This document shows, piece after piece, positions 1 to 35,908 of a stretch of DNA of 35,908 nt (its first letter is position 1; every line of letters begins with the position of its first letter). This DNA comes from a virus: positions 1 through 35,908 of the IMG/VR virus record IMGVR_UViG_3300042376_001553. The stretch is one strand, 5' to 3'. A program made the translations under genes and the position numbers. Under the pieces are notes generated by a model, which worked only from the letters and a program-made list of their open reading frames with translations, had not been told where the DNA came from and made no database searches.

Positions 1-34
1 AATCATTTTTCATATTTTCTCATTTTGCTTGGGG

Positions 35-66
35 CAAATGTATATTATTTATTTCACATTACACAA
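35..66 (-). promoter_or_regulatory. Bacteroidetes-type promoter, reading left out of window
   Basis: On the minus strand, TTG (64-66) is followed 21 bases later by TACATTTG (35-42), a full match to the TAnnTTTG -7 element. The spacer holds GTGAAATAA, also found in three other promoters here. It would drive a minus-strand gene starting at about position 4-13 and continuing outside the window; that gene cannot be judged. Confidence 0.7.
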
Positions 67-72
67 GAGGAG

Positions 73-101
73 AAAACAAAAAAGCGGAGAAAGTTCCCCG
101 C
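73..101 (-). terminator. Rho-independent terminator of the 141-1984 operon
   Basis: Reading the minus strand, GCGGGGA (95-101) pairs with TCTCCGC (84-90) across a 4-base loop, with one G-U pair. A T-rich tract follows (TTTTTTGTTTT, 73-83). The wobble pairs only in the minus-strand RNA, so the element is directional. It lies 40 bp past the stop of the last gene of the operon. Confidence 0.8.
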
Positions 102-140
102 CCATTTGTTTAACAAAACGAAAATAAAAAAAACCTTAGT

Positions 141-293
141 TCATTTCTTCTTGGCTGTCTTGGCAGCGGCCTTGAACGCTGCTGCTGTTGGTGCGCCCTT
201 CTCTCCGGGCTTCCTCATTTTCTCTCCGCTTCCGGCCTCAATACGTTTCCGTTTGGCATTAAGATTTGCATAAAGTCCTGCTGGCTTTTTCAT
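141..293 (-). CDS. Small Lys/Ala-rich conserved phage protein (50 aa)
   Basis: A 50-residue, very basic protein that starts MKKPAGLYANLNAKRKRI, carries GSGEKMRKPGEKGAPTA in the middle and ends in a Lys/Ala-rich tail. I recognise this pattern (KKPA-LY-N, then GSGEKMRKPG, then GAPTA) as a small protein recurring in many phages. I know no assigned function; the charge would suit nucleic-acid or capsid-interior binding, which is inference. It overlaps the preceding gene by ATGA (290-293) and is the last gene before the terminator at 84-101. Confidence 0.8.
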   Translation of the reverse strand: MKKPAGLYANLNAKRKRIEAGSGEKMRKPGEKGAPTAAAFKAAAKTAKKK

Positions 294-451
294 TTCTTCT
301 TCATGTTTTTAGGCATGGACTTCGCCATAGGCTTGGACATTCCGGCTTTGCTCATAGCAATAGCAACGGCTTGCTTCTGAGGTTTTCCGGCCTTCATTTC
401 TGTTTTGATGTTGGCCGAGATGGTGGCCTTTCCTTTTCCTGATTTTAACAT
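290..451 (-). CDS. Small basic conserved phage protein (53 aa)
   Basis: A 53-residue protein starting MLKSGKGKATISANIKTEM, then KAGKPQKQAVAIAMSKAG and a Met/Lys/Pro-rich tail. The pattern LKSGK, then IS-NI, then GKPQKQAVAIA, then KAG recurs in small phage proteins often found beside the KKPAGLY protein, as here. The function is unknown to me. It is translationally coupled to the next gene by ATGA overlap and belongs to the operon driven from 2026-2057. Confidence 0.8.
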   Translation of the reverse strand: MLKSGKGKATISANIKTEMKAGKPQKQAVAIAMSKAGMSKPMAKSMPKNMKKK

Positions 452-493
452 AGCCTTGTTGTTTATTGTTTGCGTAAATATAACTCTTAGTTG

Positions 494-754
494 TTAATAT
501 TCGAACCCATAGTCATTACAGAATATTGGGGTTTGCTCACCAATGTACGCCCCTTCTACATTATAGTAGAAATACTCAATGGCCTCTTCCATTGTCATCT
601 CCTCGTCCTTCACTAATATCTCAAGGCATATAGCGGTGCTGTAAATGAGCCGCCCAGACTTTTCCTCAAGGCCAATGACGGCCTCATCAAAGCCGTCAGC
701 CTTCAGGAATGATTCATCAGGATTGTTTTCGAGGATGGTTTCGAGTATGTTCAT
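494..754 (-). CDS. Hypothetical acidic phage protein (86 aa)
   Basis: An acidic 86-residue protein with an N-terminal segment MNILETILENNPDESFLKA followed by an IGLEEKSGRLIYS stretch and EEAIEYFYYNVEGAYIG near the C-terminus. The look is that of small conserved phage proteins that I cannot assign to a function. No membrane segment or metal motif is visible. Its ATG overlaps the stop of the Gp157-like gene (ATGA, 751-754), so it is probably translated by coupling. Confidence 0.8.
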   Translation of the reverse strand: MNILETILENNPDESFLKADGFDEAVIGLEEKSGRLIYSTAICLEILVKDEEMTMEEAIEYFYYNVEGAYIGEQTPIFCNDYGFEY

Positions 755-1257
755 TTTATTTGCAATGATACATTGTCTTTCAGGAACGCCCCTGGCACTT
801 CCTCTCCGGCCTTCAGAGCGTTGCCAATGGCCGTCTTGCTTGCTTCCTTCTTAACGACAAAGAACGCATCAGGAAGCTCAGTTTCGTCCACGATTTCCAC
901 AGCCTGAGAACGCCTTGTGGACAGCTTCATTAAAGGCGTTTCCCATTGCTTCCCTCCTGTCTTGCTGTTCTCTTGCCCGTACAGCATAAGAGCGTTCAGA
1001 AGCGTTTCCTTCAGGCGAGCAACGGAGTTCTCCTTTGTCTTCTTGATGGCCTGAATGCGCTTGATTTCAGCGGAGGCCGTGTCGATTTCCGATTCCCATT
1101 TGAGAATCAGCTTTGCATACCCCTCGGCCTTGTGGCTGAAGCTCTCCCGATTGATGGCTAATTCCTCCATCATTTCGTCCGTAGCCTCACCCCCCGCCTC
1201 CTCAATATAGGAGGCAAGGGAGAGGAATTCCTGTGTGATTTCCCAGAGCGTAGCCAT
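751..1257 (-). CDS. Siphovirus Gp157-like protein
   Basis: Matches the Gp157 family (PF05565) in size and layout: an N-terminal helical region starting MATLWEITQEFLSLASYIEE, a long charged coiled coil with KAEGYAKLILKWESEID and KRIQAIKKTKENSVARLKE, and a C-terminal segment with ELPDAFFVVKKEASKTAIGN and GEEVPGA. Family members are linked to phage replication or recombination modules and resistance phenotypes; the biochemical role is unsettled. I chose the ATG at 1257, one base after the stop of the upstream gene, because a 12-residue longer start would overlap the SSB-like gene without family-like sequence. Next to an SSB-like gene, as is common for this family. Confidence 0.85.
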   Translation of the reverse strand: MATLWEITQEFLSLASYIEEAGGEATDEMMEELAINRESFSHKAEGYAKLILKWESEIDTASAEIKRIQAIKKTKENSVARLKETLLNALMLYGQENSKTGGKQWETPLMKLSTRRSQAVEIVDETELPDAFFVVKKEASKTAIGNALKAGEEVPGAFLKDNVSLQIK

Positions 1258-1258
1258 A

Positions 1259-1984
1259 TTAGAAGGGTAAATCAAGGTCGTCAGAACTATCATTTAAGGA
1301 CATCGGATGTGAAGGAGAGCTTGTCGCCATCATCATCATCTTCTTGTAATGCTCCTCGGAAAGCATGGCCTCCTGCTGTGCCTTTGTGTACTGCGGAGCA
1401 GCAGGCTTTGTGAGAGCCTTGTATTCATCAGAGCCTTTTATTTTCTCCTGAAGGAAATTAGGCATACTCTCGAATTTAGCTTGGTCGAATTCGTTAATGC
1501 TGAATTCAAATGTAGGATTCACCTGCGGAGGGCACACCATGCCTTTCGGAATAGGCGTAGCAGAAGCGATTTCGTCAAACACTTTAGAAGGGTCTTTGCG
1601 GCCTTGCTTGTGAATGATGTTGAGCAAGCAAGGAACGCCCAGCAGCTTCGTTACATCAAAGGCAGAGGCTTCCTCGTCTGTGAATGCCTTGCCTCTCCAT
1701 GATGTCAGGAACGCACGGAGGTTGGCCTTCTCGTTCATGGACAGGGTGAACTCCTTGCTGATTACACAAGGCTGCTCTCCCTTCTCAGGATTGAACACCT
1801 TCAGTTCTGTGGGGAGTTCGAATGTGATGCGCACCTTGTGCACCACCTTCTTCTGCCCAAGGATTTCCTCTTCACGAGTGCCGAGGTCAATCATGGAGTA
1901 ACAACGGGCGACATAATTGCCTGCCGGAATGGGGGAATAAGCGACACCATCGCCATTCCCAGAGGATTTTGCTATAATAGCCAT
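1259..1984 (-). CDS. Phage ssDNA-binding protein-like (NGO0469/DUF669-like)
   Basis: A 241-residue protein whose N-terminus (AYSPIPAGNYVARCYSMIDLG), central VRITFELPTE and ISKEFTLSMNEKANLRAFL, and a VTKLLGVPCLLNI strand resemble the OB-fold-like NGO0469/DUF669 group of phage replication proteins. It ends in the acidic tail DDSDDLDLPF written here as SSDDLDLPF, like the partner-binding tip of SSB proteins, with a Met-rich stretch before it. Role by inference: binding ssDNA in replication or recombination with the Gp157-like neighbour. First gene after the promoter at 2026-2057. Family assignment is by pattern, not by search. Confidence 0.72.
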   Translation of the reverse strand: MAIIAKSSGNGDGVAYSPIPAGNYVARCYSMIDLGTREEEILGQKKVVHKVRITFELPTELKVFNPEKGEQPCVISKEFTLSMNEKANLRAFLTSWRGKAFTDEEASAFDVTKLLGVPCLLNIIHKQGRKDPSKVFDEIASATPIPKGMVCPPQVNPTFEFSINEFDQAKFESMPNFLQEKIKGSDEYKALTKPAAPQYTKAQQEAMLSEEHYKKMMMMATSSPSHPMSLNDSSDDLDLPF

Positions 1985-2025
1985 AACTTGTGAAAATAAT
2001 TGTTAAACATTTTGCTTTGCGGAGG

Positions 2026-2057
2026 CAAATGTAATAACGCCTGTTTGTATTTTCCAA
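2026..2057 (-). promoter_or_regulatory. Promoter of the minus-strand operon 1984-141
   Basis: On the minus strand TTG (2055-2057) lies 21 bases before TACATTTG (2026-2033), a full TAnnTTTG match. The start codon of the first gene is about 40 bases downstream. Between 1985 and 2169 I see no convincing gene: the overlapping ORFs there would run through this promoter. Confidence 0.75.
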
Positions 2058-2169
2058 ATATAGAGGATAAATTATTGAAAAACAAACGCATACACACTTG
2101 CAAAATGGACAGAATTTCCGGCCTGTCCGTGCCGTAATTAAAGGCCATATTTCCAAGAATTGCCGCCAT

Positions 2170-2349
2170 TTACGGAAATACTGAAAGTACCTTTAGTATA
2201 ATTCCGAGTAGGGAAAACAGCAATGTACCGAAGCCTTCGCCCATTGCCTCAGCATCCCGCTTCTTGTAGGCTTCGTAAATGTGGCGTAAGGAGGCCGTGA
2301 ATACACAAACGAGTATCAGGCCAATAAAGAACTGCGAGCTGTCTTTCAT
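2170..2349 (-). CDS. Small two-helix membrane protein (59 aa)
   Basis: Starts MKDSSQFFIGLILVCVFTAS and has two hydrophobic segments (about residues 7-21 and 41-57) around a charged loop (RHIYEAYKKRDAEAMGEG). The size and topology suit holin- or antiholin-like phage membrane proteins, but nothing specific proves lysis. A longer reading of the same frame, to 2706, is an artefact that overlaps two better genes. ATGA overlap with the upstream small membrane protein shows coupled translation. Last gene of the run that starts near 7520. Confidence 0.7.
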   Translation of the reverse strand: MKDSSQFFIGLILVCVFTASLRHIYEAYKKRDAEAMGEGFGTLLFSLLGIILKVLSVFP

Positions 2350-2522
2350 GCGTACACAAAGGATTGAATGCAGAAAATGATACAGGCAAGCAGCCACAGC
2401 AGCAAGTAAATGTAGCCCAGGCGGACATAGCCCTTGGCAAAGTTTACATGACTCCGCCAAATACAGAACAGGCCGGAGATGACGCATCCGAGCAGGATGA
2501 ACAGGTCTAATAGTACACTCAT
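2346..2522 (-). CDS. Small two-helix membrane protein (58 aa)
   Basis: Starts MSVLLDLFILLGCVISGLF and has two hydrophobic segments (about residues 3-21 and 36-56) around a short loop, CIWRSHVNFAKGYVR, with several basic residues. It overlaps both neighbours by ATGA (2519-2522 and 2346-2349). Two adjacent, coupled, two-helix membrane proteins suggest partners, for example holin plus antiholin or a superinfection-exclusion pair; that is inference. No signal peptide cleavage site is seen. Confidence 0.68.
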   Translation of the reverse strand: MSVLLDLFILLGCVISGLFCIWRSHVNFAKGYVRLGYIYLLLWLLACIIFCIQSFVYA

Positions 2523-2911
2523 TGTCTTGAAAGGAAATTGTCAGTGTCTCGTTGCGTTTCTTCCCTATCGTCTGTGTCTTCCCAAATCTTGTGCTGACAT
2601 TCCTGAACGGCTTCAACAAGCGTTTCATGTCGTGCCCATTTGCCTTCGTGGCGTTCGTATGTGTCGAAGTCAGGAATTGTGAGGTAGAGATAGGTTCCCC
2701 ACACAAGCCATCCGAAGCCTTCCACTTCGTGATAGGAATATGCGCTGTGGCATAGCCCCGTCCATTCGGACGGAGCGTTTCCCATGTAGAGCCTTATTGT
2801 GTCAAAGAACTCCTGTGCCGAGGGAGCCTCCCCATTCAGGGGCGTTTCCATAAGGCTGTCGTCTCCTGCCAGCAAAAACAGCCTCATTGCTTCTTTCCAT
2901 TCTGTATTCAT
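2519..2911 (-). CDS. Hypothetical protein (130 aa)
   Basis: A soluble-looking protein, MNTEWKEAMRLFLLAGDDS at the start, with a Trp/Tyr-rich centre (GFGWLVWGTYLYLTIPDFDTYE) and an acidic, Gln/Arg-rich tail. I do not recognise it. It overlaps both neighbours by four bases, fitting translation coupling in this dense early-type operon. Confidence 0.72.
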   Translation of the reverse strand: MNTEWKEAMRLFLLAGDDSLMETPLNGEAPSAQEFFDTIRLYMGNAPSEWTGLCHSAYSYHEVEGFGWLVWGTYLYLTIPDFDTYERHEGKWARHETLVEAVQECQHKIWEDTDDREETQRDTDNFLSRQ

Positions 2912-3105
2912 GGGCGTGTGTGTTTTGCGTATTCCTTAGCCCGTTTGAGGATTTCCCGCACTTGCTCATAGGCGGTGGTGGCTTTGCCTCTCAGGCGCTC
3001 ATTGAGCCATTCTGCTTGCGTTAAAAACTCTTGGCCGTGTGTGGGCTTCCCCTGCCTCTTGCATAACTCCTGTATGGCTTGGAGGCGTTGTGCTGCTGTT
3101 GTCAT
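2908..3105 (-). CDS. Hypothetical basic helical protein (65 aa)
   Basis: Almost entirely predicted helix and basic, starting MTTAAQRLQAIQELCKRQGK and ending in an Arg/Lys-rich AYEQVREILKRAKEYAKHT segment. Unrecognised. ATGA-type overlaps on both sides place it firmly in the operon. Its size and charge would allow binding to nucleic acid or a host protein, which is only a guess. Confidence 0.68.
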   Translation of the reverse strand: MTTAAQRLQAIQELCKRQGKPTHGQEFLTQAEWLNERLRGKATTAYEQVREILKRAKEYAKHTRP

Positions 3106-3374
3106 AGAAATGTGTAGATGAGGGTTACTATTTTATACATATGAATTGTGGCCTTGCCGATTTTAACAATCAGCTTTTCCTCATCTTCGCTGATGAGTAT
3201 CTCCTCCCCGTTGGGGAAGATGCTCAACTTGGCCTCTTTGATTTCGGCATATATTACCGGAAAACTTGTGAACTCATTTGCTGTTATGAGCCTGATGCCA
3301 TAGCGTTGCTTGTAAAATTCGGGGATGCTTTCAAATGCCTCCCGAAATATCTCGTGTACGGTTTCTCTTTTCAT
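3102..3374 (-). CDS. Hypothetical protein (90 aa)
   Basis: Starts MKRETVHEIFREAFESIPEF, followed by short strand-like segments (FPVIYAEIKEAKLSIFP and ILISEDEEKLIVKIGKATIHMY). This is an alpha then beta layout with a hydrophobic C-terminus, too short for a clear membrane helix. Not recognised. Coupled by four-base overlaps to both neighbours. Confidence 0.7.
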   Translation of the reverse strand: MKRETVHEIFREAFESIPEFYKQRYGIRLITANEFTSFPVIYAEIKEAKLSIFPNGEEILISEDEEKLIVKIGKATIHMYKIVTLIYTFL

Positions 3375-3559
3375 TTTGCGACAAAATAAAATTGTGTTTT
3401 TAACTTCTCTAAAATCTCCTCTGAATACTCCACCAAAAGGGAGGAGGCAAAGTCGTCAGGATACTTCCTGTTCTCTCTCGCCAATTCCTTTATGGCATAG
3501 TTTATCAGCAGAATTTGCTGCCCCGTGAGCGTTACTTGATGTTCTTGTAATGTATTCAT
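3371..3559 (-). CDS. Hypothetical protein (62 aa)
   Basis: A short helical protein starting MNTLQEHQVTLTGQQILLIN with AIKELARENRKYPDDFASS and EEILEKLKTQF. Not recognised. The start is supported by the recurring A-rich leader (AACAACAAAGCAAA directly before ATG) shared with several genes of this run, and the stop overlaps the next start by four bases. Confidence 0.72.
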   Translation of the reverse strand: MNTLQEHQVTLTGQQILLINYAIKELARENRKYPDDFASSLLVEYSEEILEKLKTQFYFVAK

Positions 3560-3579
3560 TTTGCTTTGTTGTTTTATAT

Positions 3580-3861
3580 TTAACGGCCTTCTACAATTTC
3601 AAATAAGAATGGCATAAGATAATTCAGGTGCTGCTTCCATTCGGGAGCGTTCAAGTCCACAGGAACGGGCGTGAGGTCGTCTGGGTCGTCTGTGTACATT
3701 AGGGCAGACTCTACGCCTGCATCCTGAAGAACATTCTCCCACACATGATGTGTAGGCTCATTGCCTAAGTCCTCTCTTTTCCAATCAGCCCAATAGGTGA
3801 TTTCCATTACTTGACCTCCCAGTTCCTCCGGAAAGTCAAAGGTGAATTCGTTGTCTCTCAT
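3580..3861 (-). CDS. Hypothetical acidic protein (93 aa)
   Basis: Strongly acidic, starting MRDNEFTFDFPEELGGQVME, with YTDDPDDLTPVPVDLNAPEW before a hydrophobic C-terminus. Not recognised. Acidic small proteins in early phage operons can act as DNA mimics against host nucleases, but there is no specific motif to support that here. Four-base overlap with the upstream gene; 20-base gap with an A-rich leader before the next gene. Confidence 0.7.
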   Translation of the reverse strand: MRDNEFTFDFPEELGGQVMEITYWADWKREDLGNEPTHHVWENVLQDAGVESALMYTDDPDDLTPVPVDLNAPEWKQHLNYLMPFLFEIVEGR

Positions 3862-4175
3862 TTTGTTTTTATTGTAAATAATGGCTCAGAAGAAAACGAG
3901 GCGTAGGCGTTCATTAATTCTAACGCCCTGTGTCCTGCGTGTAGTTCTATTTTAATATCTCCCACATAAATCAGGGGAGCATTCGTTCTGCACGGAATGC
4001 CGTGTGCTGTGGCAATGTCGTGAAGCCTTAATACAGCGTCTATTTTCCGAGGGAACACTTGTATGCCAAACAGAAGGCCGGAGGGCATAGCGTGAGGCGT
4101 GAAGCCCAGGGAGGCAATGTCTTCCTCCCTGTGTGGCTTAGTTGTTCGTTGTCTTATCAGAAGAATAGCTTTCAT
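3858..4175 (-). CDS. Hypothetical protein (105 aa)
   Basis: Mixed alpha/beta look: MKAILLIRQRTTKPHREEDI, a GLLFGIQVFPRKIDAVLRLH stretch, and NAPLIYVGDIKIELHAGHRA before a helical end. Not recognised. It overlaps the next gene by four bases and is separated from the upstream gene by a single base. Confidence 0.7.
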   Translation of the reverse strand: MKAILLIRQRTTKPHREEDIASLGFTPHAMPSGLLFGIQVFPRKIDAVLRLHDIATAHGIPCRTNAPLIYVGDIKIELHAGHRALELMNAYASFSSEPLFTIKTK

Positions 4176-4176
4176 G

Positions 4177-4434
4177 TTATTTAAATTGTAAGCTAAGCCA
4201 TTCTTCTATTGTCTCAAAGAACTCACCATCCCATTCGTGCCCCTCGTGTATTGCCTCGAATTCGTCTGTCAGTTCTACTGCGAGTTCGTATAAGCCTCCG
4301 TGCCCTTTCGCCTCGTGGCGTTGTGCTACAAGCCCTGTACGAGTATTGTCTGCCGTAAGTTCAATGGTGATGGCTTGCACCACCTCGTAGTGTGTCTCCT
4401 GCCATGAGGCAAAGCCGTTCGGGAAATGTTTCAT
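4177..4434 (-). CDS. Hypothetical acidic protein (85 aa)
   Basis: Starts MKHFPNGFASWQETHYEVVQ and is rich in Glu/Asp and His, ending EFFETIEEWLSLQF. One beta-like segment (AITIELTADN) is followed by helices. Not recognised, no known motif. Sits one base before the next gene of the operon. Confidence 0.7.
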   Translation of the reverse strand: MKHFPNGFASWQETHYEVVQAITIELTADNTRTGLVAQRHEAKGHGGLYELAVELTDEFEAIHEGHEWDGEFFETIEEWLSLQFK

Positions 4435-4448
4435 ATAACTCCGTCGCC

Positions 4449-4769
4449 TTAGTAGTTATATCGTTCCTTGTATTCCAGATGAACCTCAAACTCCTCTGAG
4501 CCGAATTCCTTCTGCTGAAAAACAACCGTGTACCTGCAGCTAACTAAGCAGCCGCAGCAATCGTGTTGGCATCCGCAGCGATAGGCATACCCGTTTGGGC
4601 TAACACCATACGGAGCGGATATGTCTTCGTTAATGGCATCAAAATGCCTCTTAATTGCCTCCGCTCTGGAAGGTGTAAGTCGGCCCTCCAGAATCGGATG
4701 CGTTGTCCGGTAGGTTCTAAAATCAAGGTCAGCCCAAAGGCCGACCCAAGAATATTTCTCATTCATCAT
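4449..4769 (-). CDS. Hypothetical Cys-rich protein (106 aa)
   Basis: The distinctive part is a Cys cluster in the second half, RCGCQHDCCGCLVSC, with six Cys and one His in 15 residues. It suggests bound zinc or another metal. The N-terminal half (YSWVGLWADLDFRTYRTTHP) looks like a folded alpha/beta region and the C-terminus is acidic/aromatic. The start may be the first or second Met. Not recognised as a known family. Confidence 0.7.
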   Translation of the reverse strand: MMNEKYSWVGLWADLDFRTYRTTHPILEGRLTPSRAEAIKRHFDAINEDISAPYGVSPNGYAYRCGCQHDCCGCLVSCRYTVVFQQKEFGSEEFEVHLEYKERYNY

Positions 4770-4774
4770 GTTCG

Positions 4775-5074
4775 TTATTTTTTTATAGTTAAAGGATTTA
4801 AAATAGAGCCAAGCGTTCCGAAAAAGTCATCAAGAATGTCATCAGGAGCGGGGCGTGTTTCCCCGTATTGAAACGACACATTCTCTTTTGAGGTAGTCTG
4901 AATAACCACCTCGCCATCCATCAGGCGGCACAGCGTGTCGCAATCTTTGATTGTTTGGAAGGCTTCATCGTTCTTCCAATCGTCCGGCAGAGCGGACAGC
5001 GTGGCCTTGTACATTTCGAGAGCGGACACAAGTAGGTTGCGTTGCGCCTCCGGTAGAATCATTAGTTTTTCCAT
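4775..5074 (-). CDS. Hypothetical protein (99 aa)
   Basis: I start it at MEKLMILPEAQRNLLVSALE rather than 19 codons upstream, because the shared A-rich leader (AAACAATTAAGCAAA) lies directly before this ATG and a longer form would overlap the upstream gene. Helical N-terminus, then SKENVSFQYGETRPAPDDIL and a hydrophobic end. Not recognised. Confidence 0.7.
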   Translation of the reverse strand: MEKLMILPEAQRNLLVSALEMYKATLSALPDDWKNDEAFQTIKDCDTLCRLMDGEVVIQTTSKENVSFQYGETRPAPDDILDDFFGTLGSILNPLTIKK

Positions 5075-5094
5075 TTTGCTTAATTGTTTAAAGG

Positions 5095-5322
5095 TTAAAA
5101 TAAATTGTTTTTCCGTTTGCATTCGTTCCACAGCGTTTGCAGGGCTGCCTTCTGTGTGTACAGCTTGCCTCTGCTATCTTCGTCTAAGTGCCTATCGTAG
5201 GCCAAAGAATTGTTAGTTATGCAAGTGTATTTCTTGCCCCTGTACTGAATGGTTACCTTCCAGTGCCCGTAGCTTGTAGTGCTTCGGACATCAATGCGTT
5301 CTAAAAATTGTTGCGTTGTCAT
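5095..5322 (-). CDS. Hypothetical conserved-looking phage protein (75 aa)
   Basis: Starts MTTQQFLERIDVRSTTSYGH, then beta-like WKVTIQYRGKKYTCITNN, and ends in QTLWNECKRKNNLF. This look (GHWKVTI, GK-YTC-TNN, LWNECKRKN) seems familiar from Bacteroidetes phages, but I can name no function. The start carries the A-rich leader AAACAGCAAAACAAA directly before ATG. Confidence 0.73.
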   Translation of the reverse strand: MTTQQFLERIDVRSTTSYGHWKVTIQYRGKKYTCITNNSLAYDRHLDEDSRGKLYTQKAALQTLWNECKRKNNLF

Positions 5323-5396
5323 TTTGTTTTGCTGTTTAAATGTTTGCGAAATAATTGTTTGAAAATGTTTTGCTAAATTGGTTTGTGATAGGCGGC

Positions 5397-5552
5397 CTAA
5401 TTGCTACACAAGCGGCCTGATAGTTCCTTTGCTGCCATGCCTGCAAGGTAGTGGCCTGATAGGACAAGGGTAATGAGGCGTTGCCTGTTTGCGGCCTTTA
5501 GGTCAATGAGGCTAATAAGACCTGCTGAATTGAGAATGTTTTTTGCTTTCAT
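5397..5552 (-). CDS. Small hypothetical protein (51 aa)
   Basis: A 51-residue ORF starting MKAKNILNSAGLISLIDLKA and ending KELSGRLCSN, mostly hydrophobic/basic helix. The coding evidence is its ATGA coupling to the upstream ORF (5549-5552) and the leader before it. The DNA holds two near-identical GGCCTGATAG copies (5413 and 5452 regions), read as two LSG segments. No recognised family; could be a short amphipathic protein. Confidence 0.55.
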   Translation of the reverse strand: MKAKNILNSAGLISLIDLKAANRQRLITLVLSGHYLAGMAAKELSGRLCSN

Positions 5553-5728
5553 ATTTGCTTTGTATTTGGTTTTGCTGTAATGGTTGTAAAATGATGGAAG
5601 GGTAATTCCATTCTGTTGAATTGCTTCAGGGCTCCATCAACATTTTGCGCTACTATTTCGGAGCGGGACACGACAAATTCCTGCCCCTGTTTCGTCCGGA
5701 TGTAAAGTTTGAACTCAAATGTTTTCAT
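5549..5728 (-). CDS. Small hypothetical protein (59 aa)
   Basis: Starts MKTFEFKLYIRTKQGQEFVV, a beta-hairpin-like N-terminus, then SRSEIVAQNVDGALKQFNRM helix. The A-rich leader AAACAGCAAAACGAA lies directly before the ATG, and the stop overlaps the next start by four bases. Resembles small single-domain phage proteins, with no assignable function. Confidence 0.65.
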   Translation of the reverse strand: MKTFEFKLYIRTKQGQEFVVSRSEIVAQNVDGALKQFNRMELPFHHFTTITAKPNTKQI

Positions 5729-5748
5729 TTCGTTTTGCTGTTTATGTG

Positions 5749-5934
5749 TTAGTATTTCAATATTCTTTTAATCCTTTCACTGCCTACTTGGCAATCCTTT
5801 TCAGGCGTATCGAAATAATGCCTGTAAATGTCCGTTCCGATTTTGCGTATTTTGTAATTTGTAGTGCCGAATTGCATCCCTGCTTTTACAGGAATCTTTA
5901 CGTCCGTGTAAAATTGCGTTTTTGTGCCTTCCAT
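5749..5934 (-). CDS. Small basic hypothetical protein (61 aa)
   Basis: Basic protein, MEGTKTQFYTDVKIPVKAGM at the start and a beta-rich centre with NYKIRKIGTDIYRHYF. The ATG is preceded by the leader AACAACAAAGCAAAA. Not recognised. Confidence 0.65.
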   Translation of the reverse strand: MEGTKTQFYTDVKIPVKAGMQFGTTNYKIRKIGTDIYRHYFDTPEKDCQVGSERIKRILKY

Positions 5935-5950
5935 TTTTGCTTTGTTGTTT

Positions 5951-6106
5951 TTAGTTGTAAGAAATTGAAATTGTGTTGATGCGTGTTCCTTTGTACACGA
6001 AGGTTTCTGTATTCGTTACCTTTGCGCCAATTTCCCGTAAGTAGTTTACAAGGGCTTCGTAAGTGGTAAAGGATTTTCCGTTTGCTTTGAAGATTTCCTT
6101 TTTCAT
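5951..6106 (-). CDS. Small hypothetical protein (51 aa)
   Basis: Starts MKKEIFKANGKSFTTYEALV, with a helix (NYLREIGAK) and a C-terminal beta-like NTISISYN. The start has the leader AAACAACAAAACGAA, the same as five or more neighbours, which supports it as a real gene despite the size. Not recognised. Confidence 0.65.
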   Translation of the reverse strand: MKKEIFKANGKSFTTYEALVNYLREIGAKVTNTETFVYKGTRINTISISYN

Positions 6107-6127
6107 TTCGTTTTGTTGTTTAAATTG

Positions 6128-6334
6128 TTAGAATGCTATTACTGACTTGAAAATTTGGCAATCCTTGCCGTCCGCTGCAATTGCGTCCAAACTGGCTTTT
6201 GCGTTGATGAGGAGTTGAAGGTGTATGGTTAGTTCAATGCGCTCGCTTTGTTCTATCCAATCGCTTCTAAGGTCGCATTTTGCATCGGCAATTGCGCCTT
6301 CTAAAAATTCCCGTGCTGCTGTTAGTGTTTTCAT
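6128..6334 (-). CDS. Small helical hypothetical protein (68 aa)
   Basis: I start at MKTLTAAREFLEGAIADAKC, which is preceded by AACAAAAACGAAA; an upstream in-frame start would place 26 residues in a region of inverted repeats. All-helical with a Leu-rich centre (ERIELTIHLQLLINAKASLD). Not recognised. Confidence 0.62.
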   Translation of the reverse strand: MKTLTAAREFLEGAIADAKCDLRSDWIEQSERIELTIHLQLLINAKASLDAIAADGKDCQIFKSVIAF

Positions 6335-6383
6335 TTTCGTTTTTGTTCGGCTTTCTTCACCCGTTCCCGTGTTTAATTGTTGG

Positions 6384-6430
6384 AGGCCGGAGGAATTTAC
6401 GACAATTCCCAAAGTGCATATTTCCGGCCT
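6384..6430. repeat. Nested inverted repeats in an intercistronic gap
   Basis: AGGCCGGA (6384-6391) is complementary to TCCGGCCT (6423-6430), and inside it GGAATT (6392-6397) pairs with AATTCC (6404-6409) around a 6-base loop. A run of seven T follows on the plus strand (6432-6438). It lies between the genes ending at 6437 and starting at 6334, so it may be an RNA processing or stability element, or a plus-strand terminator against antisense transcription. Confidence 0.5.
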
Positions 6431-6436
6431 GTTTTT

Positions 6437-6886
6437 TTAGTTGAAATAATTCTTACAAACTCTCCTGCTCAGCTCTCTTGCAGCCGCTTTCCTTATTGAA
6501 ATAGCGTCCTTATACAATGGCGTTCCGTCCGGGCTTGCTTCTTCTCTAAAATCAGCCCACAATAAAGAAGCAACAACAAAACAAGCTGCCGGCCTGTATT
6601 CCGTCGGAAAATGCAGCCCTGTAATATATTGCAGCTTTCCATTTTCAAGCGTCAGGCGCCCACTATTTTTGGAAAGATAGGCTGTTAGCTTTTCCTCTAA
6701 ATTATCAATCCTGCGGCCTGCAAGGTAGAGAAGCTCCTGAAAATCGTGCAAATCCTTTGTAATTTCTCGGCATTCCCCCCGGAAAGCCCTGATGCCGTTC
6801 GCATCCCTATAATCGGAGAAATAATTGTTTGCATCAATTCCAGAGCGCTGATAGGCAAATTTTTGAAGTTTTTCTAATGTTGTCAT
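6437..6886 (-). CDS. Hypothetical protein (149 aa)
   Basis: I start at MTTLEKLQKFAYQRSGIDAN; the same frame stays open upstream to 7132 but there it lies over a better gene. Helical, with AGRRIDNLEEKLTAYLSKNS and a C-terminal KDAISIRKAAARELSRRV segment. Not recognised. A 13-base gap rich in A/T precedes it. Confidence 0.7.
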   Translation of the reverse strand: MTTLEKLQKFAYQRSGIDANNYFSDYRDANGIRAFRGECREITKDLHDFQELLYLAGRRIDNLEEKLTAYLSKNSGRLTLENGKLQYITGLHFPTEYRPAACFVVASLLWADFREEASPDGTPLYKDAISIRKAAARELSRRVCKNYFN

Positions 6887-6899
6887 TTTAGTATTTATT

Positions 6900-7250
6900 T
6901 TAGAATGTTTCCGTACTTGGTAGAATTGTAAGAAGCTCAATGAAGTGTTTCTGCTCTCTTTGCTTTTCCGCTTCACAAAATTGGCTGAACGGGTACTTAT
7001 TGCGCTGTATTTGCTCCAATACATTGCGGCTGAATGTTGCCAAGTGGCCGGAAAATATCCGGTTTTTGTGGCGCTTGTGGAAAGAAACGGGCTCAAGGTC
7101 AATGTATCCGGATCGTATGTATTCTCCGTCAATTATGACATATTCGAGGCCGGAACAGCGACCTAAAATGCCGCGACAAAATTCGTTTGCTTTCTCAAAA
7201 CTGCTCAGAGTTCTGTAAGCGTTGGAGGATGTTTTTAAGATTATTTGCAT
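6900..7250 (-). CDS. Hypothetical basic protein (116 aa)
   Basis: Starts MQIILKTSSNAYRTLSSFEK, has one Cys (GRCSGLEYVIIDGEYIRSG region) and is rich in Arg/Lys/His with Phe/Tyr (SFHKRHKNRIFSGHLATFSR). Not recognised. The second gene of the run from 7520, separated from the first by two hairpins. Confidence 0.7.
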   Translation of the reverse strand: MQIILKTSSNAYRTLSSFEKANEFCRGILGRCSGLEYVIIDGEYIRSGYIDLEPVSFHKRHKNRIFSGHLATFSRNVLEQIQRNKYPFSQFCEAEKQREQKHFIELLTILPSTETF

Positions 7251-7275
7251 AGCTTTTTTGTTTTGTTAGACTAAG

Positions 7276-7313
7276 ACAGGGCAAGAAGCCCTGTTTCGGC
7301 CTTCCGGCCTCTT
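7276..7313. repeat. Two hairpins between genes 7317-7520 and 6900-7250
   Basis: ACAGGGC (7276-7282) pairs perfectly with GCCCTGT (7288-7294) around 5 bases. Next to it GGCC-TTCC-GGCC can form a second small hairpin. Neither strand has a clean T-tract after the stems, so a full terminator is doubtful. The position after the first gene of a long operon fits partial termination or an mRNA processing site. Confidence 0.55.
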
Positions 7314-7316
7314 CAG

Positions 7317-7520
7317 TTAGTCAGGTAGAACTTCATCTGCCCAACTTTCCCAAACCGATAATCCTGATGTATCTAATTCCTTCGCCTTTACTCTTGCTTC
7401 ATCTTCCGAATTTGCATCTACATTAAATTCAACTCTTTTTGTTTCGGGCTGGTCTAAATCAATATCTCTTGAAGGATTTACAACCAATAATAATGTTACT
7501 TCGAAATTTTTCGTTTTCAT
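7317..7520 (-). CDS. Small acidic hypothetical protein (67 aa)
   Basis: Starts MKTKNFEVTLLLVVNPSRDI and continues RVEFNVDANSEDEARVKAKE to an acidic Trp-containing end (WESWADEVLPD). The beta strand then helix layout resembles single-strand-repeat small phage proteins. The two much longer ORFs covering this place run into the low-complexity region and are not credible. First minus-strand gene left of the putative origin, so likely the start of the leftward operon. Confidence 0.72.
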   Translation of the reverse strand: MKTKNFEVTLLLVVNPSRDIDLDQPETKRVEFNVDANSEDEARVKAKELDTSGLSVWESWADEVLPD

Positions 7521-7542
7521 ATTTTTTTCGTTTTTGTTTCTG

Positions 7543-7550
7543 CAAATGTG
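7543..7550 (-). promoter_or_regulatory. Weak candidate promoter for the leftward operon
   Basis: Minus-strand CACATTTG differs from TAnnTTTG only at its first base and lies 22 bases before the ATG at 7520. No good TTG is found 19-21 bases upstream. It is the only near-match ahead of the 7520-2170 gene run. Confidence 0.4.
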
Positions 7551-7675
7551 AAATAAATAATTGGAACGGAAAGCCCGTTTTCGACGAACGGAAATAAAAT
7601 CGGGATGAATGGCAAAAAATAAGGGATGAGCGGATAGGAAATTCTGTTTTCTTTCGTGCGTGCGTGAACGGGAAA

Positions 7676-7947
7676 GGAACGAAAGGAAGGAAAGCGGGAA
7701 AGGAAGGAGGGAGGAAAGGAGGGAAGGCCATCCCTTTCCTTTCCGCCTTAATGGCTTTTCCGTTTCCGTCCTTCCGTCCTTCTGTTTCGTTTCCGTTTCC
7801 GTCCCTTCCTTCCGGCTTACAGCCGTTCCAATGGAAGGCGTTTTTAGTTTCCGTCCGTAGTGAGCACAGGAACGAACAGGAACGAACAGCATGACACAAG
7901 GAACGAAACAGAGGCACGGGGCTTAAGGGAAACGACTTTGGAACGAA
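7676..7947 (+). repeat. GGAACGAA iteron-like repeats (five copies)
   Basis: Exact GGAACGAA copies at 7676-7683, 7869-7876, 7879-7886, 7900-7907 and 7940-7947, all on the plus strand. The two at 7869 and 7879 are 10 bases apart, about one helical turn. A one-base variant, GGAACGGA, is at 7563. Direct repeats beside an initiator-like gene are typical of iteron origins; low-complexity sequence could also produce some of them by chance. Confidence 0.55.
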
Positions 7948-7953
7948 ACGGAA

Positions 7954-7973
7954 GGGAGGGGAGGGGAGGGGGG
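7954..7973 (+). other. G-quadruplex motif with single-base loops
   Basis: Four G-runs of 3, 4, 4 and 6 bases are separated by single A residues. One-base loops are the most stable class of intramolecular quadruplex. It lies inside the putative origin, directly after the last GGAACGAA repeat. Confidence 0.7.
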
Positions 7974-8288
7974 CCATCCCCATTACGTACTCTCACAGCT
8001 ACTGGGGGGCACGGGGTGTTTTCCTTTCGCTCCTGTTCTTTCCTTTAGGAGGGGGTACATAGTGGAAAAATATTTCCATTACAATTCCATGCGAAATGTG
8101 CGTTCCTGATAGCTCAGAAGGCGTTTTTACGTCCCTTTTCGTTCAAGGTCGTTTCTGATGTATTATTCAATATATGTATCCAAAACGAGAATGCTTGTAA
8201 CGTTATGAGAGAGTGTAAGTTACGCCACTTTTCAGAGGAAATAAATTTCCGCTTTTTTTCGTCCTTTTAAATGAATAATGGAAATAAA

Positions 8289-8320
8289 TTGCCGTTTCGG
8301 TAAAATATTTCCTATTTTTG
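8289..8320 (+). promoter_or_regulatory. Promoter of the Rep-like gene
   Basis: TTG (8289-8291), 21 bases, then TATTTTTG (8313-8320), a full TAnnTTTG match. The expected start of transcription is within a few bases of the ATG at 8329, so the mRNA would be nearly leaderless. The promoter also argues against an upstream in-frame start at 8278. Confidence 0.78.
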
Positions 8321-8328
8321 CTTTCATA

Positions 8329-8838
8329 ATGGAAAGAGAAGGTAAAAAATTTCCACGCAGAATTTTACGTCCTGAGATAAAGGAAGAGAGCCTTGGTCGC
8401 AATCCCTTTGTCGCTTCCTTGGAGATACGTGTTCGTCCCATTCGCAGTGGGTATGTTGCCGATGAGGACATGATAATGGTGGAAAACTTTGTGGACATGG
8501 AAATGGACACATACGCCAAAGTGTTCGACAAGTCTGAGCAGCGGATGATAATGGCTGGCCTTTCGTTTCGAGCCCTACAAGTGTGGACATGGAGTGTGTA
8601 CACGATAGAGAGCGGAAAGGATTATTTGTGGGTGAATGTAGTTCGTGTCATGGAGGAGTGCGGAATGAAGAGCATAAAGACGTTTAAGGCCGCTATAGCG
8701 GAATTGTGTCGTTATGGCTACATAGCCCCTTGTGTTGGCCACAAGAACGTCTATTGGATAAACCCCGCCATTGCCTTTAAAGGAAACAGGGCTAAGAAGT
8801 TCCCTGAGAATGTTGTACGTAAAAAAATAGAGGAATGA
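8329..8838 (+). CDS. Winged-helix replication initiator-like protein (RepL-like)
   Basis: 169 residues starting MEREGKKFPRRILRPEIKEE. The second half looks like a winged helix: WVNVVRVMEECGMKSIKTF, KAAIAELCRYGYIAPCVGHK, then NVYWINPAIAFKGNRAKKF. The last segment (helix, wing, YWINP and FKG-R) resembles RepL-type plasmid and phage replication initiators. Role by inference: binding the iteron-like repeats just upstream. The start is set by the promoter at 8289-8320. Its stop overlaps the next gene by four bases. A transcription regulator with the same fold is the alternative. Confidence 0.7.
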   Translation: MEREGKKFPRRILRPEIKEESLGRNPFVASLEIRVRPIRSGYVADEDMIMVENFVDMEMDTYAKVFDKSEQRMIMAGLSFRALQVWTWSVYTIESGKDYLWVNVVRVMEECGMKSIKTFKAAIAELCRYGYIAPCVGHKNVYWINPAIAFKGNRAKKFPENVVRKKIEE

Positions 8839-9017
8839 CAGAGCAGGAGTATAGAAAGCTTCACGAGGCCCATATAAGACGCTTGAACACTTTGGATAGA
8901 CAATACGCTTCTGACAGGCCGGATAGCCCTGAAGAGGCTGAATGGCTTGAGAAACGCATGAAGGAAGTGCTCTCTATGGAGCATAACGACACAAGTGAAA
9001 AAAATTTGCCATTTTAA
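8835..9017 (+). CDS. Small charged helical protein (60 aa)
   Basis: Starts MTEQEYRKLHEAHIRRLNTL and is almost all charged helix up to EKNLPF. It could form a coiled coil. ATGA overlap with the Rep-like gene suggests coupled translation and a linked role, perhaps as a partner of the initiator. Unrecognised. Confidence 0.7.
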   Translation: MTEQEYRKLHEAHIRRLNTLDRQYASDRPDSPEEAEWLEKRMKEVLSMEHNDTSEKNLPF

Positions 9018-9018
9018 T

Positions 9019-9026
9019 TATATTTG
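9019..9026 (+). promoter_or_regulatory. Promoter ahead of the Cys4 protein gene
   Basis: TATATTTG, full TAnnTTTG match, 8 bases before the ATG at 9035. The -33 position has GTG rather than TTG, so strength is uncertain. Confidence 0.55.
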
Positions 9027-9034
9027 CCCCCATT

Positions 9035-9244
9035 ATGGCCATAAATTACGCCCTCTGTTCAAACAAGAAGTGCCACATGAAGGCACAATGTTTACGCCAT
9101 TTCCTTTTCAAGAGCGACCTTAGAGCCCCTACAGACGAAGTGCAGGAGTTTTGGCCGTCCGAAGACGGGGAATGTCAGCATTTCCTTTCCTTTCTTTTTG
9201 ATAAAGAGGACGAATTGGACAACACAGCAGAAGGAAACGAATAA
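9035..9244 (+). CDS. Small Cys-motif protein (69 aa), DUF6078-like
   Basis: Starts MAINYALCSNKKCHMKAQCL: a C-x4-C-x5-C motif followed by a fourth Cys (GECQHFLSF) about 30 residues later. The spacing and the CLR or CHR after the third Cys match the protein at 16924-17139, so the two are probably paralogues. The pattern resembles DUF6078-type Bacteroidetes proteins. Zinc or iron-sulfur binding is likely but unproven. Confidence 0.72.
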   Translation: MAINYALCSNKKCHMKAQCLRHFLFKSDLRAPTDEVQEFWPSEDGECQHFLSFLFDKEDELDNTAEGNE

Positions 9245-9249
9245 CGAAT

Positions 9250-9573
9250 ATGGGAAGCATTCTTACAGGCTATTTAGACAGCCTTCCTGAAGAAATAAAA
9301 AACCCCTTGGCCGAGTTTAAGAAGGACACGGAGAGGGCTAAACAGGAAAGCATTGAGCAAAATGTTAATTCTCCGAAGCATTACGGAGGAGAGGGGAACG
9401 TTTACGAGGTGATTAATGTAATAGAGGCACACGGAATGGGGCATGATTTCTGCCTTGGGAATTGCTTGAAGTACCTCCTGAGAGCGGGAAAGAAAACGGA
9501 ATGCCCCTTGGAGGACTTAAAGAAAGCTCAATGGTATTTAAATAGACTAATAACGCAATGGGAGAACAAATGA
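9250..9573 (+). CDS. DUF3310-family protein
   Basis: 107 residues. After a 40-residue N-terminal part, the DUF3310 (PF11753) signature is clear: VNSPKHYGGEG, VYEVINVIEAHGMGHDFCLG, NCLKYLLRAGKK and EDLKKAQWYLNRLI. The family is common in phages and is annotated as a nucleotide-kinase-like or SaV-like domain; the reaction is not firmly known. It lies 5 bases after the upstream gene and overlaps the next start. Confidence 0.85.
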   Translation: MGSILTGYLDSLPEEIKNPLAEFKKDTERAKQESIEQNVNSPKHYGGEGNVYEVINVIEAHGMGHDFCLGNCLKYLLRAGKKTECPLEDLKKAQWYLNRLITQWENK

Positions 9574-9830
9574 GAACAAGGGAGGCGAGCGAAACGGCCA
9601 TAAAACAACTTGAGAGGGAGGTGGCGTTCCTTGAAACGCAACAGACAGAGCTTATACGCAAGAAATGGGCCTTAGAGGACAAAATAAGAAAGCAACAAGA
9701 GCTTATTGAACGCTTCCAATTTGAGGGCCAGGAGGCTAAAAAGGGCCTTTCTGTGTGGAAAAAAGTGGCCTTAATGTTTGCTGTGCTGTGGGGCCTCGTG
9801 CTTTCCTTTTTCAATATTGACAGAAAATGA
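9570..9830 (+). CDS. Coiled-coil protein with C-terminal membrane helix
   Basis: A long charged coiled coil (TAIKQLEREVAFLETQQTEL, then RKKWALEDKIRKQQELIERF) followed by a hydrophobic helix VALMFAVLWGLVLSFF near the C-terminus. I prefer the ATG at 9570, which overlaps the stop of the DUF3310 gene (ATGA) and has GGGAG upstream; the alternative ATG at 9558 adds four residues. Could be tail-anchored in the membrane, spanin-like in look, but function is not shown. Confidence 0.7.
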   Translation: MRTREASETAIKQLEREVAFLETQQTELIRKKWALEDKIRKQQELIERFQFEGQEAKKGLSVWKKVALMFAVLWGLVLSFFNIDRK

Positions 9831-9842
9831 AAGGAATTCCGC

Positions 9843-9850
9843 TATATTTG
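9843..9850 (+). promoter_or_regulatory. Promoter of a short RNA
   Basis: TATATTTG full -7 match. The closest TTG (9817-9819) is 23 bases upstream, slightly long. No ORF follows before the terminator at 9912-9938. Confidence 0.5.
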
Positions 9851-9855
9851 CTGTT

Positions 9856-9938
9856 AGTTGAAAATTAAATTGAATTTAAGAATTCATTTTGCTTTGTCAT
9901 AGCAAAAAAGGGAGAGGCCAATGGCTTCTCTTTTTATT
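9856..9938 (+). ncRNA. Candidate small RNA of about 80 bases
   Basis: Bounded by a TATATTTG promoter and a Rho-independent terminator with no ORF in between. It contains a perfect hairpin, TTTTGCT-7 bases-AGCAAAA, followed by the terminator stem. Most of the 5' part is unstructured A/T-rich sequence. The alternative is a leftover leader or simply the 3' end of the upstream operon with a chance -7 match. Confidence 0.4.
9912..9938 (+). terminator. Rho-independent terminator
   Basis: GAGAGGCC (9912-9919) pairs with GGCTTCTC (9923-9930), one G-U pair, around a 3-base loop. TTTTTATTTT follows and an A-run precedes it. It ends the 8329-9830 transcription unit or the short RNA at 9856. The flanking A-run may allow weak termination on the other strand too. 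Confidence 0.8.
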
Positions 9939-9945
9939 TTATGCT

Positions 9946-9953
9946 TATATTTG
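9946..9953 (+). promoter_or_regulatory. Promoter of the metallophosphoesterase gene
   Basis: TATATTTG, full -7 match, 18 bases before the ATG at 9972 and just after the terminator. This position supports the 9972 start over the in-frame ATG at 9921, which lies upstream of the promoter and inside the terminator. No TTG at the ideal spacing. Confidence 0.55.
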
Positions 9954-9971
9954 TATTTCAATACATTAGAA

Positions 9972-10994
9972 ATGACAAAATCAAGCGTTGCTCGTTCCTT
10001 TCGTGATAGATACGGAATGGAATTGCCGACAAAGAAATTAGCAAGGATGATGTACGAGGCCCATCCCCTTCTTTTTACGAATGTGGAGGATGCAAGAAGC
10101 GTTCTGCGCTACATTGAAGGAAAGAACGGAGAAAAGAACAGGGAATACATTAAAGACAAGGAGCATTACATATACGGGGCTCGCCCTCTCAATCCCTACA
10201 GCCTCCCGGCAAGCGACGAAAAAGAATACGTTCCACACGTTATAGAAGGGCCACAGCGAATTGCGGCCCTTTTTGATGTCCATGCCCCCTATCACAGCAT
10301 AGAAGCGCTCACAGCGGCCTTAGAATGGCTACACGAGCAGGAGCCTACAATTCTCCTCATAGGAGGGGACTTCTTTGATTTCTATGGCCTGTCACGCTTT
10401 ATGAAAAACCCTGATAAACGTTCTCCTGCCGAGGAAATAAGAATAGGCGTGGAATTGCTGAAGGCCCTGTACGTTGCCCTGAAGCCTAAGAACGTCATAT
10501 TTAAAATGGGCAACCACGATGAACGCTTTGAGCACTTCCTGTGGCAGAAGATGGGGGAGATGAGCGGGCTTCAAGATTTGGAGGAACTGAAGGAAATCAC
10601 GCTTGAGAACATTCTTCGTAAACGGCTCGGACATGAGATGATTCCTCTTGAATTCGTGGGGGACAAGCGCATCATTAAGGCAGGCAATTTGAACATAGCT
10701 CATGGCCACGAGTTTCCTTCGGGGATAAGTTCGCCAGTGAATATAGCCAGGGGGCTTTACATGAGGGCCAAGGCAGACGCTATATGTGGCCATCACCACA
10801 GGTCATCAAATCACGTAGAACAGGACATTAACGGGCACATGATTACAACGTGGTCTGTGGGCTGCCTGTGCGACCTTCACCCCCTCTATATGCCCATTAA
10901 TTCATGGAATCACGGCGTAGCCCTCATTACGCTTGACGAGGAAGGAAACGTAGACGTTCAGAACAAGCGAATAAAGAACGGGAGGATTATGTAA
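9972..10994 (+). CDS. Calcineurin-like metallophosphoesterase
   Basis: 340 residues with the metallophosphatase motifs in order: D102-x-H104 in FDVHAPYH, GGDFFDF, GNHDERF, HGHEFP and GHHHRSSNH. These provide the two-metal centre. Family members hydrolyse phosphodiesters; phage versions are seen in replication regions, but the natural substrate cannot be read here. The N-terminal 90 residues (MTKSSVARSFRDRYGMELPT) are a small helical extension that might bind DNA. It has its own promoter at 9946 and follows a terminator, so it begins a new unit. Confidence 0.88.
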   Translation: MTKSSVARSFRDRYGMELPTKKLARMMYEAHPLLFTNVEDARSVLRYIEGKNGEKNREYIKDKEHYIYGARPLNPYSLPASDEKEYVPHVIEGPQRIAALFDVHAPYHSIEALTAALEWLHEQEPTILLIGGDFFDFYGLSRFMKNPDKRSPAEEIRIGVELLKALYVALKPKNVIFKMGNHDERFEHFLWQKMGEMSGLQDLEELKEITLENILRKRLGHEMIPLEFVGDKRIIKAGNLNIAHGHEFPSGISSPVNIARGLYMRAKADAICGHHHRSSNHVEQDINGHMITTWSVGCLCDLHPLYMPINSWNHGVALITLDEEGNVDVQNKRIKNGRIM

Positions 10995-10999
10995 CTTTG
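10992..10999 (+). promoter_or_regulatory. Candidate promoter ahead of gene 11028
   Basis: TAACTTTG, full TAnnTTTG match overlapping the stop of the upstream gene. The 28-base leader before ATG is A-rich. No clear -33 TTG. Confidence 0.5.
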
Positions 11000-11027
11000 C
11001 ATTTAACAAACATTAAAAAATACAGAC

Positions 11028-11516
11028 ATGGCAGAGGATAATAAAAAACAAAAAAATGGAGACAATAAAACATATCATCCAAGGATGTTTCCAGCATTTA
11101 GCAACCCTGAATATCTTTTAGAAAAAGAAGGTTCTCTTGTAAAAAAACACAGCAAACCAGAAGCAACTGCGGATAGTTCTGGTTTTTTTGTGAAACAATA
11201 TATAGACCTTAAAAAAGAAAGGAATGATATTAAAAGCGGCAAAAAAAAATTAACGCTTAATCAATTTATTGACCCAAATAATCCTTACAAAAACAGAGAT
11301 TATACGGGAGAGTTAAGAGAAAAAATGCACGAAGCTGCGAATAATTATTGGAGGCAAAAAGATAAAATGAAAGAAGGCATTATATTCGACCATGACAAAG
11401 ACGGCCACCTCATAAACCCCATATCCTCCAAGAAGGAAATAAAGCCAGCCGCTATTGTGACTCCCGTAAAACGGCCCTCTGAAGCCGTTATGAAAAAGCT
11501 AACAGGCAAGAAATAA
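11028..11516 (+). CDS. Hypothetical basic protein (162 aa)
   Basis: Very Lys-rich, starting MAEDNKKQKNGDNKTYHPRM and ending PVKRPSEAVMKKLTGKK. Likely largely disordered or helical. The first two-thirds is unusually A-rich with AAA codons, then base composition shifts near 11390 to the surrounding GC-richer style. That suggests the front part was exchanged by recombination. No known family. Its stop overlaps the next ATG (TAATG). Confidence 0.75.
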   Translation: MAEDNKKQKNGDNKTYHPRMFPAFSNPEYLLEKEGSLVKKHSKPEATADSSGFFVKQYIDLKKERNDIKSGKKKLTLNQFIDPNNPYKNRDYTGELREKMHEAANNYWRQKDKMKEGIIFDHDKDGHLINPISSKKEIKPAAIVTPVKRPSEAVMKKLTGKK

Positions 11517-12061
11517 TGCCCAAACACACTCCCCTTCCGTTCCATTTCTATGTGAACGTCAATAACGCCTTCCTTGGCCCCGATATGCCACAGGGCGTTA
11601 CGAAAGCTATATGGCACGGGGTGTATTGCCGGGAGTACCAAGTGCTTTCCTGCCACGTGTTCCTTGAGAGCGGGGCGCATTGGAGTGGGCTTCCAATTCA
11701 AGCATTGTCAGCCACAGAAGATTTCCGTCACGACAGCAACGTGCTGATGCCTTGGTGCGGAATGGGAGAGGAAATAGAGGCCATATATATGCCGTTCCTT
11801 GAGGGCTTAGAGGCAAGGCCAATGATTGACCCCGGCAATCCAAAAGGAAGGCACACAGGAATTATTATTGATTGGAAGGACGGCTACTCCCGCTATCCAG
11901 AGGAGCACAAGCCCCTCTCCCTCATTGCCCTTGAAACGGGACAGTTCGTTCTGTTCCCTAACAACTATGTGACGTATAAAGAAAAGCACTTTGTTAATGA
12001 GAAGGCAAAGGAGAACATGAAGCATTACAGGAGGGGAGAGGAAGTGTATTGGGAGAAATAA
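11516..12061 (+). CDS. Hypothetical protein (181 aa)
   Basis: A well-folded-looking protein, MPKHTPLPFHFYVNVNNAFL at the start, with GVTKAIWHGVYCREYQVLSC, SGLPIQALSATEDF and PWCGMGEEIEAIYMPFLEGL segments, and a basic C-terminus. I have a sense of similar proteins in other gut Bacteroidetes phages but cannot name a function. Between a basic protein and a Pro-rich one, before the replication genes. Confidence 0.78.
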   Translation: MPKHTPLPFHFYVNVNNAFLGPDMPQGVTKAIWHGVYCREYQVLSCHVFLESGAHWSGLPIQALSATEDFRHDSNVLMPWCGMGEEIEAIYMPFLEGLEARPMIDPGNPKGRHTGIIIDWKDGYSRYPEEHKPLSLIALETGQFVLFPNNYVTYKEKHFVNEKAKENMKHYRRGEEVYWEK

Positions 12062-12062
12062 C

Positions 12063-12070
12063 TAAATTTG
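12063..12070 (+). promoter_or_regulatory. Candidate promoter with near-zero leader
   Basis: TAAATTTG, full -7 match, only four bases before the ATG at 12075. If used, transcription starts on or next to the A of the ATG. No TTG at standard spacing. Confidence 0.5.
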
Positions 12071-12074
12071 CGTT

Positions 12075-12938
12075 ATGGCAGACAAGAATTTCAAAGGAGG
12101 TCCAGGAGGCAGGCTCAAAGCAGCAGCGGCTAATTTTATAAAACCTACAACGCAGGATTCGCTGGACTTATATAATCAGGCCAAGGTTATAAATAAGTTT
12201 TATGGCTCAAACTCAAATTATCAAAAAGTAAGCGAAACTCCTTTTGATAAATATTTAAAGCAAAACAAAACAAGTTATAAGGACTTATTAACAGAACCAA
12301 GTGGTTCTTACGGAATTACTCTTTTATCAAGGCCATCAAATGTAAAAACTTTAAATCAAGAATTTGGTACAAAAACAACTTCAAAAGAACTTGAGAGTAA
12401 GTTTAAAAACAAAGGAGTTTTTAGTGCATATCCAAATTTATTTAGAGGTCACTATGATGTCTATACAAATCCTAATGTCCCACCAATCTATCTGCATCCT
12501 TCTATAAAACCACAATTCGTTACACAGTATGAGGCTGGGGTATATACGGATGTGGCAGATGTACCAAAATATGACCCAATTGCTATTAAGCCCGTTTCTA
12601 TGCTCACGCCAAAAGAGCGTCAGTTAAGAGAGAAAAAATATGGGTCAATATCTCCCGTTCAAGTAATAAAACGCAAAGTTTCCGAGGAGGTAGAACCTCT
12701 CGCTCCTCGGCAATATCCCGCTCCAACATTCACTCCAGGCGAAATGATTGCTCCTGTAATGCGCCCTGTAAGCGTTCCTGAGCCAATGCCTATGAAAGAG
12801 CCTGTAATGGAAGAGGAGGTTGTTACGGAGCGTCCTATGAGTCGTAAGCCCCCAAGAGCCGTTATGCCACGGAGGGCAGGGGGATGGAGCAATCAGCCGT
12901 TGCTTATGAAGCTCTTCCCGAAACTTTACGAGAAATAA
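12075..12938 (+). CDS. Hypothetical protein with Pro/Met-rich C-terminal part (287 aa)
   Basis: Starts MADKNFKGGPGGRLKAAAAN. The middle is AT-rich in DNA and Lys/Asn/Tyr-rich in protein; from about residue 175 it becomes Pro/Val/Met/Glu-rich (FTPGEMIAPVMRPVSVPEPM) and ends in a basic, aromatic tail with RRAGGWSNQPLLMKLFPKLY. The shift in base composition within the gene suggests mosaic exchange. May be a structural or scaffold-type protein; no family recognised. Confidence 0.72.
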   Translation: MADKNFKGGPGGRLKAAAANFIKPTTQDSLDLYNQAKVINKFYGSNSNYQKVSETPFDKYLKQNKTSYKDLLTEPSGSYGITLLSRPSNVKTLNQEFGTKTTSKELESKFKNKGVFSAYPNLFRGHYDVYTNPNVPPIYLHPSIKPQFVTQYEAGVYTDVADVPKYDPIAIKPVSMLTPKERQLREKKYGSISPVQVIKRKVSEEVEPLAPRQYPAPTFTPGEMIAPVMRPVSVPEPMPMKEPVMEEEVVTERPMSRKPPRAVMPRRAGGWSNQPLLMKLFPKLYEK

Positions 12939-12940
12939 TT

Positions 12941-12972
12941 TTGGAATTGTGAAATAAAGCTGCCTACCTTTG
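12941..12972 (+). promoter_or_regulatory. Strong promoter of the structured RNA
   Basis: TTG (12941-12943), 21 bases, TACCTTTG (12965-12972). The spacer contains GTGAAATAA, as in the promoters at 35-66 and 29352-29382. Confidence 0.78.
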
Positions 12973-12976
12973 CAGA

Positions 12977-13083
12977 GCCGAAAGGCCGCTGGGTAGGAGC
13001 AGCGAGTTGTTAAGATATTACGCCCCTTTGTCCGCTGAGTAGAGACTCCTACCTCGAAAGGCGAACAAAGGGGTTTTTATTTT
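12977..13083 (+). ncRNA. Structured RNA with potential pseudoknot and terminator
   Basis: In order: GCC-GAAA-GGC hairpin (12977-12986); CGCTG/CAGCG hairpin (12987-13004) whose whole 8-base loop GGTAGGAG is complementary to CTCCTACC (13046-13053); a 9-bp stem CCCCTTTGT (13023-13031) with ACAAAGGGG (13065-13073), followed by TTTTTATTTT. The loop partner lies inside the terminator stem's 33-base loop, so the pairings interleave as a pseudoknot or kissing interaction. A GAGT-AGAG-ACTC hairpin (13037-13048) competes with it. Promoter at 12941, and the gene at 13084 begins right after the T-tract. Either a free RNA or an attenuator leader. I do not recognise a known family. Confidence 0.75.
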
Positions 13084-13344
13084 ATGAAAAAATCAAATTT
13101 TAATCCAGTACAAATTCCTCAAGACTTATTAACAAATCCATTGGTTTCATTGTCTGCAAAAGGCTTATATGCCTTTTTACAAATTTTCAATGAAGATGGG
13201 CAAATGGATTTTGAATTTATGTGCAAATCGTACAATATTAATAAGGATGAGTTTGATAATTCTATGGATGAACTCATACATCATGGATATGTTTCCATTG
13301 AAACTCAATTTGGATTGCTTGTTTATGTCTTAAATGGAATTTAG
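13084..13344 (+). CDS. Small winged-helix protein (86 aa)
   Basis: Starts MKKSNFNPVQIPQDLLTNPL, then LVSLSAKGLYAFLQIFNEDG and NINKDEFDNSMDELIHHGYV followed by beta wing. This is the fold used at the N-terminus of phage replication initiation proteins and many regulators. It directly follows the structured RNA at 12977-13083 and precedes a larger replication protein by two bases, so a role in replication control is plausible. Base composition is AT-rich like the start of its neighbour. Confidence 0.7.
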   Translation: MKKSNFNPVQIPQDLLTNPLVSLSAKGLYAFLQIFNEDGQMDFEFMCKSYNINKDEFDNSMDELIHHGYVSIETQFGLLVYVLNGI

Positions 13345-13346
13345 AT

Positions 13347-14084
13347 ATGAATCACTCGTTTGATATTAGTTACGCAAAAAAGTATGGCGTTGATGAGGCC
13401 ATAATGATTTCAAATTTTCAGTATTGGCTTAAAAAAAATTGGGCTAATGAAAAGCACAAGCACGATGGGCGAACTTGGACATATAATTCCATAGTTGCAT
13501 TTGAGAAGTTGTTCCCTTATTGGACTGCCAAGCAAATTAGAAGGGTTCTTGATTCTCTTGTTTCGCAAGGCGTACTTATGAGAGGCGAGTACAACAAGAG
13601 TATTTATGATAGGACTTCGTGGTATGCTTTTGTAGAGGAATCGACATTTCTTTTTGGGAATCACGACTTGCCCATTTGGGCAAATCAAGATGACCAAAAG
13701 GGCGAACCTATACCAAATATAAACACAGATATAAACACAAATACAATAATCCCCCCTTTATCCCCCCAAGGGGAAACAGAAGGGGTAGATTTCAGAGGTT
13801 TGAAAGACGCTGTTCAATTATGGCTGAAGTACAAAGCAGAAAAGAAGCAGAAGTACAAATCCAATTCTTCTGTACAAGCCATGATAAACAAACTTTATAC
13901 TCTTTCAAACGGAAGCGCAGAACTTGCTATACAAATCATAGAAGAGGCTATGTCTAACAACTATCAAGGATTCTTCGCCCTAAAAAACAAAAATAGGGAC
14001 GGACACCATAATGTTCCGCCGGCGGCCCCGTCCCGCAAAATTCACGAATCATTTAATTTTAACAATACAAACAATGAAATTTGA
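13347..14084 (+). CDS. Phage replication protein, winged helix plus DnaD-like part
   Basis: 245 residues. N-terminal winged helix: MNHSFDISYAKKYGVDEAIM, FPYWTAKQIRRVLDSLVSQG, then a wing with YNKSIYDRTSWYAF. A linker (PPLSPQGETEGVD) leads to a C-terminal helical region AVQLWLKYKAEKKQKYKSN and LAIQIIEEAMSNNYQGFFAL, like the DnaD/DnaB2 primosome segment. Role by family: origin melting or helicase loading. It is followed by the DnaB-type helicase with an 11-base overlap, the usual initiator-loader then helicase order. Confidence 0.8.
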   Translation: MNHSFDISYAKKYGVDEAIMISNFQYWLKKNWANEKHKHDGRTWTYNSIVAFEKLFPYWTAKQIRRVLDSLVSQGVLMRGEYNKSIYDRTSWYAFVEESTFLFGNHDLPIWANQDDQKGEPIPNINTDINTNTIIPPLSPQGETEGVDFRGLKDAVQLWLKYKAEKKQKYKSNSSVQAMINKLYTLSNGSAELAIQIIEEAMSNNYQGFFALKNKNRDGHHNVPPAAPSRKIHESFNFNNTNNEI

Positions 14085-15438
14085 AAATGAAGACTTGGAA
14101 AAGCAGGTGCTTTCCGCAATGATGCTTTCTGACGAGGAAAGACTAACAGCCTTCTCCGCCCTTCCCACCTTAGAAATTTTCCAAATAGCCAAAAACAGAA
14201 TTATTGCCGAAGGCATACAAGCCTTGCAGGAGGCCGGAGAATCTGTTAGCTTGGAAACCGTAGCCGACACCTTGAAGAAATCAGGACTGATGAAGGAGGC
14301 GGGCGGTGTAGCCCATCTCGCTAATGTTTTCTCAAGCCTTAAAAAGCCGGGCTATGTAGAAGTTCACTGCCGCATTCTGATTGAGCACTACCTTCGGACT
14401 AAAGCCCACCTCATAGCTACAGACCTTCTTGCTAAAACAAATAGCGACACGGGAGACATCTTCGACATCCTAAACAAAATCCAAGTGAGCACTGATGCGC
14501 TCCTTGCCCAAACAATAAGCAAATCTGACGATAACTTTCATGAGCAACTTGAAGAATCCGCAGCAATGTGGATGAATAAGGCTTCTGGGGAGATAGCAGG
14601 ATATAGAACGGGCGTGGAAAGCCTTGATAGGCTATGTGGCGGCCTTACGAATTCAGAACTCACCATTGTGGGAGCAAGGCCGGGACAGGGCAAGACGGCA
14701 CTTGTCGTGAGCTTGATGCGTAACCTTGCCAAGCAAGGGATAGGGTGTGGCCTATTCAGTTTGGAAATGTCCAAGCACGAAGTGGTGCAAAGGCTCGCAA
14801 GTCAGGAGTCGGGAATATTTGCCTATAAAATGAAGCAGGGAGAAATGTCTAATTACGACAAATCAAACCTGATGGATGCCGTTCATAGGATGAAAAGCTG
14901 GAACATAAAAATCAGCGATGAGGGGTATTTAAACATGAATAAGATACGGGCTAAGGCTACAATGTGGAGGAACAAGTTTAACATTAAAGTGATTTTCGTG
15001 GACTACATTGGCCTCATCAACAGCAATAACCCAAAGGAAACAAACAGGGTGAATGTAGTGGGCGAAATCAGTAGGGGCTTGAAACTGCTTGCAAGAGAAC
15101 TTGACGTTCCTGTTGTTGCCCTAAGTCAGCTTTCCCGAAAGGTGGAAGAGCGAAATGACAAGATGCCGATAATGTCTGACCTTCGGGAGTCGGGGTCTGT
15201 CGAGCAAGATGCTGACGTGATATGGATGATGTTTCGTCCTGAAACGTATGATGAGAATGGGACATTCAAGATGGGCACGGTGGAAATTCCCAACAAGGGA
15301 CTTTGCATCATAGACCAAGTTAAGATGCGTTCGGGCTCTACAGGAATCGTTCCTTTGCAATTCGATGGCCCCTTAATGCGAATCAAGGAATATACGCAGC
15401 AAGAAGACAAGCATTCGCATGATGGCCATCCATTCTAA
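14074..15438 (+). CDS. dnaB: DnaB-type replicative DNA helicase
   Basis: 454 residues. N-terminal DnaB domain (LEKQVLSAMMLSDEERLTAF, HLANVFSSLKKPGYVEVHC) then the RecA-like ATPase: Walker A ARPGQGKTAL starting about residue 200, LFSLEMSKHEVVQRLASQ, Walker B VIFVDYIGLI, and RESGSVEQDADVIWM. It would unwind DNA 5' to 3' at the phage fork. I start at MKFENEDLEKQVLSAMM; the in-frame extension upstream (MFRRRPRPAK) lies in the preceding gene. No primase domain or phage polymerase is present in the window, so host factors are likely used. Confidence 0.95.
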   Translation: MKFENEDLEKQVLSAMMLSDEERLTAFSALPTLEIFQIAKNRIIAEGIQALQEAGESVSLETVADTLKKSGLMKEAGGVAHLANVFSSLKKPGYVEVHCRILIEHYLRTKAHLIATDLLAKTNSDTGDIFDILNKIQVSTDALLAQTISKSDDNFHEQLEESAAMWMNKASGEIAGYRTGVESLDRLCGGLTNSELTIVGARPGQGKTALVVSLMRNLAKQGIGCGLFSLEMSKHEVVQRLASQESGIFAYKMKQGEMSNYDKSNLMDAVHRMKSWNIKISDEGYLNMNKIRAKATMWRNKFNIKVIFVDYIGLINSNNPKETNRVNVVGEISRGLKLLARELDVPVVALSQLSRKVEERNDKMPIMSDLRESGSVEQDADVIWMMFRPETYDENGTFKMGTVEIPNKGLCIIDQVKMRSGSTGIVPLQFDGPLMRIKEYTQQEDKHSHDGHPF

Positions 15439-15874
15439 TACCTCCGCTCAACGCAAATGGGACATAGTGGAAACCTTCTGCTATGCCTACATCTGCCAAC
15501 CACCCCAGGAGTACTGGGGAGACGATGAGTTCATGGCGGAACGTGATTTTCTCCTAAACGCCATAGGAAATAACGTACACGTTACGAACTGGAAGCAAGT
15601 ATTCAAGGAATATTCCGAAATGAGGCCGATAACATTGAGCATAAAACACGCAAAGGAATTTTATGAAGCGGAAGTCCAAAATGAAGAAACAGAGGCTTAC
15701 AGAGCGATTAAAAGCTATTTTGTAAGAACGGACAGACAGAGGGAAATTATACGCAATACTCCGGGGTGTAGCATTTCTTACATAACGCTCTATTTGAGAG
15801 AAGGGGAGCAATACAGAAACCCCACGGAGTCGTGGGCAATTGAAACGAAGAAAACTAAAACAAAAGCAAAATGA
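15419..15874 (+). CDS. Hypothetical protein (151 aa)
   Basis: Overlaps the helicase gene by 20 bases; the start may be the first or second Met. Starts MMAIHSNTSAQRKWDIVETF, helical with NWKQVFKEYSEMRPITLSIK and a Lys/Thr-rich tail. Not recognised. The next gene overlaps its end by four bases, placing it in the replication/recombination run. Confidence 0.72.
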   Translation: MMAIHSNTSAQRKWDIVETFCYAYICQPPQEYWGDDEFMAERDFLLNAIGNNVHVTNWKQVFKEYSEMRPITLSIKHAKEFYEAEVQNEETEAYRAIKSYFVRTDRQREIIRNTPGCSISYITLYLREGEQYRNPTESWAIETKKTKTKAK

Positions 15875-16263
15875 TAGACTTAGTAATCAATTTCGACAAA
15901 GAGGAGGACAAGAAGAAGTTGTTCTCCATTATGAAAGTGCTGAAAGGCGAACACGCTGTAGCCATTAAAAAGAAACGAGCGCAGCGTTCCACACAACAAT
16001 CAAAATACTACTGGGGAGTTGTAATCACTTATTTGTCAGAAGATTTGGGATATACGAAGGAGGAAGTGCATCAGCTCATGGGTAGGATGTTTCTCAAATA
16101 CGTTAAAAGCGTATCTGACGGAAGGGAGGAAGTATTTGTTCGCTCCACCACTTCTCTCGATTCGGCAGAGATGACCATTTATATCGAATCAATTCGCACC
16201 TTTGCATTATCCGACCTTGGAATTTACATCCCAGACCCCTCGGAGATTATATATGAAAAGTAA
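15871..16263 (+). CDS. NinB-like recombination protein
   Basis: 130 residues: beta N-terminus, then KRAQRSTQQSKYYWGVVITY, EEVHQLMGRMFLKYVKSVSD, STTSLDSAEMTIYIESIRTF and LGIYIPDPSEII. The order RS-x-QQ-YYW, EVH-L-K, STT-L, I-P fits the NinB/Orf family (PF05772) of phage recombination mediators that bind DNA and SSB. Assignment is by pattern only. Followed by an HNH protein with an 11-base overlap, a common combination. Confidence 0.7.
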   Translation: MIDLVINFDKEEDKKKLFSIMKVLKGEHAVAIKKKRAQRSTQQSKYYWGVVITYLSEDLGYTKEEVHQLMGRMFLKYVKSVSDGREEVFVRSTTSLDSAEMTIYIESIRTFALSDLGIYIPDPSEIIYEK

Positions 16264-16666
16264 AAGAAAGCCAAGAAAGGCCGTAACGCCCCGTGTTGAA
16301 CGGACGAGAAACGGCGGGAGCGAAACTCATTCGCAGCACATGGGAAAAATACGCTCTGCTCTGCGAAACATTTCCCGTTGGTGGAAACCTTTTGCCATAG
16401 CCCTAAAGAACGCCTCTCACACCTCCTATGTCGGCAAGGCGAAACGGGTGCTATATTTATGTGCCTGTTGTAATAAGCTGCACGGAAGGAAGAACGTAGA
16501 AGTGAACCACATAATTCCACTTGGAAGCCTAAAGTCTTATGCGGACCTCCCAGGCTTCTGTGAAAGGCTTTTCGTGGAGGACATTAGCCATCTTGAGGTG
16601 CTGTGCAAGGAATGTCATAAGGAGGAAACGGCACGGCAACGGGAGGAGCGGAAGGCTGCGGAGTAA
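16253..16666 (+). CDS. HNH-endonuclease-like protein
   Basis: 137 residues starting MKSKRKPRKAVTPRVERTRN, a very basic N-terminus. The C-terminal part shows CACCNKL (first Cys pair), VEVNHIIPLG (the NH core of HNH), then LEVLCKECHKEETARQ (second Cys pair and final His). This is the zinc-stabilised HNH nuclease pattern. Could act in recombination, packaging or as a homing-type nuclease; the position after the NinB-like gene favours recombination. Confidence 0.75.
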   Translation: MKSKRKPRKAVTPRVERTRNGGSETHSQHMGKIRSALRNISRWWKPFAIALKNASHTSYVGKAKRVLYLCACCNKLHGRKNVEVNHIIPLGSLKSYADLPGFCERLFVEDISHLEVLCKECHKEETARQREERKAAE

Positions 16667-16673
16667 AAATATT

Positions 16674-16704
16674 TTGTAATTATTTCACAATGGGTTTATA
16701 TTTG
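16674..16704 (+). promoter_or_regulatory. Strong promoter of the tRNA-like region
   Basis: TTG (16674-16676), exactly 20 bases, TATATTTG (16697-16704): a full match to the Bacteroidetes consensus. Predicted transcript start near 16709-16711, about 70 bases before the tRNA-like element. Confidence 0.82.
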
Positions 16705-16728
16705 ATGCGTTTGCCAAATTTAAAACCT

Positions 16729-16788
16729 ATGGCGCACAAGACAACGGCAAACCAGAACAATTGCCGTAGAATTAATATAGTCAGATAG
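16729..16788 (+). CDS. Possible 19-codon leader ORF
   Basis: ATG at 16729 opens MAHKTTANQNNCRRINIVR, and its TAG (16786-16788) is formed by bases 8-10 of the tRNA-like element. A hairpin ACGGCAA (16744-16750) with TTGCCGT (16761-16767) lies within it. Ribosomes ending here would cover the acceptor strand of the tRNA-like element. It could be chance; listed as a leader-peptide candidate. Confidence 0.25.
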   Translation: MAHKTTANQNNCRRINIVR

Positions 16789-16849
16789 CTTAATGGTTAA
16801 AGCCCTGGGATGACCCGGAAGATTGCAGGTTCAATTCCTGCTCTGACTA
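16779..16849 (+). tRNA. tRNA-like element with a defective anticodon arm
   Basis: Acceptor AGTCAGA/TCTGACT (7 bp), T8 A9, D-stem GCTT/AAGC with loop AATGGTTA (GG present), and T-arm GCAGG-TTCAATT-CCTGC are all intact, with discriminator A. CCA is not encoded. The middle arm is abnormal: CTGGG (16805-16809) pairs with CCCGG (16814-16818) across only ATGA, a 4-base loop in place of seven, so no anticodon can be read. Either a degenerate tRNA or a deliberate tRNA mimic. Not called as a functional tRNA. Confidence 0.6.
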
Positions 16850-16854
16850 CTAAG

Positions 16855-16906
16855 ACACCTCGTTGCCATTAACGATGTGTCGCAAAAGTTGGCTATAATT
16901 GCGACA
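16855..16906 (+). promoter_or_regulatory. Alternative hairpins before gene 16924
   Basis: Hairpin 1: ACACCTCGTT (16855-16864) with AACGATGTGT (16871-16880), 9 of 10 pairs. Hairpin 2: TGTCGCAA (16878-16885) with TTGCGACA (16899-16906), perfect. They share bases 16878-16880, so they compete slightly or stack. They lie 18 bases before the next start codon and could control it or process the 3' end of the tRNA-like element. Confidence 0.55.
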
Positions 16907-16923
16907 AGACACTCACGAATTGT

Positions 16924-17139
16924 ATGGCTAAAATGACAAAATGTTATGGCGGTGACTGCCCCTTAAAGCCCACTTGCCATCGCTACACAAAATCCCAAAG
17001 CACAGACTTTCAACCTTATTTTGGATGGCCTCCATTTACTTTTGTTGATGGAGAAGTATCTTGTGAAATGTATTGGGGGGATGGGCAGCAAAAGCTGAAA
17101 GACCTCCTCATGTCTATTAACATTGAAAAGGAAAAATAA
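16924..17139 (+). CDS. Small Cys-motif protein (71 aa), paralogue of 9035
   Basis: Starts MAKMTKCYGGDCPLKPTCHR with C-x4-C-x5-C and a later EVSCEMYWG Cys. Same layout as 9035-9244. Likely a metal-binding mini-domain of DUF6078-like type. Preceded by the tRNA-like element and hairpins; followed by a promoter. Confidence 0.72.
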   Translation: MAKMTKCYGGDCPLKPTCHRYTKSQSTDFQPYFGWPPFTFVDGEVSCEMYWGDGQQKLKDLLMSINIEKEK

Positions 17140-17149
17140 GCCTTTTGTT

Positions 17150-17178
17150 TTGTTTGTGAAAATAAGAGCGTACATTTG
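17150..17178 (+). promoter_or_regulatory. Promoter of the MazG-like gene
   Basis: TTG (17150-17152), 18 bases with GTGAAAATAA, then TACATTTG (17171-17178). The ATG at 17187 is only 8 bases downstream, so the leader is a few bases at most. Confidence 0.68.
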
Positions 17179-17186
17179 CGCTCTGT

Positions 17187-17579
17187 ATGGAAAAGCAAAT
17201 AAAACACGTAGAAGAATTTTATAGGGCTTACAACATCCCCATTCCAGAGGGAATGCGTTTCCTCCACAAGGAGAGAGCCCTGCTCCGTCACAAGCTCATT
17301 CAAGAAGAAGTGGGGGAGTTGCTTGATGCCTCCATGTCCTCACAAGGAACGCTTGTGGATGTAGCAGATGCAATTGCAGATTGTTTTTACATCCTCATAG
17401 GAACGGCATTAGAATATGGCATTGCCGACAAACTCCCCGCCCTGTTTGACGAAGTTCATGCCAGCAACATGAGCAAACTTGGAGAGGACGGAAAGCCCAT
17501 TTACAGGGAGGACGGAAAGGTGATGAAAGGACCGAATTACAAAAAACCAAATTTAAAATCTATAGTATATGGCGAGTAA
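17187..17579 (+). CDS. MazG-like nucleotide pyrophosphohydrolase
   Basis: 130 residues with the all-alpha NTP pyrophosphatase metal sites: HKLIQEEVGELLDASMSS (EE-x2-E) and LVDVADAIADCFYILIGT (D-x3-D). Length and the C-terminal HASNMSKLGEDGKPIYREDG, then PNYKKPNL, match the PRA-PH/MazG-like subgroup (PF01503) common in phages. It would hydrolyse (d)NTPs or alarmone-like nucleotides to monophosphates; substrate not readable. Followed by the GroES-like gene with an 11-base overlap. Confidence 0.85.
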   Translation: MEKQIKHVEEFYRAYNIPIPEGMRFLHKERALLRHKLIQEEVGELLDASMSSQGTLVDVADAIADCFYILIGTALEYGIADKLPALFDEVHASNMSKLGEDGKPIYREDGKVMKGPNYKKPNLKSIVYGE

Positions 17580-17850
17580 AAATGCCCCAAAGGTGACAAT
17601 GATTGAAACACGTGTCCTTATCCTTCCCGACAAGGCTGCTGACTTTTATGACGAAAAGGGAACTCTTATAATTCCCGATTCCGCAAAAGAATCCCCTCCA
17701 CAGGGCGAAGTGATTGCCATTGGCGAAAAGGTGGAAGTGGTGAAAGTGGGCGACAAGGTGTTGTACACAAAGGGAGCCGGAACGAGGGCTGAGTTTAACA
17801 GAGCTGAATACCTCATCATGCGGGAATACGAAATCCACTGCATTCTGTAA
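17569..17850 (+). CDS. GroES-like co-chaperonin
   Basis: 93 residues. The Cpn10 pattern is clear: VLILPDKAADFYDEKGTLII (flexible mobile-loop area), GEVIAIGEKVEVVKVGDKVL, YTKGAGTRAEFNRAEYLIMR and a C-terminal EIHCIL. Phage co-chaperonins such as T4 gp31 adapt host GroEL for folding capsid proteins. Located just before a second GroES-like gene (TAATG overlap) and upstream of the terminase genes. Confidence 0.85.
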   Translation: MASKNAPKVTMIETRVLILPDKAADFYDEKGTLIIPDSAKESPPQGEVIAIGEKVEVVKVGDKVLYTKGAGTRAEFNRAEYLIMREYEIHCIL

Positions 17851-18494
17851 TGGCATTTGTCGCTAAATATACGGACAGCATAAAGCCCATCAGGGAGTAC
17901 CTGGTGGAGATAGACGGCATTTATCGGGAAACTATTGAATACGGAACGCTTCTCCTCCATAGACCATCGAGTATATATAACGAAACAGGCGGCTTGTGTG
18001 AGGAGGGCGTTGTTGTTAAGGCTCCTTTGAAGGATGGCTTTGAGGAGGACATCGTAGGAAAGCGTGTTAAGTTTTGGTTCTCCGAAGCCCATGCCACATA
18101 CAAGGGCAATATGCCGAAAATAGACGGACATCTTATGGTGGCCCCTAAAAGCATTATAAGCGTTGAAGACCGTGAGGTGGGCGACCACATCCTCTGTAAG
18201 CCCATAGAAACAGCACGGAGCGCATCGGGTCTTATTATTCCCAATATAGAACTTATAAGCTACGACACGCTTCAGAAGCCCGTAGAAAACATCAGGGAAT
18301 ATTATACAGACAAAGGAACTGTTCAGGGAAAGAACGACCACTTCCCCGCAGGAACGCCATTGTTCTGGGGAGATGAAAGCAATGTCCGTGTAGGCTATAA
18401 CGGATGTTTCCTTGTCAGAAAGAGAATGGTGATGGCAAGCGGAGAGGATGCGGCCAAGCTGGTTTACGTTAAGAAGAAGGTGAGGAAAGCGTAA
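17850..18494 (+). CDS. Putative double GroES-like protein (214 aa)
   Basis: About twice a Cpn10 length. First half: REYLVEIDGIYRETIEYGTL, LLHRPSSIYNE, EGVVVKAPLKDGFEEDIVGK and KVKF-like beta segments. Second half: VGDHILCKPIETARSASGLI, IPNIEL, DKGTVQGKNDHFPAGTPLFW and GYNGCFLVRKRMVMA. Both halves follow the GroES order (loop with G-LL or G-LIIP, then G-V, then barrel). I infer tandem GroES-like folds, perhaps paired with the small protein to cap the host GroEL ring. Not a search result. Confidence 0.65.
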   Translation: MAFVAKYTDSIKPIREYLVEIDGIYRETIEYGTLLLHRPSSIYNETGGLCEEGVVVKAPLKDGFEEDIVGKRVKFWFSEAHATYKGNMPKIDGHLMVAPKSIISVEDREVGDHILCKPIETARSASGLIIPNIELISYDTLQKPVENIREYYTDKGTVQGKNDHFPAGTPLFWGDESNVRVGYNGCFLVRKRMVMASGEDAAKLVYVKKKVRKA

Positions 18495-18736
18495 TGGCTA
18501 AGAGCAAAATAGAAGTGCCTCTGTTTGAGGAGAAGAGGCATCGTGGAAGGCCAATCAAATACGACTTCTCTCCCTTCAAAAAGGAAAGCACCAAGTACCT
18601 TGTTATTCCCAATGTCGGCCATCAAGAATATGACTCCCTGCGTTCCACATTTGCAAGATGGCGTAAGATAGAAGGCATAAAGGGGCGATTCAATTATGAC
18701 TTCCTGAAAACAGATATAGCTATATGGAGAGCCTGA
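18494..18736 (+). CDS. Small basic AT-hook-like protein (80 aa)
   Basis: Starts MAKSKIEVPLFEEKRHRGRP. RHRGRPIKYD contains the RGRP core of AT-hooks, which bind the minor groove of AT DNA. The remainder is basic with a Trp-Arg helix (STFARWRKIEGIKGRFN). DNA binding is likely; the specific role is unknown. One-base TAATG-type overlap with the GroES-like gene. Confidence 0.72.
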   Translation: MAKSKIEVPLFEEKRHRGRPIKYDFSPFKKESTKYLVIPNVGHQEYDSLRSTFARWRKIEGIKGRFNYDFLKTDIAIWRA

Positions 18737-19041
18737 ATGAAAAATATTTCATCTCATACACGAAACATAGGAGAGGAAGAATGCGCTTCTATCAGTTTGA
18801 TTCCTTTTTTCGTTTTGGCATTCAATTCTACCCTTATGCGTCCATTCAAGAACTAAGCAGGTCATGGAGAATAACAAGAAAGCTATTAAAGACACGCTCA
18901 AGGCCAAAGGCGCTTCGGGGGATGCAGAACGAGAAGGAGGGAGTGTTTGTGTTCCGAACGCCAAGGATTTATGGAGAAGAGTTTTTAACAAAAATCTTAG
19001 GTGCTACGAAGTTTACGTCAGAAAGTCCAACATACTTGTAG
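18724..19041 (+). CDS. Possible small basic protein (105 aa)
   Basis: Starts MESLNEKYFISYTKHRRGRM and has an aromatic FYQFDSFFRFGIQFYPYASI segment. It overlaps the upstream gene by 13 bases and the better gene at 18864 by 178 bases. The first 45 codons cover a gap not otherwise coded and look protein-like. The second half may be a shadow of the next gene. Confidence 0.5.
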   Translation: MESLNEKYFISYTKHRRGRMRFYQFDSFFRFGIQFYPYASIQELSRSWRITRKLLKTRSRPKALRGMQNEKEGVFVFRTPRIYGEEFLTKILGATKFTSESPTYL

Positions 19042-19313
19042 CTACGGGCATCGGCAACACGGGGGATAGTTTCCTCATTGGTGCGCTTCCTGCTATAATG
19101 ACAACATTCATACAAATAGTTAAACAAATAGAAGATGGCGAAGTCAGCGAAGAAACATACAGAAACGCCCTCGGCCTCATTCATGGATTCAAGCAAAATA
19201 TCAGAAAAGGAGAAAATGTGGATAGAGGCGGTTTATTCGGACTCAATTCCATTGAGCTTGACTTGGAAGGGCAGGGTGGAGGAAGTTACAAGGAGGCTCG
19301 GCTATACGATTAG
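18864..19313 (+). CDS. Hypothetical protein (149 aa)
   Basis: Starts MENNKKAIKDTLKAKGASGD; central KDLWRRVFNKNLRCYEVYVR and hydrophobic ILVATGIGNTGDSFLIGALP look well folded. Its last 60 residues overlap the following gene in another frame, and may be partly non-functional tail. Not recognised. Upstream of the terminase block. Confidence 0.62.
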   Translation: MENNKKAIKDTLKAKGASGDAEREGGSVCVPNAKDLWRRVFNKNLRCYEVYVRKSNILVATGIGNTGDSFLIGALPAIMTTFIQIVKQIEDGEVSEETYRNALGLIHGFKQNIRKGENVDRGGLFGLNSIELDLEGQGGGSYKEARLYD

Positions 19314-19704
19314 CGACAATACACTACGGCTTGGGTCGCAGCTATTTTTCATTCACAACATCAAGGCGGAGGCGTATTGGAGCATGGTGATGATGTATCA
19401 CAATGTATGCGATTCTATACGCACCCCCGAAGCATCAGGGGAGGGCAAGGCATCCAACGAGAACTCTTCTTATAAGGTGAAGATAGAGAACAGCCTGAAG
19501 CTAAAGCCCGTCATGGACGAAATTAAAAGATTGGCAGAGGATTTGTTTAAGAAGAACGAAGTGGCCGAGGCCGACTTCAATGCTGGCAAATTGGAAAGTG
19601 ACTTCGGAGAGGGAGCGTTAGAGGCTGCACTAAGAGAGGTGAACAATGGGAATGAAGGTGACAATATCCCGGCCAAAAAAAGAAAAGCGGCCAAGGAAGC
19701 CTAA
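19135..19704 (+). CDS. Hypothetical protein (189 aa), possible small terminase candidate
   Basis: Helical, starting MAKSAKKHTETPSASFMDSS; ISEKEKMWIEAVYSDSIPLS and VTRRLGYTISDNTLRLGSQL look like a helix-turn-helix region, then a charged C-terminus with ALREVNNGNEGDN. Position shortly before terL and a DNA-binding-like N-terminus allow a small terminase role, but there is no signature. The start may be internal (Met 17 or 28), which would shorten the overlap with the upstream gene. Confidence 0.6.
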   Translation: MAKSAKKHTETPSASFMDSSKISEKEKMWIEAVYSDSIPLSLTWKGRVEEVTRRLGYTISDNTLRLGSQLFFIHNIKAEAYWSMVMMYHNVCDSIRTPEASGEGKASNENSSYKVKIENSLKLKPVMDEIKRLAEDLFKKNEVAEADFNAGKLESDFGEGALEAALREVNNGNEGDNIPAKKRKAAKEA

Positions 19705-19984
19705 GCGGGAGGAATACATTTTCCGTAGCCGTACACTATGGGAAGTTCCTTTAGGTCACTTGTTTGTAATAGAGAAAAAGCATTTCGTTTCCTATACATA
19801 CATTGAGTTTAAGAAGTACCTCCGCAGAATGTTTAGAAAGTGCTTCACGCTCTTTGCCGAAACAAAAACAACATGGATAGTTAAGAGAGTAAAATATGCC
19901 CCAGAAGAAACCCAAGAAGATGATTCACCTCGCAGAAGGTACTACTATCTACCTAAAAGGGCATCAGGTAATAGTGCGTTATGA
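19646..19984 (+). CDS. Hypothetical very basic protein (112 aa)
   Basis: Starts MGMKVTISRPKKEKRPRKPK; Lys/Arg-rich head then VPLGHLFVIEKKHFVSYTYI and aromatic, basic stretches. It overlaps both neighbours (59 and 89 bases). DNA or RNA binding is plausible from charge alone. Start may be the second Met. Not recognised. Confidence 0.6.
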   Translation: MGMKVTISRPKKEKRPRKPKREEYIFRSRTLWEVPLGHLFVIEKKHFVSYTYIEFKKYLRRMFRKCFTLFAETKTTWIVKRVKYAPEETQEDDSPRRRYYYLPKRASGNSAL

Positions 19985-20309
19985 GGTGGAGCGAATTGAC
20001 GAGAACGGCCATTGCTATTTCGTTCAGAACGGAGAAGTGAAAAAACACTTCGTCTATCCCGCTACAATGTATGCTCTTGGAGAGCCATTGTTTAGGTATG
20101 GACTTCGTGCCTTTCCTCCCTCCACGCTCCTTGAACGAGATTGGGAAGCCTTTGAATCACGAAAGAAACTAATGGGCTTATTCAAGAGGTTTGACAAAAT
20201 CGGCAGGCGCATTCCCAACTTGCAGAGCAGCAAGAAAATGCTAAATTGCATAAACATAATAGATGAGTTTATAGGAAAGATGCAGGAGGCAATGCGGAAG
20301 CAAAAATGA
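19896..20309 (+). CDS. Hypothetical protein (137 aa)
   Basis: Starts MPQKKPKKMIHLAEGTTIYL; the likely functional start is Met 9 (19920). Beta-rich centre (KGHQVIVRYEVERIDENGHC, YFVQNGEVKKHFVYP) then helices with NLQSSKKMLNCINIIDEFIG. Overlaps terL by four bases (ATGA), so it is coupled to the terminase. Not recognised. Confidence 0.65.
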   Translation: MPQKKPKKMIHLAEGTTIYLKGHQVIVRYEVERIDENGHCYFVQNGEVKKHFVYPATMYALGEPLFRYGLRAFPPSTLLERDWEAFESRKKLMGLFKRFDKIGRRIPNLQSSKKMLNCINIIDEFIGKMQEAMRKQK

Positions 20310-22531
20310 AACTATCGGAAACACAGAGAATAGAGAAGGGAAAACTCATTGAGCGCATTTGGGCGCTTGAATGCGTTACGCCCCCTATTCCCGAAGACCT
20401 TACGATTGTTCCGGGCTACGGCAATCCCAAGGCTAAGTTTCAAAGAACGCCCATCCCCGAATACATGGCCATCGAAAAGAGCCAAATCCAAACGGACGGC
20501 TCAATTCGTTACACGCCCCTACAGCAGCAATTCATTCGGGAGGAAGTGAAGAAGATATTCCATTCAGGGCAATGGGTGTACATCAGAGGGAACTTGACAT
20601 GGCTCACGCCTTGGATGTATTTCGGCCTTAACTATTGGAAGCCTTCTGTAGAAACCAATGATGGCTTCCTTGAATACCGTGACCGCCAAAGAAAAATCCT
20701 TCATTTCTGTTGGAACATCCATCAGCACCACAAAGAACTTGGTGTCATATATCTGAAAGGCCGTCAGGAAGGTTTGTCCACATGGGGCCATCTAATAATG
20801 TTTTGGCTTGCCATTCGTGCTGAACGGCAGAACATAGGACTTTCATCCTCGGACCAAAAGCTCGCTGACGAGAACTTTGACGAGCTGATAAGTAAGCCCG
20901 TAAATGCCCTACCTCTGTGGCTTATTCCTGTTCACAGAATGAACAAGAACGAACTCTTGCTCGTTGAACCGCCGGAACGCCAATCGAAAACTAAGAAAAC
21001 TGCCAGCGTTTCCAAGGCTCTCGGAGGGTCAATAAGACTTCGTGCTTTGACAAAACGAGGATGGGATGGTAAGCGTTTGAATGGCCTCTTTGCTGATGAA
21101 GGCGGTAAGTGGGTGCAGGTGCAAATCAGTAAGTGGTGGAGTAAGCAGGTGAGGGCCCTGATGGTGAATGGCCGTAAGAGGGGCTTTGCGTTCTTCCCGA
21201 CAACAACGGAAGAGGGCGACCAAGGAGGAGCAGAGTTTCAGCGCTTCTATTCCCAAGCCGACATTGACACAAGGCAGAATGGCAAATACCCCACCACGAC
21301 AAACAAACTCGTAAACCTTTTTCTTCCCGCCTACATGGGATTGCCTGGATGGACCGATGCCTACGGCAACGACATCGTGGACACTCCTGATGATGAGCAG
21401 TGGGAGTGGATGCAGAGAAACGGACACGATGAACGAATAGGGGCGAAGGAGAAACTGATGCGTGACCGCCAGCAGCTCCTTGACGCAGGGCTTGACGACT
21501 TGTACGCAGAGGAAATGAGGCAGAATCCCTTTACGCCTTCTGATGCGTTCAATAGCCTTAATGAGCATTGTCCGTTTGATGTCACAATTCTACAAGCCCT
21601 CAAACGCACGGCAGACACGCAGGAGGTGCAAGGAAGAATCAGGAAGGGATATTTCTATTGGCTTGACGTAAGGGAGCGTAGCATCGTTGGATGGAAAGAA
21701 GATGCCAATGGGCCTTTTGAAAGGACATGGGAGCCGCCTCCGAATTTGATAAACAAAACGCATACAAGGAGGGGCGTAAAGGCTCCGGCCAACGGCAAAC
21801 TTGGGGCATTCGGAGTGGACCCCTATTTAAAGGCCAGCACTAAAAAGAAAGGCTCCAAGATGGCTGTAACAGGAAAGCTGTATTACAATCGTTACCACGA
21901 AGAGCAGAACAAGAAGGAGCGTGACACGACGGGCCGTGATATGCCAGGCTATTTCCCTACGCCTGCTATATTCCTTTCCTTTGCCAACAGGAGTGCGGAT
22001 AGCCATTACGACATGGAGCAGCTTCTGATGGCCGCCGTTTATTATTCCATGCCTATAGTGATAGAGAATAACGCCTCCATTGCTGTGGAGAACTTCTTTA
22101 ACTCACGAGGCTACGGAGGCTTCTTGCTGCGTGAGGCTGAAATCTTGAACGAAACTTCTCCTACACAAATTCAATGGGAAACGACAGGAATACACACAGG
22201 CGTTGAAGGGGCGGGGAGTGATGTTGTGAGAAGAGGGGCAACGTATTTTAATGATTTCCTAAGAGGGGATGGACTGTTCTTGAGTGAGCATACATATAAG
22301 ATAGCGGAGGAGCCGATACGCTATCCGTTCCTTACAAGTATAAACGACAATATGCAGTTTGACATAACAGACAGAACAAAGAGCGATGCCACCATGTCGG
22401 CCATTATGGTGCACTTCTATGAGTTCAATACGAATGAATACGACAATCCTCTTGCCTACAGTAGTGCGCCACAGAGCGATGTCAGAAGGCTATTTCCGAG
22501 GGGAACGTTCTTGAGGAAAGTGAGGGTTTGA
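20306..22531 (+). CDS. terL: Phage terminase large subunit
   Basis: 741 residues, larger than many TerL proteins. ATPase part: Walker A-like KGRQEGLST at residues 151-159, Walker B LFADEGG at 261-267, and a coupling segment AFFPTTTEEGDQ near 295-306. The C-terminal nuclease part begins with LGAFGVDPYLKAST (first acidic residue) and later VIENNASIAVENFF and TKSDATMSAIM segments carrying further acidic residues. It powers packaging of DNA into proheads and cuts concatemers. The 100-residue N-terminal extension (QQFIREEVKKIFHSGQWVYI) is unusual. Coupled to the upstream gene by ATGA. Confidence 0.92.
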   Translation: MKLSETQRIEKGKLIERIWALECVTPPIPEDLTIVPGYGNPKAKFQRTPIPEYMAIEKSQIQTDGSIRYTPLQQQFIREEVKKIFHSGQWVYIRGNLTWLTPWMYFGLNYWKPSVETNDGFLEYRDRQRKILHFCWNIHQHHKELGVIYLKGRQEGLSTWGHLIMFWLAIRAERQNIGLSSSDQKLADENFDELISKPVNALPLWLIPVHRMNKNELLLVEPPERQSKTKKTASVSKALGGSIRLRALTKRGWDGKRLNGLFADEGGKWVQVQISKWWSKQVRALMVNGRKRGFAFFPTTTEEGDQGGAEFQRFYSQADIDTRQNGKYPTTTNKLVNLFLPAYMGLPGWTDAYGNDIVDTPDDEQWEWMQRNGHDERIGAKEKLMRDRQQLLDAGLDDLYAEEMRQNPFTPSDAFNSLNEHCPFDVTILQALKRTADTQEVQGRIRKGYFYWLDVRERSIVGWKEDANGPFERTWEPPPNLINKTHTRRGVKAPANGKLGAFGVDPYLKASTKKKGSKMAVTGKLYYNRYHEEQNKKERDTTGRDMPGYFPTPAIFLSFANRSADSHYDMEQLLMAAVYYSMPIVIENNASIAVENFFNSRGYGGFLLREAEILNETSPTQIQWETTGIHTGVEGAGSDVVRRGATYFNDFLRGDGLFLSEHTYKIAEEPIRYPFLTSINDNMQFDITDRTKSDATMSAIMVHFYEFNTNEYDNPLAYSSAPQSDVRRLFPRGTFLRKVRV

Positions 22532-22561
22532 AATTTTTTTTAGGAATAGTCGAAGATTTTG

Positions 22562-22569
22562 TAATTTTG
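22562..22569 (+). promoter_or_regulatory. Candidate promoter of the small structural gene
   Basis: TAATTTTG, full TAnnTTTG match, 25 bases before the ATG at 22595. The -33 region is T-rich but lacks TTG at 19-21 bases. Confidence 0.5.
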
Positions 22570-22594
22570 GGCTTCACTTAAAAATATTTTCTCA

Positions 22595-22840
22595 ATGGCA
22601 TTACTTCGTTTGCATACAACAACAAATCCTTCTACAGGAACATCTGTAGTGGGCGGCTCTGCATTATTTGTTTATAACACAGACCAAATCAATTGGCTCA
22701 CTTTGGCTTCCAAAACCGGAACCACTGCGTCAAGCACTTTTGACTATCAGCTTACTGGCGGTGGCATCGGGAAAGCTGCTGTTAAAGGAACTGTAGCGAG
22801 CATTCAGACAGCAGCAGGCGCTAATACTGTTGTAGCCTAA
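22595..22840 (+). CDS. Small Gly/Ala/Ser/Thr-rich protein, possible virion component
   Basis: 81 residues, MALLRLHTTTNPSTGTSVVG at the start, then beta-type ALFVYNTDQINWLTLASKTG and a Gly/Ala-rich end. Composition and position between terL and a terminator suit a small capsid or decoration protein expressed at high level from its own promoter and stop. Not proven; no family recognised. Confidence 0.68.
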   Translation: MALLRLHTTTNPSTGTSVVGGSALFVYNTDQINWLTLASKTGTTASSTFDYQLTGGGIGKAAVKGTVASIQTAAGANTVVA

Positions 22841-22865
22841 TAAGCAAAGCTATTGAGACAAGAAG

Positions 22866-22904
22866 GCCGCCCTTTACGAGAGGGCGGCTATTTGTGTTTT
22901 ATTT
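22866..22904 (+). terminator. Terminator between convergent units
   Basis: GCCGCCCT (22866-22873) and AGGGCGGC (22881-22888), perfect 8-bp stem with 7-base loop, then a T-rich tract (TATTTGTGTTTTATTT). It separates the plus-strand gene at 22595 from the minus-strand cassette ending at 22899. On the other strand the tract after the stem (CTTCTTGTCT) is only fairly T-rich, so a bidirectional role is uncertain. Confidence 0.82.
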
Positions 22905-23936
22905 GACATCCTTGAAATATCCTTCATAGTGTTCAATTCCCATGCAATCGTGGGTTGAATAGTCGTGAATGACACGATAGTTTTCCTCGTTGCCATCATG
23001 TCCTTTGCTTAGCGTCCACTCTGATTCGTGAGGGATGTGATAGCAAATATTATAGGGTAACTTGTTCCCGATTTTATCCGCCCAAAAGTTATCCCATGCA
23101 ACACGTCCAAGAAGTAATGGAGCTTGAAGAAGTGATGGAATGCACTTGGCATTAGGGCGGAATGCAAACAAATCCATCCCCTCGTATTCAGGCATATTCT
23201 TAATGTCATTAAAGCTAAGAAGGCCATCTGTGGCTACATCCACACGTTTAGCATAGCAAGCATCAAGATTGTGCGTGTCCATGTGCGCCCTGATTATTCC
23301 CGTGGCTTCAGGAACAAGGCAAATATCCCGATTCATTATAATAAGAATGTCGTCAGGATGGGAGAAGCATGAAACCCCATCGGAAAGCATATCGTTCACT
23401 TTTGGCCACTCATCTGAGGAGTGAAGAAGAATCGAGGCGTGAATGTCAAAATTACATAGCCTACTCCAAGAATAGGACGCAAGCCCATATCGCCCCATTG
23501 TGTGTGTTTCTTGTGTTTGATATTCATTCACAAGAATATATGTGGTGGCCCTGTTTAAGTCATAGTGCTGCCTTACAGAGGTGTTCTTGGCTATGCAGGC
23601 AATCATCTGGGAGGCATCGTGTCCTATCATTTCCTGACAGAATATACCAATGGTGGAGGGCTTAGGCGTAGCCTGCACCCACGGATGGCTTCTTGCTATC
23701 AGAATGTGAGGCTTTTCGCATAGGTGATATTGCAGGCTATCGTTGAGGACGTATAGCGTGTCCTCTTGGTTCATGTCCTCTTGTAACTTCTTGAAGCCAT
23801 TAGTGTGCGGCTTGTACACCTCAAACGGAATGCCTAAAGAGGAAAGGGCGTAACGAGTGTTTATTAGGATGTTCTTATCCGTGATTTTGCTTGAGCTGCC
23901 ATCAAGAGCAATGATGGCTTTTTTAAAGATTTGCAT
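22899..23936 (-). CDS. Glycosyltransferase-like protein (345 aa)
   Basis: Starts MQIFKKAIIALDGSSSKITD; later DILIIMNRDICLVPEATGII (a nucleotide-sugar type N-D segment) and KNMPEYEGMDLFAFRPNAKC. The order of a Rossmann-like start, a central NRD acidic site and an H-rich end fits GT-A-type sugar transferases. It may glycosylate virion or host surface targets, or modify DNA; the target cannot be read. 14-base overlap with the upstream transferase gene. Last gene of a minus-strand cassette. Confidence 0.6.
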   Translation of the reverse strand: MQIFKKAIIALDGSSSKITDKNILINTRYALSSLGIPFEVYKPHTNGFKKLQEDMNQEDTLYVLNDSLQYHLCEKPHILIARSHPWVQATPKPSTIGIFCQEMIGHDASQMIACIAKNTSVRQHYDLNRATTYILVNEYQTQETHTMGRYGLASYSWSRLCNFDIHASILLHSSDEWPKVNDMLSDGVSCFSHPDDILIIMNRDICLVPEATGIIRAHMDTHNLDACYAKRVDVATDGLLSFNDIKNMPEYEGMDLFAFRPNAKCIPSLLQAPLLLGRVAWDNFWADKIGNKLPYNICYHIPHESEWTLSKGHDGNEENYRVIHDYSTHDCMGIEHYEGYFKDVK

Positions 23937-24963
23937 AATGTTCTTGAAATGCTTGGAAACTTCTGAATGGTAGAACGAGTTTGGGGTCTTGTCCGTCTTG
24001 TTGGCAAATGGTTACTTTTCTGTTTGGGTATTTTGTCTTTGCTACTGTTGCGGCCCTAACAGGGTTCCTTGCAAAGTCATTCCCAAGCTCAAACACCTCA
24101 TGCTGTGGAAACAAGTCGTAAACGATTTGAGCAAATTGGCTCATACAGCAAATGATGGAGGGCTGTTTTAGTTGCTTGCACACCATGTAAATATCCCCGA
24201 AGCGCCCAAGAATGACATATACAGGCCATTCTTCGTTAAGTTGAGGAACGCTGTACTCCCAATATTCTATTTGCCCATCAGGGTCTATTAACCCAGAAGC
24301 CACAAGCCCAGGCCACGCCCTACCTCTATGCGTTCCTCCGTATTCGCCACAATTGTAAGCACGAGAAATAGAGGGAAGAACTTCCACTCTTTCTCCCAAA
24401 TGACTGCTTACAATTACATCCCAAGAAGTGTCGTGAGAGTCGTCTCCTGTCGTCCATGTGTCAAACATTTCCTCCCAACGGTCTTTCCAAGTTCCCCACC
24501 CCCAACAAGTGAAATAGTTTTGACGCATCACCTTGCCGTGTTCATTTTCTGTAAGCGGAGTGCCAAGCGTATATCCCTTGTCGTGCCCCCAAAGGCCAAT
24601 GGTGCGAACAGAATAGTCGTCCTTGTATTTCTCTGCCGCCCATTCAATGTACATAAGGGCATCGTCAGAGATTATAATATCGTCCTCAATCATAAGAACA
24701 AAATCGGGATTGTCTTGCCAAGCAAACTCTAAAGCCTCTTTTACATTGTAATTACAACCCCGCTTCTTTGTTGCCATAGATAGGGAGTATGGAGCGTAAA
24801 GGGCAAACACTTCATCATTTATCTTCCCATTTTCATCGCAATCTATGGCGCAAAAAATATTATACTTTTCTGGAGAATATCCTTTTGCTCCCAAAATAGC
24901 AGCAAGAGACCTTCGTGAATATTCGGGCCTGTTGTAGGCCGAAATGGCAATGTTTATTTTCAT
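23923..24963 (-). CDS. GT-A glycosyltransferase, GNT-I-like
   Basis: 346 residues starting MKINIAISAYNRPEYSRRSL, the classic GT-A start. The catalytic acidic site is NPDFVLMIEDDIIISDDALM (EDD), and the acceptor-side segment QNYFTCWGWGTWKDRWEEMF carries CWGWGTWKDRW. That combination is typical of the GNT-I-like group. An upstream in-frame Met (21 residues earlier) lies in the previous gene and is rejected. Start overlaps the methyltransferase stop (ATGA). C-terminal 120 residues (IYMVCKQLKQPSIICCMSQF) may be an extra domain. Confidence 0.82.
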   Translation of the reverse strand: MKINIAISAYNRPEYSRRSLAAILGAKGYSPEKYNIFCAIDCDENGKINDEVFALYAPYSLSMATKKRGCNYNVKEALEFAWQDNPDFVLMIEDDIIISDDALMYIEWAAEKYKDDYSVRTIGLWGHDKGYTLGTPLTENEHGKVMRQNYFTCWGWGTWKDRWEEMFDTWTTGDDSHDTSWDVIVSSHLGERVEVLPSISRAYNCGEYGGTHRGRAWPGLVASGLIDPDGQIEYWEYSVPQLNEEWPVYVILGRFGDIYMVCKQLKQPSIICCMSQFAQIVYDLFPQHEVFELGNDFARNPVRAATVAKTKYPNRKVTICQQDGQDPKLVLPFRSFQAFQEHYANL

Positions 24964-25616
24964 AGTATGTCTTTTCTCACCCAAATTGAATACCCATTCC
25001 GCAAAGTGAGATTGCAGAATAGGCATTCGTAGTTATTGTTGCTTCTTAACGCTTGATGCGAATGATAGTGCTTAATATCAAGAATGTCATCAAGAATAAT
25101 AATTTTAGCCCCATCAATTTTTAAGTATTCGGCATATCCGCAAAACGGAGACCCATCAAGAAGCGCCATGTCGGGCTCTATTCCTTCCATTACTCCCGTT
25201 GGAATACCCCATTTATCAATTAAAGACAGTTCGTCTCGATACCAAGACAAAACAGTATCTAATGAATATTCATTAAGTTGCGTTGGGGTGAGCTTATAAA
25301 AAAGCTCCACAGACCCCTTTGACATATATTCTTCAACAGGAACAGAAGAGCCATTTATTGGCTTCACCCAATCAAGGTTCTTGTATCTTTCTGATAAACT
25401 TTCAAATCTTGCCGGACTTGCCTCAATAGTGTAAAGCACTTTATCCTGTAGTACGGACATTCCTGATACAATAGCTTCTGTACTCCCATCCCCACTTGAA
25501 GCTCCCACCTCAAACACCGTTTTTATTTCCGAAGAAAACATAAGAATGGTGGCAACAATCCTGTCGTAAAGCTCATCGTTTTTTATTTCGGCAGGGATTA
25601 ATACTGAATTATTCAT
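24960..25616 (-). CDS. SAM-dependent methyltransferase-like protein
   Basis: 218 residues starting MNNSVLIPAEIKND. KTVFEVGASSGDGSTEA is the glycine-rich SAM loop, YTIEASPARFESLSERY the acidic ribose site, and PDMALLDGSPFCGYAEYLKI with KIIILDDILD the later strands. This matches class I (FkbM-like) methyltransferases acting on sugars. With two glycosyltransferases it probably modifies a glycan. The start is set by the TACATTTG element four bases upstream; a longer ORF begins in the promoter and is rejected. Confidence 0.72.
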   Translation of the reverse strand: MNNSVLIPAEIKNDELYDRIVATILMFSSEIKTVFEVGASSGDGSTEAIVSGMSVLQDKVLYTIEASPARFESLSERYKNLDWVKPINGSSVPVEEYMSKGSVELFYKLTPTQLNEYSLDTVLSWYRDELSLIDKWGIPTGVMEGIEPDMALLDGSPFCGYAEYLKIDGAKIIILDDILDIKHYHSHQALRSNNNYECLFCNLTLRNGYSIWVRKDIL

Positions 25617-25620
25617 GCCC

Positions 25621-25628
25621 CAAATGTA
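25621..25628 (-). promoter_or_regulatory. Promoter of the glycan-modification cassette
   Basis: Minus-strand TACATTTG, full -7 match, four bases before the ATG at 25616. No TTG at 19-21 bases. Divergent from the plus-strand promoter at 25673-25702. Confidence 0.6.
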
Positions 25629-25672
25629 AAACAATTCCGTACAATTTCCGCTCTGCACAAAACATTCCTAAA

Positions 25673-25702
25673 TTGTTAATAGGAAAAATATGTTGTAAAT
25701 TG
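25673..25702 (+). promoter_or_regulatory. Candidate promoter of the late connector genes
   Basis: TTG (25673-25675), 20 bases, then TAAATTG (25696-25702), one base short of TAnnTTTG. The ATG at 25711 follows 8 bases later. Confidence 0.5.
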
Positions 25703-25710
25703 CGCCTATT

Positions 25711-26406
25711 ATGCTTGAGCGTCTTATCAACACCGTTCTCACCTACCTCAATGCAGCGGGATATTACAAGAGCGCAGAGGAGATACAGAACGCCATCAAT
25801 ATTGCCCAACTCGACCTCTACAAACGTCTGCGGGGAAACATGGCTCAATACGTTCCTGGCAGGCCACTTGCCGCCGTGAACATTGGACAAACGGCTGTTT
25901 CGACAGATGCCTTGTGGGAGCTTTATTTGAGCATAGGACAGGACTTTAGCTCTGGCTTTGCCGAAATATCCACCGCAGCGAGTTTGTTTGGGAAAACCGC
26001 CGACATTGTTCTTTCCCTTGAGGTGGCCTATGACGGCAACACTGGAACTCTATACCCCGTAAACATTGTTCCTGATAATCAATTTTTGATGTTGAAGAAC
26101 AACCCCGTTGTGCCTCCTGTTGAATCAAGGCCAATAGGAAGAATATATGACGACTTTAACGTTGAAGTATTTCCGTTTCCTTTTGCTAAGTGGAGAGGGA
26201 GAGTGCTTACGCTTCCAAGGCCCGTAGCCTTTACATTTGTGGACAATCAAGGTCCAATCCCTACAATTGTTGTAGCACAAGGCATTGATTGGACAGCAGA
26301 CAAACTTGACAACCTTGTTTACGGAACCGTAGCAAACCTTGGCTTCAACCTTTCAAACGGCGTACTCGTGCAGAGCGGAAACTCCATGAACGAAAAGATT
26401 CTCTAA
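25711..26406 (+). CDS. Putative virion connector protein (231 aa)
   Basis: Starts MLERLINTVLTYLNAAGYYK; EEIQNAINIAQLDLYKRLRG is a helix typical of connector/adaptor N-termini, then many beta segments (LYPVNIVPDNQFLMLKNNPV, RIYDDFNVEVFPFPF). The helix-then-beta layout and the position after terL suggest a head-tail connector or tail ring protein. I infer this from layout and neighbours, not from a family match. Own promoter at 25673; followed by 26408 with one base between. Confidence 0.6.
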   Translation: MLERLINTVLTYLNAAGYYKSAEEIQNAINIAQLDLYKRLRGNMAQYVPGRPLAAVNIGQTAVSTDALWELYLSIGQDFSSGFAEISTAASLFGKTADIVLSLEVAYDGNTGTLYPVNIVPDNQFLMLKNNPVVPPVESRPIGRIYDDFNVEVFPFPFAKWRGRVLTLPRPVAFTFVDNQGPIPTIVVAQGIDWTADKLDNLVYGTVANLGFNLSNGVLVQSGNSMNEKIL

Positions 26407-26407
26407 G

Positions 26408-27031
26408 ATGGACTATAATTACATTGCCAACCAAATCGTCCTGATGTTCATGGCTGGAAGGCCAACAACGGAGGGCATTGACGTTCGTGAAGTGGAGGCT
26501 TGGGTGAGGGAGGCTCACGCTTCTATAGGCCGTCAGGAATACTTTGAAAACTACAAGGCCGAGAACCAATCATCTGTAAACGGAAATTGGCTCGTATCCT
26601 ATCCCATTAACCTTGATTCCACTCCCGACCCCATAACGGGCTACTATGTGGCAAGGCTAACAGAAAACTACCTTCCGCTTCCCAAGAACAGAGGCGTAGT
26701 GAGGGTGTCGGTTGCTGACAAGGAATATAAGAGGAAGAAACAGATAGCTTTTATTTCTTTTGACAATTACGAAAACCTTCGTGGGGGAACGACAATGAAG
26801 TTTGCGGGGGAGTATTTCTATTCCCTTAACAACAATAACGTTTACATTCTGCCCGCCTGCAACAATCCCATAAAAGTGAAAACGATAACGGTGACGCAGG
26901 CAGTGGCTAACGAGGCCACACTTAATGACAGCCATGTAATGCTTATTGTAAGCCAAGTGATGCCTCTAATGATGCAACGGTTTGGTCGCAAGGCAGATAT
27001 GGTGACAGATGCCAATCCCAATCAACAATAA
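26408..27031 (+). CDS. Putative virion connector protein (207 aa)
   Basis: N-terminal helices (MDYNYIANQIVLMFMAGRPT, EVEAWVREAHASIGRQEYFE) then beta-rich WLVSYPINLDSTPDPITGYY and a C-terminal helix VMLIVSQVMPLMMQRFGRKA. Layout matches its neighbours at 25711 and 27041; the three may stack in a neck or tail. Not recognised otherwise. One base separates it from the previous gene. Confidence 0.6.
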   Translation: MDYNYIANQIVLMFMAGRPTTEGIDVREVEAWVREAHASIGRQEYFENYKAENQSSVNGNWLVSYPINLDSTPDPITGYYVARLTENYLPLPKNRGVVRVSVADKEYKRKKQIAFISFDNYENLRGGTTMKFAGEYFYSLNNNNVYILPACNNPIKVKTITVTQAVANEATLNDSHVMLIVSQVMPLMMQRFGRKADMVTDANPNQQ

Positions 27032-27040
27032 TAATTCATT

Positions 27041-27787
27041 ATGACAGATACCGTTGATAGCATCGTAGGGCAGGTGATAGAAGACCTTGAGGTTCCTGTA
27101 ACAAGGCAATATCCGTTTATGGGATGGGCGTTGGACTATGTTCGTTCCATGCAGAAGGACGTTCAGACAATGATTCCCGACAGAACGAAAACCATCTTCT
27201 ACGAGTTTGACACCTATGGATATAATACGGCAAAACTGCCGGGCGACTATTACGACTATAATTCCATAGGAACACAAGTGGGGCGTTACATTAAAGGACT
27301 CTCCATGAACAACCGCCTAACAACGCATAAAAAGCAACCCGATATGTTTCCCTTGCTTAGTGGAAACGACACATCAAACATTTGGTATTGGGGAGGGCTA
27401 TACGGCTACGGAATGCTATGGAGCGGAACAGGAAGCCCTGTTCAAGCCTTCGGAAACGGGAACGACTACGGAGACGTGATGATAGACTTAGATAATAAGG
27501 TGCTCGTCACTTCGCCAACGTTTCGCTATAAGAACGTCACGCTAACGTATTACACCACCTGCGTTACGCCCTCGGAGGACACTTGTATTCACCCTTGGTT
27601 CATTGAGGCCATGAAGAACTATCTGTATTACAAGTATTACTTCTTGAAAGGAGACGCAAGATGGCAGGCCAGTAAAATGGAATACGAGAATCTTTATTAT
27701 TTTGCCCTTCAAAGCAAATACAGGATGAAAATTCCTACTATTGTGAAAATTGTTGAACGCACAAGAGGCTACAGGAACATATTATAA
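27041..27787 (+). CDS. Putative tail or neck structural protein (248 aa)
   Basis: Starts MTDTVDSIVGQVIEDLEVPV; TKTIFYEFDTYGYNTAKLPG, DYYDYNSIGTQVGRYIKGLS and a Gly/Tyr/Trp-rich middle (NIWYWGGLYGYGMLWSG) point to beta-structure. C-terminal helices (HPWFIEAMKNYLYYKYYFLK) carry YLYYKYYF. Such alpha-beta-alpha organisation is seen in phage tail tubular or neck proteins. No family match; position is the main argument. Confidence 0.62.
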   Translation: MTDTVDSIVGQVIEDLEVPVTRQYPFMGWALDYVRSMQKDVQTMIPDRTKTIFYEFDTYGYNTAKLPGDYYDYNSIGTQVGRYIKGLSMNNRLTTHKKQPDMFPLLSGNDTSNIWYWGGLYGYGMLWSGTGSPVQAFGNGNDYGDVMIDLDNKVLVTSPTFRYKNVTLTYYTTCVTPSEDTCIHPWFIEAMKNYLYYKYYFLKGDARWQASKMEYENLYYFALQSKYRMKIPTIVKIVERTRGYRNIL

Positions 27788-27789
27788 AT

Positions 27790-29358
27790 ATGGCACAGGA
27801 AACGGCAGGAACAATAGGCATTCCCGTTCTCAAGAACGAGCTACTCCCCTATTTAACAGACTACGCAAAACGCAGCGAAAGGGCTGAATTATATAAGCAG
27901 AAGGCACAGCAAAGGGCGGCAGAGCTTGCGGCCAAAAAGGCGGCAGAAGACGCTAAGTACGTCCCAAAGTTTGAAGCTGGGCTTGGGTCTGATATGTGGG
28001 AACACGTTGATAGGGCCAAGAACGAAGCCGATATTCAACAAGGGCTTGCATTGGCAAAAGACCAAACCGTTCCAAGGCAACAGGTGATGGCTGCTTCAAA
28101 TGAGATAAACAGAAAGGTGAGCCAACGGTCAAACATAAGCAAGCAACTCAAAGAGAACACCCTAAAAACTGCCGAGGATTTAAAGAATAGATATAGAAAG
28201 GTGGGGCCTGAATATGCCTATCAATGGGCAAGACAGCAGCAGGACTACAAAAGCCCTGAAGAATTTGCCAAAGATGTTCGTTCTAACCCCGACCTTATTG
28301 ATTTCGATGCTATAGGCAAGAAGGCAAAAGACTATCAGCAACAACAATATTCATACAGAGGGCCAGGTGCCGAAACAAGGCAAATAAACATAAGCCCATT
28401 GTTTGAATATAAAATGGAAATAGACCCTGTAGTGGGAACCGAAGTTCCTGTTGTAACGGGTATAAATGGCGTTGAAGCTCAAAAACTCATTGAAAGCGAC
28501 CAAGACATGAAGGAGGCTTTTGACGTGTTTGTAAAAAATAGGGCCGAGCTAAATAAATCCAAAACGTACATAGACCCACAAACAGGCTCCCCAATAATGC
28601 TTCGGCCTGAAATAGCCGAACAAAAGGCAGCGGAAGAGTTTATGAACAATGCCTTCGGAAAGTATGGCAAAGTGAAATATGGCCAGTCATTCCAGATGCC
28701 GAGGAAGCCAACAGCGGCTCCGAAGCCTGAAGAAACTACACAAATAGTAGAAGCTCCAATTACAGCTACGGTTTATCAAAATGTTGTAAACCCGCAAAAA
28801 GGCCAACCAACACAAATGGTGGTGGATGTAAATCTTGGGGTGGGAGCAAATGTCACACTTCCAAAGAACAGAAAAGTACAAGTTGGGGCGAATAGAAAAG
28901 TATATGTTCTTGGAGGCGATGTTTCAAAGGCTGTTCAGGCAGGGATATTAAAGCCAAGCGGCCTCCCCGATGGCTCCTACATATTGAACTATGGCTTTGA
29001 TGTACAGACATACCAAAAACCAAAATCTGTTTATAGGCTTACAAAAGACTATGATTTTGTGCAAAAGACGGGTGGTACAATACGATACAAGGCCGGAACT
29101 ATTCTTGATATAAACAAGGTGAATTTGCTGAAAAAAGCGGGAGCAACAAATGCTTACACGCAGATTCAAAAGCCAATTCGTATTAGCCCCGGAACATATC
29201 AGGCTCGTATAGGGGAAGATGATGACGTTCAATATAAGGCCCCAATTATGAGGGGTCTTGACCTTATAATTTCCGAATCAGAAATTCCTGATTTAAAGAG
29301 TGCTGAAGAGTCTAAGCAAAAGGCAGTTTCATCGGGCGGCCCATTAGATTCTTGGTAA
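27790..29358 (+). CDS. Putative internal virion or DNA-ejection protein (522 aa)
   Basis: Long, charged, coiled-coil start (AKRSERAELYKQKAQQRAAE, LAAKKAAEDAKYVPKFEAGL), then Q-rich helices and a beta-rich second half (KNRKVQVGANRKVYVLGGDV, KQKAVSSGG at the end). Located just before the giant polyvalent protein. Such long helical proteins are often ejected or cargo components; this is inference. No enzyme motif found. Confidence 0.6.
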   Translation: MAQETAGTIGIPVLKNELLPYLTDYAKRSERAELYKQKAQQRAAELAAKKAAEDAKYVPKFEAGLGSDMWEHVDRAKNEADIQQGLALAKDQTVPRQQVMAASNEINRKVSQRSNISKQLKENTLKTAEDLKNRYRKVGPEYAYQWARQQQDYKSPEEFAKDVRSNPDLIDFDAIGKKAKDYQQQQYSYRGPGAETRQINISPLFEYKMEIDPVVGTEVPVVTGINGVEAQKLIESDQDMKEAFDVFVKNRAELNKSKTYIDPQTGSPIMLRPEIAEQKAAEEFMNNAFGKYGKVKYGQSFQMPRKPTAAPKPEETTQIVEAPITATVYQNVVNPQKGQPTQMVVDVNLGVGANVTLPKNRKVQVGANRKVYVLGGDVSKAVQAGILKPSGLPDGSYILNYGFDVQTYQKPKSVYRLTKDYDFVQKTGGTIRYKAGTILDINKVNLLKKAGATNAYTQIQKPIRISPGTYQARIGEDDDVQYKAPIMRGLDLIISESEIPDLKSAEESKQKAVSSGGPLDSW

Positions 29359-29382
29359 TGTGAAATAAATAAGCAACATTTG
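29352..29382 (+). promoter_or_regulatory. Promoter of the giant ORF
   Basis: TTG (29352-29354), 20 bases with GTGAAATAA, then AACATTTG (29375-29382), one base off TAnnTTTG. The ATG at 29400 follows 17 bases later. Confidence 0.68.
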
Positions 29383-29399
29383 CGGAAACGATATACAAG

Positions 29400-32300
29400 A
29401 TGGCTGAAGTAATAAATGGCGAATCACCAAGGAAGCAGCTCTACAGGCTTTTGTTAAACGATAAAACCCCGGGAGTTGCTGACAAAATAAAGAGATATTC
29501 GTTTTCCCAATTTGAGAATAACCTCCTCAATAACGAAAACGCTCAGAAAGAACTTGGGTGGTACTTAGAAAGCAAGAAAATTGTTTCTGACCCTGTGGAC
29601 TTTAGTGAGCGTTACCTTCAAATAGAAGCCCCTAAGCCCGCCCCCGCCCCCAAGGCCGCTCCTGTCGCCCCATTCCAACAGCCTGTTGAACCGATGGCTA
29701 TGGAGGGCGTTCCTGTCGGCATTGCTGCTCCTAAGCCGACAAAAGCACCCGCTCCTTCCGTTACGGACTACGCAAGGGAAATGGCGTTTGAGCCACAAAT
29801 TGAAGCCCCTGTTAAGCCAATAGGCGTAATGGCCCCACAGCCTATTCAAGAGCCAATTCCTTCTGTTACAGAAACGGCAAGGGAGATGGCATTTCAGCCT
29901 CCCGCAGCACCAAAGAAGCCAAAGGAAAAAGAACGTGGCTTCATGGAATGGACGGGGGATGTTTTCGGAACTATTTCGGCAGGAGGAGAAAGGATAGCCA
30001 AGAACATTCTTGCCGGAATTGGGCATTATGCACAAGCTCAAGCTGCCACAGACCCAATGGCTTCATTGTCTTACGAGAAAAGGCAGCAAATGCTTCAGGA
30101 GGCAGGACAGACAATGTACGACATTGCTGATGCGGCGCAGAAGGACTTTCAAAACGAAGTGGCTAAAAGAAACATTGAAACGAGTGTTCTTCAAGCCATT
30201 GATAAAAAGCAATACAAAAACATTCCCGAAGCTGTACTATACACCGTAGGGGATGCGGCAATGCAGATTATCCCTTCTGTTCTGACAATGGGCGGAAGTA
30301 CATATTTACAAACACTCCCTACGGCCTATAAAGATGGTGTAGAGGCAATAGCAAAAGAGAAAGGCATATCCCCAGAGCAAGTGATTGCAAGCGGGGAAGA
30401 CGCTATGGTGGTGGCTTCAATTTCTTCAGGATTTCAAAGCGCATTGGAGAATGTCGGTGCGGGACAAGTAAGTAAGGCCATAGCAAGTAAGGGAGCCTAT
30501 AAGGCCGTTCGTGATTGGCTTCTTAAACAAAATGTAAACAAAAACCTTGCAAGAGGTGCTGCTCTGTTAGGAGTTGGTATAGGGGAGGGAACGACAGAAT
30601 ACTTTCAGGAGGGAGTGGGGCAAGCAGGCGTAATAGCCGCCAAGTCTCCAACGACAAAGGCATTCTTTGAAAGACTTCCAAAGGAATTATTCACTGCGGA
30701 AGCCGAAAAGCAAAGGCAGGAATCGTTTGTTGGCGGTCTTATAGGCGGTGGTGGCCTTGCGGGAGCAGGACGTGCCATAACAAAGGCGCTTGAAAAGCCT
30801 GCGAAACAGCCATCCATCACTCCCGAAGCCGAAGTAGCCCCCGAAGCCCCAATAGTTCCACCCGTAGCTACACCTGCCGCTCCCGAAGTTATTCCCGCTC
30901 AGGAGGACGAAGACTTAGCGGCCCTGAACGAACAGATTGCCGCAATAGAGGGCGCTCCTGTCGAGGAGGAAGTGGTAGCGGAGGAAGCTCCTGCCGCTTC
31001 TGTTGCTCCCTTAAATATTGACTTCTCAAAGAACGAAGGGCGTAATGTAAACTATCAGGGCGTACAAGGTCGAATCAAGATTGATTCAGATGGCGTTCCT
31101 TATGTGTTTACAAAGGATGGCGATGTAGTTTACATTGAAGGAGGACTATCAGGCCAAACTCCACAGCAATTAGGCGTACAGCCGCTTGCTGATGATGTAA
31201 TAAGCGAAACAGATATAGAGGCCGTTCTTCAAGACGAGGGCGCTCCGTTAGACCAAGGGCAGTTAGAATACGACTTCGAAAACAATAGCATCACCCTTTA
31301 CGGGAAGCCATTCACTTATGATGGCGTTGAGGTTAATTCAAAAGGCCAAACAACCGCCTTGAGGCTGAAGGATGCTAATGGGAAGACTAAGTATGTCCGT
31401 AATGAGGACACTATTTTAGAATTTGAAATTCAAAAAGAGCTATATGAAAAATCAAAAAGCAACAAGCCCCTCACAGTCGAGTCAGCCATCCAAGCAGCCG
31501 AGCAACTACAGGTTAGCCCTGTCGCCCGACCTAAACAAGTTCCTCGGCCAGTACAGCAAGAAAGACCAGTTGGAGATATTGCGGAATATGAAGTAGGCCC
31601 TGTTGAGGAAGAAATATTCACTGTCAATCCAGAAACCGAGCTTTTCCAAACCATTATAGACAACGGAGAACCAGTGGTTAGCCGTTACGATGCGGAAAAA
31701 AGAATAGGGGATGGAGAAAGGTTATTTGGATATAATGAACAAGATGAAGGATTGGTGGAGCTTTCGCTAAGTAATCTTGACGCATTCCCAATTGATACAA
31801 TTATAGCCGTTAGGCCAGAGGCCATTGAAGCCGCTCCCGTAGAGGAAGCCCCCGTTGCTGCCGAGGAAGAATTGGTGGCGGCAGTTCCTGCTGCTCCTGC
31901 TCCGAAAGTGGAGAAGCCTCAGCCTAAGAAGGAGGGGGTGGAATTAAATAAAGAAAATAAAATATTACTAAATGGGAAGGAGATAGGAGAGGTTGAAGGA
32001 CTGTATAAAGTAATTGATAACGAATATCAAATTTCCGGAATTAAAATTAATGATAAGTCATTAAGAGGCAAAGGATATGGCAAAGAGGCTTATAGGCAAT
32101 TAATAAAAAAGTTGCAGGAGGAAGGTAAAATTTTGATTTCAGATGATTCCGCTTTATCAAAGGATGCAAAAAATATTTGGGAGTCTCTTGTAAAAAGCAG
32201 GGAAGCGAAAAAAACAAATACAGGATATGAATCAATATCCATCTCAAAAACAAAAGCAGAGCCTATATCAGGTAAGAGCGCAAAGGAAATGTCCCTTGAT

Positions 32301-35300
32301 GAACTAAAGGCGGAGAGTTCTCTATTTGATGAAAAGATAAAGGCCGAAAAAGAAAGGCTTAATAAAATAGCTCCAAATAGGCAAGTATTGGGAGGGGCTG
32401 ATATTGATAACCTCTCTCCAGAAGATGCCGCTCGTTCTGTTGAGGTGAATGACGAGATAGGCAGAAGGGAAAGAGTAAGCCAAGAAGAAGCGAAGAAGCG
32501 TGTTGCCGAAAAAAGGGAGCAGCGCAGAAAAGAACAAGAAGCCCCAAAGAGAAAGCAAATAGACAGGAAGAGTGTCGAATCCGCTCTTGGAGATGCAAAG
32601 GAGGAATACAGAAAATCCAAAGAAGCCTTTGATAAAAAGAGGGCTGAACTTGACAAATCCACAAAAGAAGATGTAACGGATATTTTTGGAGCAAGGAAAG
32701 CACAAGAAAAATCAGGAGGTCTTTTTGAAATGCCACGCATAAGCCCTGAACAAAGAGAAAAGGCGATACAGCCGTTCAGGGACAGAATGAATAAAGCAAA
32801 GGAGGAAGTTAATAGGCTTACCAAAATGCTTGAGGAAGGGGAAGAAGCTGGTAAAGAAATAGAATTTAAAAAAGAAATAGATGAAACCAAACAATTACCA
32901 AGAAGCCGTTCAGAAGTACGGGAAGAAGAAGGTGGACGAGTTCCTGAAAAGGGCGTACCGCCTTCAAAGCCAAAAAAGGCAAAAGCAGTCCGGAAGCCTG
33001 GGTTAATAGCCCAAGCTAAAATAATTGAAACACAAAACCCGGAAATACTTGCAATACAAGGGCTTATATCTTTAGGCCGCCTTCATCCAAAAGTAATAGA
33101 AAAAATATTTGGAGGGGGGAGAAGCAAGAATATACAAGGCGAAAGAAAGGCGAGGATAGGATATTTGGATAAGAAAAGCCCTCACATTTCCACCGATGGT
33201 ATTGCCGAAAAAGTGGCAGTGTTTATGGCGGAGGCATTAAATATGGATGTCGCCGATGTGAATGAAAGATATAACGTAAGGGACTATGTAGAAGAGGCAA
33301 TTAAAAAACACAATAGCTATGCCTCGATGGCCAAAGAAGTTATTGAGCTTGATGCGCAAGATAGAAATGCGGGGATAGATGAAGATGCGGCTTATGGCGA
33401 GTATCTAAGACAGCAAGAAGAACAGGCGGCCATACTGGGAGCAGAGTATAATCAAGACGTTGCTGATGAGGTTTGGGATGCTGCATTCAATCAAATGACA
33501 GAAGATGATTGGAAGGCATTAGACCAAATGAGGATAATGGACTATTTGGCCCAAATGGACGAAGTAGAGGTAAAGGCAGAGGAAACGAAACCATTAGAGG
33601 AGGATTATTTTAATGGGGATAAAATTGCCTACACAAATGAGGATGCCCCAAAAGGATTTCGTACTTTCATTTATCTTGATGGAATCAAAGCCGGAGAAAC
33701 AGGACTTGTTAGAACAAAAGAAGCTCAGGCAGAAGATGTAAAAAAGAAGCAAGAAGAATTTAGAGAGCAACAAGAGGGCTTTAAGAGAATTCGTGAAAGC
33801 GGCTTGTCATCTCAGATGCCCAAATCACCCGAAACGAAGCCTGCCGAGGAAAGGAAGAAAGAGAGAGAAACCAAAGAGGTCATCTCTCAGCCTACAAAAC
33901 CAAAAGGAGAGGGGGCTACAATCTTACCATCAATAGATGCCGACAAGGCCGAAGCTCAATTATATATTTCTCAAAAAAGAAATTACTATACACTTTGGTA
34001 TAAGAGGAGACGTGTTAACACAACAAGAGGCAAGGAAGAATATACTTATTCATACAACTACCTAACTATACTATCTCAAAATCTTGAAGATGCGAGAACA
34101 AAGGCTCTTGACTATCTCAATAGTATTGCATCTGGTGAGTCTTTATCGGTTGCCTTTGAGGGTAAAAACATTCAGGATTTAAGGGGTGCTAAAACAATTG
34201 CCCTTCAAGAAAAAGTAATTAGTCCAGAAACCGAGACTATTGTAAAGTCCAAATCTCCGGATATAAAAACAAATTTTGGCATTGGGAAGTATTCTGGAAT
34301 TACAATAGATGAATTACTTGATAAGGATATTGATTATGCCGAATGGTTTGTTAATAACTACACATCAAGAGGAGCCGACAAAACAAAAGCAATCATCAAG
34401 GGAGACCCAAGGTATCAAGAGTACCTTACTATAAAAAGGGATATACAAGACCTTGAAAGAGCAAGGATAGAGGCTTATGAAAAAAGGGAGGCGGAACGAA
34501 AAGAAGGCAAACAAGTCCCCGTTGCAACACTTGTAAGAGGAGAGGGAGGCAAAATAAAAGAGGTGGTAGAGGAGACTGAGGTTGCTAAAAAGAAAGTAGA
34601 AAAGAAAGAGAGGAGGCTTGTAAAAGACCAAATCACAGACATAATACCACCACAAACAAAGGCAGACGACAAGGTTGATGATGGCTTAAAGCCTCAAATG
34701 TTTAAAGCGCAAATTGACGGAGCAAACACCGCAATTGCGTCTATGGACAAGAATGGGGTTCTCTTAAATGGAGACGGAGCAGGCGTGGGGAAAACAAGGC
34801 AAATAATTGCTGTTGCAAAGTATTATGCCGACAAGGGAAAGCCCGTTGTTATCATTTCTGAAAATGCAGCCATTGGCAAACCTTGGGAAAGTGGTAAACA
34901 ACCTATGCTTGGCGGCTCTATGGCAAAAGACAGCGAGGCGATGGGCGTTAATCTTACACTACTAACTGATGATAAAAAAGTTCAGTCTGGAGGAATATAT
35001 GTAAGCACATACAATCGAATTCAAGATGCTGACGTTCCAAGTGGAGCAATAGTTATTTTTGATGAATCGCAAAATCTTGTAAACACATTTGGAAGAACTC
35101 CTGGTGGTGATGTGCAAGAAGAAAGGCAATGGGAGGCTAAATTTAGACCCATGCTTAAAAAAGCGGGAGCCGTTGCATATTATTCCGCAACACCAGCAGA
35201 CAAGCCTCATCAACTTGCATACCTGTATAAAGTTCTTGGCTTTAATTCGCCTGAAGATTTCTTGTCAGAAATGATGAACAATGGCGCAATTATTAAGACA

Positions 35301-35908
35301 AAGAAATACGGAAAGCAAGAGGTAAAGTATTATGATGTTCCAGCAGGTAGAACCCAAAGAGCCAGATTATACAATTGGGTAAATAGCCTGATGGTTAAGG
35401 CTGGACAAGAGGGAAGATTTGTTAAAAGAGAAATTTCTTACGAAGGAACTGATGTGCAGTTTCACGATGTAAAAGGAACGGATGAGGGTAGAAATGAATA
35501 CGCAAAAGAATTCAACAAGGTTTTAGATGATTTAAATGATGCAGAGATGATGGAGTATAGGCTTCTTGCGCCAAGCTCCTATATTCTTTACGCTGCGGAG
35601 CTTTCTAAAATAGGCGAGGCAGTAGGCATTGTTAAAAAACAACTTGCGCAAGGAAGGAAATCTATAATTTTTGTTTCCCGAATAAACCCTATGGAAATTA
35701 GGGGTAGAAGACAGCAAATGGCTGGCGAGTTTGGAGCCCCTGAAGTTATAGGTGAAATACCAAGCCCCGTTCCTATGCTTGAAGAAGCATTAAAAAAGGA
35801 GGGCATTAGTTTTGTTGGCTTGCATTCAAAAGCCAAGACAACATCCCAAAAAGCACAAAAGGCTTTTTCTGAAGATGCTGATGTTCTTATAGCATCATTA
35901 GAATCGGG
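29400..35908 (+). CDS. Giant polyvalent protein with GNAT-like domain and SF2 helicase (partial)
   Basis: 2169 codons without a stop, running past the window end. Layout by residue: short helical head (1-75); Pro/Ala-rich linker with a repeated PSVT-x2-AREMAF unit (about 119 and 154); hydrophobic, Gly-rich region (about 280-470) of the kind seen in membrane-crossing ejection proteins; acidic linkers; GNAT-like region with RGKGYG at 889-894; long charged coiled coils; a GKYSG-type DUF3820-like patch near 1629; then an SF2 helicase: Walker A GDGAGVGKT at about 1791, DESQ at 1888, SAT at 1929. The helicase resembles strawberry-notch/DarB types. Probably carried in the virion and ejected; that is inference. 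Own promoter at 29352. Confidence 0.85.
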   Translation, partial: MAEVINGESPRKQLYRLLLNDKTPGVADKIKRYSFSQFENNLLNNENAQKELGWYLESKKIVSDPVDFSERYLQIEAPKPAPAPKAAPVAPFQQPVEPMAMEGVPVGIAAPKPTKAPAPSVTDYAREMAFEPQIEAPVKPIGVMAPQPIQEPIPSVTETAREMAFQPPAAPKKPKEKERGFMEWTGDVFGTISAGGERIAKNILAGIGHYAQAQAATDPMASLSYEKRQQMLQEAGQTMYDIADAAQKDFQNEVAKRNIETSVLQAIDKKQYKNIPEAVLYTVGDAAMQIIPSVLTMGGSTYLQTLPTAYKDGVEAIAKEKGISPEQVIASGEDAMVVASISSGFQSALENVGAGQVSKAIASKGAYKAVRDWLLKQNVNKNLARGAALLGVGIGEGTTEYFQEGVGQAGVIAAKSPTTKAFFERLPKELFTAEAEKQRQESFVGGLIGGGGLAGAGRAITKALEKPAKQPSITPEAEVAPEAPIVPPVATPAAPEVIPAQEDEDLAALNEQIAAIEGAPVEEEVVAEEAPAASVAPLNIDFSKNEGRNVNYQGVQGRIKIDSDGVPYVFTKDGDVVYIEGGLSGQTPQQLGVQPLADDVISETDIEAVLQDEGAPLDQGQLEYDFENNSITLYGKPFTYDGVEVNSKGQTTALRLKDANGKTKYVRNEDTILEFEIQKELYEKSKSNKPLTVESAIQAAEQLQVSPVARPKQVPRPVQQERPVGDIAEYEVGPVEEEIFTVNPETELFQTIIDNGEPVVSRYDAEKRIGDGERLFGYNEQDEGLVELSLSNLDAFPIDTIIAVRPEAIEAAPVEEAPVAAEEELVAAVPAAPAPKVEKPQPKKEGVELNKENKILLNGKEIGEVEGLYKVIDNEYQISGIKINDKSLRGKGYGKEAYRQLIKKLQEEGKILISDDSALSKDAKNIWESLVKSREAKKTNTGYESISISKTKAEPISGKSAKEMSLDELKAESSLFDEKIKAEKERLNKIAPNRQVLGGADIDNLSPEDAARSVEVNDEIGRRERVSQEEAKKRVAEKREQRRKEQEAPKRKQIDRKSVESALGDAKEEYRKSKEAFDKKRAELDKSTKEDVTDIFGARKAQEKSGGLFEMPRISPEQREKAIQPFRDRMNKAKEEVNRLTKMLEEGEEAGKEIEFKKEIDETKQLPRSRSEVREEEGGRVPEKGVPPSKPKKAKAVRKPGLIAQAKIIETQNPEILAIQGLISLGRLHPKVIEKIFGGGRSKNIQGERKARIGYLDKKSPHISTDGIAEKVAVFMAEALNMDVADVNERYNVRDYVEEAIKKHNSYASMAKEVIELDAQDRNAGIDEDAAYGEYLRQQEEQAAILGAEYNQDVADEVWDAAFNQMTEDDWKALDQMRIMDYLAQMDEVEVKAEETKPLEEDYFNGDKIAYTNEDAPKGFRTFIYLDGIKAGETGLVRTKEAQAEDVKKKQEEFREQQEGFKRIRESGLSSQMPKSPETKPAEERKKERETKEVISQPTKPKGEGATILPSIDADKAEAQLYISQKRNYYTLWYKRRRVNTTRGKEEYTYSYNYLTILSQNLEDARTKALDYLNSIASGESLSVAFEGKNIQDLRGAKTIALQEKVISPETETIVKSKSPDIKTNFGIGKYSGITIDELLDKDIDYAEWFVNNYTSRGADKTKAIIKGDPRYQEYLTIKRDIQDLERARIEAYEKREAERKEGKQVPVATLVRGEGGKIKEVVEETEVAKKKVEKKERRLVKDQITDIIPPQTKADDKVDDGLKPQMFKAQIDGANTAIASMDKNGVLLNGDGAGVGKTRQIIAVAKYYADKGKPVVIISENAAIGKPWESGKQPMLGGSMAKDSEAMGVNLTLLTDDKKVQSGGIYVSTYNRIQDADVPSGAIVIFDESQNLVNTFGRTPGGDVQEERQWEAKFRPMLKKAGAVAYYSATPADKPHQLAYLYKVLGFNSPEDFLSEMMNNGAIIKTKKYGKQEVKYYDVPAGRTQRARLYNWVNSLMVKAGQEGRFVKREISYEGTDVQFHDVKGTDEGRNEYAKEFNKVLDDLNDAEMMEYRLLAPSSYILYAAELSKIGEAVGIVKKQLAQGRKSIIFVSRINPMEIRGRRQQMAGEFGAPEVIGEIPSPVPMLEEALKKEGISFVGLHSKAKTTSQKAQKAFSEDADVLIASLES

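Follow-up and report, generated by a model that had tools for sequence, protein, structure and literature searches.

The pairing between a hairpin loop and the loop of the following terminator, proposed in an earlier sequence-only reading of this DNA, is real and belongs to a covarying, structured RNA placed directly ahead of phage replication genes. The surprising part is that this loop-to-terminator wiring is repeated in unrelated RNAs. The DNA is an IMG/VR virus record of 35,908 nucleotides (the 35.9-kb window), whose gene content (terminase, DnaB helicase, DnaD-like initiator) and TTTG/TAnnTTTG promoters point to a phage with a Bacteroidetes host; its terminase is distantly similar to those of Flavobacterium elemo and Cellulophaga phages. 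The RNA is carried by an unclassified family of Bacteroidetes viruses.

Promoter and layout of the class I RNA

The RNA locus sits on the forward strand, between an open reading frame at 12075-12938 and the replication genes. Matches to the Bacteroidetes promoter consensus TTTG/TAnnTTTG (PMC7366714) predict a sigma-ABfr-type promoter with a -33 element TTTG at 12940-12943 and a -7 element TACCTTTG at 12965-12972, and transcription would be expected to start at about 12975-12979. Nearly all homologues have a TAnnTTTG-like box 5' of the first hairpin. The RNA itself, which we call class I, extends from 12977 to 13079 and scores 117.6 bits with covariance model R1, a self-member score, as the model was built on 21 members including the window sequence. 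It opens with hairpin H1 (12977-12986; GCC-GAAA-GGC, with a GAAA tetraloop), which is 100% paired among the homologues with a CG-to-UA exchange, followed by hairpin H2 (12987-13004; CGCTG-GGTAGGAG-CAGCG), which has double-sided changes in three of its five pairs. The H2 loop, GGTAGGAG at 12992-12999, is the first strand of the covarying kissing helix. A variable, AT-rich linker (13005-13022), devoid of a conserved start codon in class I, leads to the terminator stem P3, defined by the class I alignment as CCCCTTTGT-C-CGCT at 13023-13036 paired with GGCG-A-ACAAAGGGG at 13060-13073. P3 had been described as a stem of 9 bp; it is in fact a 13-bp helix (9+4 bp) interrupted by a conserved C.A mismatch. 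Enclosed by P3 are the two strands of a sarcin-ricin (bulged-G) motif (GAGTA at 13037-13041, TAGTA in most relatives; GAAA at 13056-13059, GAAC in most relatives), an inner 2-bp helix that the alignment forms from GA at 13042-13043 and TC at 13054-13055, with both pairs doubly changed, and the second kissing strand, CTCCTACC at 13046-13053, which lies within the terminator loop.

The T-tract TTTTTATTTT (13074-13083) abuts the stem in homologues despite changes in stem length, and this G+C-rich stem directly abutting a T-tract, kept across homologues, is what would be expected of an intrinsic terminator. The promoter, the GAAA hairpin, the CGCTG/CAGCG hairpin, the RNA of about 105 nt and the T-tract are all present at 12940-13083, as the sequence-only reading had described, and the next gene indeed begins right after the T-tract, with an ATG at 13084 that opens the frame of a replication-initiation-type helix-turn-helix protein.

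Covariation of the kissing helix

An exact 8-mer complement of the H2 loop occurs in a shuffled terminator loop with p = 2.5e-5, and the locus folds with z = -2.7 relative to shuffles when the pseudoknot is left out of the fold. None of 60 shuffled loci fitted a descriptor of the complete layout, compared with dozens of real ones. A search for homologues with nhmmer and pattern scans on IMG/VR phage contigs yielded 21 distinct class I RNAs, in which both the kissing pairs and the helices covary. Standard pairs fill 98.9% of the pair cells of their alignment, and 10 pairs are doubly changed, in 46 cells (counted as sequences, not as independent events), a level reached by 0/500 shuffles; when partners were shifted by 1 to 3 columns as a control, only 39 to 47% of the cells paired. 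The kissing strands occur as GTAGGAG/CTCCTAC, GTAGCAG/CTGCTAC and GTAGAGG/CCTCTAC, each an exact complement, and covariation extends to H1, H2, P3 and the inner helix, the last of which takes the forms GA/TC, GG/CC and AG/CT. One relative, L003, differs from the window in both H2 and the kissing helix, with compensation on the partner strands, while the identity of the replication genes is about 98%.

These data refine the pairing as it was first proposed. The exact complement of the 8-base loop holds in the window; homologues keep seven pairs in 21/21 cases, and the outer, eighth pair is kept in 16/21 and fails in 5/21. The interleaved pairing described as a pseudoknot is upheld by the covariation, with the geometry of a loop-to-loop kiss. 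The alternative of a switch between kissing and termination is not supported, since the pairing lies inside the terminator loop and is compatible with P3; we found no mutually exclusive antiterminator conformation. A competing GAGT-AGAG-ACTC hairpin, considered as part of such a switch, was rejected as an antiterminator because it is present in just 4 of the 21 class I sequences.

All class I RNAs carry an invariant AGUA/GAA that joins P3 to the inner helix. Including the outer pair, the forms are UAGUA/GAAC (U-C, 14 sequences), GAGUA/GAAA (G-A, 5 sequences) and UAGUA/GAAA (U-A, 2 sequences). The sarcin-ricin motif is [N]AGUA/GAA[N], with U-C as the prototype outer pair and with G-A, C-A, C-C and A-A also seen, G-A being a studied variant (PMC8450098). 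The class I sequences match this motif.

Class II RNAs occupy the same site

In relatives without class I, the site is occupied by an RNA of about 128 nt with the same plan, which we call class II. It comprises a GNRA-type H1, an H2 with a 9-nt loop, a P3 stem (CCCCATTCGG/CCGGATGGGG) with a T-tract, AGUA/GAA in most sequences, a helix P4, an apical hairpin and a strand that kisses the H2 loop. Among 31 class II sequences, 98.9% of the cells pair and 13 pairs are doubly changed, in 109 cells (0/500 shuffles); pairing in the kissing helix is complete (100%), and compensation is seen in 4/6 of its pairs. Most sequences fit the sarcin-ricin motif with C/A outer pairs, and 5 of the 31 tallied deviate. 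A second covarying pseudoknot, from the linker to the apical loop, had a summed score of 137.5, compared with 102.8 +/- 4.2 in shuffled sequences (0/1000).

Class II also contains a frame of 30 to 44 codons, starting at an ATG in the linker and ending at or after the start of the next gene, which is open in 38/38 sequences (L032 1937, L046 3989, L133 and 35 others). Its overall dN/dS of 0.89 shows no sign of selection on the peptide, and the value for the first five codons is 0.26. Translational coupling to the next gene is possible.

We treat classes I and II as subclasses because layout, site, H1 and the sarcin-ricin motif are common to both. Cross-matches of R1 to class II (1e-5 to 1e-3) were rejected as proof of homology, since reverse-strand palindromic copies of P3 score equally (L079, 32.9 bits).

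Unrelated RNAs with the same wiring

A generic scan and pattern scans retrieved three further RNAs, unrelated in sequence, in which a hairpin loop is likewise complementary to a terminator loop. These classes III to V (L018 4453, L009 2008, L012 1327, L017 2142 and relatives) lie ahead of replication-module genes in more distant phages. Class III kisses through GATCTCAC/GTGAGATC, and its stem covaries (GGCAC/GTGCC, GGAAC/GTTCC and GGTGT/ACACC); class IV kisses through GTAGCCG/CGGCTAC or GTAGCAG/CTGCTAC, and class V through GTGAGAG/CTCTCAC, set in a 16-nt terminator loop. The kissing sequences of classes III and V are identical within their members and therefore show no covariation. The generic scan has a background of 11 matches in 1.45 Mb of shuffled sequence, which is not negligible, and kissing changes in classes III to V are few or absent, so the evidence for these classes, drawn from their recurrence and position, is weaker than for I and II. 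A profile search identifies the gene behind class III (L018) as a replication initiator, and class V precedes that same gene in other phages, so III and V are interchangeable; the initiator assignment downstream rests on these two classes and not on class IV. The recurrence of the wiring in unrelated RNAs suggests a shared on/off control of viral replication.

Exchange and distribution of the RNAs

Each of the 35- to 37-kb records checked carries one forward-strand RNA, class I or class II, and records of 44 to 69 kb carry class I followed by class II about 365 nt further on, or class I alone. In the tandem arrangements (L106, L113, L115 and L119), each RNA has its own promoter-like box, and the one small gene between the two differs between phages.

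The RNA is exchanged as a cassette, to judge from comparisons of identity. It is better conserved than the flanking genes: the RNA of L125 is 97.4% identical to that of the window, compared with 71 to 75% for matched flanks. Moreover, phages with 97 to 99% identical replication regions carry class I RNAs with different loops, or class II; the window, L003/L123 and L004/L027 have near-identical replication regions and three different loops.

The sequence-only reading recognized no known family, and indeed Rfam 15 gave no match to any class at the gathering score (only tRNA), nor near it in an E-value search. DNA similarity searches of 50,697 phage records returned short chance matches only. Exact class I and class II patterns were absent from 84,980 bacterial species genomes, so nothing points to prophages that carry these sequences, a search that does not cover divergent forms. 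With the same restriction, R1 and R2 found no match in the cultured relatives Flavobacterium elemo, Cellulophaga phi38:1 and phi19:3, Tenacibaculum Gundel_1, Bacteroides C3_41T2LP or Burkholderia BcepMigl phages. No description of such RNAs was found in the literature (open papers).

The downstream replication module

The first gene behind the RNA (13084-13344) encodes an 86-aa helix-turn-helix protein of replication-initiation type (phrog_22134/phrog_4221; HTH_36 below cut-off). Next on this strand come genes for a replication initiation or DnaD-like protein (13347-14084; phrog_11233 at 5.6e-34, phrog_6493) and a DnaB-like replicative helicase (14074-15438; phrog_19 at 6.8e-87, start taken at MKFENEDLEK). 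Each homologue examined has an ATG on the strand of the RNA, mostly 4 to 6 nt past the modeled end, that opens a variable gene. The first genes are nonhomologous, and the block behind them is a replication module (initiator plus helicase/primase) of varying families. At class I and class II loci, the stretch between RNA and helicase is a hot spot for accessory genes, including CoiA-like, DUF6291 and unknown 57- to 70-aa proteins.

We found no forward-strand TTTG/TAnnTTTG promoter between 12972 and 16673, in a scan that phage-specific promoters would escape. For this reason, the replication operon probably needs read-through of the RNA terminator.

Other features of the window include a tRNA-like gene at 16779-16850 (Rfam tRNA, 53.9 bits), located after a TATATTTG promoter, to which ARAGORN assigns no anticodon (two letters, tg). 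At 9843-9945, a TATATTTGC promoter is followed by about 60 nt, a 13-bp terminator-like hairpin with TTTTTATTTT, and then a TATATTTG box before a metallophosphoesterase gene. A reading frame that stays open for at least 2169 aa (29400-35906) runs off the end of the record and contains helicase-like motifs, recognized by eye only.

Function of the RNA and alternative explanations

The sequence-only reading had left three roles side by side: attenuator, ligand-sensing leader and stand-alone RNA. The position of the RNA favors an attenuator or leader, and we give about an even chance to a cis-acting transcription attenuator or leader of the phage replication operon. The sigma-ABfr promoter would start the transcript at H1, and H2 would form before the 5' strand of the terminator, the sarcin-ricin motif and CTCCTACC are transcribed. 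The H2 loop would then kiss CTCCTACC inside the terminator loop, and P3 with the T-tract would terminate most transcripts, presumably yielding an RNA of about 105 nt, while read-through would express the replication genes beginning a few nucleotides downstream. The compact fold created by the kiss and the sarcin-ricin motif might set the ratio of termination to read-through, by its stability or as a candidate binding site for a protein or ligand. The kiss and P3 can coexist, so kissing would adjust the level of termination and not act by exclusion; in this the RNA departs from a classical attenuator, a point against the reading. This cis reading is favored because the kissing and the helices covary while stem and T-tract stay contiguous at varying stem length, as an intrinsic terminator requires; because the RNA-to-ATG spacing stays tight even where the genes differ, with a replication module always downstream; and because five RNA classes share wiring and position.

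Cassette exchange and the better conservation of the RNA also fit a stand-alone, terminated small RNA (about 105 nt) with host or phage targets in trans; leak would then account for transcription of the gene that follows. Such an RNA, which we consider rather improbable, would account for the promoter at the 5' end, the intrinsic terminator at the 3' end, the exchange between divergent phages (L125) and a compact fold that includes a sarcin-ricin motif, a frequent protein site (PMC7247131). However, the same-strand reading frame lies at a near-fixed distance, at the head of a replication module, and the replacement of class I by sequence-unrelated RNAs of the same wiring suggests that selection acts on the wiring and not on a target in trans. 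Changes of the loop under strict complementarity fit kissing in trans, but they also fit simple drift. Through the H2 loop, terminated copies could pair with leaders being transcribed from sister genomes, adjusting termination as replication feedback, with different loops defining specificity groups. Loops do vary with complementarity kept (three class I variants, several in class II), including the three loops among near-identical replication regions, and among plasmids, ColIb-P9/IncB and pT181 control their replication by loop kissing or RNA-driven attenuation (cited in PMC10724649). Yet both strands are present in one RNA, so pairing in cis should win; no antisense promoter was seen within 600 nt, and phages, unlike plasmids, do not replicate under a copy-number limit. 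We therefore regard this as unlikely. The same holds for a bolder proposal, which we would call a long shot, in which interchangeable, unrelated RNAs of Bacteroidetes phages follow a common logic, the kiss between a hairpin loop and the terminator loop before a replication initiator; the kiss would be a diversifying specificity code, and terminated copies would mediate dosage control or superinfection incompatibility between genomes, as happens in plasmids.

It is equally doubtful that the RNA is a riboswitch or protein-bound leader, with the H1/H2/P3 fold as sensor and P3 as expression platform. Leaders that bind ligands or proteins repeatedly contain kissing loops and sarcin-ricin/loop E motifs (PMC12510878, PMC7247131), the lysine riboswitch containing a G-bulge motif (PMC12510878), and many unpaired or noncanonical positions are invariant. 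On the other hand, there is little sequence in common between classes I and II and none among III to V, making a common ligand pocket unlikely, and no metabolic genes are found downstream. A transcript that primes replication close to an origin (R-loop), or a 5' stabilizer of the mRNA, would suit the head of a replication module and a 5' hairpin at the presumed transcript start but is very improbable: the GC skew has no switch at 13 kb (it changes near 7 to 8 kb), on which ground an origin here was rejected, and no conserved downstream hybrid-forming tract was seen.

Comparison with known systems

The cis attenuator or leader that we favor has its nearest counterparts in plasmids (ColIb-P9, IncB and pT181, cited in PMC10724649). 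The ColIb-P9 repZ and IncB/IncL/M rep leaders likewise place a structured leader with internal loop pairing before a replication initiator, and class II shares with the ColIb-P9/IncB type a short frame overlapping the next start codon. Here, by contrast, the partner is held by a terminator stem, the carrier is a phage, and class I is without a leader frame; a leader peptide coupled to the rep start was rejected for class I because no conserved open reading frame was found. No antisense promoter opposite the leader was found either, the nearest reverse-strand match to a Bacteroidetes-type promoter (13714-13746) lying more than 600 nt off in a low-complexity repeat. With pT181 attenuation, the RNA has in common a terminator before a replication gene under RNA pairing, whereas here no countertranscript was found and the pairing is within the same strand.

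Among phage RNAs, HK022 put resembles the class I RNA in following an early promoter and in having two 5' hairpins, and its role is on transcription. However, put is an RNA of about 70 nt with two stem-loops and without terminator or kissing, in contrast to the short H1 and H2 and the 13-bp terminator-like P3 that holds the kissing partner (PMC9378689); action through the zinc-binding domain of the RNA polymerase beta' subunit is a feature of put. The lysine riboswitch and the T-box share loop-loop kissing and/or a bulged G beside a terminator, but here the partner is in the terminator loop itself, with neither an Rfam match nor related downstream genes.

To our knowledge, only a small number of leader RNAs have been described in phages other than the lambdoid ones, and how Bacteroidetes phages regulate their genes has hardly been studied. 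The RNA is a candidate new family for Rfam, and the exchange of an RNA better conserved than its neighboring genes for unrelated RNAs wired alike points to selection for a regulatory principle that switches on phage replication.
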